Assembly (NCBI GenBank): GCA_036925085.1
Contig: JAUPFP010000006.1
Coordinates: forward strand, 8,375,325 to 8,439,324
Direction: 5' to 3'
DNA: 64,000 nt
Source of the DNA: Brachycybe producta
Lineage: Eukaryota; Arthropoda; Diplopoda; Playtdesmida; Andrognathidae
Part shown: positions 1 through 64,000 of the stretch, one piece after another
How positions within the stretch are numbered: position 1 is the first letter of the stretch
Layout: each line of letters opens with the position of its first letter
Made by a program: the position numbers and the translations under genes
Notes under the pieces: model-generated
What the model was told of the DNA's origin: nothing
The model's database searches: none
Seen by the model: the letters and a program-made list of their open reading frames with translations, nothing else

Positions 1-1780
1 CCCTCTACACTTTCCAACCTTTTCCCCTTCCATGTTTCTCTCTCCCCCCACGTCTACACTATCCAACCTTTCCCCCCTCTCCAATTTAATATCATGGAGT
101 ATATATATATATAATGTTAACAGTTCGGAACCGGTAGAAATGGTTTGCCAATTACTGGAACTGATCGAACCGGTTGACCAGTATAAGTCGAACTGGTTCC
201 AAACCGAGTAGATTCGGTTCTGCCCTTCACCACCTCTAACTAATGTGCTTCTAATGCATATTGGGAACCGGTTCTGATCAGTTCGTCGATCTTGACAAAC
301 CAGTTCAAACACATTAACAGATGTCATAAAAATTATCTATGCACTTTCACGAAGGGCGCCCCCCCCCCACCAACAGGAGGGCGAGTCACAGATTGGGAAC
401 CAAAATAGCATCAAAATATTGAGTTAAAACTTAAATATAATATAGAAACTATTGACAAAACATTGATTTAGTATTTCAATTTAAAATATTAATAATAAAG
501 TAAATTTTGATTTGGGTTTCGTCCTTAACTGGCTTCCGTATAATTCACCTAAACACATTTAATTTGAATTCATTAACTTATGTGTGTGGGTACAAGGTAT
601 TAGATTAAAATTTAAAAATGTGTACCTTTGTTATATTTACTTTTCTAAGCATTTCTCGAGATTATTTCAAAAATTTGATTCATCAAAAACAACGTTTTAA
701 TCATTTTTTTTTCTTCTCCGAAGTAAACGAAAATGAACCGTTTTCGAAACCGTTTTAAATTTCTGTTTTATTTTATTATAAATTTCGATCATATACATAT
801 TTTTTTTTTTTACTTTTAAGTGGCGCCCTCTTCCGTTCTTTGCGATAAAACTACTTGAAGTTTGAGCTCCAATTCAAACCTTATTGTTGATGATGATCAT
901 TTATATTTGTTTAACTTATTATAATTATTACTATTATAATTAGAGTGTGTGTTAAAATTAGATGGATTGTTTGTTGTGTCTTTCTTTTTTTCTTTTCTTG
1001 TTTGACCGTCCAATACACGAAGATGAATGAAAGAAAACAAGAAAACACTTTTTGAAGTTTTTCTTATTTTCTTTGTGTTTGTTTTCTGTCTGTCTGTCTG
1101 TGTGTGTATGAGTGGCCTTCAGATGAAAAACTATAATTAATAATTAATTAATTATGCATATTACATGTATAATTTCACTAGAAAAACTTTTAATTTTATT
1201 TGGAGAAAAAAAAAATATGCCGTTAAAAACAGGACTGTTTGTTAAATGAATTGAGGAATTTTTTTTAGTTTTAATTTGCATTTTCAGCTGTGTTTTTTTA
1301 AAGAAACAACTTGGGGCGGTGAAAAAAAAATTTGCGAAACTTGTATTAAAAATGTATACTATACAAGCGTCAAATTGTTCATTTCATTGTTAAATATTAT
1401 TATTATTACACCTGATCATCACTAATTGAAGCGGGCATTTCCAAAACGTTGTAAATGCCAAAAATTAACATTTTTCAAGGAGATAGAAAAAAAAAAAAAA
1501 AAAATTTTTTAACTAAACCAAATTTAAACGAAATTAAAGGCATAAAATATTGTAATACAATTAATTTACAGGAAGCTAAGAAATGAAGAGACTGTATTAA
1601 AAAAATATTAATAAGTATTAGAATATTTTTTTTTTAAATTTAAACTTCAGTTCCAAAACGTTGTAAATGCCAACATACTGACAAGTTGTTACTATAGTTA
1701 CATTGTTGGCGTTTACAACGTGACTATAGTCACCAAGTGACTGGCCATGTTGACACTCGAATCGATATTGGCTGTTACAA
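1..1780. other. AT-rich non-coding stretch
   Basis: No convincing exon was seen on either strand. It begins with a pyrimidine-rich block (1-90) made of two imperfect copies of a unit around CTACACTTTCCAACCTTT, whose reverse complement recurs at 32715-32815. Bases 120-330 are rich in GAACCGGTT-type half-palindromes, probably an old inverted-repeat element ending near CACCACCTCTA (about 234). The rest is AT-rich with A and T runs. Confidence 0.5.
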
Positions 1781-1789
1781 CGTTATGAC

Positions 1790-1995
1790 AGACGCAATTA
1801 GAAATCGGGACAAACAGAAGTTGGCTCCGCCCTTTTTATGACGACCGGGAACTTCTAATTGGTTTGTTGTGTGGTTCGACGTTGAAAAGGGCGGAGCATG
1901 TGACGTCAGCCTACATAACCAACCAATTAGAAGTTACCATTCGTCATAAAAAGAGTGGGGCCAACTTCTGCTCGTCCCGATTTCTAATTGAATGT
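1790..1995. mobile_element. Palindromic MITE, ACAGGC family (copy A1)
   Basis: A 206-bp inverted-repeat element flanked by a perfect 9-bp direct repeat CGTTATGAC (1781-1789 and 1996-2004). The ends carry CAATTAGAAATCGGGACA in inverted order and the arms pair over about 80 bp. It contains no coding capacity. A 9-bp target duplication is typical of Mutator-like elements, and the same ends recur in six other copies here. Confidence 0.9.
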
Positions 1996-2041
1996 CGTTA
2001 TGACTAGTACAATAATTCTACTTCAGTTTTTTTACCACTAG

Positions 2042-2155
2042 GAACAGCACTTTCGTGAAAAACAAATTCCCCATGCAAAAGACAAGGCTATAGACTTTGC
2101 GGCAAAAAAAATTGAAGGTCTGAAGAGAACAAAGAAAAAACCCGAAAAATGTTAA
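2042..2155 (+). CDS. Possible terminal exon of an unrecognised plus-strand gene
   Basis: A pyrimidine tract ending TTTTTTTACCACTAG precedes an open frame of 37 codons closed by TAA at 2153-2155. The peptide begins EQHFREKQIPHAKDKAIDFA and is very basic at its end (KRTKKKPEKC). Codon composition and the acceptor look genuine, but no upstream exon was found inside the window; the MITE at 1790-1995 would lie in the preceding intron and the rest of the gene would be left of position 1. I do not recognise the family. A chance open frame is the main alternative. Confidence 0.4.
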   Translation, partial: EQHFREKQIPHAKDKAIDFAAKKIEGLKRTKKKPEKC

Positions 2156-4084
2156 ATGATTCCAGTATTTAAATTCTTAAAATTCTTGCATAAAAACGAA
2201 CAACTTTCTATCATATTTATGCACTGTTTATTTAATATTTCTATATGAAACGCCTAATTCCTAAAACAACTTGCATTTTTGCATAAAAAGTTGTCGCCTT
2301 ACTAATTACTCTTAATTATAAACACCATTCACAGAATCAAAGGAATTCTTTTGAGTCAGAGCCGCAAATGCTTCGGCTAACTTATATTACTTAAGGACAA
2401 AGTTGTGAGAGAAAAACGTTTCCTCAGAGCTCTGACAACAGTCTTCGATATTAAGCCTATTGAAACAGTAAAATCGGCAACACTGTGCTTCCTATAGGAA
2501 CGCAATAGGAGAGCAAAATAGAGGAGAAGGCGAACAGTGTTGCCAACTACCCGAAATGGTCACACATTTCTTATTATCCGACAAAAACCTGTAAAAAGCT
2601 AAAGCGTTCACGTGTTTCAACATTCTTTTACGAAAAATACTTTGCTAACGGGCGAACTAACGATACAGTACCACAATGACAACTTAGCGATGATTGCATT
2701 AAATAACTTACCCGTTGGTTGATCTGCCAAAACGGCTAACAATGAACTAATTTACTAAAGAACTAAATTATGAAAACTTTTTCACACAGTAAAAAAACCA
2801 CGACATAAACACGCGTAGACACTACTAAACTCATTATTAACACACACAAACAGCTTATAAACGCAAAATGTTAGCTTTTTCCTACAAGAAAGAGAAAGAA
2901 AAAAACAAGAGACGCGAAAAACCGTTAAAACTTCGTTCGCACAACAAACAAGCAGCCGCTCACTTAACGAGGCAAAAAGTGGTAACCTCGTCTGGTATTG
3001 AATATTATTGTTGTTCACTACGCAACGCCATGTTTTAGTACGACCACAGCCATTTTGTGTCCCTTGGTTTTATTAACATTAAATGACAAATGTAGCACAA
3101 AATGGACGTCTTGAAGGTATTTTTTAATGTACACACGCAATGATAAGTAAAGGCGGGAAACAACTTTGGGGGGGGAGTGGCTTTTATAAGCAACCTAATA
3201 TGCGGGTCTATTATGTTTCGACTCGGCATTCGTTAATTGAAATATACGTGTATTATGTAGCCTTGACAACGTAGTTAATTAATTAGAAATTAACTACGCG
3301 ATTAGAAATAGTAGAGTGAATGTGGTACTAGAATACTATCGATACTAGGTAGACGAGTCTAGACCACAAACCTTGAGTCTGCATAGCCATAGAGATAAAC
3401 AAGAAGGGTAAACCAAGATGGCGTATCAGGTACTTAAATATTTATGGTAAAGCCCGCCATCTTTGTTCAAACAGAACTTATTGTATATACTGTAATATAC
3501 ATAGGATAGTAGAAATATTAGAAATGGCCCAATCACATAGCCAGAATAGTCTTATGGTGGCAATGATCACGTGTTGACATCACGAACCCGTACGACCGTA
3601 CACAACGTGTAAATGAGCTTTTATTGATGGTTTTTATCAAGGAGGTTAGAAGTGTGTAACATACTCTCCAAACCTGGGAGGGAGGATAGGGTAAGAGGGG
3701 GGGGGGACGACGGAAGGCTAATGCTACCAAATAACAAATCCGAAATTTCCTTTCATTATTCATGAATTTTTAGATTTTAATTAACCAAATGATAATTACA
3801 ATTTAAACACTTTTAATGAACTTTCACGAAGTTCCACATGACGTCATAGAACCATTTACACACAATTGAAGCCATTATTGCTTAACATATGTTAGATTTA
3901 TCTATTGTTTCTATGAACAATAAAATTACTCGACTAGACAATTAATATTTACAAATTCCATTGTTTTCAATAATTATTAATAATAAAGAACGTACATTTC
4001 AATATAAGAAAAAATGAAATAAAATATTACAACAATAAATAATCTGGCAAAAAAATTGTGATAATTTAGTTACCGTCTGTTCAT
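2156..4084. other. Intergenic region, no supported gene
   Basis: Two short inverted ends GGCAACACTGT (about 2468) and ACAGTGTTGCC (about 2536) bracket a roughly 80-bp fragment that looks like a transposon remnant. CpG-containing sequence near 3000-3070 and 3415-3470, with AAGATGGCG and its reverse complement, may be promoter-like, but no exon could be attached to it. The remainder is AT-rich. Confidence 0.4.
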
Positions 4085-6854
4085 TTAACAAAGTCCTTCG
4101 GCGTATTCGTCGTCCGCAGCCGTGTCTACTTTGGCAGCCGGAATGTCGACTTTATCCGACTCTTTCTCACGAGACCGTTCGTCATTTTGATCGCTAGGTC
4201 TCGTTCCGTCGACGTTCATTCCCGACAACTGGCATGTGGTCGAATCGACCACACTTCCAGTCAACGGAGTCTTAGAAACGTAAGACAAAGAAAGCGCTTC
4301 GCTTCTGACGGAAGACGTTCTTTCCGGGCGTTTCGACGTCTCGAGACCATTGAGGGTGTTTGGAACTCCGAGATTCCGCGCCAATTTCGCATACTGACAA
4401 ACATTAGACGAACAAATTACCCTTTTTTATAATCGTGTATCGAGATAGGTGGTCAAACCAACCTCAACGTCCATGTGTTTAAGAAAAGGACTATTCAAAG
4501 CCCTTGCAGCTAATTCATCGTCCTCTTGATCGAACGCCTCGAGAAGCGTTTCGATTGTCGAAACCTCTTCCTGTTCGATACAACTGCAAACGCCCCCAAA
4601 AACAAACTTGAATTTAAAACAAAAACTTCAAACGTCGCAAAGTTCAATATCCTACCCTTGACATCCATCAAAAGCCTTCTGAGCTGCAACTAAATCTCCC
4701 CTCGTGAGATGAATCAAGACGAGACAAACGATCAAACGACCGACAGCCGATCGGTTCTCGCCTCCTTCCTGCAATTCGATCTCTCGTTTGACAAGATCGG
4801 CCGCTTCATCGTAACGTCTCATCTTAACCATCAACCTAGCCGCTTTGCCAAGATATTCGGCAGATTGTTTCGGTCGATCTTCCAACTGTTAACAGAAAAA
4901 TATAAAGTTTACCAATTTAAAGGACATTTAAAAATTATTTTTAAACAACCAGAACGACGTCGGCAGCTTTTTCGTAAAACCTCGCAGCTTGATCTGGATA
5001 TTTAGATTCAACCATTCTAAATCAAACACAAACAAAGTTACAAAGGGGCGAAACATCTATAAACCATTCAGTCGAACTCACTTGGCTCCCTTTTCGAGCG
5101 ACAGAGCTGCCGTGTCCGGAGTTCCGTGCTCCTGAAACAATCTGCTTGCTCTTTCAACTAATTCAATGGCTCCGAGAAGATCTCCCATGTCCTTTGAAAC
5201 CAGTGCTGCTTGTTCAAGGCTCCTGTGGACACAGAAAGAAACACGAAACCATTAAGCCACCATTAAACCATTAAACACTACTGACACATACTTTGCCGCC
5301 GAGAAATATGAATGTTGTTGTCTGTGACAATCGGCCGCTTTCATCAGACATTCCTTGCAGTTCGATTGTGCTTTTGCGTTCTTGAAACTTGTAGCTAGAC
5401 ATAAAATACATATTAAATTTAAGGATCACAAACAAGCAACCAATAAATCTTCACCTGCGTTTGCATAATCCATTGCGGCTCCTTCGTAATCTGGTCTCCA
5501 TTTGAATAGAGACGTTTTCAGGCTGAAATTATTCAAAAACTCCTATCTTGTAACAAGAAAAACGGCCAATTCTATCTGTATTTATTTCACTTTTTTTCAT
5601 ATAAGAAGAAAACGTCACTAAAACACAGCTTCTTCTATTTTTTTTTTTTTTTTTTGGAAAAAAGCTTTAAGATGGTGGGACGCAAAAACGTTAAGGAAAC
5701 TTTGTTCAGGAACAACATTATGATAAAAGTCAAACTGTTTTCAAAACTAGAATGGTAGAAGATTATGCTAAAAGTTTTTCCGTAGCCAATATCTTAAAAA
5801 AAAAAAAATAAACGTTTTGTAGAAGTTTGAAATTTAGGTTTTTCCATTTACTGAAAAAAACCGCTTGTCATAAAAAGTTTATTTTGAAAGATATCAAGAA
5901 AATTAAAAAAAACTTTTAGAATTATCATCACCAACAATTCTTGTTTCTAAAATATTTTGAATTTTTTCTCCTTGAATTGTTTCTCCTTAAAAATGTTCGC
6001 TTGAAAACATAAATTTGTATCAAAACCGCGGGGTGGACGGGGAACAGATTTCCTATAAAAAATAATAGCCACGTCGCCATGCCATCCGGAAAGCAATTGT
6101 CACGGTGATAAGCCCACTAATTAAAACAGGCAATTAGAAAACGGGATGAACAGAAGTTGGCTCCGCCCTTTTTATGACGAATGGCAACTTCTAATTGGTT
6201 TGTTATGTAGTCTGACGTCACATGCTCCGCTCTTTTCAACCGTACAACCACACAACAAACCAATTAGAAGTTGCCGTTCGTCATAAAAAGAGGGCGGAGC
6301 CAACTTCTGTTTATCCCGTTTTCTAATTGCCTGTTCTGTAGACAGCGTCAGAATTTCTTTGGCTCCGCCCTTTTATGAGCGTCATCAAATTCTAATTGGT
6401 CCGTTACTTGGTCTGATGTCGCATGCCCCGCCCTTTTTATTTCTAATTGGTTGATATTTGGTCTGAAGCTGTCTACAGATACCTGTGCTGGTTTCAGCGT
6501 TGAGTTTAAAAACGTACTGATTGACATGTCTATAATCGATATATGGCGCTACCTCCTCACCTCTCACTTGATTTATTGTGAAATTTCTTTAATTCATGGC
6601 AGTAATTGTAATTCAGAATACCATAATTAAACTATAGAATATAAAAAATTAAGCAGTTTTTTAAAGCATTTTAGGTCCCTCCAACAACCTTCCACCCCTT
6701 CAATGAGTAACGCATCGGAAATGAACAAAAATCTCTTCGACATTTCGCCTTTAAACAGAAAAGAAGACATTAAAATGATGAAATTTTACCACTTATCCGC
6801 CTGTCTCATGTATTCCATTCCTTCTGTAAACTTTTTCGATGAATTCGTCGACAT
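4085..6854 (-). CDS. NAPG: Gamma-SNAP (soluble NSF attachment protein gamma)
   Basis: Adaptor that brings NSF to SNARE complexes in membrane fusion; cytosolic and peripheral membrane. Eight coding exons, 5' to 3': 6790-6854, 5455-5522, 5292-5394, 5082-5222, 4950-5016, 4656-4885, 4463-4583, 4085-4393. All have GT-AG borders and phases agree throughout, giving 367 residues (human about 312); the excess lies in a Ser/Asp-rich segment of the last exon. Diagnostic stretches are LKTSLFKWRPDYEGAA, TPDTAALSLEKGAK, LNSPFLKHMDVEYAKLARNL and the family-typical end EYAEGLC. The start (ATG at 6854) was chosen because MSTNSSKKFTEGMEYMRQAD matches the usual short N-terminus and its last codon is completed across the intron. 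Intron 1 is 1.27 kb because it holds two MITEs (6127-6333, 6336-6478); the others are about 60-75 bp. Confidence 0.95.
6127..6333. mobile_element. Palindromic MITE, ACAGGC family (copy A2), in NAPG intron 1
   Basis: Ends CAGGCAATTAGAAAACGGG and its inverted complement; internal core contains GGCTCCGCCC and GACGTCACATG as in the other copies. No target duplication is visible because a second element starts 2 bp after its right end. Confidence 0.85.
6336..6478. mobile_element. Palindromic MITE with CTGTAGACAGC ends (copy B1)
   Basis: Inverted ends CTGTAGACAGC / GCTGTCTACAG. The core (CTCCGCCCTTTTATGAGCGTCA, given in parts: TCCGCCC, TTTATGAGCG, TCTAATTGG) is shared with the ACAGGC family although the ends differ. 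The right arm is shortened compared with copy B2 at 30235-30411. Confidence 0.8.
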
Positions 6855-7553
6855 TTTCCGTCGTTTTTCAGAGAACAAAACTAAAAGGAAACAAATACCA
6901 CACCACTGAAACCGACACCAATGAAAACGACATCCATAAACATGGACTGTTCCAAAATTTATCTGAGCCGGCCGCTACTAACAAATACAAACTAGCAGCC
7001 GCCGCCGCCGCCGCCAATAACTACTGGCTGCTAGTGTTTTTCTGTATTTCTCTAAAACAATTCCTCAATATATTCCCAAATAAATAAGCTTTATTCTTAT
7101 TAATATTTAATAAAGCGGACATTTTTACATAAATTTTACTCATAAATTCAATGTACGCCGCCAACAACTGAACGACTAAAAACACTAATAGAACTAACGT
7201 CGTGACCAAATAAATGAACGCATGTTCCCCTGTTATCCCTAAAAGAGATATCCCTAAAAGTATAAAGTTGGCATTACCGTAAGATGACGCTCGTGACGTC
7301 AGAGGGGTTGACAAAAATTCAGCAATGTGTCATTTAGTCTGATATAAAAGTAATGATATCAAAAGTTTAAACAAAAGGATTCTTGAATTCTTTTGTTATT
7401 ACCCCTTTTTTCTATCAGACATAATGAAAAAAGCTGAAATTTGTTAACTCCACTGACGTCACAAACGAGGCAACTATACAATAATATAGCTAAATGAATA
7501 TAGAAAACATTAAATTTTATTAGATTAAGGTGTAAATTCAAAAACAGTTCACT
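6855..7553. other. Spacer between NAPG and MPHOSPH6
   Basis: A short (GCC) run lies at 6998-7016. An inverted-repeat element fills 7290-7469. A hydrophobic open frame on the minus strand here (7021-7314) has no ATG start and partly lies in that repeat, so it is not called a gene. Confidence 0.5.
7290..7469. mobile_element. Palindromic repeat with CTCGT..GACGTCAG ends
   Basis: About 180 bp; the arms CTCGTGACGTCAGAGGGGTT and its near complement at 7430-7469 face each other, and the centre holds a shorter palindrome around GAATTC. A half copy sits at 15079-15195 in a TDRD12 intron. No clear target duplication. Confidence 0.7.
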
Positions 7554-8381
7554 TTAATCATCGGTTGGTTTTATGAATTTCTTCTTTTTAGGAGGTGTAT
7601 CCGAATGCTGGGCTTCCCCTCCATTATCTCCTTCTCGAGATGACTTAGTTCTCTGTCGTTTTGACGTAAATTTCTTACCCATTGTACCAATCAACGTCGT
7701 ATACCTAAAAGAAAAATATTTTAATGGACATTCTTATTATAATTTGTACAAAGTAAAATACACATCACATATTAAAAACAAACCTATTTGCCATTTCTTC
7801 AACCGAAACTGTTCCCTTATCTTCGATATATTCGATTTCCTTTTCTTTCTTCAGTATGGCAGCATCTTTCATTAGTTTCTAGACGAAATAAACAAATATA
7901 AGAAAGATAGTTTAAATCCTTCCATGAACTCTCTCTCTCTCTCTCTGTATTTGTGTCACTTCAATCTCTGGGTTTGCTCCTCGGAACGACATTCGACCGA
8001 AAAGTAGATCTTCGCAAGGTCCATAACTGGGTTCAACAATAAAATAACTTCTGAAAACACGAATAATAATAAAACAATCATGAAGAAGCAGTTGGTTTTA
8101 GTTACGTGATAATAACAGATCAATGAACGTACCCAACTTTTTCCATGGCCTCAATCGCTTCCTTGTCAAATGAAATCTTCTTTTCATTCTCTAAGTTCTC
8201 AATCTGAACTTTCTCTTTGCTTTTCTGCATAAACTGTCATTTTACATTAAATATTCATTCATTAAAATTTCATTAAAGACGGAATTATAAAACGGATTGT
8301 GTGTTGTCTTCATTCATTCGTAATAATTACCTTCATTTCCAGCAAATTCTTCGATAATCTCGGCACAACACGCTTAGACAT
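7554..8381 (-). CDS. MPHOSPH6: M-phase phosphoprotein 6 (exosome-associated)
   Basis: RNA-binding cofactor of the nuclear exosome, known for 5.8S rRNA 3' maturation. Five exons, 5' to 3': 8331-8381, 8133-8233, 7960-8050, 7784-7878, 7554-7704, with consistent phases, giving 162 residues (human 160). Diagnostic sequences are LSKNLLEMKFMQ near the start, CEDLLFGRMSFRGANPEIEK in the middle, EEMANRYTTLIGTMGKKF near the C-terminus and the basic tail KKKKFIKPTDD. The ATG at 8381 gives MSKRVVPRLSKNLLEMK, the family N-terminus. Introns are 78-97 bp. The gene sits 0.7 kb from the NAPG start in the same orientation; operon-style co-transcription is possible in some animals but nothing in the sequence proves it. 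Confidence 0.95.
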
Positions 8382-11300
8382 TTTTATTTGTTTGATTAAC
8401 TACTAAAAAGATAACAAAATACAAATTAAACGTGTCTTAAAAAGATTTACAACCTTAAAAATGAAAATAACACGAAAATTACAACCGAAAACACGTGCCT
8501 TGAAAATTTACAGCCTCACTTGCGCCATCTATTGACAAGAATCTAACATTTTTTTTTACAAATTACACGGTGTGCCAATAACGAATGAACACTTACTGTA
8601 CAATACATCTCAATTACTATATACACATAATATCACATATGCACTTATAATCACCTCGTTAGAGACTAGATTGTTTGAAGTTCAAAACTTTAACAAAAGG
8701 TTCTTTGATTAAAAGAAACAGTTTTCTTGTTTTTATTGTAAAACCCATTAGTCCTCACTATTTCCCCATCAAATGATCCATTAATAAAATGCACACCTTT
8801 TTATGCTTTCATTTTCAGAAGAAATTTAATAACAAATTTTGCATTGAACAATGAATCTAAAGAAAAGTGAAAATACACAAACATTGTCAATTTTGAATGT
8901 TGAAAATTTAAAGACACATCCCCTGCATGCACTTTTCTTTTCAGTACAAAATAACAAAAAATAAACACGTTTATTTTGGTCAAAAATGAAAACAGAATTG
9001 AAAACAAATTAATTTTATATTTAAAGGGGTTTGGGAGTTTTAGGCATTTTTTATTTTCCAGAATCCTTTTTTACTCCCATTCCACCAATGTTTTACAATG
9101 CAAAGAAACGCAACTTAATCGTATTAGAAAATAACCAAAAAATGAAGAGAAAACAAGTTGGAACTTTCGCATTTCCTCACCATTAAGTTAAAAAAAACCA
9201 AACATGTGCCTATTATTTTTTTTATATATGCCCTTACACCTTTCACATTTTGTTTGTTTTTTCAATTTTTTTTTACAGATATAGAACTGTTTTCTTTTCT
9301 ATTGAACTTCTAAAGTGTTAGAAACAGCTGACATTAAGGAAACAACTTAATAGGTGATTTTTTTTAATTTTATTAGAACATTTGGAAAAAGGAACTATAC
9401 TGCTTCCAATTACAGTTATTTTGAATCTGTGGCATTCATGCCTTCATGCATGAAGCTACCTTAAATGTTACATAACACATTCATGCATGAATGGTGGACC
9501 CCTTCAATTTTGAATGATTTTTTTAAAAAAATACACTCACTGGAAGTGAAATAGAAGAAAAGGAATTTGATAGTTAGAAAAAAAAAAAAGAATGAAACAT
9601 TCCACAAAGGATCAAAAAGAAAAAATAAGCAAAGTTGGGTAGCATAAAACATACTGGTAATTCACAATTAACAAAAGCCGATATAACAAAAAAATAAAAC
9701 ACAAACCAACAGATTTATGAGCTTCATTTCAGGTTAGAAAAATAATGTAAGGTCAAATTGATTAAAAAGTAGACATTATTAATTAGTAATTGGTCAAACA
9801 AAAAGCCTCAATCAAAATGCGATTTGACCAAAAGAATTGATTGATTAGTTGAAATGAAGAAGCAGATAAGAGAAAGTAACTGGGATAAGCTGACTGGCTT
9901 GCTCACTTGCTCTCTTGTTTTGGTAGCTATCTCGACTTTTGGTTTTAGATTTGCTTTTTGAATAAAAAAAAAGGTTTGGATAAAGTGATTGTATACGAAA
10001 TACTATGTATGAGTTTAAGTGAAATTGTATTCTAGAAAAATAAGAACAAAGAGAGAAACAAGAAGGTACCCTTCCTTACTAAATAACCCCCCCCCTAGCT
10101 TATGGTTCAGAAGTTCACAATAAATAACTAGAGGGTTAGATCCTACAAAAAATTACATTCCATCTACATCAATTTAAAAAACCGTAAACGGGAAAGAGGA
10201 CAGGACACCAGTAGAAATGACAAGCTAAAACAACACTAAAATGGTAGTAGTAGTATTATAGACTGGTTGTAGTGTCTATAATATGCAATAATATCACAAT
10301 ATTCAAGAATACCCAAAGAAATTTAAATTGATACTTACACTAAAGGAAAAAAAAGAATTACATCAATGAACTGAATGAATTACAAGTTAGAGTATTTATT
10401 TGTGTTGTTTGTGTTTTGCATGTTTATGTTTGTTTTAAACTGAAATCAATTTCTGAGAATGGCTCAGAAATGAATTTCCCTATACTACTGACATTACATT
10501 AATAAACAACCCATATCCTCAAGGGTTCCCCCCCCCCCCACAACACACCAAGTGAAGAAAATAAAACTGTCACAGCTACAAAATGTTTTGTCATAGTGAG
10601 AGAAAAAATGTGCACACAAGTGCCTTTGGCCACTTGCAATAATAAAATAGTTATCAAAAATTGATGGTGCATTGGATTGTGTGAATCCCAATCATGCACA
10701 CAGGGTAGTGCTGAGTAACAAATTTTGAGTTAATCGTAAATAGCAATCTAACACTCATACAAACGTGAGAACACCACAGAAAAAAATGCTTTTGTAAATG
10801 GCAAACACTAAGTATGTAAGCTCTGAAGATAATTAACTTTTGTTTTTCAATAAAACCATTTTAAATTTCTATTTTTCATGTTGAAGTTTTTGTAAAAAAA
10901 ACAACAATTGAAAATGATAATGTGCCTATTAGCCATTTTTGTGTTTTGTGTTTATGCTCCTGTGTAATTGGAGATGTTCGGCACGAAACAGGCCAGTTAC
11001 TTAACTAGCAACTAGCCAGTTTCATGTATTCACACACCACCGATACCCTTTATAAATATTTACTGTGCAAGCAATGCAAAAATTATGCCTGTAACAACAA
11101 AAGAACAACAAGATCAGTTGCAAACAACTGAACGCTATCAATCAAAACAACAACATTGGCTACTCAATTAAATACTCGTATAAATCAGCTCAGAGAGCCA
11201 TGGAGAGCATTGAAGCAATGCAGGGAGAAGTTATGAGAAACACAACCATTTAGAGAATTGACAAAATAATGTATATAAGACGACAATTCCAAAGGGGAAA

Positions 11301-11783
11301 AACCATATGCATAATAATGGACCAAAAATATAGAATTATCAACACCTGGGCCTCTAGTAGTTTTGTGGAATAGGGCCCTGTACTAGAGTATTTCTTGCAT
11401 TTTAAGAGGAATACTCTAGTACAAGTCAAGTGTAACTGCCTCTTTGCTGTGTTTCAGTTTTTCTCCCGCTTTTCAGTATAAAAGGTAGTGTGCATCCATG
11501 TACCAATGTTTTAACATTTCAAACACTTGACAGTTTGAACTTATTTTGTGTTTATCATTGCTTTCAGATGGTAAAAATAAAAATGTTTCCATGAATAAAC
11601 TTTCAAAGGCATGGAATGATTAAAAGATGATTAAAATGAGAATTTGTTTACAATTATTATTTAGCCTTGTGTGCTAAAGAATGCTAGGCTAGGCCTTATT
11701 GTACACACTTAACATTTATTCTTGAAAACAGGTCACTTCAAAATATATTAAGTGTGTACAATGAGACTGAAAAACTTCCTCAA
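8382..11783. other. Long AT-rich interval, no supported gene
   Basis: 3.4 kb between the start of MPHOSPH6 and the stop of TDRD12, so part may be TDRD12 3' UTR. I saw no exon with splice sites. Small hairpins stand out: 10444-10475 (arms ATTTCTGAG / CTCAGAAAT) and 11380-11424 (arms TGTACTAGAGTATT / AATACTCTAGTACA). C-rich runs lie at 10088 and 10530. Confidence 0.45.
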
Positions 11784-14700
11784 TCAGAGAAAGTCTTCGT
11801 ACCCATCATTGATGTCACCAGCTATGTCCAAACATATGGAACTATCGTCGTCGGAATCACTGTCAGCATCATTATTGTCGGAAAAATCGATTTTAGGATC
11901 TGGCGGCAACCCATTAGCAAAATCTGTCAATTAAAAAATCTATTAAATATACAATTAACAAATAAGTACAAACTGAAGCACGAGAGATCTCTCTAACTTT
12001 CTCTAAGCAAAGTTGCATTTCAATTTAGTAGCGTCTGCCAAACTTCAGTCATTCGTTCACCATTTTTACTACGTCTTTTTATTACCACCTGTAATCTTAT
12101 TTACTAACAAATAATTTAGAGATGGCCTGTAGACATTGCGAGTTTTTCCTCGTGAATCTCAATAGCGAGTATCCCTAGCGAGTCAAGCGAGAGGCGATCC
12201 AAATTGTGTTTCTCGAATCTACGTGAATCAAGGGTGAGCGGACAGTTGTCTTGAGGGGTTATACAATAATCGGTAATTACTGTAAACTTCGATGAGTCCG
12301 ATTGCCTCGGCTGGTTCATTTTTGGTCTACACGCCGCGAGTTTCGACAGTGAAACATCTTTGATGCAGGGTGTTTACCGACTAGTGCACGGATGGGGAGT
12401 GAGGCAGCCAAGCGAGTCAAGTGGAGGGGAGACTCAGGGCGAGGAATAGTATAGAACATGCGAGATTTGATTCGCGAAACTGCCTCGCGAGGCAAACTCG
12501 CAATGTCTACAGGCGCCTTTAGTATTGGATGGTCTACATTGGGATTAAACTATATCAAAATTTGCATTCTACAGGCACTGTTTTTGCTAGAAGAGGACAC
12601 ACTCTACAATGCTAGTACAATAAACGTAGTATTTTCAAATTTAGCTTTCATTTTTAGAATAAACAAAAAAGTTTAAAAGAATCGCCACTTACTTGTAGAT
12701 GTCGAAGCTGGTGTCTCACACTGCGGCCAGCTCTCGTGTTCCTCATCAGAGCTGTCCATACAATAATCGAAATCAACACTCAGAAAAAACAACTGCAAAC
12801 GAAAACAAATTTTGTCTTCAAATAAGAACAACTCATTTACAAAAGCAAATTTTCTCTGGTCACCTTCTCTTTCTTTGCAGTCAATCGCGGCCACTTTTTA
12901 CAATGCAGTTTTTTCAAAACTACTCGAACATACGTTTCCATGATGTCGAAACGATCCACTTTCACCAACTCAAACAACTCCAACCTCAATTGATACTTCA
13001 CTTTATTTGCAGTGGCACTAACAAAAAGTTAGGACAAATTTTTATAAGGTCAAATGAATGGAGAGAAGAAAAAAAATCAAACAAACCTGAAACTGAGATT
13101 TGTCCCTTCTATGTTAAGGAATTGATTTTCTTCTTTTACGCTTGCAACCTTTATCGTTAAACGAACATTATCCGACTGCTGTGCCCACAGCACGTAAGGA
13201 ACAACTGCAAAATCCCTTTTATCAAGAAAAATTTCAGTTATTACATTGAAAAACACTTAAACAGCGAAAACATTAATTACGTCTCCTTATTCGTGCTGGC
13301 AAACTGTCCATTAACACCATTAGCTAATGCTTCTTTGACGGTTCCCGGTTTATTTTCTTCCATCTGGACTTCATTCTGCAGCCTTGTGGCATCATCCTAT
13401 TTGACAGATTTTTATTTTAACTACCAATCTTCACATATTTATTAAAATGTTCTCGAATTTAAGTGACAGAAGAACTTAAAACTGTGACCAATATATTTTT
13501 ATTAGAATTATTTACAAATGATGCCACTAAATGGAGTTACTGAATTCACGTAGCAACGACCTTAAGACATCTATGGACCTGACTAAGTTCAAGGAACAAA
13601 ATTTACCGGTACAAGTATGTAGGCATTTTTAAAAGCATTTTTTAAACAAAACTCATTGTATTTTTAAAACTTGATGAATACATTAAGCGAGTGAACTTTT
13701 TTTGTGACGACCTATTCCAAAATAACCATTTAATAACAGTTTTAAAACGGCGATAACAGCAAAAACCAAAAATCGGCGTTATAAAACTGTCATAAAACGA
13801 TTATTTCCAAACAGATCGTCACAAAAAAAGGGTTCTTTTGCTTAACTTATTCATCAACCTGTACGGGTAAATTCGCTCCTTTAAACTGTTTTTGTTTTTC
13901 ACTATACAATGCAATGAGCGTGGCCACGTGAAAACACGTAGTGATGGCAAGGGCCTATGAGCACGATTTGTAACTAAAAACCTAATGGTCACAACTTAAA
14001 TTGAATAAGAAGACTTTACACTTGAACTTCAACTGAAAACTTGTAAACTACTCCAATATAGAAATATTCAGTTTTAATGACTACCCTTGTACTGGAGTTT
14101 TTTCTGCTTTACAACCCTGCTTTGAATGTTCAAGTGCCCAGTTTCCTTATGATCTTCTTGGTCAGTGATTCTAGGTGTGCGGCAAAATGTTGGATGTTAT
14201 ATTGAACATGATAATATAATTTAATATTTTCAACGGTTAACACTACAAACAAAATTATACAAACCTCAACCGCCGCGCTTGTTGTTGAAACATCCTCGAC
14301 AAGTTTTAAACAGTTCAGATTGTCAACAACATTGTTGAAGCCACAATCGGATGTATCGTACAACGCGACATCGTAAAAGTTACCAAACGTTCTCAAACTC
14401 TTAGCTTTCTTCAGAGCCTATAATAAACGAACAAAAATTCAAATTCACTAAATTTACTTCCCGATAATGAACCAACACAACCCAATGAGAATAGAAATGA
14501 CTCCGTACTTTCACGGTCATAATCTGTGGAGTGCCGTTTGGACCAAAACTCATGTGGTAGAGATTATTGGATATTTCCTCGGACCATTCTTTTGCTCCAT
14601 CGAGTGGAGAAATGTTGGCGAGACGACATTCGATAGCTTGAAACGGTAACTTCCAAAGAAACGTGTCATCGAGATGAAGAAGATCACCAGCTCGAATTTG

Positions 14701-17700
14701 ACTAGTATCTCCGTAATCAACATAAAAAGTAACGACTTCATCATCAGGTTTAACACCATCTTCTTTGGAATCTATCTTGATGATTTGTGCTCGATAGTAA
14801 CTTTCGTCACCAAGAATAATAATACAATTAGAATTAAACCTTTTTATTTTCGAGAATTAAAGAATTTCTCTCATCCACCTGTTGTTGTCTGTCGGCAACG
14901 GAGCGAGACACAACATCCCTTCAGAAAGATCTTTTAAACGCTTCGCTTTTCCGCTCTTCGCGTGTTTATCGATGTCGTCCATTAAAGTGTCAAGGCTGAA
15001 ATCATAAAAAAACTAAAACGACTAGAAATTTAAAGAATAAGACGAAAAACGCAAATATAAAATTGAATAGCAATTAAATGACGTCAGAGGAATTGGCAAA
15101 GAATTTAGGATTGTGTCATTCTGCCGTTCTCAACAGTTTAAACAAAAAAATTCTTCAATTGTTTTGTTATTACTCTCTTTTTATCGGAAAATGATACAAA
15201 GGTGTACCTGCTACAAAATTGCTCCTTCTGAAGGTAAATTCGTCCAGGATCTACTACACAAGACACATAAACGTCCACAAGTTCTTCGAGAGGCAGAAAA
15301 GAAGACGAAACGGTTCGCTCCTGGACAGAGAAACTCTCGGCAACTTCTAAAGCTAAAGGTTTCCCAAATGTTATGAAAATAAGGGTCAGTGTTTTTTAAT
15401 TCGTTAACGTTTTTAGCAAGTGGATAACATTTGATAACTGTTACGTCAATATCTGATCCCAGAAGTAAATGCAAACTTACTCGTATCGTATACGATCGGA
15501 GGATGAAGAACAAACATTTTTGAAGCAAATATTTCTAGGTTTCGAAGTTGATCGGGATTTTCCATGGCAAAACGCAAATTTAACAATTCTTTGCAAACAT
15601 CAAAGTGCTCAATATCCACATCGGTTTTTATTATTCTTGTCTGTTTGGTGAGCGAACTTAGCCACAACGTATTTCCGAGAGAAAACGCAATCTACGAAAA
15701 TTAGGAAGAATCTATTAAAGATCGCAATAATAAAAGATTTATTTACCACACAACACAATCTTTTCACACCTTTCCAGTCATCTCGCTCCCGGCGGCCATC
15801 TTTTCAACTGCTATGACCGATTTATCAGTCCACGACTTGTCGCTATCGATAGGCCGAACATTGGATAAAAAGATCTCAAAAGCCTGTGGAGGCACCGAGC
15901 TGAATTCACCAGGAAGACAAAGAAACCTAGAAACCTTTTAAAAATACGAGATGAAATCACGAGTGCAAAAACGGCCAAAAAACGTTCCAAAGACCAAAAC
16001 TAACGGCAATATAATCGAGTCGTCCATCATCGATAAAAAAGGCTTGAACCTCACGAACGTTTTCTTCGTTAACGTGATCCTTATACATGACACGTACACG
16101 ATAATAAACTGAATCGACGCAAACAGCTAAAATGTCGCCTAACTTTATCTCACAAGGAATCTGGTTCACTGGATTGCTGAAATACATCGCCATTCCCATC
16201 GAAAGGGATAAGAAAGCAGCATTTTGAATCTTCCAAGTGCCGTCTTTTTCCTTGTGTTTCACGACACGTCCATAAAGTTGAGAAGCGTTACGGACACAAG
16301 TAACGCGTAACACTATTTCTACACCTCTAAGTAGATGCTCGGACGGAGAATCAACAGTCTTTGAAAGAATGTGTCTGTCGATGCATCTGCTTAAATCAGG
16401 GCATTTACCAAAAGCTTTCACGAAGTAGCAGAGGGGAATCGGAGTTTTCTGTTCCTCTTTGTACTAGAATCGGAAAAAAAAAGATCCTTCGTGAATTCAA
16501 AATATAAAAGATTATAATGATTTTTGGAGTCTTCAATTGTTCGGAAGCAACAATTATAAGAAATTAAAAGTGTGTTAGACACTAGAACAGTAGCTGAATC
16601 AATTAGTAGTATTTTCATTTTGCTATCTTTCAAAATAAACTTTTTACAGACAAAAATAAAAAAAATATCGTCGGTTTAAAGTATGGCTATTTTCAAAATC
16701 AAATAAAAAGCTTATTTTAAAAGATATCAACACGAAAATACCAAATATAAGTTTAACCCCCACATTTTAACGCATTGCATAAAATAAACTAAGTATGAAA
16801 CATGATCAATACAAAATTATCTGAAGCAAGACTAATCAGAATTACAAAGCTTAACTTAGTCCTATTTAACCGTAACCCTTTTTCTGAACAACATAAGCAA
16901 AATTATAGATGAATCGACCAATCCACACAAGGCTTCACCTGATAATATCCGCTAGCAAGAGCGATCAAACACTTTGGAATGACACAATCAAGTCGTTTAA
17001 GAAAGTGGATTAAAGAATGCGCCGGAACGTAGGAGGTTTCCGTAATTATGAGACGAGTAACGCAACCTGCAGCATTCGACAATTTGCTCTGGTGAGACAA
17101 GAAAAAAAGTTATTAAAAGACAATTCACGACGATGACTGAACGTAAAATGTAAAATCACATCGTCGCTTTTCCGAGGAACAACTTCCGATCTTCTCATGT
17201 ACTTCATCATAGAGCAAAAACGTCTGCCAAATTGGCTCTTTGTTAACTCCGGAACGTCGTAATGAATGAGACATTCAACGTCCTCGATATTCAAGTTTTC
17301 TAAGCATGAATCTGTTGCTATAAGAATCGGTATTTCTCCCGGTCGATGGACGCCTTCACGCCACTTTTGACTCACACCTTCGAATAGAAGTAATTAGAAA
17401 ACATCATTAAAATCATTTTATTTTGGTCAAACTGAATCCTAGTAAATTAAAATAAAATTTCCTTTTATCATGTTGATGATATTTTTACGCTGATTTTAAA
17501 ACCGCAAACGTCCATCAAACAAGGAATTGAATTGCTTTAATATACGCTTTCATATATCAAACAACCGATTTTCTTTCATTGTTACATGCGTATGCACAAG
17601 TGTACGCATGCGCGCAATGTGTACGCACGTGTACGGCGCATCTGAACGGCGTAACTTTTGAAGCGTGCATTGCACACTAAATGAAAACATTCCTGCATTC

Positions 17701-20700
17701 CAGACTTTTCTGAGAATGCATCGAATCCAAAAGTTCCATTCCCGCTCGTCTGGTTCACTTGCAATGAAATTTAGAAGTTATATAAATATTCCAAGACTAT
17801 ATATAGTCCATGAATATTTTCAAAAAATGGCAAGAAATGAGTCTTCCAGATGCCCTGAAAAGCACTGAAATGAACTCAGGAGGGCCCCACAGACTTCGAG
17901 GACCATCAAAACCCATAAGTCACTTCCAATGAATTCTCAAAGTTAAAATTTCACGAAGAACCATAGTTACACTTCAACTACGTCCACTCTGAACGGTGTA
18001 ACTTTTGAAATTTTTGCAAAATGTGTACGCACATGTACACACGTGTGTGCATGTGTACGCACATGTACGTGTATGTTGATAAACACACAAGTGTGTACTC
18101 ATGTTCATGACATAGTTACATGTGATGCGCATGCGTTATTCATGTGTAATAATATAATGAGAATACGTCACATGTAATTTAATATACAAAAATAATAACA
18201 GAACATAAAAAAGAACACCCCTCCTAAATAATAGGAATAGTTCCCCTTTCAAATGTTACAACTGGAAAGAGGAAGAATGTTGATTTTTTGAAAAAAAATT
18301 ACGTTTTTAAAAAATAGAAACTTCATATATCAAATCGCTCTAAAATTTCAATGTTTTCCAGTTTCATCGTCAGAATGTGTACATCATTTTAGGACTGATG
18401 ACATTTTATTGTAGGTGATCCCGTTTTCGATTTGTTCGACCCACAAAAAATTATCACCAAAAACTCAAAATTTGTTTCTAAAAAATTCATAAAAAAATAA
18501 CCCCAGAGTAAAATTTTCTGATTGTTTGCCAGGAGCATCATATTGACCCACTGAATCAAATAAAATATACTGCATGTCTTTATCTCATTCCATTCTTGAG
18601 TTGTTCGACCCACAAACTTGGGGTTCCGGACATACAGATATCCTTTTTTGTCCCTTTTCTTGCATAATCCTTTTTTTTAGAAACTAAACCCTAACTTTAA
18701 GCTAATGATAATTTTTAATTTTTGTCTATATAAAAAGTTTATTTTGAAATATATCAACATGAAAAAAATACTATTAAGTAATCTTACCCCATTCTAGTTT
18801 CAAAAGTTGCTCTTCTGAAACGCAGAACAACCAGAGATTTTGAAAATCAGCTGTTCATAAAGACTAACTTCTTATTACATTTTAGACGAGATCCATTTTA
18901 ATGTATTTATTTTTTGTCCAGAAGTCCCTGGCAAAATACAGTGTTATTAACATTGTAATTTGTCAGAAACGCCTGGACCACCCTGTAAACTCAGTACACT
19001 TCCAGTTTTTAACAACATTCCAATTTCCTTTCAATAAAAACTAAAAGCGTGGCCCAATTGCATTTAAAATGTTAAGCGAAGGCTATAAACTAACCTTGAA
19101 GATCGACCATCCCCATGCCGTGATGCGCAACGAGAGTAAAAGGACAAATGCGCACCATGACTCGAAATAAGTTCAAAGCATCCGATCTATGCGACGTACA
19201 TATCAAAGTCTTCCGATTATTGATCTTGTGATATGGCAGAATAATTTCGTCTGAGAAACAAAATAAAGAAACCTGTAAATACGACTCAAACAAAATTCAT
19301 TATTCATTACCAAAAAAATGTTGAAACCGATCCTCAGCCTTGCAAACATGGGCAAAAGTCTTTATGCCCGCATAAACTGCATTCTCGCAGTAAGAAGAAC
19401 TAATCATAAGCGGCGTGAACAGCGAACTTCGGATGAAACCTTTGAGCATTTCAGTCCACCGAGTTCCAAACGTCATGATTTGTGCCAAAGAGGTCGCTTT
19501 ATTTGGACGTTGATTAAATTGCTCCTTATATAAGTTAAGCAATTCTTTAATCTACAACAACAACAAAAACACATTAAAATTAAAATAAGCGATCAGATGT
19601 TTACTGTTCGACATATTTATCACTTGTTCTCTGAATTTGTCAGTCAAGATGTCCGCATCGTCGATGACAAAGTAGCAAAGACGAGTGAAACCGGTCGGTT
19701 TGTAACCATCTCGTTTCATCAAGCGCAGAAGTGAACATGGTGTTGCCACTAGAAGATCACAACCGTCTATTAAATATTCCTACATCAAGATAGAAATGAA
19801 TAAATGAAATGCTAACGAAATACGTGTTTAGACAAATTACTAATTAAGTACAATTACTGATTAGATCAATGAAAAACTAGCTAAATACAATTATAACTGC
19901 TAATTTTTCAAAAATAAATTAATTACAATTATTCATTTTCCCAAAAATATATTCGAATTACTTTCCTAAAACAAAACAGATGATAGTGTATGACGTCACC
20001 AAATGCAAAATCGTCAAAAACAACAATTACTAAACTGAATATCAAAAGTTCGAAACTTCAGCTTGTTTGACAATAACAGAAAATACTTAACACAAGTTCT
20101 GATTAGTTTAAGAACAAAAATAAATAGTTTTAAATACAAAAAATAATTAAAAATTTGCACTTTCACTAGAAATTTACAAATTAGCTTCCAAATTAATTTT
20201 GTGAATTACTCATTACTTGAAGAAATAATTTAATTATGACAATTCATTACTTTTGGCAAATTACTTTCCAAAGACAAAAGAAGTTGTTCATTTTAAACTG
20301 AACTCCTTACCATTCGACTCTCGTCATAACCTCCTCCATAAATGAGAAAAACTCTCGTGTCTCTCGAGCCATTCGCAATAAAACAGGCTGTATCGTACAC
20401 AGATTTTGCCTTTTGCCAAGTTGCACACAGTATGAGAGCAACGGGCTAAAAACAAAAACGCGTTATTACGATGAGTAGCTCGAGATAAAAAGCAAAAGAA
20501 AACTAATCACTTGGTGATTTTTTGGAAGATCTGCATAAAGAGTCTTCTCCTTGATTCGAGACAGCAAATAAGCGATATAAGCAATCGATTTTCCGGATCC
20601 TGGTGGACTGATTGCAACTACATTTCGACCTCGAGTCAGAGCCGGCCAAACGAAAGCTTGGATTGTTCTAGGATTAACTACCTTCATCTCGGTGAGCCTC

Positions 20701-23700
20701 TACTCAAAGCAAAAAAGCGTAACATTTTAGCATTTATCGCGCATCCAGATTACAAAAAAAGAAAACGTAGACCTTATAAGTCAGATTGTCAAATTTGGCG
20801 TCTTTTAGTTCCCCAAGCGGCTCTGGCTGCATCGGGCCGCAAACGAGAACCTTTCGAAATTTTGACTTTGTCACAATGTCCAGAGGTTTGTCCTGAAACA
20901 TCAATGGGTATCATGATACTTGCTTCCACATTAAACCAACGAAGGTCTTACCATAGACGTGCTGAAATACGGCATCGTTGGCGGTTTAACGTAGTGGTGG
21001 CGGCTAAGGACGACATCTCCAACGACTCCATTTTCCCTAGTTTAATAAAATATACTCAATACCAGTGCTTTCGATTTGCAAATCCGAAATCAATTCTTTG
21101 ATCTTTTATACAATAAATTTATTAACGAGATTTTAGGAAACATAAAAGATATCGTTTGAAGTAAGTAATATGCCGTCGTCAATTTTTTAAATGAATCTGG
21201 CTCGCGTGAATATAAATTTCTGTCTTAGACGAAAGAAATTTATACTTTTGTAGCATTCATCCACAGTGAAACTTGCGAATTCACTTTCAAAAAGTAAAAC
21301 TTTCAGGTGAACAACGTAAAAGTTCAAAGTTTTCTCTAAAAAAAATTAAGGGTTCAAAGATAATCAAAGTGAAAAATTAAAATCCCTATTTTCAAATGGT
21401 CACAAAATATTCATAAGCTGTTAGTTTCTAAAAACAGCGACTTGAAAGAAATTATTGTTAAGCCACCTTACGAATTACATAAGGTGGCTCCATATTTGAA
21501 TTTTCCTCTCTCCGTGGTTCTGAAAAAAATTCAACAGTTTTCTGAAGTATTTTTATGATGATAATTTACAAAATAATCTTTTCATAGCAGTTTGAAAAAG
21601 GAGAAATGTTGACGCAACTATAAAATGTTTAGAAATTAAGATATTGCAATGACGTCGTATCATAATGAATATGAATTTTTTTCCTAATACAAATAAATCG
21701 TATCTAAAAAAAAAAAGGTTTGCTTAACATTTTTTGCATTCCGAAACTTCCATGCGGCCACCTTAAATGTACCAAATGGCAGAGTAAGGTCGCCCACTGT
21801 TAAACACGACTATCACGGCGTTCGTTTTTATTTTTTCTTTCTAGTAAACTGCTACGTGACGCAAAAATAGTGAGGGTAACCAACTTAGAAACACCATTGA
21901 GACGCAATCATTGGATCAAACTCGAGATGGAAAAAAATCCGCATTATTATAAAATATATGATGTTACCACAAAAAGGAAATGAAAATCCCTTTATTTACA
22001 ATTAGGAAAAACAGACTGAATACACTTACTTGTGAAAACCCTTCTTTTTAACAGCAACTTTCTCATCAGAATTAAGAATACGAGACAACAATTGGTGACC
22101 CCTCCCCACAGAAACCGGCCGAATCGTATTTTCAGCAGATGAATCGTTTACAGATTTTCCGACAGGGATTTTCGAAACGTCCTTAGTTTCGAGAACAGAA
22201 TTGAACAACAGTCGATTGGTACCTCCATTTGAACAAATAGTTGGTCTTGACAGCTCAATCTTTTGCTCAGTCCTTCGGTCTGTTTCTACCGACTTTGACA
22301 ACAAACAGTTACGACCAACACTGGCATTCGATGCAGTAGCCAACAAAACGTCTCTAGCATCATTTCTTGCAGAAGAGACAACTTGGCTCTCAGCGCCATT
22401 TCTTGCAGAAGAGACAACTTGGCTCTCAACACCAGTGTGAAACTGCAAACGTGAACAATCTCCTGGAGCCACTACATCCCCTTCCAGCTTGTCACGCTGT
22501 TTCAATTGGTTTACATTCTGCTGTTCCGGCGTAATCGATTTACGTATGCCCCTTCCGTGTGCAGCTAACAGTACAACTGATGTTAAACCATCGGAACCAC
22601 GAGGCGAAGTTGGTTTCAAAGATGGCTCGTTAACATTTCCAAGTCTGCCCTTATTTCTTTGATGGCTTTCGAGCATAGCTCGACCTCTACCGATAGTGGT
22701 CGGACGAACTCTATCTTCACTTGATACTGAATTACGATCACTGCTTGTACTGTAATGCGACGAAGACGAAGACAATGAAATCTTGCAAGAGCTAACAGAC
22801 GATGAAATCTGAAACACGCAAAACAAAATAACAAATCCACTCTTCAAATCAACATTAATGGAGCGTTTACAGCCAGCGATCTTTTCCTTATTTATAGGGA
22901 CAAGTTTTATCAGTTTAATGCAGACCCCTTTCTCTCTTAAAACTGTGTTTTTTAACAATAATTAAAGTTGAAATCGCTTATTGAATGTTGTGGACCAGGT
23001 ATTTTTGGTTGCAATAATTGCATTCGAATTATGCTAATTTGCTTGACCAATGTCAAAGGTCATTGATCTCTAAAAAGACCATTCATTCTTCATTTGGAAT
23101 CGCAAAATTTACCATGTCTCGTGGCATGTGCCACTCTTGGGGTCTTTCTTGGCTTTTACACAACCTTCACATAAAAAGGCAACCCGTCAAAACAAACAGA
23201 AACCAAAAATAATGGATCGTTACTGACGTTATAACAAAAAATTCGACAATGCCACACGTTTCAACAATTGAATGGAAAATGAAAACAGCAGTTTTGCTGA
23301 CTATAAACGCGACATAAAAAGTTACAAATACCAACCGAACTGGCCTGCTTCAACAAATTATTTAAAGAAGCCATCGTAGTAGAAACGCGATTTCGATATA
23401 ATACGTCACTGTTTTCGTTCTTAAATCATAAAAACATAACAAAAATTAACTTTACGGCCAATATGCATAAGTTGCTAATGATCATTGTTACCGTAAACTG
23501 GAAATTCTTATCGGGAGAAAGCGGCGCAAGTGTCGGCATATCATCGTTACTTTCACAAGCTTCAATGTCTTCGAACTTCTTGTCCAGTTCAGACTGAAGC
23601 TTAATACTCTCGTTTAATTGTTTGTCTGTCGTTATTTTAGGCTTTGGAAGGCTCGGTAAGACGTTCTCCACCGACGGACAAATGGTTGTGTCGTCAAAGT

Positions 23701-26331
23701 ACTCTGTAATGTTAAGACGTAACCATTAACTGACTGAATAAGCGTCAAACAGACTAAATGCCAATTACATTAATCGAAATATATGGTGGAAATCGCTTAA
23801 CATGAAATTCATGGGACCGACATTTTTCTTGGCAACCGCATTTTTTATTAAAGTAACTTTTAAAACGTTTATATATTAATGGTAATGCAATGTGAATATA
23901 TATAAAACAACTAATGCAAATATTTTTAATACAAAAAAACCTGGATAAAACGGAATCCTGTGGTTCTAGACATTTTTTCCGTACTAACAGTTTTTCCATT
24001 ATATAGAGGTATGCACAAAAAAAACTTAATAGGGTAAGTTAGGGTAGGATTAAACTGCAATGGTAGTAAAGAAATACATAATGAAATAATAGAAAACATA
24101 ATGTAACTTGAAAACACAAATTAAAAAATCAGGAATTAAAAAAAAATAGAAAAATACGTTTTAAAATTCGTTTTAAGTAGGTTATATTATATATATTCAC
24201 ACTGGAAATTGCCGTCCGTTTCCGCGTTATACCGGTTTCCGTTTATACAAGGTATTTTGCATGAACAACTACACCATTCTCACTTTTTTTCTTCTGTTTA
24301 GCCAGGTTTCCATTTTATAAAGGGTCCGTTTTATTCAGATTTTACTGTATTTAAAACTTATGAGATCAGTGAAAAGTCAAGAGAAACAAAGAAAATAACT
24401 CCGCAGCCAATGTTTACACTTCGTTAGTTTACACTGTGATAAAATAACGACTTTTACTTCGTAAACCTTCCCTTCAGGCTCAATATTTCGACGGGATTTT
24501 GTATTTGAATTTAAATATATAAACTCTTCAAGCAGCCAAGACGAAGTGCAAAAGCAACTTGAAACTGAATGAAAATCATTTTCGAAATACACATAAGTGG
24601 GTTCTATCGAGTTTTCTTTAAAACGATTTGTTGCATTCCAAATATAATATAAAGTCAAGTTTAGCGTGAACACAACAAAGCAAAGCAGAAGAAAAAATGA
24701 ACAATTTGCAATGGCTAAGCAATACGAAAGCGATAATGACTCTTCAGTCTCTTTTTCACACTTTAAAGCAACCCTAAAACCCGTTCGAAAACTTATCACC
24801 AAATGATTTATGAAAAAAAAAAACCACACGCCTTTACTTCTATATGTAAAAACAACAGCAAAAATGACTTACTTGCTTGACTGCCTATGGCGAACCCCAA
24901 TGAAACAAGTGAACTCCTAACACAAACAACTGCCCCGTCTTCATTGTGCAGGTACAAATCTCCCACAACACCACAACCGTCCTTATAACAAATCACTCTG
25001 ATTTCGGCTTTGCTATGCCCTAAAAGAAACCAAGAACACTCACTTCAGATACAATATTCATGCAAATCTTTTTTTTTTTTCAAAAAAAAACCTTTGATCA
25101 AGCCGTCAATGTATCGTATGGCTGCAGTGTCCCATTTTGAAGCTCTCCTACAAAAGCATAAACATACGATAAAACACTCAAAACCGCGAAAGAAGAATCT
25201 AGTGCTATATAGAAACGTACGAGTAGAGCATCGTAGCCGTGTCGGGATCGCATTGCATGGAACGTGGATATATGCCCGGTAACTCGAGAAGACAAGCTTG
25301 GAAAGGAAACTGAGTAAAGGTCTCCGTAATTTTGCGAACCCTTTATTGCAAAACAAAACGAACACGACAAAATACATAATCAAAAACAAAACTAGATAGA
25401 TTATACAAAGGGTTTTTTTTTAAAAATCAGATGGTTTCTTCATTGCATTTTCTATTATTGCAGCTATTAATTGCTTCAGACATTAAATTAGTTGTGCTTT
25501 TGCTAAAACAAACATTTTAAGTGCATGATACGAACCATTTCCTTGCATATTTTGAGTTTATTTCTGTTGGCATTTTCTAAAAACAGTTTGCACATTTCTA
25601 ATTATTTATTTGCTTAAAAATGTTCACCTTACTGATTAATTACGGTAAGTTATCGTTAAGAGGCTATGCTACACGTATATGTTAGAAAAACGGGCCACGT
25701 ACCAATCTATCGATACAGAAACAGTTTCTGCCTTGTCCACCAAAAAGACGATGACCCTGTAACCAGAAGAATCTTCCAAAACATTCTCCGCAGTTGCACG
25801 ATACCACTGTCTGTCTTTAGGATGTCGAATCACGCTAAGCTTAAAAAAAAAAAAACGGCAAAAGACGTTCGTAAACACGAAACTAAAACAAATCAAAGAA
25901 AATATATACAAGGTACCTGACCAATCCTAGGTAGAGAAAACCCCGACGACGAGCAGCCTCCGACGGTACCATAGTAGTCGTTCAGTTCATCTTGAAACTC
26001 GTAGAACGTCTGCTGGTTTCGTTTGTTCTTCACGACTTGATTCCAGATTCCAACGTACGAGTCTGGACTCACGACCTACACGAAACAAAAAAAAACAACG
26101 TTTTCAATCTGCCAGTAACCGGAATAACTAACACGCAAGATGTACCTTTACGATGGAGAAGGGATATTTAACTTCTTCGCTCACCGACACCGCCATTCTT
26201 CTGAAAAACAAATAAATTCGTCCATCTTTCAATATTTATGTAAGAAATAAAAAATAACAGTTTCTGAAAAAGCGGACAAAAAAAAAAATAAAACACCTGA
26301 CACCCGATCCATTTCGGCAGTACGGCCACAT
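11784..26331 (-). CDS. TDRD12: TDRD12-like Tudor/helicase piRNA-pathway protein
   Basis: Predicted piRNA-pathway scaffold of germline cytoplasm. Exons 5' to 3': 26297-26346 (ATG 26331; alternative ATG 26196), 26146-26200, 25917-26075, 25703-25839, 25221-25340, 25092-25147, 24873-25019, 23492-23703, 22030-22808, 20952-21036, 20773-20892, 20511-20699, 20311-20445, 19624-19779, 19311-19551, 19095-19250, 17160-17377, 16939-17088, 16005-16463, 15770-15934, 15481-15691, 15208-15352, 14879-14995, 14509-14800, 14265-14417, 13281-13396, about 13087-13216, 12864-13017, 12693-12792, 11784-11923. About 1,770 residues versus 1,177 in human. Order: Tudor 1 (to about residue 175), Ser/Gly-Arg linker (about 295-555), helicase (Walker A PPGSGKS about 655, DDAD in place of DEAD about 770, motif VI region GRRFCSM), CCCH finger C-x8-C-x5-C-x3-H (about 1050), Tudor 2 (RNASQLYGRVV), Tudor 3 (YVDYGDTSQ), CS domain (PYVLWAQQSDNVRL...LVKVDRF), acidic tail. 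Phases match at all junctions except 13281/13216. Confidence 0.9.
12125..12514. mobile_element. Inverted-repeat element in the last TDRD12 intron
   Basis: 390 bp with 18-bp inverted ends GCCTGTAGACATTGCGAG / CTCGCAATGTCTACAGGC. The interior is unusually rich in CpG (repeated GCGAG words) compared with its surroundings. No open frame of note and no clear target duplication. Confidence 0.75.
15079..15195. repeat. Half copy of the GACGTCAG palindromic repeat
   Basis: Matches the left and central part of the element at 7290-7469 (TGACGTCAGAGG, TTTAAACAAAA, TTTTGTTATTAC). Lies in a TDRD12 intron just before the donor of the exon at 15208-15352. Confidence 0.7.
16590..16760. repeat. Fragment of the AACTAGAAGGGT palindromic family
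   Basis: Inverted motifs ATCTTTCAAAATAAACTTTT and AAAAGCTTATTTTAAAAGAT are separated by about 60 bp, as in the full copy at 43718-44072. It is inside a TDRD12 intron; another fragment is at 18716-18850. Confidence 0.65.
17575..18130. repeat. Alternating purine-pyrimidine tracts in a TDRD12 intron
   Basis: Two tracts of GTACGCAC/TGTGTAC-type sequence (17585-17640, 18015-18110) each next to a direct repeat GTAACTTTTGAA (17650 and 18000). Such GT/AC/GC alternation can adopt left-handed DNA; it could also simply be a decayed microsatellite. Confidence 0.5.
21479..21768. mobile_element. Putative inverted-repeat element with TAAGGTGGC ends
   Basis: TAAGGTGGCTCCAT at 21480 faces ATGCGGCCACCTTA at 21752-21766 in the intron between exons 22030-22808 and 20952-21036. 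A reversed copy of the end (AGCCACCTTA, 21462) directly abuts the left side, forming a 10-bp-stem hairpin. Confidence 0.45.
23336..23374 (-). CDS. Candidate alternative first exon of TDRD12
   Basis: A 39-nt frame MASLNNLLKQASS starting at ATG 23374 and ending at a donor G|GTTGGT, in phase 0. It would join in frame to the exon at 22030-22808 (ISSSVSSC...). No acceptor usable in phase is seen before it, so it would have to be a separate 5' end, giving a protein without Tudor 1. It may also be chance. Confidence 0.3.
23932..24347. mobile_element. Tigger/pogo-like non-autonomous element
   Basis: 416 bp between two TA dinucleotides (23930-23931, 24348-24349). Ends CAAAAAAACCTGGATAAAAC and, inverted, CAGTAAAATCTGAATAAAAC are similar to pogo/Tigger ends. 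It lies in a TDRD12 intron. No transposase frame. Confidence 0.6.
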
Positions 26332-26564
26332 CTCAGCCGTTTGTTCCTAAATGAAATCGCCGTTGAAATTCAAATAACCGATTGGCTACGAAGAGATGAA
26401 AAATAACTACAGAAACGTAGCTAAATCCTCAACAATCATCCAATCGTAAAACTTGGCCTGTTTTTAATTATTACATGCGTGTAGTTTACAAAACAAAGGG
26501 ACGTGATTCGCATTGCACTTTAAGAAACCTCGCAAATGAATTGGTGAGGAAGTAATATGAACTA

Positions 26565-26797
26565 CTGTAGAACGACGGTTATCGGAACATTGGTTATCGA
26601 AACGGTCGATAATCATTGGAACCAATTTTTGTTTACGTATTCTTATGGAAATAAAAAGAATTCTTTGCAATCGGGTTTTCTCTTATTTTTCTCCATTTTC
26701 TTTTTATTGGGAGTTCGATTAAAACGAACGTGTGATTATCGGAACTATACATGTCCGACATTAGTTCCGATAAAATAATCGACGTTCTACTTTATTG
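26565..26797. mobile_element. Tigger/pogo-like MITE upstream of TDRD12
   Basis: Inverted ends GTAGAACGACGGTTATCGGA and GTAGAACGTCGATTAT, bounded by TA on both sides, about 230 bp long. The ends resemble the TIR of pogo/Tigger elements. It sits about 230 bp upstream of the putative TDRD12 start. Confidence 0.6.
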
Positions 26798-27981
26798 TAG
26801 TTGGTGAAAAAAGGAATTGAAAAAAGCCCATACACCTTGGTCGCATTTTTGTACAAATGCAATGTGCTCCTATGCTTGTATTCCTGAATGCTTTTTTTTG
26901 TACACTTGCTATTTACAACTCCATACTAATTTATTAGTTTTTCTTACAAGTTACAAGTGTTCTGTTCCCGGATATTACTAGTACTAGTAATTTACCAGTA
27001 ACTTAAATGAAATTCTTTACAGGTGAAAGTGGATTTGTAATTTACTGATTATTGTGTTTACTTTATAGTATTTTCATCTTATTTAAGATAAATATGTGGT
27101 CTGGCAATAATTTTCGGATCTCGTTTCGATAATGTTTCCCTAAACGCACCGAATAAAACGTCTTTCTTTGGTTCTGTTCCATGCAGAATGGTTGAATCCC
27201 TAATCAGATGTCTCGTGTGTCCCTAAACACCTAACTTGTAAAATATCATGAGGCCACTTGTAAAAATCTACTAATGCAGTAATTAATTATTAGTAAGCTT
27301 CCTTTCTTTCACTACTACACGGCCTTATACAATAAATAATACTTATAATTAACAATTTACACATCAGGGTTGGCAAAGTTTTTCCCAGGGGTGGTATTTA
27401 CCGGATATTAACACGGTATTTACCGTCCGGGAATAATAGCTTTTTCCCAATTTTAGACAGTTTCAATTTTTTAAGCCGATTTTTCTCTCTCATACAGCCT
27501 GCTTTTGCACTTACTCTTTCTTTCCGTACAAATCATTTTTCACGTCCATCACGATGTTTTTGAAAATTATCATAAATAGAATCTATTGGTCTTCCACCCC
27601 TGTTCATTTTTTTTTATTTAAGTAAAAATAGCTGTACATAAAATACACAAACTTAAAAAAATAAAAACTAGTGATCAGAATTCAGATAGACATACATAAC
27701 TGAATTTGTCATTTTACTAGTGAGACAATGCATCATTTCTGCTTACACTCCAGAAGGGGTTATATTCCCTAGCAGGGTAACCAATATCAAAAGTGGGGGG
27801 GGGGGGGGGGAATATAAGAGTTGCCTAGTTTCTATTGCATTAAATTCTATGCTTTCAATACTTCTGGATTTCTTCACATTACAGTATATTATTACAAGCT
27901 CACATTAAAATTGGCAATGACATGAATGTCAACTTTTTAATATGATAATAATATGAACAATAGCTTATAGCACACTAGATG

Positions 27982-28105
27982 AAAAGAGCAAAATACTAGT
28001 TTTTCCTGGGTTGCTAAAACCCGGGAAAAACTAGTATTTTGCTCTTTTCGGTTAGGTTAGGTTTGGTTACCTAACCGAACCAAACCTAACCTAAACGAAA
28101 ACCAT
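27982..28105. repeat. Two adjacent strong hairpins, the second GGTTAGG-like
   Basis: First hairpin 27982-28048: about 29 bp of nearly perfect pairing (AAAAGAGCAAAATACTAG) around a 9-nt loop. Second 28049-28105: CGGTTAGGTTAGGTTTGGTT facing its complement. The second resembles the arrays in the 41.3-42.6 kb palindrome. Confidence 0.8.
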
Positions 28106-28330
28106 GTTCATCCCTCTTAAACCCTTGTTCATCCCCCTTGAACCTATGCTCATCCCCCTTAAACCCATGTTCATCCCTTTAAAGTATGTTCATCCTTTTA
28201 TTTCTCTGTTCATCCCTTTAAAATGTGTGTTCATCCATGATATAGTGTTCTTATTCTATATGCATTCTGTGTCGGGTTTTAGAGTTACCCCAATGTTCAT
28301 CCCGTTCATCTTTTTATCCTGACCCTTCAC
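28100..28330. repeat. GTTCATCCC minisatellite
   Basis: Eight or so degenerate tandem units of roughly 25 bp (TGTTCATCCCCCTTAAACC type). Its right end (ATATGCATTCT ... GTTCATC ... ATCCTGACCC) recurs at 50930-51000, so it belongs to a dispersed repeat. Confidence 0.75.
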
Positions 28331-28787
28331 AAGTTGCTTCTCGAGAGCTGCTCTCAAGTCATTTTTTACTAATACGTGTTATGTACTACAATCTTGACCA
28401 GAAAAGCATTCTTCCTTATAAATTATAGTATCATCAGCTATCAAAACGCCTTGCATGAGGGCTACTTAATCCATGTGTCAATGATTTTCATTGACAAATG
28501 GAATAAATAGCACTGATGCAAGTTAAACGGTCACCTAATCTGTGATGTACAACAATTAACTCCTTGCTTTCTGGAAGAACTAACTGATTCCAGCTAAACA
28601 CAGGATCAACGAGCACCTTCCCCACACTTTCTATTTCTCCGACCCTTAATACGACGTCTATCTCAATACTCTTAAAGTGCAATACACACACACACACACG
28701 AATATTATGATCAGGTTTTTTGAATTTATCTTTTTTTTTTGCAAAGAAAAGATAAGAAATTTAATAATGAGGGAATCTAAGATCACA

Positions 28788-28996
28788 ACAAGCAATTAGA
28801 AATCGGGACAAACAGAAGTAGGCTCCGCCCTTTTTATGACGACCGGCACCTTCTAATTGGTTGGTTATGTAGTCTGACGTCACATGCTCCGCCCTTTTTT
28901 CCAACGTCGAACCACACAACAAACCAATTAGAAGTTGCCGGTCCTCATAAAAAAGGCGGAGCCAACTTCTGCTTGTCCCGATTTCTAATTGCCTGT
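28788..28996. mobile_element. Palindromic MITE, ACAGGC family (copy A3)
   Basis: 209 bp, ends ACAAGCAATTAG / CTAATTGCCTGT, flanked by AGATCACA on both sides (28780-28787, 28997-29004). Arms with GGCTCCGCCC and ACTTCTAATTGG pair over most of the length. Confidence 0.9.
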
Positions 28997-29835
28997 AGAT
29001 CACATGACTTCTCTCTAATAATACTTGAGCCATGCGTCTCATCCATAAAATGCATAAACATCATTTCTCAATATAAAACACACACTACAGCTGATAATAC
29101 AACACGTTCTTCATAAGCAAACAAAAGGTAGAGAGAGAGAAACACGTGCAACAGCCGTGCTATGCGCGTCCATTTCTAATTCAACTTAACACATCTGCAA
29201 TCAACTCGAAACCACGAAAAAAAAAACAATTGACCATCTGTACTATAGGACATCTTAATGCATAACTTTTACCATTTTATATAAAATAAAACACAAATTA
29301 ATTCACATTCAAATAATTACATGAGACTCGAAATGGACAAAGAAAAACACATGAAACAAAACACAATAACGTGAGGTAACGGCAGTACTCCGAAGCACGT
29401 TGATCAATGAGAGCTGACGCAAGCGACATTTTCTGACCAGTTTCATCTTTGCGTCCCCCCTATGTCTATAGCATTGCATTTTTAAGTGTTATTTTCGTAA
29501 ATATTTTTAAATAACTTAAGAATGGGTCAAAATACAATAAAATGTCATCAGAATGAAAATAATCTACACATTCTAGAAATGAACGTGATGCACTTTTCAT
29601 GTTTCTGAATCGAAGGATGTGTTAGTTATTTTTTTTTTTTTAGTTTCGCAAAACTTCAATTTTCGTATGATTGTCACTCTTGCTAATGAATGTGAGTCAT
29701 GAAATTCTATGGTTTTAGTGATTTCAAACGGCCACAAAACATTTAGTTTTCAAGCCATATCGCACCGGTCCAAAAATGTCGACTCCTTAGGCCGCATACG
29801 TGCGCCAGCCTGTCTAGATAAACGATGCTCTATAG

Positions 29836-30186
29836 TAGACCTGTGCGCCGTAGCATATTGATCGGCGGCGGCGGGCGAGGGTAAATACGAGCAGCGGCGG
29901 CGGCGACTACCGCCGTCTGGAATTGAACATATCGAACAAATATATCGATATATTGAATGGAGGGTAATTATCGATATAAATTAAAATCGATAAATATCGA
30001 ATACGGTATCATTTCATTCCTATGGCAGATTTTGAAACAAAACCAACGAAAACAAATTTGAATTTGGCGGCCGCCAGTCATACACCGGCGGCGGGTTTTT
30101 TAAAAAAAGTACAAGCGGCGAGCGGCGGCGTTTTTAGCTTCAAAAACACCGGCGGCGGCGGTTTCGCCCGGCGGCGCACAGGTCTA
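29836..30186. mobile_element. GC-rich hAT-type MITE
   Basis: 351 bp with 15-bp inverted ends TAGACCTGTGCGCCG / CGGCGCACAGGTCTA and a perfect 8-bp target duplication CTCTATAG (29828-29835, 30187-30194), the hAT signature. Its interior contains many CGG/GGC triplets and stands out from AT-rich surroundings. An open frame of 72 codons across it is a by-product of the triplets. Confidence 0.9.
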
Positions 30187-30234
30187 CTCTATAGCCTGAA
30201 GTTCAGAACCGGTTTCCAGGGTTACCACAGCCAT

Positions 30235-30411
30235 CTGTAGACAGCTTCAGAATTTCTTTGTCTTTGGCCTTTTATGAGCGTCATCAATTTCTAATTGGTT
30301 TGTTACTGGGTCTGATGTCACATGCCTCGCCCTTTATATTTCTAATTGGTTGATATTTGGTCTGACGCTCATAAAAGGGCAGAGCCAAAAAAAATTCTGA
30401 AGCTGTCTACA
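30235..30411. mobile_element. Palindromic MITE with CTGTAGACAGC ends (copy B2)
   Basis: Inverted ends CTGTAGACAGCTTCAG and CTGAAGCTGTCTACA; fuller version of copy B1 with both CGCTCATAAAAGGGC arms present. It lies 48 bp from the hAT-type element. Confidence 0.85.
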
Positions 30412-31227
30412 AATGCCAGCGGGACAAGATTTATAGAATAAAACAAGGTTTGCTCGTTACCAAGAAAGTTAACTGTTGCTAGGGAAGCGGCGGCCATGTT
30501 GTGACGACACAATAAAGCTCGTCACATAGCCTATATTTTATTTTGCCTTATTTGCTGTATATGTTAATAGGTTTTCATGTGTTAGTTGTGTTATATGTCA
30601 ATAAAATAAATAAAAATATAATAAATTATCGTAAAAATGGATTGTAATAATTTACTAAAAATTCTGTAGTACAACGTGGCGTACAAAACTTTCGCCACCC
30701 CCCCCCCTCTCCGACTCCTTTGAAATAAGATATTTAAAAAAACGAGACCACTGGCTTCATCCCCCCTCCGTGTGGCTGAGACACAGAATAATTCTCTTTA
30801 CTCTGTGACTGAGATAATTCAAAACAACAAAAATGGGTAAAAAAAAAATCCGAGCGCTTTTTAACAGTTCGAAACAAAACAAATTAAAAGTTTCACAATT
30901 TTCAACTCATCGTCATTAAAACTTACCAAACATATGGAAGAAATGAATAACTAACTCATTGTAAGCATAACTGTATAAAGAGGTTTCATACAGTTGAAAC
31001 ACTGTACACATAAAATTTTGAAACAAAAAAACAAAGAGTTAAAAATGTGGGCAGACCAACGCTCTATAAAGAATAGATTGACAATTGCATAGACATCAGC
31101 GCCCCCAAACTGAGGCTACTGCAGCTATGCATCGCCATGACAGTTATAGGCAGAAAGGACAGTGATCAGCAGTCGATTGCGCTTGTTCATAGCCAGCTTT
31201 TTATCTTTCTTGTTTTGGCTAACGATT

Positions 31228-32108
31228 ATGCCAACGTCTTGTGCAGCAATTAACTGTGTTAACAGAGCAGCAAAGGGCTCTGGAATATCTTTCCACAAGT
31301 AAGTTGGGCTATTTTCATTTTAAATGTGTTTGTCTCAATGTTATTTTCACTGATCTACAAAGAGAACATTAACTATAATGGCTACACCACTACAGTAACT
31401 TAAAATATGTGTATTTGTCTAAAGATTTCCTCTTGATGATAGTCTAAAGGAAAAGTGGGTGGTTGCTATGCATCGAGCAAAATGGAAACCATCAAAGTCT
31501 AGTGTATTGTGTTCCAAACATTTCGAGGAGAAATATTTCTCATACAACAATGGTCGATCCTACTTGCAACCAAATGCTTTGCCAACTATATTCGAGTTTC
31601 CAGAGCATTTACAAAAGCCAACAGTGAAAAAGCGAATGACTGTAAATACTCAAAAACGCCAATATGAACTAAACATTGACCATGATAACATAAAAAGACG
31701 AAAAAGGGACTCAGATATTATTACAGTTAGTATTTCATTACACATCATGCATATAACATTGAAAACTCATCATCTAATTTCATATTATTGCAGGAAAGCA
31801 CTTCATCACACATGGAGTTACAAAGCCTGGCAGTAACAGATGACCATGCCTATTTTCTTCCCAGTCCACGAAAGCTAAAAGTGCAAATAAACAAACAGAA
31901 AGAAACGAATGAACAATTGAGATCATCCTTAAAATTCGCTCTGCAGAAAGTAAGAAGACAGTGTGTCAAAATAAAAAGTCTTGATGATATTATTAAAGGG
32001 CTTCGAGAAAGAATGTGTGACACTGCATATTCATTAAATGATGACTGCTTCAACGATGTTGGGGCAGACTGTAATGGACGCCACTGCCAGTCTGCCACCT
32101 CGAAATGA
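31228..32108 (+). CDS. THAP-domain protein
   Basis: Putative sequence-specific DNA-binding protein. Three exons 31228-31298, 31425-31725, 31794-32108 with correct phases encode 228 residues. The N-terminal THAP zinc finger (about residues 1-85) shows the C2CH ligands: CAAINC near residue 5, then CSKH, plus the conserved Trp of EKWVVAM and the closing LPTIF. A basic segment KRRKRD follows, then a coiled-coil-prone stretch (about 145-195, KLKVQINKQKETNEQLRSS), and a Cys-containing tail. This layout is seen both in THAP transcription factors and in the N-terminus of P-element-type transposases, so it may be a domesticated or truncated transposase; no catalytic domain follows before the TGA at 32106. 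It is one of two plus-strand genes and converges on RABGGTA. Confidence 0.85.
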
Positions 32109-33095
32109 CAATAGACAGAAAATGACGCGTATTACGTCACAGATAGCTGTTCTCTTTATACCGGCGGCGGCGCGCTATATCAACCAATCCTGAATAAAAA
32201 TCGCTCAAACGTTCGTAGACAAGTGTTTTAATCCTATTGAGCGCTGAAATCTATTAAAATATTACCACAGTTTGCTAACCATTTTAAAATTGATTTAGAA
32301 AAGCTCCTGAAACATAAAAAATACACATTTTTAAATTTCCTTCAGCTGACAGGCAAGATAAACAATTTCATGGCGGCGGCTAACCAACTTGCACAGTAAA
32401 GGGGTACGACATAGAACAAAATCACGTTAATATTCCCTTCTGTGTCGTCCCCCTTGTGCATTCACGCTGCATATTGCATGTTTTCCCGCCAAAATTGTGT
32501 CGCGCATTAACATTAATAATTCAATGAAAATAAAATGAATAGATAAAATATCGAAATAAAGATACTAAAATTATTATATATATAATATCCCAGGTCTCCG
32601 TGTATGTGTGTGGAGTAACAAAAACCATTGAAGCACGTCGGTATTTATATAAATTTGAATGAACAGTTTTTTTTTTTTTTTTCTCAAGGTCAACTATATG
32701 TTGAACTCTTCCTTTGGAAAGTGTAGAAGGGGAGAGATAGAGAGAAAAGTGGGAGGGGGTGAGGGGAAAAGGTTGGAAAGCGTAGAAGGGGGAGAGAGAG
32801 AAAAGTGGGAGGGGGTGACTGAAATTGAAATGAAAGGAGTAATAAAAAAGGAAAAAACGACGCGTATGCACACAATATTGCCGGTGAATTTTGCTCCCGT
32901 CATTTATGACGGGTTACCCCACTAGTAATGTAATAATTAGTCTATGTGCACAAAAATAACTTATTTTGTTAATAAACTTTATTTTTCATTACTTCGCAGG
33001 CTTGCAAATTTATTCATAATAGAATCTAATTAATTAATATATTCTTGTGATTCATTAAATTGTTGAGAAATTACAAATAAAATACATATATTTTT
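32109..33095. other. Convergent spacer between THAP gene and RABGGTA
   Basis: Contains GGCGGCGGC-rich sequence at 32160-32175 and 32370-32385 and a purine-rich block (32715-32820). No exon supported. An ATG at 32369 opens a 9-codon frame ending at a possible donor CACA|GTAAAG but nothing can be joined to it. Confidence 0.4.
32715..32820. repeat. Purine-rich tandem repeat
   Basis: Two imperfect units of about 57 bp built of GGGAGAGA, AAAGTGGGAGGGGGTGA and GGTTGGAAAGCGTAGAAG. The reverse complement of the same unit opens the window at 1-90. Confidence 0.7.
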
Positions 33096-36000
33096 TTAAA
33101 ACTGTATACTTTTGTATTCATCTAATTCGCAAATGGGATTACCTTCGAGAAAGACTTGGGTCAAGGAGCTCTTTTTCTCGACTAACCTCTTCACCGAGTC
33201 CAAACAATTAATGACTGATTGATTAAAAACTGTTAAAGAAAATAATTAACTATAACCAGTCAAGATTATCTAATAAAAAATATGAGGTGAATCTGTTGCT
33301 TCCTAAATAATAAATTAATTAATTATCAAGCTACATATTTTGCAATGAAATTAAAGGATACGATTGTTACGAAGTGACAGGTGTTTCAACTTATTCAGAC
33401 TTTCAAAACCGATGCAGGTAATCAATAAATTTGAATCGAGAATTAAAACTTCAACGTCCTGAAGATATTCCAGTCCATTAACGGACGCCAGACAATTGTT
33501 CGAAACGTCCAATTTCTTAAGGTGTACGAGGAATTCCGTGTGACGCAAACAAGTCAGACGTTTACCGGAAAGATTCAATTCTAAGGAATGTATTTTGAGG
33601 TTTTCCAAATGATTTTCGACGATAAATCTTGATCCTAGTTTAAAAACGAGCTTTAAAACGTAGAACGATAACAAGAAATAAAATTTAGAATTGCAAACGT
33701 TACTCAAATCGTCATAATATCCTCTTCTAAGGGGGTCGAGTATTACAAGTCTCTCGAAATATTCGTCGATTTTATCAAAGTATGTTGCAAAGTCCAGGCT
33801 TCTCGTCAGCAAGATACTAGTCAACAATGGCCCTTTTGTAAAACAAATTAAATTTGTATCATATCAACAAATTTGACATTGTTATTATACATTTGCAATC
33901 TGGTTCTAATTCTTGAAGCTGAACGCAAGATTCTATTTCCTGTTCGAGAACTGAAGCGGCAGTTGCACTCAATTCCATACTGAAAGCAAATACAAAAACA
34001 GAACAGACGGTTATTAAAAAAAGCTCTCATTGGTCAATTAAGAGTATTTGTTATTACCAGAATTTTTTACTTCTTCCTTTGTTTTCGCTCTGACTTTCTA
34101 AATTTTCTCGTCCCAGTTGCAAACTCAGAACGGAAACGTTTTCTTTAGCTATGACTTTGACAGTTATTTCGAGATCTTTTTCACTTTTCAGACAATCGTC
34201 GTTAACAAAATTTCCCAACTATAAAAGACGAGATATAAATCTATTATACAACGACAATAACTGAATCGTGTACCATAACGTGTGAGGAATGCAAAAGTCC
34301 CAACGGAAGGCTCCAGTGGACATCAAAGACGTTACCATTAACAGTCACTTCCGTTATTGGAATAATGTCTGAAAGCTAAATAGCACGCGTCAAAATAAGT
34401 CACTTAGTTGTATTCTAAATCATATGTAAAACATAAAGCTAAGATCTAGGTCCTTCACAGACAAGCGACGTTTAGTGATAGAGATGGACTTCAAAAAAGG
34501 CCTCCACACCTGACAGAAATCGATCACTCGAGTGGACTGCCAACGGTTAAGAAGTGGTAATAGTGCTATTTCAACGTACTGCAAAATGTGGTTGCATAAA
34601 CTAGACTTGAGCGGCAAGTTTCAGCCAAATGCCGACCACTTTTTACAGTCCATCTTGACCACAAGAAGTCGCTTGTCTGTGAACGCCGTAAATGAAAAAA
34701 AAAACAGCTTAAAAATTCTCCAGATATAGAAAAATGTGTAAGTTCACATTTAAGTAATGTGGAAAAATCACAAATAATTCATACCGGAAGTGGTTTGTTG
34801 AATACCAAAATAATTTCATTAGTTTTCTTCACATGAAAGTAGTTCAAAGTTAACTTTTGTTCACCTAAAAAGAGACAAATCTAATGATTACAAGATTTAT
34901 TTTAAAATTTACAATTGTCATTATGACTTTCTTTTACTAATAACTTTAAAAATCCGAAAGTACATTAGAAACTAGAAGGGTAAAGAAACAGGCTAAATGA
35001 ATCTTAATTTTCATACGTTAGTAACTACAAGCTCATAAAAACTGACATTTTATTTGAGAAGTTGAAATTAACATTTTGCACAGAGAAACCATAATAAACA
35101 TCTTCAAACTAATAAAAAAGTATAAACAAACAAAAGCTTTCAATCTCTTCTTTTAGTCATTTGTAAAAAAAAAAATAGATGATTCATCACGCTGAATCAT
35201 TAACCGCGTGATCTTAAAAAATTCACCATAAAGACTCATAAAAAGTTAGTTCTAAACAAACCGTTTACCTCGTCCTAAAAGCCACCGATGATAAAACCAG
35301 GCGCTCTGATCGTTCGGATCAGTGAATTCTGCATTCTGAACGAGCTCAAACTCTAAAATAACGAGAACAAATTATATTTTAGAAAACAACCAAAGACAAA
35401 AAAAATGCCTTACCTTTTAAGAGTTTTTCTTCCGAGATCGGACGTAAACCTTCAATGTCGGGATAAATACGAGGTAGAAGTTTACTTCGATAAAACCACG
35501 AGGAGTAATTAGAAAAATTAGCCTCTATCTTTGAATCGGTAAACTCTAACTCCTTTTCGGCGCTTACGTTCGCCTTCTTCACAACGAAACGACGATAATC
35601 CCAACAATGAACTGCAAAACAATTCAAAATACTGCTAATTACAGGGTTTTTTCAACTTATCATCAAGTTTTTCAAAATCTTAACAGTTTCGTTCATCCAT
35701 TTCCAAGTATTTGTTACACAGATGTAACTCTCGCTGCCAATCGGGATCAGGCATTTCGTTCAGAATCCAAACGCGATGATTCCACGAACCGTACGATTTG
35801 GGATTCGTTCGCAGACAATTCTCGGTGAACGATAACTCGTTCAACATAGCAGTCTGTAATTCGTTCTTTTCCCTTCGACAAAAAATTTTAAAACTCGTCC
35901 AAACTACTTTAGACAATTTGTATGCAACACCTACTTCTCCTCTTTAAAGACTAGAAATATCTCTTTTCTAAAATTCCATATCGTGTACATGTCGGGATTC

Positions 36001-36513
36001 GCAAGAAGCAGTTGACCGGTCAACTCCAGTGCTTCGGCGTCGAATTCTCTGTTCATTCGCTACAAAAATAAAACATTTACGAATATGATGGTCATTAAAG
36101 AAATTCAAAACTATGCAAAACCTTTTCTAATGCCCTCTTCTGTCCAACTTGATACAGATGTAATTTCTTGGCTCTTTCTTTCGCTTTTGCCTCTTGTTGC
36201 TCGGCACTCGTCTTCACTTTTACTCTTCCATGCTAAAACAGAACCGAAACCATAACAACATACGTTGTTGAACTATTTTGTGTTTATCTTAAGTTGAAAA
36301 CGGGTTAATCTTGAACCTTAGACCATACTACTCCATATTACATGTATTAGACTAAGCTTAGACCAGGTCTATGGGGGTCAATTTGGACATTTTCAGCTTT
36401 AGAATTCACAATTATGGTTCGTATTTGTCGCAAAAAGCATAATAAACGAGATTACACCTTTAAATATAATTTAATGGGTTATTAAAACATTATAAAATCG
36501 ATTTACATACCAT
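33096..36513 (-). CDS. RABGGTA: Rab geranylgeranyltransferase alpha subunit
   Basis: Alpha subunit of the enzyme that, with RABGGTB and a Rab escort protein, attaches geranylgeranyl groups to Rab GTPase C-terminal cysteines. Thirteen exons, 5' to 3': 36511-36513, 36122-36232, 35935-36059, 35685-35872, 35414-35611, 35269-35352, 34785-34864, 34274-34375, 34058-34218, 33891-33979, 33704-33832, 33362-33634, 33096-33229; all phases agree; 558 residues (human 567). Seen in order: [16 protein letters not shown] at the start, prenyltransferase-alpha repeats with [40 protein letters not shown] and [14 protein letters not shown], the Ig-like insert, and C-terminal leucine-rich repeats ([20 protein letters not shown]). 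The first exon contributes only the ATG. The intron at 34376-34784 carries a MITE (34454-34683). Confidence 0.96.
34454..34683. mobile_element. MITE in a RABGGTA intron
   Basis: Inverted ends TTCACAGACAAGCGAC / GTCGCTTGTCTGTGAA, 230 bp. A single arm of the same kind (GTCGCTTATCGGTGAA) is at 43046-43062, so the family is dispersed. Confidence 0.75.
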
Positions 36514-36961
36514 CTTGACAACGAAAATAACCACTGATACCAGAGAACAGTGCAAAACACGAAAAGAAACTGAAAGTGACTATAATCGATCTAATATCGA
36601 TGAACAATGTTAATCGATCAATCACGTTCAACCGTCACGCCATCTAGTATCGAAATACACCAGCTTCACTTAGCGCCAAATAAGAATTTAAATAGATACA
36701 TTGAGGTAGCTCAACTCACATTCTCCTTCTGCGCATTCCTTGCATTTAGCTAAGCAACCGCAAGACCCACAACGGGGCGCAGGAGGTTTGGGGGGCGCCA
36801 AAAACGAAATGAAAGTTATGTATTTTCAAAAATAATTGAATAAATTGAGTGATTGCGAATCGCTCGCTTAAGTTATTCAGTTAATTTTGAAAATAAATCG
36901 AATTTCATTTAATATTTACTTTCAAAAACTACATAGTTGCACCAGTAAATCTTCATAGAGA

Positions 36962-37278
36962 TCAATGGGCACGGCGGAACTACAGTAGGAACAGTCGGAA
37001 AAATAGTAGGAACAGTCGGAAGGTTTGGTTTAGTTAAATTAAGCTCGTTGCAGGGTGGTTGGGGGCGCAGCCTCCGGTTTTTTTAAAAAATTATTCTTAA
37101 TAAATCAAATTAGTCTATTGTTCGACTGTTCCCTAATGGATAAATTTGTTTTAATAATTCTTTAAAAAATGGGTGGCTGCGCCCGTAAGACCTACTGCAA
37201 CAAGCTTAATTTCTGAACCTTTCATAACCTTCTGACTGTACCTACTGTTGTTCACACCTGTTCCGCCGTTCATCAAAA
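36962..37278. mobile_element. Fold-back element
   Basis: Left arm (ACGGCGGAACTACAGTAGGA, AACAGTCGGAAGG, TTAAGCTCGTTGCAG) faces its diverged complement at 37180-37278 (CTGCAACAAGCTTAA, CCTACTGTTG, GTTCCGCCGTTC). A related arm with TTGAGTTCGTTTGCAGGGGG is at 50735-50765. Confidence 0.65.
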
Positions 37279-37401
37279 TAGTACCTCTACCCAGTATGAG
37301 GGCTATATGGAGAGGAAGGTAAGGGGGTGCAAAGTTTTAAGTGGCGGGGGGGGGGGGGGTGCAACCAAGCTTAGCTACGCCACTGCATTTAACCATACAT
37401 G

Positions 37402-38853
37402 TATGTCCAAGAAGCGCCTCTAATGGCAGTAGACAAAAAATGGCCCCTTAAGAAGTTAGCAGACGAAACTTTACCATAGAACTCTATGAAAAATTCGAAA
37501 CAACGATGAGTTTTTTGCAGTTTTCTAGCAAATTACTCGTCCAATTTTGTGTATTTCTGAAAAAATAAAGACAAAAGTACGTAGTTTCACATCCATGTAT
37601 TATTATTTTTTTTTTTTTTTCATCATTTCTCCTTGTTCTTTATGTTCAATGTTTTGTTCTGAACGTTGATGTTAAACCGAAACTTTTAACATAGAAGCCA
37701 ATAGAGATGTCCATAAGTCGATAATTTCTTTTGCTTATTTCTTGCAAATTACTTGCGCAATTATCGTAAAATTAAAATTTCACGATAATTGCGCTAGAAT
37801 TCGTCGTTGTCTTAGGCACCCTGTAATAAATAAAGAATGTTTAACGGAGGTTCTCACCTCATGCTTGGGGGTGGCTGGGAGGCCATCACGATGATGACTC
37901 CCTGCCCTCCAAGATGAGAATAATAGACAAGAGGACTGCATCAATGGTTTTAATAGGACGTATCCTAGAGAAACCATCGATGCAGAACTCTTGGACGTGA
38001 GAATCTTTAGAAAGTTTTATTAGAAGGATAGACGAAGATCCTTCTTAATTGTTAGAATTATTACATCTATTATATGTAGATATTTCCATTTCTGTAATTA
38101 ATGTAATTAATTGAAGGGCCTGGTTGTGTCCAAGAGGCTAACTGGACACACCTGGCGCCTTTGTTTATCGATCACATGTTTCTATTGTTGTTAAACATAT
38201 ATAAACAGGACCGTGTGGATTGAGAGTCAGACTGGTTACAACCATAGAACTGGACACATCTGATACCCTCAATCCACAGCTGTCTTTGAATAAAAGTATT
38301 ATTTGCAATATAAATTCTATGTGTGGACTCTGTTATTTCTGGGAGTGAGACTCAATGTTACAGCCGCCACTTAGCCAATGATTCGACCGATAGAAGAGGA
38401 AGTCTCCAGCAGCCACGTGTAAGAAGATTCGACAGTGCTATTTTCTACCTCTGGACTCCTGAGGTACCGACCCTTGTGTCCCTGGTATGCAAGTATACAA
38501 CACAGGTGCCAATAGACCGGAAGACTTGTACATCAACATTCAATCGACACTATCAAATGGATACAAGAGATCTCTCTGTGGGCCACACGGAAACGGGAAT
38601 GTTACAAAGCGCATATCGTGAATTGCTCGCATATCGCGGAATGTTAAAAAAAAAACTAATGCATGAATGTGAAACTACGTACTTTTGTCTTTATTTTTCA
38701 AATATCCACATAAATTGAGCGTGTAATTTGCGAGAAAACAGTAAAAAAAAAGTTACCAGTGCAGCGATTTTTCCATAAAGTTCTATGTTCGTCTGTTAAC
38801 TTCTGAAGGGGGCATCTTTAAACTTACTGCCATTAGAGGCCCTTTTGGACATA
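37402..38853. mobile_element. 1.45-kb terminal inverted-repeat element
   Basis: Ends TATGTCCAAGAAGCGCCTCT and, inverted, TATGTCCAAAAGGGCCTCT; the arms stay related for about 240 bp (37402-37640 and 38610-38853). The interior has a hairpin at 37755-37793 (stem GCGCAATTATCGT) and a unique segment that looks like a solo LTR. A 131-codon plus-strand frame (38323-38718) inside shows no recognisable domain. Confidence 0.7.
37822..38362 (+). repeat. Possible solo LTR inside the inverted-repeat element
   Basis: 541 bp starting TGTAATA and ending TGTTACA, with a TATA-like ATATATAAACA at about 38197, a strong hairpin right after it (38211-38279) and AATAAA at 38290. The order promoter, R-like segment, polyadenylation signal fits an LTR, but no target duplication or primer-binding site was found. 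Confidence 0.35.
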
Positions 38854-39303
38854 TAGCTAATTTAGTTACACACTATTTCAATGAATACATAAACAATGCA
38901 CGACTTTAGAAAAGAGGCTCGTGCTTCTTTGTGTAAAGAGAATTTATAGAGAGGCTACACAACTAAAACTCAATCACTACGTTTTCCCCGCTATAATAGG
39001 AAGTTGAGCTACCTCTATGTACAAACCTAGACATTAAGACTCACCGGTTGATCAACCATTATCCTGAATTTTGACGTCATGACAGTCAATGTACACAGAC
39101 GTGACGTGCCAGCCAATGCAACCGATGCTGGTTTAGAATCGTGTTGAGTGTTTTCTTCAGTCACGATGTTTCATTCATAACATATTTCATAAATAGGCCT
39201 CATAGTGTCAATAATATGATATATAGAATTTGAGATTTCCTTGTTTATTTGATATTGTCTGCGAGTGTTTTCGATGCCATAAGTTCATAACCGATAATAA
39301 TTT

Positions 39304-40875
39304 ATGTTGTTTATTGATGTTGTTAATATGAAGAGTCATATGTATTCTGTTTTATCGGGTTTCTTCGCAAGTGGAGCGTCACTTTGCGGGAAATTCGCAA
39401 TGGGTGCCGAAGAGTCTCTTTGGTTGTGTGAAGTTGTTTCGCACTTTCTCGTCGATTCTTCTTCTCCTTCAGCCCTCAACAGCTTCCCTGCTTGTAAAAA
39501 TGTACGTTCCTTAGTTTCATATAACGTTTAAATTTCAAATTGTATCTCAATATGTCAATATTCTTGCCTTTTTTTTGCCCGATTCTCCTCCTGATGGAGA
39601 TTCACGTCAATGTTGCCGTTCTTTTGATTACGAGCCACTTTAGCCTCTATGTACGAGTTCGTACAGTTGTTTCGCCTTAATGTATACCCTTTCAGTGCAT
39701 CCTGTTTCTTACTTAATATACTCCGTTCTATGTGCTCTGTAAGCCTTAGGTTAGAGGCTAGCGAATGGATTCTTATGACAAGCTGACAATAATTTTTGAC
39801 AAGAGGACGGAAACTTTTTGCATTGACTGATGTCACAGCACATTTGGTTATTTAACCGTTACCTAAACAGGATAAATATTAAATGATGACTTTATGCCAC
39901 GTTTATAGTATGCATTTAATGTCTATGACTGGTGCTACCAAATTTCTATACAGATCACTGAGATCAATGTGGACGTGATTTCATAATACCGACTATAAAA
40001 TGTTTTGTATTGGGCGCCACAACGCCTAAAAACAGCAATAATTTTTACGTTGATATCTTTCAAAATAAACTTTTTATAAACAAAAAAACTAAAAAAATAT
40101 ATCGTCTGGTTTATTAAAGTTGGGTCATTTTCAAACTCACATAAAAAGCTTATTTTTAAAGATATCAACATGAAAATATCCTTACGTGATTGAGTTACCC
40201 TTCTAGTTTTGAAAACACTGTCACGTTTTTCTAAATTTTACTCCTGAAAGACAGAATAACAAAAGTTTTCAAGGAAACTTGTAGCATAAACAAAAGTGCT
40301 AAGAATATATTTTATAACGTCGTTAAAAATAAAACTTTAATTGGCAATTTCATTATTTAAATATTACAAAGTGTCATAAAAAGTTTATTTTTCAAAGATA
40401 GGCATAAAAATAATTCTTCAAATTCCAATGATCGTCTTTTTTTTTTCTATTTACGAATTTTGTCCGTAGTTTCTTCTGTACATTCGAGCGTGTTTCTGCG
40501 GTCTTATGTTACTCTTCAATGTCGTGATGTGGACCACATTCGTTAAAGCTCTTCGTTATTCGACGACCTCTCTCGAAGCGACGGTCACAAATACGGCTGC
40601 GAACTTCTTCTTCACCGTAAATTTAAAAAAAAAATGACAAAAAAACAAGAAAAAGAGATTAAAACCACCAAAACAATCGAATTCTTTTATTTCGTTTGCT
40701 GTTTTTTTTTTCTTTTTTTCTATTCTAGGCGATCTTTGGTCAGGTTTTATTCGGAGAATTCTTAACTTTGATGTGGTGGATTGGAACTTTATTAATAATA
40801 TTCGGTTTGCTTATGATGCATAAAGGAAACCAACAGGCTGCAATTTTGGCAAAGAAACAAAGAAAACGAAAATAA
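39304..40875 (+). CDS. TMEM42: Transmembrane protein 42
   Basis: Small multi-pass membrane protein of unknown function in the drug/metabolite-transporter-like fold. Three exons 39304-39501, 40470-40616, 40729-40875, phase 0 at both joins, 163 residues (human 159). Hydrophobic helices: YSVLSGFFASGASLCGKFAMG, shown as YSVLSGFFASGASL plus CGKFAMG; FLLYIRACFCGLMLLFNVVM; TTSLEATVTNTAANFFFT; and LMWWIGTLLIIFGLLMMH. The motif AIFGQVLFGEFLTLMWWIG matches the family C-terminal part, followed by a basic tail KKQRKRK. The start is either ATG 39304 or the in-frame ATG 39331. Intron 1 is long (968 bp) and contains an unexplained antisense frame and a repeat fragment (40040-40290). AATAAA-like signals follow the stop closely. 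Confidence 0.9.
39553..39846 (-). CDS. Unexplained antisense open frame in TMEM42 intron 1
   Basis: A minus-strand frame of about 93 codons with balanced codon composition, containing NYCQLVIRIHSLASNLRL and ending RAKKRQEY. No ATG opens it; CATCAG at 39829 could be an acceptor, making it a terminal exon of a nested gene. I do not recognise it and no partner exon was found. It may be a retro-copied fragment or chance. Confidence 0.2.
40040..40290. repeat. Copy of the AACTAGAAGGGT palindromic family in TMEM42 intron 1
   Basis: Contains ATCTTTCAAAATAAACTTTT, the facing AAAAAGCTTATTTTTAAAGA and the end CCCTTCTAGTTTTGAAAACA. Confidence 0.7.
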
Positions 40876-43440
40876 ATAACAACAATTTACAATTAAAACA
40901 AAAAGACATTCCGAGGGAGGGAAAAAAAATCAGTCATTGTTTTCCAAAATAAAATTGAAAGTTTACTTTTGTTACGATTCTATTTCTTATTATATAAAAT
41001 GTATTTTTTATTCAAAGTCTTTTTAAGTTTTTTTTTAATTAAGCAACTAAGTTGTAAAAATATTTGAGATTTTTATAATAAAAAGATTTTTGATCATGTA
41101 TGTAAATTAAAAATGTTGATTTACAGTCGTTTACAGAGTGTTCCATTAGTATGAACTCATAATAACAATACAAATGTGTCCACCATTGTTCTTGATACAG
41201 AAATCCACGAAGTGAATGATGGGAATGCTCTCGTTAAGATCATGCAGCTAAAAGCACTGCTTGCAACGGGACTGGCTCACTACAGCTAACTGGGTCGCTA
41301 CAGCTAACTGGGTCACTACAGCTACTAGGCTCACTACAGCTACTAGGGTCACTACAGCTACCAAAAAGAAAATATAGACCTTTTTTTCATCAAAAGGGTC
41401 ACTACAGCTACCGAGGGTCACTACAGCTACCAAGGGTCACTACAGCTACCAAAAAATATAGGCCTTTTTATTTATCTATACGTTTAGTTTAGATTACATT
41501 CGGTTCAGTTAGGTTTCATTATTTTTGATTAGGTTTCATTAAGCTCGGTAAGGTTCGGTTAGGTTTGGTTAGGAATGGATCGGTAAGGTTCGGTTTGGTT
41601 AGGTTCGGATCGGTTAGGTTTGGTTAGAATCGGTTAGGTTTGGTTAGGATCGGTTAGGTTAGGTTTGGTTAAGATCGTTAAGGTTCGGTAAGGTTTCATT
41701 ATGTAAGGTTCGGTTAGGTTAGGGGGAAAGGGTTATTTTTTTTAGCTGTAGTGACGAGAAAGTGATAAAAAAAGGTCTATATTTTGTCCCCCTATTTTTT
41801 GGTAGCTGTAGTGACCCTTTTGATGAACAAAAGGTCTATTAATTTTTGGTTGGGGGTCACTACAGCTACCAAGGCTCACAAGCGCTACTAGGGGGAGAAC
41901 CGCTACTTGGGTCACTACAGCTACCAAAAAAATATATAGACCTTTTGTTCATCAAAAGGGTCACTACAGCTACCAAAAAATAGGGGGACAAAATATAGAC
42001 CTTTTTTATCACTTTCTCGTCACTACAGCTAAAAAAATAACCCTTTCTCCATAACCTAACCGAACCTTACCGAACCATACCTAACCGAAAATTAACGATC
42101 CTAACCAAAAAGTACCGATACTAACCGATACTAACCAAACCTAAACGATCCTAACCTAACCTAACCGATCCTAACCAAACCTAACCGATCCTAACCAAAC
42201 CTAACCGAACCTAAGCGATCCTAACCGATCCTAACCAAACCTAACCGAACCTTACTGAACATAATGAAACCTAATCGAACATAATGAAACCTAACTGAAC
42301 CGAATGTAATCTAAACTAAACATATTGATAAATAAAAAGGCCTATATTTTTTGGTAGCTGTAGTGACCCTTGGTAGCTGTAGTGACCCTTGGTAGCTGTA
42401 GTGACCCTTGGTAGCTGTAGTGACCCTTTTGATGAAATAAAGGTCTATATATTTTTTTTGGTAGCTGTAGTGACCCAGTTAGCTGTAGTGAGCCAGTCCC
42501 TAATTTTTTTGGTAGCTGTAGTGACCCAAGTAGCGGTTCTCCCCCTAGTAGCGCTTGTGAGCCTTGGTAGCTGTAGTGACCCCCAACCCTTGCAACATTA
42601 CAGAAAAATGACGTCAACACCATGACGTACCACATTGCATTGTGGTACAAGGCGCCTGCTGTGATAGTGATTTTTCTATAATGCTGTACGCAGTGCATTA
42701 ACTGCATGATCGTAACGAGTACATTAATTCTAATGGACACATTTGTGTTGTTTCTACGAGTTCAAACTTATTAGCCACCCTGTATAATGAAAAATGTTTT
42801 TTAAGTCTTACGTTTATGTTCGTTAAGTTTCGTAAAGTTGTGTTAATTTAAATATAGAAATTATTATTATAGTAAAACAATTACATCGAAAAAGCCTTCA
42901 AAAATCGGATCACTTTATATGATTAATCGAAACTAAAAAAATCGATTCTCCGATTAATCGAATCGGAAAACCACTGGCAGTCGGCTCGAGTAGCCCGTTT
43001 TTGACGACACGCCAACCACAAACCAGTCCAACTCGACCACTAAAAGTCGCTTATCGGTGAACACCTTTAGGTGCTATTGTGACGCTCCTTTTCTAAACAT
43101 TTGTTGTTTACTAGTTTGTAAATCTCTTCACGAAAACTATTCTACAGCTGTAACTTTTATCAAGATAAAAAGCGGAAAAAAACCACAAATAATTAATAAA
43201 AATAATTATGTATGACTGGTAGTGTGATTAGAGAATTACGACTAGAAAATAAAAAACATTTATGTCCAGACCGGCTGAACAATTAAAAAAGAATTCCAAA
43301 ATTAAAACGTTGAATTTTATAACTTGTGGTTTTTAAAAATAAAACTTATTTTTAAATATATAATAAAATTAATTAAATGATTTAGGCCTATAATTATCAA
43401 ACTGTAAAATTCGTTAAAATTAAGATTTGTCTTGTTCTAA
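40876..43440. other. Gene-free interval between TMEM42 and LRRC29-like gene
   Basis: Mostly the large nested inverted repeat (41258-42596). To its right, 42890-42985 looks like one end of a hAT element (GATTAATCGAATCGG then CCACTG) and 42990-43070 carries an arm of the MITE seen at 34454-34683. No exon supported. Confidence 0.5.
41258..42596. repeat. Large nested inverted repeat with degenerate GGTTAGG arrays
   Basis: About 1.34 kb. Outer layer: arrays of GGGTCACTACAGCTACC (8 copies, 41272-41450) facing GGTAGCTGTAGTGACCC copies (42350-42590). Middle layer: about 250 bp of degenerate GGTTAGGTTTGGTTAGGATC units (41480-41730) facing the complementary array (42050-42310). Inner layer: 41735-41840 facing 41935-42045. 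The centre (41845-41930) is itself repeated, inverted, at the right edge. Open frames across it (VAVVTLGSCSDP type) are by-products. Confidence 0.9.
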
Positions 43441-45690
43441 TCACGAAAGACGATGAAATCTAAAAGTGTCCGTGTTCAATCCGTTTGCCTGCAAGTGTCT
43501 CTTGTTGATGTGGAGTCGAGACAACGTCGCCTCGAGTGACTCGAGCGAATCCAAAGTTACTGCCGGACAGACGGACACGTCCAGATAATGCAGCTCGGGA
43601 CACCAATGCTTCAGAGCGTCCAAAGTTGGCTGTCCAATTTTACGACAACCCTAAATTGGAAGACACACCACAAATGAAAAGTGACCGAGTAAAACGTTTT
43701 GCACCGGAAAGGCGGTGGTTAAGGTAGTTTTAAAGTGGAAACGGCTCCCAAACTCTGATTATTCTGTTTTTCGGGTGAACAATGAAGCGAAACTCGACCG
43801 TGTTTTAGAAACTAGAAGGGTAGCTTGATCACTTAAAGGTGTTTTCATGTTGACATCATTCAAAATAATCTTTTTATGTCAGTTTGAGAAAACGATGAGA
43901 AGTTTATTTTTAAATATATCAAACTTGAAAATAATCTCAAATGCTTGCGTTACCGACCCTTCTAGTTTCTAAAACATTTTTCTGGTTTCCCTTAATTTTG
44001 CGCCTGAAAAGCAGACTAATCATAGTTTCAAAAACTAGCTGTTCATAAAACCATCTTAATACTTTCGTCATACCTGAAGGTCCAAATGTTTGAGCCGTGG
44101 CAGACACTTGACGAGTGCCACGACTCCGACGTCGGTTATCTCTCGACACTGACTCAATACGAGGTTTTCGAGACTACCGTTGCAGGCACCTATCGAAACC
44201 AATCCGCTATCGGTGATTTTGTGACAAAGACTAAGATTAAGAGAAATAAGTTCCTTAAAACGAATGGATTCCTTAAGTCCACTGTCCGTTATTTCGGAAC
44301 AAGCGCACAAATCCAACTTTCTCAGTCCACGTATGTTCGAAAGACTAAATAATAACGCCGTTTGATCGTCGTCTTTTTTGCTGTTATTCTCCTCACCACC
44401 GGATCCTTTCAATCCGACATCCGTTATCGCGTTACACCAAGCCAACTTAAGAGTACGTAACCATCGCAAGTGACGACAGATACTCTGCAACGAAGTATCG
44501 GTCACTCCTTTGCGACAGTTACTAAGATCGAGGTCTCGTAATCGAGTTAGGCAACTCGCCAAGGCAACGACGGTATCTTCCGATAAATTAGAAGCCGAGA
44601 GATTCAAACTGACGAGGCTCGTAGCGAGATTAGAGCACAACGAAGCTTGAAACCCGGAAGTATAAATGGATTCGCACTCGGAAAGATTTAAATCCGAGAG
44701 AAACGGAAGCTTACCGAGATCCACGATACCGTCTGCAGCAAGACTACGACACGTACCGAGATTTAGTGTCTTCAGTTTCGTCAGACAATGAGTCACGTTC
44801 AGAACGGCATCGTCTACGATCTTGGAACACTTCGTGACGTCGAGAACCGTTAGATCTCTCTGATGGGCACATATGGAACCGATTCCGTCAACCGATACCT
44901 GTTGACAGTTGACGAGCCGCAGCTCTTCGAGACGAAGATCGGGAAGAACGCAAAGCCGCTTCAAAGCGCTATCGTCTACCGGAGTGTTACTGAAATCGAG
45001 AGACTTTAACTTTGAACTGTGGCGTTCGAAGAATTTGACGACGTTCTGAAATGTGAGAACCGATTCGGAAGCGATGGACCTCAGACCATTCTGCGGATAA
45101 AATCGTTTATAAATCGCAGGATGAAACGAAATCTGACAACCAGCCAAAGACATCCGCACCACGTTCGGAGTAAACGATGTCAACCTGTTAAAAAGTGCGT
45201 CGGATAAATATCGATTGTTACTTAGATCGAGTTCTCGAAGGGAGACCAAAGCTTCGAGAGAAACACCGACGGATCTATCGAGAAGTTTTCCGGACATAAA
45301 GAGACTGTTGCAGCCGTCGGCAGTAAGAGACTCGAGATTCGGACATCGAAAGAGAATGTCACAAAATGTCCGTTCACTTATATCACAACTTTCGAACGTC
45401 AGTTCCGTGATGCCGGGACCGAGATTGTCCCAAAATGTATCCCATCCTCGTACGTGTTCTTTCTGTAAGCTAGCCGATCGAAATGCGACTCGATGAACCG
45501 TCTGCTGACTGTATTTCAAGGCGTCGAATCCACGGCTCACATCTTCCAACATTGTAACACCTAGTTTCTTGCCACGTCTCGAAGTTCCAACAAGACAACA
45601 ATTGTAAAGCGTGTGACAAGTACGAGCGACCGCCGTACGGTCCGAAAGGGGAAGAAATTGAACGATGTAATCGATCACCTGAAAAATCAT
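43441..45690 (-). CDS. LRRC29: F-box and leucine-rich repeat protein (LRRC29/FBXL9-like)
   Basis: Probable substrate adaptor of an SCF ubiquitin ligase. Two exons: 44074-45690 and 43441-43650, joined in phase 0 (LDLQ|GCRKIGQ), 608 residues. The N-terminus is F-box-like (IVQFLPLSDRTAVARTCHTL), followed by about 14 cysteine-containing leucine-rich repeats such as LVNCQQVSVDGIG, LNLGTCRSLAADGI, LDLCACSEITDSGL and LSQCREITDVGVVALVK. The C-terminal repeats resemble vertebrate LRRC29. The start is uncertain: ATG 45690 begins MIFQVIDYIV, but TTTTTCAG|GTGATC at 45679 is also a good acceptor, so a short 5' exon may be missing; none was found up to 49 kb among the many insertions. The single intron (423 bp) is almost wholly a MITE (43718-44072). 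Confidence 0.85.
43718..44060. mobile_element. Full copy of the AACTAGAAGGGT palindromic MITE
   Basis: Long inverted-repeat element, about 340-355 bp. Outer arms TTAAGGTAGTTTTAAAGTGG / ATAAAACCATCTTAA, middle arms GTGTTTTAGAAACTAGAAGG / CCTTCTAGTTTCTAAAACA, inner arms around AAAATAATCTTTTTAT. Fills the LRRC29-like intron, leaving about 70-80 bp, the usual intron size here. Confidence 0.85.
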
Positions 45691-45715
45691 CAATAAAATT
45701 CAATAAAAAAAAATT

Positions 45716-45990
45716 AACATCAAATATTGCTGATTTTGAACTATAGGGCCTTGTTTCCACTAGGGTGAAAATTTGAACTGTTTGAAATGCTCAACTGGTC
45801 AAAAATAGAAAATTTAATTTTTGTCAATAAGTTTATTATTTCGAAAAATATTAACATGAAAGATACCCACAGATTAATACCCTTCTAGTTTATTAAAACG
45901 CACATTCAATTCCTCCTTATTGTTGCTCCTGAAACACAGAAATAATCAGTTCGAAAATCAGCTGTTCATAAACGCAAAAACGCAGGTGAA
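45716..45990. repeat. Diverged copy of the AACTAGAAGGGT family
   Basis: Contains ATACCCTTCTAGTTTATTAA, CCTGAAACACAGAAATAATC and CAGCTGTTCATAAA at the right, with a decayed left arm. It begins about 26 bp upstream of the LRRC29-like start. Confidence 0.65.
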
Positions 45991-46163
45991 CTTTACTTGT
46001 AAATTAATTTAAAATGCAAAGTGTTTTAATAAAAAAAAATAATTAGCACAGTGATAAATATTGGCTGTTTTACGGCCGTATTCTAAAACGTTACTTAAAT
46101 TAAGCCAAAGTGAAACTTAAAGAAAGATAAATTTAAAAAAAAAGATAATCTCCATAAACATAC

Positions 46164-46189
46164 TAGGGAGAGATATCTCTCCCTAGTTA
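46164..46189. repeat. Perfect 26-bp palindrome
   Basis: ACTAGGGAGAGAT followed by its exact complement, centred on GATATC, inside longer imperfect arms (AAGATAATCTCCATAAA and its partner TTTATGGATATTA). Probably the centre of a small fold-back element. Confidence 0.8.
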
Positions 46190-46274
46190 CGGTTTTTATG
46201 GATATTATTTTTTAAAAAAATTATCTTTAAAACACGTTGCTTGAAATACAGTTAAGCCTAAACCATGGCGCCAA

Positions 46275-46480
46275 CAGGCAATTAGAAATAGGTACATACA
46301 GAAGTTGGCTCCGACCCTTTTTATGACAAACGCAACTTCTAATTGGTTGGTTATGTAGTCTGACATCACAATGCTACGCCCTTTTCAACGTCGAACCACA
46401 CAACAAACCAATTAGAAGTTGCCGGTCGTCATAAAATGGGCGGAGCCAACTGAAGTTCTCCCCGATTTCTAACTGCCTGT
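46275..46480. mobile_element. Palindromic MITE, ACAGGC family (copy A4a)
   Basis: Ends ACAGGCAATTAGAAATAGG / TTCTAACTGCCTGT; same core as the other copies. No matching target duplication at its two own borders. Confidence 0.85.
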
Positions 46481-46502
46481 CTAAAACTCGGGTGCATATA
46501 AT

Positions 46503-46684
46503 ACAGGCATTTAGAAATCGGGAAGAACTTCAGTTAGCTCCGCCCTTGTTATGACGAACGCAACTTCTAATTGGTTGGTTATGTAGTCTGACGTCACATG
46601 CTCCGCCCTTTTCAACGTCAAACCACACAACAAACCAATTAGAAGTTGCCGGTCGTCATAAAAAGGGCGGAGCCAACTTCTGTT
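46503..46684. mobile_element. Palindromic MITE, ACAGGC family (copy A4b, right end truncated)
   Basis: Left end ACAGGCATTTAGAAATCGGG; the right arm stops within CCAACTTCTGTTTT and lacks the terminal GATTTCTAATTGCCTGT. It lies 22 bp from copy A4a in the same orientation. Confidence 0.8.
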
Positions 46685-47246
46685 TTGCGTCATGGCCTAA
46701 CTTTATTTCACGAACCGGGGGGGGGTTAATATTTGAGCGGCTCTTGGAGTCTTGTTTTATGTTTGTTTTTCGATTTTCAATCAATAAACTCATAAAAAAG
46801 AGTTAAAAAGTAGATCGAAAGTAAGAAGACCTTGACTTAGTCATACGATATCAAAAGTTGTAATCTGTGTCAACATTTTTTTATTATTTAATATAAAAAA
46901 CACCAACTAGAAACCTGTTTCTTCTTTATTGATAAGTCTATTTTGCCCTGAAAAACGCAGGAAATGTGCAGACACAAAATTACACAATAAAAAATGAGTT
47001 TTGTAAACAATTTAGTTGACATCCAAATTGTTAAATGTTTCAATTTCGATTCCTTATTTCTAAAAAAAAAAATAATTTAATATATCCTCTATATGCATTT
47101 TAGTATTTTTTTTAAATATTTAATTTATATGTTTAATATTTTAAAATATTTTACAAGGAAAATATATTTTAGGTGCATAACGACAACTTTTCAACAATCA
47201 ACTTTATGAAAAATTCTAAGTTTGATTCAACCCTTGAATACTAGAA

Positions 47247-47725
47247 CAGTGGTCGCCAACCGGTGGTCCGCAAGACATTTTTGGTGGTCCGCAGAAAAAT
47301 CTGGACAATATTTGCATTTTTTTTTGTTTTATTAATAATAAAAACTAATAAATTCTTCTATTCTGAATGACAATTTTCACCCTTCTATTGCTCTAAATTC
47401 ACGAAATGTACTTAAGAGTCTAGTACAGTTCTCGTAAAATACGGCAGCACGCGAGAGAGAGCTACATTTCGTTCAGTCCCCCCCCCACCACCACGCGCTG
47501 CTTCTCCCCTAAGCTTCAGTTATTTTCTAATAATTAAACTAACTTTAATAATTTTGTTACAATTAAACAACCTTTAAAGATTTTCTATTAATAAAATGGA
47601 AGTTCTCTGATCATTATTTGACAATCGTATTTATCTTTTTTTTAAAAAAAATCATATTAGTGGTACGCGGGATTTAAAATTTTGAATTTAGTGGTCCGTG
47701 AGGTCCGAAAGGTTGGCGACCGCTG
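47247..47725. mobile_element. hAT-type non-autonomous element
   Basis: 479 bp, ends CAGTGGTCGCCAACCGGTGG and, inverted, CAGCGGTCGCCAACCTTTCG, flanked by a perfect 8-bp duplication TACTAGAA (47239-47246, 47726-47733). CAGTGGT..CCAACC ends are characteristic of hAT elements. No transposase frame. Confidence 0.93.
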
Positions 47726-48239
47726 TACTAGAATATTCTCAGTGTTTTTTTTTTCTCTCTTCATCATCATGACGATATTTTTAAAAAAAACTTTTTTTAA
47801 AGCAACTTTAAAAATGGTCAATTTACGCATTTTCTGACATCAAATTCTTGAAAATGTTTATCGTTTCATGTTGATAATATCTTTCAAAATAAACTATTAA
47901 TTGACAATAATAAAAAAACAAAACAATAGCATCTATTAAGTAGGCCTACGGTAGATTGGTTGTATGTTTTTTTAATGTTGGGTCATTTTCAAACTCTCAT
48001 AAAAAGTTTATTTTGATAGATAACAACATGAAAATGATGACTGAGAAAAACTTCAATGTGTTTTAAAAACTAGAAGGATCTAGTTTTTAAAACACATTCA
48101 AGTTTTTTCTTCATTTTTTTTAACTGAAAAACAGAGTAATTGAGAATTCAAGATGCCGTGTTTACACTTTCAAAACCACCTTAAGAGGCTAGATACATCG
48201 TTTAGTTCAAAATTTCTCCGAATGTAGGCGCTGCGATCG

Positions 48240-48905
48240 TTGTTGATTAAAAAAACGGTTTTTAACGTTTTTTCTCCCGGTTCGAAGTCACATAATAATT
48301 AATTGAAAAATAATTTCGCGTGCTAAGCTTATAAAAAGAAAACATTGTGAAGCCAGTAGATTAATGCACGTAAAAATTATTTTGTTATTGTTCTGAGTTG
48401 TTTTTAACGGGAGTTCTTCAAATGTTTGGGTGACGGTTTTTTGCTCCTATTATGGGACTTAACATGGAGTTAAAAAAACGTAAGATTTAAATGTTATTTA
48501 AAAATAGAAAGCCCTTTTCAAATTTAGAAAAAGGAATAATCCTGAAGGCAATAAATGTAAGTACGTGCTAATTTTTCTGATTGCTCTAAATCATTTTTAA
48601 TCAGAGTTCTCTTAACTTTTGTTGGACGGTGTTTTAGTCCTATGGGACTTAACATGGAGTTAAAAAACGTACGATTTTAAACGTTATTAAAAAATAGAAG
48701 GACCTTTTCAAAATTTATAAAAAGGAAACATCGTGAAGCCAATAGATGAATGTATGTGCTAATTATTTTGTTATTGTTCTAAATCAGTTTTAACGAGAGT
48801 TTTTCAAATGTTTGTGGGACGGTTTTTGATCCTATGGGATTTAACATGGGGTTGAAAAACGAACGACTTTGAACCTCGTTTAAAAATAGAAAGACCTTTT
48901 CAAAA
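48240..48905. repeat. Tandem array of about 175-bp units
   Basis: Roughly 3.5 units. Landmarks recur in order: AAGCCARTAGAT, TTATTTTGTTATTGTTCT, CGAGAGTTTTTCAAATGTTTG, GGGACTTAACATGGAGTT and AGACCTTTTCAAA. The first unit is partial. Confidence 0.8.
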
Positions 48906-49430
48906 ATTATATAAATCGAGCACGTGAAGAACAATACTTTTTATTGCATTTTGCGCTTTACTGTATTTGAATTGAGCGATTGTGAGGCGATTTCTTTCAG
49001 TTTTAGTAACACCATATAAGAACACTCATTTGTCTCGTTGTCGTCTGCTCAAAACAACAAGATGGACGGGGATCTAGGTTCTTAAAGTTGCTTTTAATAA
49101 TTTCATTTATTATATTATTAGAAGCAACTAACTTTAAGGTAGTTTTAAAGTGTAAACACATCTTGAATTCTCAATCATTCTATTTTTCAGTTAAAAAAAA
49201 ATGAAGAAAAAACTAGAATACTATAAAATCCACATCCAAACTGTACAGTATGTATGTAGGCGTACTGTGTTCTCTGAAATTTCATTGTATAAACAAATAA
49301 AAAGAGTGGGTTATCCTTTTGCTGACTGACACAGTGCACGTTTCTGTGTTCATTTGCGTTACCCAACAATGTGACGTCACACAGCCGTACATTATTGATT
49401 TAAAAAAAAAATTCTAAAAATGGTTAAAAA

Positions 49431-49794
49431 CAGGGATGGGCCATTCGAATCCTCGAATCTTCGCGCGCTTTTTTCGTCTTTCGAATCCTAACCTAAAAAA
49501 AAAAATCAAAAACCTTGATAAAATCAGTTTTAAACTCCATTGACGTCCAATAGAAGCAAGCGTTCACTAACCAAAAAAACCAGCGATGGTTGCAATTCCG
49601 GATTACCAATATCATCATCTTGTGGCCTGACCCCGAGTGAAGCCACACTTGCTTTTTCTTATTTAATATTTCATTTATTATTTCATTTATTTATATCTTC
49701 TTAATGATTAATAACATAGGATTCTTATATGAAGTATTAGAGAACCTTTTAGGATTCGGATTCGAGAAAATTTAGGATTCGTCCCTCAACTCTA
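49431..49794. mobile_element. hAT-type MITE with CAGGGATGGGCC end
   Basis: 364 bp; left end CAGGGATGGGCCATTCGAAT, right end GGATTCGTCCCTCAACTCTA, flanked by a perfect 8-bp duplication GTTAAAAA (49423-49430, 49795-49802). A second, interrupted copy is at about 54737-55432. Confidence 0.9.
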
Positions 49795-50405
49795 GTTAAA
49801 AATATAAAATCTATTTTTTAAATTGAAAAAAAAAAACAGAATAATTTAACACATATTTCACTGTTAAGATGAGTAAAAAAAAATTTCCTTTTTTGGCACA
49901 AATTCTACTAAAAATGAGGACAATCAACAAAAAAAAAAAACTTTAAAAAAAAAGGTGATTAAAAATGTAAACCATTATTTCATCATGTGTTATTTTCTTC
50001 GTGTTGTTTCAGTAAGATATAATTAAAAAAATATATATAATTGGATTAACAAATTGTTTTATTATTGAAATAAAACCGTTCAACGAAATAATATTCCGTT
50101 TTTATGAACATTTTTTTTAAAAAAATCAGATAATAAATATCATATATGATAAAAAAAAAATTATATATTTTTTTCGTGTTATTTGTTTTATCTTCTTCGT
50201 TCAGAAAAAAAAAACAAACAAACATTAAAAACAAATAATAATATAATCGGCGTCTGTAGAAATGACGTCATAAAGACAACGCAAATATCCTCATAAGTCA
50301 TAACGATACGCGGATATCTCGTTAAAGCAATCGATATTTTTTTTTTTAAAAAATAAGTTTTATAACTTCTTAATTTGCTCATCAATGTCATCATCTGCAT
50401 AAAAT

Positions 50406-50614
50406 ACTGGCAATTAGAAACAGGGACAAACAGAAGTGGGCTCCGCCCTTTTTTATGACGACCGGCAACTTCTAATTGGTTGGTTATGTAGTCTGACGGC
50501 ACATGCTCCGGCCCTTTTCAATGTGGAACCACACGACAAACCAATTAGAAGTTGCCGGTCGTCATAAAAAAAGGCGGAGCCAACTTCTGTTTGTCCCTGT
50601 TTCTAATTGCCTGT
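50406..50614. mobile_element. Palindromic MITE, ACAGGC family (copy A5)
   Basis: 209 bp, ends ACTGGCAATTAGAAACAGGG / CTAATTGCCTGT, flanked by a perfect 9-bp duplication GCATAAAAT (50397-50405, 50615-50623). Confidence 0.92.
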
Positions 50615-50929
50615 GCATAAAATAGGTCGGATTAAAAGGAAGAACATTTTCGCTAACTCTAAAACCCGAAACAATATGCTTATAGAATTGGATGAACATT
50701 ATACTTTTTTTTATACATCGTCAGTAGGTGGAATTACGTTAAATTGAGTTCGTTTGCAGGGGGTCTCTGGGAGGAGCGGGGGGGGGGGGGGGGGCGTGTA
50801 GCCCCCCTCCCCCCCCAGAATATAAAAATAATTAATTCGATTTAAAACATGATTTGCGTGTTCTTTCTGCACCCATGTTAATAATTAAGTGTTCATCTCC
50901 AAGGTTTTTGTGTTCATCTAATTCCATAT

Positions 50930-51000
50930 GCATTCTATTTTAGGTTTTAGGATTACCCACAATGTTCATCCGCGTTCATCCTTTCATCCTGACCCGCATA
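50930..51000. repeat. Second copy of the GTTCATCC dispersed repeat
   Basis: ATATGCATTCT, GGTTTTAGGATTACCC, AATGTTCATCC, GTTCATCC and ATCCTGACCC occur in the same order as at 28255-28325. Confidence 0.7.
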
Positions 51001-51159
51001 AAATTTCAGAACTTCTTCTGAAAGAAGACTAAAGAGAAAACAAAATTAAATCTCCTTGTGTCAGCGCTGAATTTTATAATATTAAAATATGAACAATTAC
51101 AATAAATTATAAATAATGCATCACATTTTTATCTCATAAATTAACGTCATTTTAAAAGT

Positions 51160-52240
51160 GCGTAAACGCTTCTCTCCAACTTTTGATTTATTCTGTATCA
51201 TCTTTCAGGTGCAAAAATGACGAGAAAGTATTTTAGAAACTAGAAGAGTAAATGAATACTTTCATTGTATTTTTTTTATATCAATTTTATGTTAATAATA
51301 TTCAAAATTAACCTTTTATGCCAAATCTTAATAATTTGTTTGTCTTTCCCGTCAAATATTAATTTAAAAACATTAAAATGGTTTATGAACAGCAGCAGAT
51401 TTTTTTAACTCTTTATTATTCTATATTCTTTCAAGAGAGCAAAATAAAGAAAAAACTAGAAGAAAAAAAAAGTGTTTTAGAAACTAGAAGGGTAGCTCAA
51501 TCACTTCAGCGTAATTTCAAGTTTGATATCTTTCAAAATAAGCTTTTTATGTGTGAGTTTGAAAATGATCTATCTTTAAGTAGATGATATTTTTTTTTTC
51601 TCAAACTCTTATAAAATGTTTTATTTTGAAAAATAACATTAAAATTATTTAGCTACTTTTCTAGTTTCTAAAACACTTTCGAATTTCTCTTAATTTTCAT
51701 CCTGAAAGATAGAATAAATTGCCACAAAACGGGGTCAGACTAAAACACGGAAATTTATGAAAACGCGCGGAAAAATCCATATTAGGCTACTATATAAGCG
51801 TTACAAGCCACGGAAAATACATGCAGACACATGGGAAAGCACGGAAAACACAAACACACGGAAAAGCGCGGAAAACACAAACACACGGAAAAGTGCGGAA
51901 AACGCTTCTAAACACATGGAAACGCGCGGAAAACACAAACACTTTCCCGTGTGTTTATAAGTGTTTTCCGTGTGTTTGTAAGTGATTTCCGCACTTTTCC
52001 GTGTGTTCATAAGTGTTATCCGCGATTTTCCGTGTTTGTAAGTGTTTTCCGTGCTTTCCCATGTGTCTACACGTATTTTCCGTGCCTTGTAACGCTTATA
52101 GTAGCCTAATATTTATTTTTCCGCGCGTTTTCCGTCAGTTTCCGTGTTTTAGTCTGACCCCACAAAACGTTAATAAAATTAATAATAGACTGACAGTATT
52201 CATTTACTCTTCTAGTTTCCAAAACACTTTCAATATAGTT
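51160..52240. mobile_element. AACTAGAAGGGT-family copies interrupted by another element
   Basis: Motifs AAAAGTGCGTAAACGC, TTTAGAAACTAGAAG and TCTTTCAAAATAAGCTTTTT recur, with facing CTTTTCTAGTTTCTAAAACA at 51655. The right arm (CATCCTGAAAGATAGAATAA) is split at 51723 by the element at 51732-52160 and resumes at 52161. At least two partial copies overlap here. Confidence 0.65.
51732..52160. mobile_element. Palindromic minisatellite element with 9-bp target duplication
   Basis: 429 bp with ends GGGTCAGACTAAAACACGGA / TCCGTGTTTTAGTCTGACCC and a perfect 9-bp duplication CACAAAACG (51723-51731, 52161-52169). Inside, CACGGAAAACACAAA-type units run rightward in the left half and inverted in the right half. 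Mutator-like by duplication length. Confidence 0.88.
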
Positions 52241-53313
52241 TTTTCTGATTTCATTTGCATATTTTGCAAAACAATAAAAAGACTCACGAACGACTGTCAC
52301 CCCCGTTAGAAGGACATTGTTAGAGGTTATAGTCCCATTGTGGAATCTCATTTGATGTCAGCGTCGTTTAACTTGGGCGCACGTTCCTGTAATTACGTCA
52401 TAGGCCGTCACGTGTTTCAATCAATCGGAACAAAATTCCTCCTTACCTGTTCTTTCAACTCCTGCCCATCTTCCCCCCCCCCCCCCCCGAGCATCTTAAC
52501 CTTTGACCCCCTCCCTCCCTCCCTGTTCACCCTTTCATTGGTAATTTATTTCCGTGTTTTCTAACAAAATTTCAGTCACGAATCCTACACTTGCTATAAT
52601 TAGAAATAATAATGTTAAGTTACCTCGTGTGGTAATAGTAGAAAGGACATTTTCCTCTTCCTTCCCGTAACTTATTTGTCCTTTTTTTGTTACTGCTTCT
52701 TCTTATAAGTCAGATAAAACACCATAGGAAACTAAGCCTCTCGCTATCTGTTTACATACACAGCAATGACAATCAGCTGAACAGCCAACGAATACGCAAT
52801 ACAATACCCAACCTATTAACCACCGTATAAAAAAAAACTAACACACACAGTGTAACGTATTCCTAAAATATCCCTCCGCAACAAAATATGTGCGCATGCG
52901 TTGAAGGTGTAAATCGTTAACCCACGCCACCAGGTGTCGCATGTGTGTCGGACACGATGCTGGCGATAGCTTTGGTCAATTTGAATTTGGCCAATAGGGA
53001 TGCAGTATTTTTTATTTCAGCATATAAAAACTGTTCTTCAAAATCAGTAGCATTCTAACTTTCTAAGCGGAATACTAAGCTGCTTTAAGCTCGTATTGTT
53101 GCTAAATGTAAATTAATATTTAATTTTTTTTTTTACATTCAGGGGTCTGCGCCCCCCCCACCCACCCTAGACCCAAGGTTTGTAGATTATGCATATGCTC
53201 TACAAACCTTGGCCCTAGGACCATCCCCCCCCCCGCTATATTATTATTATTGTTTTATTAACCCTGGTCACAGAATAAGGAGATATATCCTTATACTGTG
53301 CCCTGGTAGTCAC

Positions 53314-53507
53314 ACAGGCAAGTGTAGCCAGCACTAGCTTTTCGTTTTCTCCGCCCTTTTATGAGCGTCACACCAAATATCAACAAATTAGAAATTGATA
53401 AGGGCGGGGCATGTGACATCAGACCAAATAACAAACCAATTAGAAGTTGATGACGCTCATAAAAGGGCGGAGCAAACGAAAAGCTAGTGTTGGCTACACT
53501 TGCCTGT
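53314..53507. mobile_element. MITE with ACAGGCAAGTGTAGCC ends
   Basis: 194 bp, inverted ends ACAGGCAAGTGTAGCC / GGCTACACTTGCCTGT, flanked by GGTAGTCAC and GGTATTCAC (8 of 9 identical). The core TCCGCCCTTTTATGAGCGTC and GACATCAGACC is shared with the ACAGGC and CTGTAGACAGC families. Confidence 0.9.
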
Positions 53508-53627
53508 GGTATTCACAGTTTTTTTTTTACTGGATAGGAAAATACTGTTCACAGCTATTTGGGGGGGGGGGGAAATACTGCGATCCTATTGGATTTTCCC
53601 TGGATTTTTGCCAACCCTGCTTTGAAC

Positions 53628-53833
53628 ACAGGCAATTAGAAATCGGGAGATACAGAAGTTGGCTCCACCCTTTTTATGACGACCGGCAACTTCTAATTGG
53701 TTTGTTGTGTGGTTCGACGTTGAAAAGGGCGGAGCATGTGACGTCAAACTACATAACCAACCAATTAGAAGTTGCCGGTCGTCATAAAAAGGGCGGAACC
53801 AACTTCTGTATGTCCCGATTTCTAATTGCCTGC
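53628..53833. mobile_element. Palindromic MITE, ACAGGC family (copy A6)
   Basis: 206 bp, ends ACAGGCAATTAGAAATCGGG / CTAATTGCCTGC, flanked by GCTTTGAAC and GCTTTGATT (7 of 9 identical). Inserted 121 bp from the MITE at 53314. Confidence 0.9.
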
Positions 53834-54639
53834 GCTTTGATTAAGTGGATACTCAGGAAGTAAAACCTGCAGGAGATCAGTTGTTAATTCTTTGAAATTT
53901 TTGTTTACATTGTGTAATTTCCTTTAAAAATTGTAATTTGAATAAATAAGTTGTCACCAAACATAAATCGAATTTTCCTATTTCAACAGTGAACAAATTT
54001 TTAATGTAATTTAGCAGTAATAAATACAAATAATTATAATTAATGCCCAAGATAACAAAATAATTATCTACATAACGAATATTTTTGGTTTTTTTTTATT
54101 AAAATGATACATAAATTTTACGTATGGAGTTTTTCAATTTAGATTAGGGGTTAAAACATTTTATCGGATTAATACAAGGGGGGGGGGGGATTCGTAAAAA
54201 GCAAATTTGACAGTGCATAGTTCTGTTAATTATTACAAACCGTAATTATTGCATAATTGTATAAATAAGTTTCATACGTTTGGCTCAGACTTGCCAAGGG
54301 GTAAATTGCAAGTTATTTAAAGACCTGTTTATCTTATTGAATGTCTAAAACCCAACGCCCTAATCAGAATAATTAAAAGTATAAGAGTTGTGGTACAGCA
54401 AAATCGTTTAAAATAAAATCTCAGAAATTATAAACGCTACACATTTTAGAACATCTAATTGTTTGTAACAAATCAAACTAATATACAGTAGGATTAAAAA
54501 AAAGTTGTTGAAACTTAAAAACTGTGGTTTAAACTGTATTTTTCGATCATTTTCAAAATTCACTATTATTCCCTACTATTTTTTTCATTTTTTGTAAATC
54601 TTACCTTTTGATTGGGTGTTAATAACAATCTTAAGGTGG

Positions 54640-55690
54640 GTTTTAAAAATATAAACGCCTCTCCAACTGCAATGATTAGTCTGTCAACATGAAGAGAGAT
54701 TAGGAAGTGTTTTAGAAACTAGGAGGGTAGCTCAAAGGATGGGACATTCGAATCCCGCGAATCTTGAAAAATATTCAAGATTCGAAAACTCGAATCTTCG
54801 CGCTTTTTTCGTCTTTCGAATCCTAACCTAAAACTGGTAAAAAATTATCCAATAGAAGCGTTCACTAACAACAAAAACGGCGATTGTTGCGATTTTGGTA
54901 GTATCCGGATCACCAATATCACCTTGTGGCCACCCTGAATGCCACACTCTTTTATTATTAATAATTTAATATTATTTCATTTATTTGTATCTTCTTAATG
55001 AATAACACTGGTCAACACTATTTTTGCTGACTTATATCCGAGACTTGTTTCTGACTAATTTTGGGGTTCTGAACTCAAATATCACATTGGTTTTTGCCCA
55101 TCACGTCAAGTTTTTACACTACGCATACCTCCATTTGGATCAATCTCCATATAAAAATACATGATTACAATGTTTTTCGTGGTGATGGCACATTCTTCCA
55201 TCATGGATAAGTTTTTGTATGTAGGCCCTTTTTGGAGTGTTTAAATTCAGTTTTTTAACACTCCACCAGTAGTCTGCCATCATGTGGGTATCCCACCTTC
55301 CTTGGTATCGCTCAGTGTAATATACGATTCATATGTGACGGATTTGAGAGATTCGATATGAAGGATTCGAGAACCTTTTCGGATTTGGATTAGGATTCGA
55401 GAAAATTTAGGATTCGTCCCACCTCTACTTAAGAGCATTTTCATATTGATATCTTTCAAAATAAACTTTTTGAATTTGAAAATGACTCAACTTCAAGCAA
55501 ATGACTTGTGTTGATAGGTTTTATTTTGAAAGAGATATCAAAATTAAGATACCCTCGAGTGCGATATACCCTTCTAGTTTTTAAAACACATTCTAATTTC
55601 TCACTCAAATTTTGCTGAAAAACAGAATAATCAAGTGTTCGAAAATCAGCTGTTCATTAAACCCCATCATCTTACATACATTTTGATGTA
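54640..55690. mobile_element. AACTAGAAGGGT MITE carrying two further nested insertions
   Basis: Outer element: left arm AAGGTGGGTTTTAAAAATAT to GAAACTAGGAGGGTAGCTCA, right arm from AAGAGCATTTTCATATTGAT to CAGCTGTTCATTAAACC. It is split by a CAGGGATGGGCC-type hAT MITE (about 54737-55432). That in turn differs from the 49431 copy by an extra segment of about 330 bp (about 55010-55335) starting ACACTGGTCAACAC and ending GCTCAGTGT. Confidence 0.75.
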
Positions 55691-56546
55691 TTGTTAATAA
55701 CAATAGCTTTTATATTTTCAGAGGTAATCAATTTTAAAACAGACTTGTGTGACACAAATAGACTGGCGGCGTTGTTAGCTAAGAAACATAAAAAACCCGT
55801 AATGCATTTTATGCAAGGTAATTTTACTAGGTAAAAATAGCACCAGTAATATAGTATTTTACACCAGAAATTTTAATAAACTTTAATAAGACATTTTTGT
55901 TTTATTTAAATTATTATGTAAATTATGGCACATGTCATTTTCTCAACCGTATTTAACACAAGTTTTAACTATTTGTGTTAAAACGTGATAAACTCACAAT
56001 ACGTCAAGCAATGATTAAAGACAAACGTTTGGTTGTCCTGGAAAATTTTGTGAAACCTTTTGATTACACTTTTCGGGTTGTGTCACTGTTAAGAGAACTT
56101 ACCAAATGCTCGGTCAAACCTTTCTCAAAAAATTCGAGCAATTATGTTCTACCAAAACTAAGGACTTTTTGATTTCTTTCTACTTTTGATTCTACATAAA
56201 CTTCACCAAGCAAAACTCTGTAGAGTTGGCTCTACGGGTAGAGTTCGTACTTCTCCCCCATTTGTTTGCTCGAACTTCAGGGGGAGTTACTTTTCTGTCT
56301 ATATGTTGCCAGTTTGTACTATTTGTAATTGGATTAATTATCAAGACCAAAAGAATTATGCATTTTTCAATCAATGAGACTAGTTTGAGGAGAGAATTTA
56401 AATAATTGATTGATTCTTTTCAATTATCATTTTTTTGGTTCTAAACAGTATTGTTGATTTAAAAACGCATAATTCTTTTTGCCTTTGTAATTAATAATTA
56501 TGTTTTTACATCATGACTATCTTTAAACAGCAATTAGAATTATGCT

Positions 56547-56713
56547 ACAATAGCAAAAAATCGGATAACACGAAATATTTTAGTCCAGTCCTTTAGAATA
56601 GCATAGATTCTATGCCATAGAAATTTTTTTGTAACACGAAAAATTGGACAACACAAGAAAATATTTCGGAACTTTAGATTTCGTGTTAAACAGCTATTTC
56701 AGGATGTACAAAG
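56547..56713. mobile_element. Possible Tigger/pogo-like remnant
   Basis: CAATAGCAAAAAATCGGATA with AACACGAAAT faces ATTTCGTGTTAAACAGCTAT, between TA dinucleotides. Ends are diverged. Confidence 0.4.
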
Positions 56714-57397
56714 TGGACGCAATTTTTTAATAGTCTCTTTCCAATTACGTCAATATATGATTTGAAAATCAATTTCGTTCGGGAAAATTTTTCAAGAATG
56801 TCTATTAAACAAGAGACATCGCCTAAAAATTGATCCGATCAAAATTCGTTTTCATCTCCTACGTGGAAAATCAAGATATTAGAAGAAATTACACTTAAAA
56901 AATGCAAATATTCTGTAAAATGAAACTTATTCCCAAAACTTTAACGTGCTATTTCAATTTCTAAACTGACATAAGTTATAATTTGAACTATTTCGTCCTA
57001 AAAAATACTTCTATGGAAAAAAATATTGTTAATTCTTTAAAAATGTTATGTCCACTTCATAAATCTGTCGGAATTCCAACTTTCAGTTAGCAATTTTTAC
57101 TGGTCAGAACCGCGTTTCCGCAAAACGCGATTCCGACTAAAAAAAACTATAAATATCAAAGATGAAGATTATAATAATAATAAAGTTGCATAAATGTTTA
57201 AAAAATTCCCAGAGTAAATCTTCAAATTGCACTTATAATATATTTCAAACAAAAAACAGAGGAAGCCCCAATTGTAACAACTAAATCTAAATTCTTATTT
57301 GCAAGGAATGTTTCACTTTTTTCACTTTTATATCCCTCTCCCTCTTCAAGAAAGAGATTCTCGTATTCACTAAGGCAAAAAAAAAAAGCTTTTTACA

Positions 57398-57485
57398 ATC
57401 AAAGAGGAAGCTGGTTAGAGGCTAGAATTAAACTACAGCTGAGTAGGGGTTGTAGGTTACCTCTAGCCTCTAACAAGCCACTTTG
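57398..57485. repeat. Hairpin with GTTAGAGGCTAGA stem
   Basis: CAAAGAGGAAGCTGGTTAGA followed by GGCTAGA pairs with TCTAGCCTCTAACAAGCCACTTTG (read as TCTAGCCTCTAAC and AAGCCACTTTG) across a 35-nt loop, about 110 bp right of an A-rich run and upstream of the DENND11 3' end. Confidence 0.7.
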
Positions 57486-57590
57486 AATGCAAAAATAATA
57501 ATTCTTTATGCCTTAGTAATCATAATAATTAAATAAATAAAACGGTTACCCAACTTAACTTCATACTTCTTCATCATCTTCGGTTTTGTT

Positions 57591-60465
57591 TCACGTCGGA
57601 CAGCAAGGGTTGTCGGATGGAAGCACAACGTCGATTCCGTAAAGTTCGACCAATTCCATGAGGAAGTTTCGATCTCCGTTAGGATCCAGACCTAGACGAC
57701 GGATATCGTCGGAAGTTAACAACTTTTCTTGCGTTTCGGATATGTCAAGCAAAGTTCGAAACAGTTCGTTATTCAGTTTGCCGAAAAACCTATTTTACAA
57801 AAGAAATTCGTTACGTTCGAGTGGAGATTCGACTGAATTATACGTACGATACGAAATCTTCTTCACCCGTTTCTTCAACTGCATCGCCACTGAAGAGATT
57901 TGCATCTCTGAAACAAAAAAGTGCAGTTAGTCAGTAACGACGAAAAAGATTATAAACGTAAAAAAATTCACCTTTGTATATTGCACAGTCGAGTAAAATT
58001 CGCTTTATCGGCTGCCGTTGGTGACAGCATTTCTTTCAGAATGGGTAACTGAGCGTGGACGTTTTGATTGTCTACGAAGATATCGTACAATTGTGGTTTT
58101 GCTTCAAAAATCCTTTCGGTTGTGCCTTACAACAAGATGTTTTTCATTTTATTAGCAAAGTTTTTTTGCATGTATGAAAATATACAAGGTGGTCCAGAAG
58201 TCCCACATAGAAAACAATGTATAATGCATTGTATTCTGTCAGGGACGTCTCGATCATCGAATATAATCATGTGCATAATTTCAAAACAATGAATTCGATC
58301 TCTAGTTAAAAAGCAATCGTTTTCCAGTTGTTAAACTAATGTAATTGATAAAAACTAGAAGAGTAATTGAATCACTTGATGTTGTTTTATGCAGTGTCTT
58401 CATAAAAGTTTTATTTTGAAATATAATTCGATATTCGACTTTTATGCAATACCTATTTGTGGCCCAAGTGCGTATTATGAAGGGATCACCATCATTAGTG
58501 CAACTACAATTATGGCTTCTGCTAATCAAAAACACTGGTTTGAGGCTAGAACTTTCAAGTTGACAACTGATAGCAACCAGACATTTGGCTTTGTACCAGT
58601 CTTTTTGATTAGAAAAAGCGTAATATTATTGCTGTTTGCTGTAATGATGATGATCCCTTCACAATTGGCACTTCGGCCACAAATTGAAGAACGCGTGCTT
58701 GATATTTCATAAAAATCCGATCCCTGATAATAACACAAAATACTGTCATTAATTTATTATATTAATATTACACAATTAGTTGCAGATAGAATAGGTAAAT
58801 GCTCTAAACATGTTTCAAAATGATATCTTTCAAAGTTGACGTTTCCAAACACTGATAAGAACCAATTTTAAAGAACTTTTATTTAACAAATCAACCAAAT
58901 TTTAAAATGATTTAAAAGTTGCTTCTAAAATCTTGCAAAAATTGTACGATTAAAGCTATTTACTGAGCTCTTATTTCCATTTTTGCGAGTTCAAATGTAA
59001 TAAAAGCTTCGATTTTAGTATTGACAATAAATTAAAATACAAACCAACTAACAAGCAATGTAGTTCTTTTCTTCTTCGAGCATATCGATGTCCGCAACGT
59101 TAACGTAAAACAGAATGTTTGTATTTTTCGAACCCAATTCAGGAATGTCGTAGTTCGATAAGCAATTTGTACAGTAAACTACAAAAAAGTTTTTGAAGTT
59201 AGTTTCATGATTTTGAACGTCATTTTTAATCATGCAAACGTTAAAAACGAATATCAGTTCTCGACCTCTATAACAAACGACACCAATTGGAGGAGGCGAA
59301 AAGAAGAGAATCCTCTTCTGAAGCAAAGAGAACTTCCATAGAATGAAAACTTGTTCTCCGAAGAAACGAACGAATTGCGAGAAACAACCGGCCGGATGCG
59401 TAATCTGAAACGAAACAAAATTTTCAACATTATTTTGTTTTCATTCTAACTTAACTTCGATACTTTACTTTCAAATCATAATTTAACATTTGAACCGATT
59501 GTCGGTCCCTGGAACTCGGTAAAATTCCCTTCTTCTCGTCGTAGAACTTGCGCAACTGATCATAGTAACCAGGAGACTTCAGAAGCAACCTTAAAACATC
59601 GAAAACCGAATCGTAATGTGCTTTCAAACGCTAACCATAGTGAACTTACTTGACCTGAGACTCTAGAAAAGATTTGTAGTGATGTAGTTGGGAATAAGAT
59701 GAAGCCAAAACGCCGACCGACTTCATTCTAGCTCCTCTTTCAAGCTGACTGTCCACAGGCATGTTCTCAAAACACGACAAACCGTAAAGACGTCCTTTCT
59801 TGAAGTATCTGCAATCAAAAACAAATTCAAAATGCATCTTAGTCAAGCAGAATGGAAAATTTTTGCCTAAAAACGACTGAAGTTACATGAAATCGTAAGT
59901 TATACGATGAGAACCGCTCGCCATTGCCTTAAATTCAATGTCTTCCAAGTCAACGTCATTTGGAATACACCATTCGATCATGTTACCTATGAAAGGAGCG
60001 TTAAAGGCGGCATGAATGAGCTGAGTGAAGTGAATGAACCCCTCGAAGTAACTGAAAACAGACGATTACAAACGATTTCGTTGCCACTTGTCACTTGCAA
60101 CTGCATTAACAAGGCTTAGGAGCACGCTATCGTATTCTCGGTTGTGTTTTCTTGTATAAACCAACTTTTAACATGATGCACTCACCTGCACGAGTGTCAA
60201 ACGCGACAACGAAAACGCAGACGACGTCCGAAATAGGTGCAATGAGAAGCGTATTCGTCGAGTCAACCGTACAAATTTCCGATCGCTCGGACAATAAACA
60301 ATCACCCTCACACTCAACCAGTTTCATTGAAGATACGTTAACTTTCACGTTAGATAAGTCAACTAAACCACCGCGGTTTTTACGGTTGAAAACTTGATTC
60401 GTTCGTCGCAGAAACGAGTTGTCAAATTCGTCAGAAAATCCCTCATTTTCTGACGGTTCCGCCAT
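57591..60465 (-). CDS. DENND11: DENN domain-containing protein 11 (LCHN)
   Basis: Predicted DENN-family guanine-nucleotide exchange factor for Rab proteins. Nine exons, 5' to 3': 60186-60465, 59887-59986, 59650-59808, 59469-59589, 59266-59404, 59053-59178, 57972-58125, 57848-57907, 57591-57789, all in phase, 445 residues (human about 455). Family stretches: [95 protein letters not shown] and the C-terminal [20 protein letters not shown] with NPCCPT at the end. The start ATG at 60465 opens [10 protein letters not shown], an acidic N-terminal leader as in the family. The 927-bp intron at 58126-59052 holds a MITE (58435-58720); other introns are about 60-200 bp. Confidence 0.96.
58345..58425. 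repeat. Fragment of the AACTAGAAGGGT family in a DENND11 intron
   Basis: AAAACTAGAAGAGTAATTGA and TAAAAGTTTTATTTTGAAAT match one arm and the centre of the full copy at 43718. Confidence 0.6.
58435..58720. mobile_element. MITE in a DENND11 intron
   Basis: Arms TTTGTGGCCCAAGTGC, GAAGGGATCACCATCATTA and CTAATCAAAAACACTGGT face their complements at 58590-58683; the outer ends TCGACTTTTATGCAATA / TATTTCATAAAAATCCGA are also inverted. About 286 bp, no coding capacity. Confidence 0.75.
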
Positions 60466-61399
60466 TTTTTGCCAACTTTTAACAAAATAAGGTCATGTAC
60501 CACTACGTCATATTGTGTAAACATAACTTTGAATACATATTGGAACACTAACATGGCGTGTTTATATTCAACTGCCTGCTAAAGCCACCATATTGGTTCA
60601 TCCTTCTCCATCCATGGGTCTCAATAAGTCATATCACCTCGCTTCAAGAACATTAGATAACGATTGCTCTTGTCCTCTTATAGCAGTCTTTCAACAATTA
60701 ACAATTCTATGTTTATCCCTATGTTTAACAACTTTATCCCTAACCAATGTTACAGATGTCATTAATCGCTTTTTACTATGGTGTCTTAAAAGCCGATTTA
60801 TCCTTATCTGTACCTAGTTTAATCCCTAGCAAGATGCACAAGTTGAATGAACTGCAATTGAAAAGTGATATTTAATTAATAAAATAAAAATGAACCAAAT
60901 ATGAAACACCTAAAAGAACAGTACAAAAACGACAAACACACCAAGTCATCTTTTTTAACACTTTTTTTTAAAGAAGAAAGCTGTTATAAGACATTCTGCC
61001 ATTTGCTCACAATGAACATCACAAATGAAAACAAAAAAGTATTAAAATGTCCGCAATAAAAAGTGCAACGAAAAACAGTAGTAAAGAGAAAAATCGAACA
61101 AAAATAATACGCTTTCGAGAGCTGAAAGAGAAAATATTTTGAAAGTGAGACGAATTTAAAACTTAAATGCAAATAAAATGAAAAGTGTCGCAAACGCCTC
61201 AACAAAATGAAAAGTGTTGCAAACGCCTCAACAAAAAAAAAGTTTCACAGCCGTTAAAGCAACAAAGACCGATTTTTCATTTAACAAATTTGGTTCAAAA
61301 CATCCTCAATAAAAAAACAAAAAACTGTGATAAAACGAAAAAGTGGAAGAGAGATTTCAGAAAATGAAAGGATAGAAAAAGAAGATGACTATTATTTTT
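60466..61399. other. Spacer between DENND11 start and EDC4 stop
   Basis: Contains the DENND11 promoter side and EDC4 3' flank. A 30-bp unit (AAATGAAAAGTGTTGCAAAC type) is duplicated in tandem at 61177-61232. An open frame at 60593-60817 on the plus strand shows no family features. Nothing else seen. Confidence 0.5.
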
Positions 61400-63935
61400 T
61401 CATAAGATTTCTGGAGAATAAGCGGCATTGACGCTGGTGTCTGAGAACTTACGAACGCGCCTCTGCATCACAGACTCGGATGCCATCAGTAACATCTTCA
61501 TGCTGCGCAACAACTTTGTTCCGGGATTGTTATGAATGTAAGCACGAAGTTTTTGCTGTAGAGTGTCCATAACGAGTGGGACGTGGCTGTTCGTCACTGA
61601 ATCTTCAAGGTTAAGGTTCACCAATGCTTCCTGAAGATACCTGAACAAATAAATAAAAATTATTCAAAATTAAAAGTTCTAAAGACATTCTCAACACAAA
61701 TTTGAATCTCTCTTAAAAGTTGCTTCTAAGAAGCTTCACATTTTTTATTTCTGCAGCAACATCCAAAATAAAATCTAATCTTTTGTTACATAATAAGTTG
61801 TTTTCATTTGAAACTTACTCCTGTTTGAGCTCCGTGCTTGTGCTCAAATCGGACGAAAGCTGGTGAATGAGAGACAAAAGGACCGGTTGTTGAAGAGGAC
61901 AAGGCGTTTCTCCAAATAATCGTGACGGATTCACCTTCTCGCAGACAAACATCACTACATTGAGATCAGATACGGACAGAGCCTACATTTAAAAAGGGGG
62001 AAAAAAATACCAAAAACAAAAAATGTTACAAATCGAAACAAACACCTATTAAAACGAAAAATCATATAACACGGAATATATTTTCGGTCCTGCTCCCAAG
62101 TATAGTTTTTCATGTTAATTTGACTCATTTCGGGCCAATATACCAAACATATAATAATATAATACGAAAAATATCGGTTAACACACACAAAAATTATAGT
62201 CTCTTGCATTTTGAGTTGGTTTGCGATCAAAATGAAGAAAAACTGTAAAGTGATTTATAAACTTTAAGGACAGCTCAATCAGTTAAGTGTATTTTGATCG
62301 TAACATCTTTCAAAATGCCCGTAAATGATTAAACTAAACTTGTAGTTTCTTAAATACATTCAAGTTCCTCCTAATTTTGCACAAGAAAGCACAATTCACA
62401 TTTCGAATGTGTTGACACTTTAAAAAACCAACTTAAACTGTTTCCACTATATACAATTATATATATATATAACAACCAGTTCAAAAAATAAAAAAATAAC
62501 TCATAAACCTGTTGAAAGGCGCTGTTCAGTTGCCCCTGTTGCAAATGCTGAAGAATGCTGGCCTGAAGAAGCGACCTATCCACCGTCGGAACAGGAGTGA
62601 CCGCTCTCGACTTGATCGCGTTCACCACCGTACTACCGATGATCGCCTGATGTTCTCTGATCGCAACAGTCATTTCTTTCTGTACGAGAGTACTGAAACG
62701 ATTGTTTAGACCTTCCTCAAACCTAGAAAAAAAAAAGAAAAACAGTTCGGCAACGCACACGATTTAGATTACGTGTACACGAGACTATAAACGTGGACAA
62801 ACTTAGTTAATGTCGTTCCGAGATGTCGATCCAACTCGTTGCCAATATCTGTAGCCGATCGTATTTTCTCTAAGATGTTCTGCATTTGTTCTGTGAGTAA
62901 ATGTTGCTGTTTCTCAACTGACGCCTTCAACTTTTGTGTATCTGTAGCAGGTACAAATATACGTTTTTGAAACCAAAGTGAGGAAACCTTTTTTTTATGT
63001 AATTCTTACACTCTTTTTCTCCCTTTTCAAACGCAGCGTCGACCTGTAGAAACATATTCGAACACGATTTGTCGAAAGAAGGCAGGAGCTCATTCTGAAA
63101 CACATCCACAAAAATACTGCGCAGAGATCCATGGACGGAAGATGGGATCAAAGGCGTAAGGGAGTTTACATCCACCTTAATTGGATCAAAACAGCGAGAT
63201 AAACAAAAAACTACGACTTGCATTGATTTTTGAAGAAAAACATAATTTAAAAGTTATGAATTTGAACCTGTTACGCAAAATCAGCCAGTTATAAAACATC
63301 TTAATAGTAATTCACCTTCAATTCGGCCAATCTGGCCGTGTTCTCCTTTAAGAGTGCGTCGGTGTCAGACATCTTCTTTGTTACTTTCGTATTAACCGAT
63401 TTAGTAAGCGAGTCCATCTCTCGAAGAATGGCTGAAAACGAAGACACAAGTTTTAATTCACATTCAATTAAGTCGATTTCAATAACTCACTTACCTGGAA
63501 GAACGTTATTCTTAATCTCCGATTTGATCGCAGCGTACATTTGATCAACTAACGAGTTATTGACCGTCTGCGTAACGGTAGCGATCAGTTTATCTTCGTG
63601 TGACTTAAGCATGTTTCCGACAGCACTTGCTAAAAAAAAAAAACCACCACAACAGAAAAGATTGTGTTTACTTTCAAACTATTTATTTCGGTAACTTCAA
63701 GCTTTAATAGAAATATTTACTCTCCGCTTGTCGATGTTTCTGCAGGATTGTCCTGATGGAGTTATTCAAATCTCGTTGTAGTGTTTCTTGTAACGATGCA
63801 TGCGGTGACGCTTCCAGTCGAGCGTCAAGGTTCACAATTGCCTGTTTCATGCTTTGCATTTCCATGTTCTGAGTTTCCACCGCTTTCGCTAGAGTCAAAA
63901 TGCTTCGTGACAGGTGTTCGAAGTTTACGGATGAC
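61400..63935 (-). CDS. EDC4: Enhancer of mRNA decapping 4, C-terminal part (runs off the window)
   Basis: P-body scaffold that links DCP1/DCP2 and XRN1 in 5'-3' mRNA decay. Eight exons are inside the window, 5' to 3': 63721-63935, 63495-63629, 63316-63431, 63010-63175, 62803-62941, 62509-62722, 61819-61982, 61400-61640, all in phase, about 462 residues; upstream exons with the WD40 region lie beyond 64000. The sequence is the helical coiled-coil rich half (NMEMQSMKQAIVNLDARLEA, FQNELLPSFDKSCSNMFLQV) and the conserved C-terminal domain: QHLQQGQLNSAFQQALSVSD, LNVVMFVCEKVNP, QQPVLLSLIHQLSSDLSTST and YLQEALVNLNLEDSVT. The tail after LRSMKMLLMAS extends a little past the vertebrate end. Confidence 0.95.
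62265..62440. repeat. Diverged AACTAGAAGGGT-family copy in an EDC4 intron
   Basis: CAGCTCAATCAGTTAAGTGT, CATCTTTCAAAATGCCC and the facing TAGTTTCTTAAATACATTCA resemble the arms of the full copy at 43718. It accounts for much of the 526-bp intron at 61983-62508. Confidence 0.5.
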
Positions 63936-64000
63936 CTTCAAAAATTTGGAGTAAAAGTGATTAATGTTGTTTTAAAAGTGCAAACGCCAAGCCACGTCAG

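Follow-up and report, generated by a model that had tools for sequence, protein, structure and literature searches.

A layered 1.3-kb palindrome almost certainly composed of two nested, oppositely oriented copies of one short DNA transposon with telomere-like arrays

The layered palindrome at 41260-42596 of the window (the whole 64,000-nucleotide stretch of DNA that was analysed) almost certainly consists of two ~650-bp copies of one non-autonomous DNA transposon, nested one within the other in opposite orientation. Both insertions carry their own target-site duplications (TSDs), the element belongs to a dispersed family, a longer relative has the same ends, and two paralogues of the insertion site are empty. 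The window corresponds to C6:8375325-8439324, within a contig of 9582990 bases in a 295-Mb genome of 442 contigs, and a whole-genome search found that the usual copy is a single unit of ~650 bp, spanning A-end GGTTGGGGGTCACTACAGCTACC to B-end GCTGTAGTGAGCCAGTCCC, rather than a 1.3-kb palindrome.

Architecture of the nest and its host repeat

The outer copy lies in reverse orientation at 41268-42588 between exact 8-bp CTTGCAAC duplications, and the inner copy, which is complete and runs forward, lies between exact 8-bp TAATTTTT duplications (Table 1). Once the inner copy and one TAATTTTT are removed, the outer copy measures 660 bp, and it matches L029 at 91.7% over 639 of its 660 bases and L011 at 84.8% in an end-to-end alignment. 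The inner copy is 653 bp long and finds its closest match in L007 (96.8% over 558 bp). Over their whole alignment the two copies are 87% identical, and in the A-end regions the likeness rises to 98-100% (stretches of 80 and 86 nt), so that much of what separates them lies in the arrays.

The opposite orientation of the two nested copies accounts for the apparently layered palindrome. Its inverted arms pair 41394-41723 with 42080-42409 (330 nt, 83%), 41328-41452 with 42370-42494 (125 nt, 94%), 41768-41847 with 41928-42007 (80 nt, 98%), and 41848-41933 with 42503-42588 (86 nt, 100%); at such lengths chance can hardly be their origin. Tandem Repeats Finder detected both the units of 17-19 bp and the GGTTAGG-like arrays with periods of 10 and 20 bp. 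The inverted and tandem repeats described by an earlier sequence-only reading are thus present, with corrections. That reading had mirrored all layers around 41890; some arms do fold about ~41888-41911, but the nesting of two element copies leaves the structure without one common axis. The central segment is, as it had proposed, repeated at the right edge, although this pair folds about ~42218 and not about the central axis. Its suggestion that TTGCAA words at the edges mark insertion borders was right, the full word being the 8-bp CTTGCAAC and an exact TSD; the second duplication, TAATTTTT, which it did not mention, marks the inner insertion. The arm that it called unique is the element's end region, of which the genome holds hundreds of copies, and the architecture for which it knew no element is that of a self-insertion of a foldback-like short transposon, with an end order found again at three other loci. 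A single fold-back element with one axis is ruled out by the two pairs of TSDs and the two complete sets of ends, which fit two copies.

Table 1. Features of the nested insertion and its host repeat (window coordinates)
Feature	Positions	Strand	Evidence
Host repeat, left part	41189..41259	+	Empty sites L082 and L083; extent from L083 alignment
Left TSD of outer copy, CTTGCAAC	41260..41267	.	Exact repeat at 42589-42596
Outer copy, B-end side and interior (resumes at 42509-42588)	41268..41847	-	Alignments with L029 and L011
Outer-copy B-side terminal repeat, 17-19-bp units (GGGTCACTACAGCTACC)	41271..41452	-	Repeat analysis, Tandem Repeats Finder
Outer-copy telomere-like pentamer-phased array, GGTTAGG/GGATCGG units	41508..41723	-	Tandem Repeats Finder
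Left TSD of inner copy, TAATTTTT	41840..41847	.	Exact repeat at 42501-42508
Inner copy, A-end (GGTTGGGGGTCACTACAGC) to B-end (GTGAGCCAGTCCC)	41848..42500	+	Best match L007
Inner-copy telomere-like array, 20-bp unit CTAACCGATCCTAACCAAAC	42052..42328	+	Tandem Repeats Finder, pentamer scoring, autocorrelation
Inner-copy B-side terminal repeat, 18-19-bp units	42351..42497	+	Tandem Repeats Finder
Right TSD of inner copy, TAATTTTT	42501..42508	.	Exact repeat at 41840-41847
Outer copy, A-end side	42509..42588	-	Exact reverse-complement match of 42503-42588 to 41848-41933
Right TSD of outer copy, CTTGCAAC	42589..42596	.	Exact repeat at 41260-41267
Host repeat, right part	42597..42748	+	Genome search with 42600-42790 (at least 60 match rows); joined-flank alignment

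The sequence receiving the outer copy is itself repetitive. The right flank (42600-42790) gave at least 60 genomic match rows with 40 of 173 candidates scored, and the left flank (41100-41259) matched only itself in a search of the genome. When the two flanks were joined, two fetched loci, L082 and L083, aligned across the insertion point in an alignment that is diverged, gapped elsewhere and made without a shuffled control. This places the outer copy inside an unrelated palindromic dispersed repeat, with L082 and L083 as paralogous empty sites; since the same alignment puts part of the left flank within the host repeat, the uniqueness of that flank is a false impression. The nest is further bracketed by an inverted pair, 41132-41182 and 42734-42784 (51 nt, 78%), with CAGRGTG-like ends adjoining TA, possibly the ends of another, older short transposon. 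Elsewhere in the window, 48329-48915 holds three copies of a 192-bp tandem repeat, with similar sequence, by eye, in L034 after its truncated A-end, and the minus strand at 44068-45690 contains an open reading frame of 540 aa with a leucine-rich-repeat match (Pfam LRR_6, 2.1e-16).

A dispersed family and its recurrent nests

With at most 3 mismatches allowed, an A-end 27-mer was located at 484 places in the genome (253 forward and 231 reverse), against 0 for the same pattern read backwards in the same search, and the A-ends among the places listed (100 of 484) are spread over contigs C1-C9. Target-site duplications were assessed in 46 distinct copies, 45 from fetched loci together with the outer copy of the window, which form a convenience sample picked by palindrome similarity, exact A-end, close end pairs or high similarity; the count leaves out copies lacking a recognised B-end nearby, such as L026, L030, L034, L042 and L050. 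Exact flanking duplications are found in 33 of these 46 both-ended copies, 29 at 8 bp and 4 at 9 bp, while among the remaining 13 four differ at 1-2 of 8 bases and nine have no clear duplication. In a control that covers the 8-bp class only, identical 8-bp flanks were seen in 3 of 2070 mismatched flank pairs. Sizes in the copies sampled range from 385 to 778 bp, and the family is MITE-like: its copies are numerous, dispersed, short and non-coding, and they have fixed ends and TSDs.

Several loci bear on the history of single copies. L020 (C6:8270259) and L029 (C1:10545245) have the same 12-base flanks on different contigs, so that the sample holds at most 45 independent events; the insertion was probably copied along with its surroundings. 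By eye, L030, L034 and L042 resemble A-end copies cut short by other sequence. At L027/L064 (C1:9101518-9103049), also by eye, GTCCTTTT precedes one A-end and AAAAGGAC, the same 8 bases inverted, precedes the next inverted copy, a pattern that an inversion of the distal part of one insertion, target duplication included, would produce.

The nested arrangement recurs. The end order A> [<B ... <A] B>, that of an oppositely nested copy, is found at L055, L061 and L062, and in part at L063, where one end was not recognised. The inner duplications, the only ones examined at these four nests, are exact and 8 bp long. L061-L063 were retrieved with the palindrome of the window as query, and their common geometry is therefore partly a matter of ascertainment.

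These nests may reflect a preference of the family for its own copies, both their ends and their TSDs, which would make palindromic and tandem nests a built-in product of its movement; this proposal is compatible with the nested-copy explanation, and its chances fall a little below even. Among the 100 listed A-end places, 21 have a neighbour within 2 kb, forming 11 pairs, whereas random placement on C1-C8 (the size of one contig being guessed) gave 0.23 pairs on average and a maximum of 3 in 2000 trials. Two copies stand 8 bp apart at L056 with a common 8-bp duplication, exact for one copy and with 1 mismatch for the other, as though the first copy's target duplication had served as the site of the second insertion, and two copies at L057 are likewise 8 bp apart, with imperfect duplications. 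Against this preference, some of the clusters could have come from recombination or local duplication, and the geometry of L061-L063 carries the ascertainment already described, the nested window having been the query.

Longer relatives, superfamily and the telomere-like array

Two longer relatives were found, both broken. L065 has an A-end followed by transposase-like sequence that is interrupted by a large insert, and a search with its protein led to one further place, L069; a longer transposase query gave 4 match rows, which fall at two places, L069 and the broken copy on C1. L069 spans 2186 bp between an A-end and a B-end. This 2.2-kb relative shares its ends with the short element, at 127 of 134 positions for the A-end (score 210, maximum 26 in 200 shuffles) and 88 of 93 for the B-end (score 125, maximum 28 in 200 shuffles), and its flanks, CCGACAAC and GGAACAAC, do not form a clean TSD. 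On the minus strand its interior holds a broken transposase-like gene in several frames, recognised by residue pattern only. The ends of the short element are similar to each other in inverted orientation over ~140 bp (115 of 124 aligned bases, 10 gaps) and those of L069 over ~87 bp (77 of 82), with the outermost 14-74 bp of the ends falling outside these local inverted alignments; for comparison, the terminal inverted repeats expected of MULEs are longer than 100 bp. As in foldback (FB-like) elements, the ends are composites of short tandem units.

The transposase is probably Mutator-like, and the family would then work as a MULE foldback family does, on the strength of TSD size, composite ends and a residue spacing similar to that of the MULE Muta1 (see below). 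The exact duplications at 8 or 9 bp fall within the 8-10 bp of MULE-type TSDs. Candidate catalytic residues are spaced 67 / 22 / 108 / 15 for (D)-D, D-H, D-W and W-E, the first catalytic Asp position reading V, these positions having been chosen by eye, with words typical of MULE transposases as a guide, in a read-through that contains a stop and a frame change. The pieces contain GTFK..P, GC.FHF and TNxxE-like words, which resemble those of MULE transposases. Pfam and NCBIfam scans of the transposase pieces gave no convincing transposase match, a PDB search of them gave nothing useful, and a Pfam scan of one read-through gave no match, PF10551 (the MULE domain) included, so that a likeness to MULEs is claimed here and not membership.

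That the nested transposon belongs instead to another superfamily with TSDs of 8 or 8-9 bp, as is typical of hAT, P and Merlin elements, or to an undescribed one, is unlikely. The prevalence of 8-bp duplications (29 exact, against 4 at 9 bp) and the lack of a MULE model match in the Pfam scans would suit such an assignment, and in the parts of the literature covered Galileo, of the P superfamily, likewise has foldback-like ends. It is opposed by the Muta1-like residue spacing and the MULE-like words, by asymmetric composite ends of the kind seen in the MULE family Tm1, and by the Pfam scans themselves, in which the degenerate gene pieces matched no hAT, P or Merlin transposase domain either.

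The interior of the element contains a pentamer-phased array. Among 204 pentamer classes the inner array scores best against AACCT (equivalent to TTAGG), at 146.5, followed by AACCG at 127, with a maximum of 34 in 50 shuffles; its autocorrelation averages 0.65 for lags divisible by 5 and 0.24 for the others. Scoring of the outer copy was done on the whole copy. The C-rich strand reads from A to B in 45 of 45 copies. TTAGG is probably the telomere repeat of this genome: a pure TTAGG 35-mer has 7122 and 473 overlapping matches on the two strands, against 2 and 0 for the reversed pattern, and near the left end of contig C1 the stretch 3501-6535 passes from Ns into CCTAA repeats that run without a break from 5001 on, in the strand that a left telomere should show. 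TTAGG telomeres point to an arthropod, according to the parts of the source covered (PMC8977481). By eye, L069 has only two GGTTAGG-like units and no array. Within an A-end copy at L066 (C2:5100000-5105500), positions 2714-4337 form a 25-bp GGTTAGG-like tandem array of 64.6 units, which suggests array growth inside the element and recalls Tetris.

The array may plausibly have come from telomeric repeats that were captured once and then drifted, the alternative being an unrelated pentamer array. A fuller proposal is offered tentatively, with rather more doubt than confidence: a MULE-like short transposon captured host TTAGG once, has since spread it, always in one orientation, to hundreds of interior positions, at which the array drifts and expands anew, and tends to enter its own copies. 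If this is true, interstitial telomere-like DNA and satellite DNA would have a mobile source in the family. Among the open-licence papers listed in literature searches, judged by title and the opening of the abstract, none described a short DNA transposon that carries a TTAGG-like array.

The proposed course of events is as follows. Family members are short cut-and-paste transposons, non-autonomous and presumably moved in trans by the transposase of a longer relative, for which the composite ends of ~17-bp units are probably binding sites. One copy inserted in reverse after 41267 into the older palindromic repeat, duplicating CTTGCAAC, and a second later entered, in forward orientation, a run of T close to the first copy's A end, duplicating TAATTTTT. 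The array may derive from a one-time capture of telomeric DNA, with slippage reshaping it afterwards.

The sequence-only reading had seen degraded TTAGG-type telomeric DNA; the resemblance holds, TTAGG being the best of the 204 classes, but the locus is interior and is not a telomere. A relic of a telomere or interstitial telomere, left by a chromosome fusion or by a break repaired with telomeric DNA, could draw on that top rank and on the pure TTAGG arrays near the left end of C1, but is so improbable as to be ruled out: copies bounded by TSDs lie at many interior sites, the degenerate array sits inside a dispersed element with fixed ends, its C-rich strand has the same orientation in all 45 copies, the listed places (100 of 484) are spread over C1-C9, and the window itself is interior to its contig. 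Palindromes are prone to misassembly, and the 98-100% likeness of the two A-end regions over 80 and 86 nt would suit an assembly in which one copy had been collapsed in inverted form or folded back on itself, but such an artefact is hardly credible given the 87% identity of the copies as wholes, the two different exact TSDs, the recurrence of the end order at three other loci and the two empty-site paralogues.

Comparison with known systems

Read as nested copies, a striking palindrome is explained without a new mechanism, and self-insertion of a transposon with composite ends emerges as a way to layered palindromes. The telomere-like cargo is mildly unusual within a known kind of transposon; were it truly captured, the family would illustrate one way in which telomere-like arrays at interstitial sites, and short satellites, come to be spread through a genome with TTAGG telomeres.

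The closest parallels are drawn from the parts of the published accounts covered here. Tm1, a Mutator/foldback family of root-knot nematodes (Meloidogyne), has composite ends and one MULE-coding member (PMC3169594). Like the present family, it combines composite terminal repeats of redundant short units with end motifs that are asymmetric and lie beyond the inverted repeat, with consensus-free TSDs of 8-10 bp and with MITE-like copies (PMC3169594). Its single transposase-coding member has a putative counterpart here in L069, whose gene is broken and recognised by residue pattern only. It differs in that its units are ~14 bp rather than ~17 bp, its TSDs are mostly 9 bp rather than mostly 8, and its member Tm1-A has a Pfam-recognised MULE domain, while no telomere-like array is mentioned for Tm1 in the parts covered (PMC3169594). 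Muta1, an active MULE of Aedes aegypti, makes 8- or 9-bp target duplications and has a catalytic residue spacing of 69 / 24 / 118 / 18, similar to the by-eye spacing given above; its transposase is intact and active, whereas the element described here is non-coding and its two relatives are broken (PMC5225508). Tetris, a foldback transposon of Drosophila virilis, is likewise non-autonomous and foldback-like, with internal tandem repeats that grow into longer arrays, as at L066, although the internal repeats of its TIRs are ~220 bp long and are not telomere-like pentamers (PMC4079207). The carriage of host DNA between non-autonomous MULE ends would further resemble capture of the Pack-MULE type, as far as it is described in the portions covered (PMC5225508, PMC3169594), with the difference that the putatively captured cargo would here consist of telomere-like repeats.
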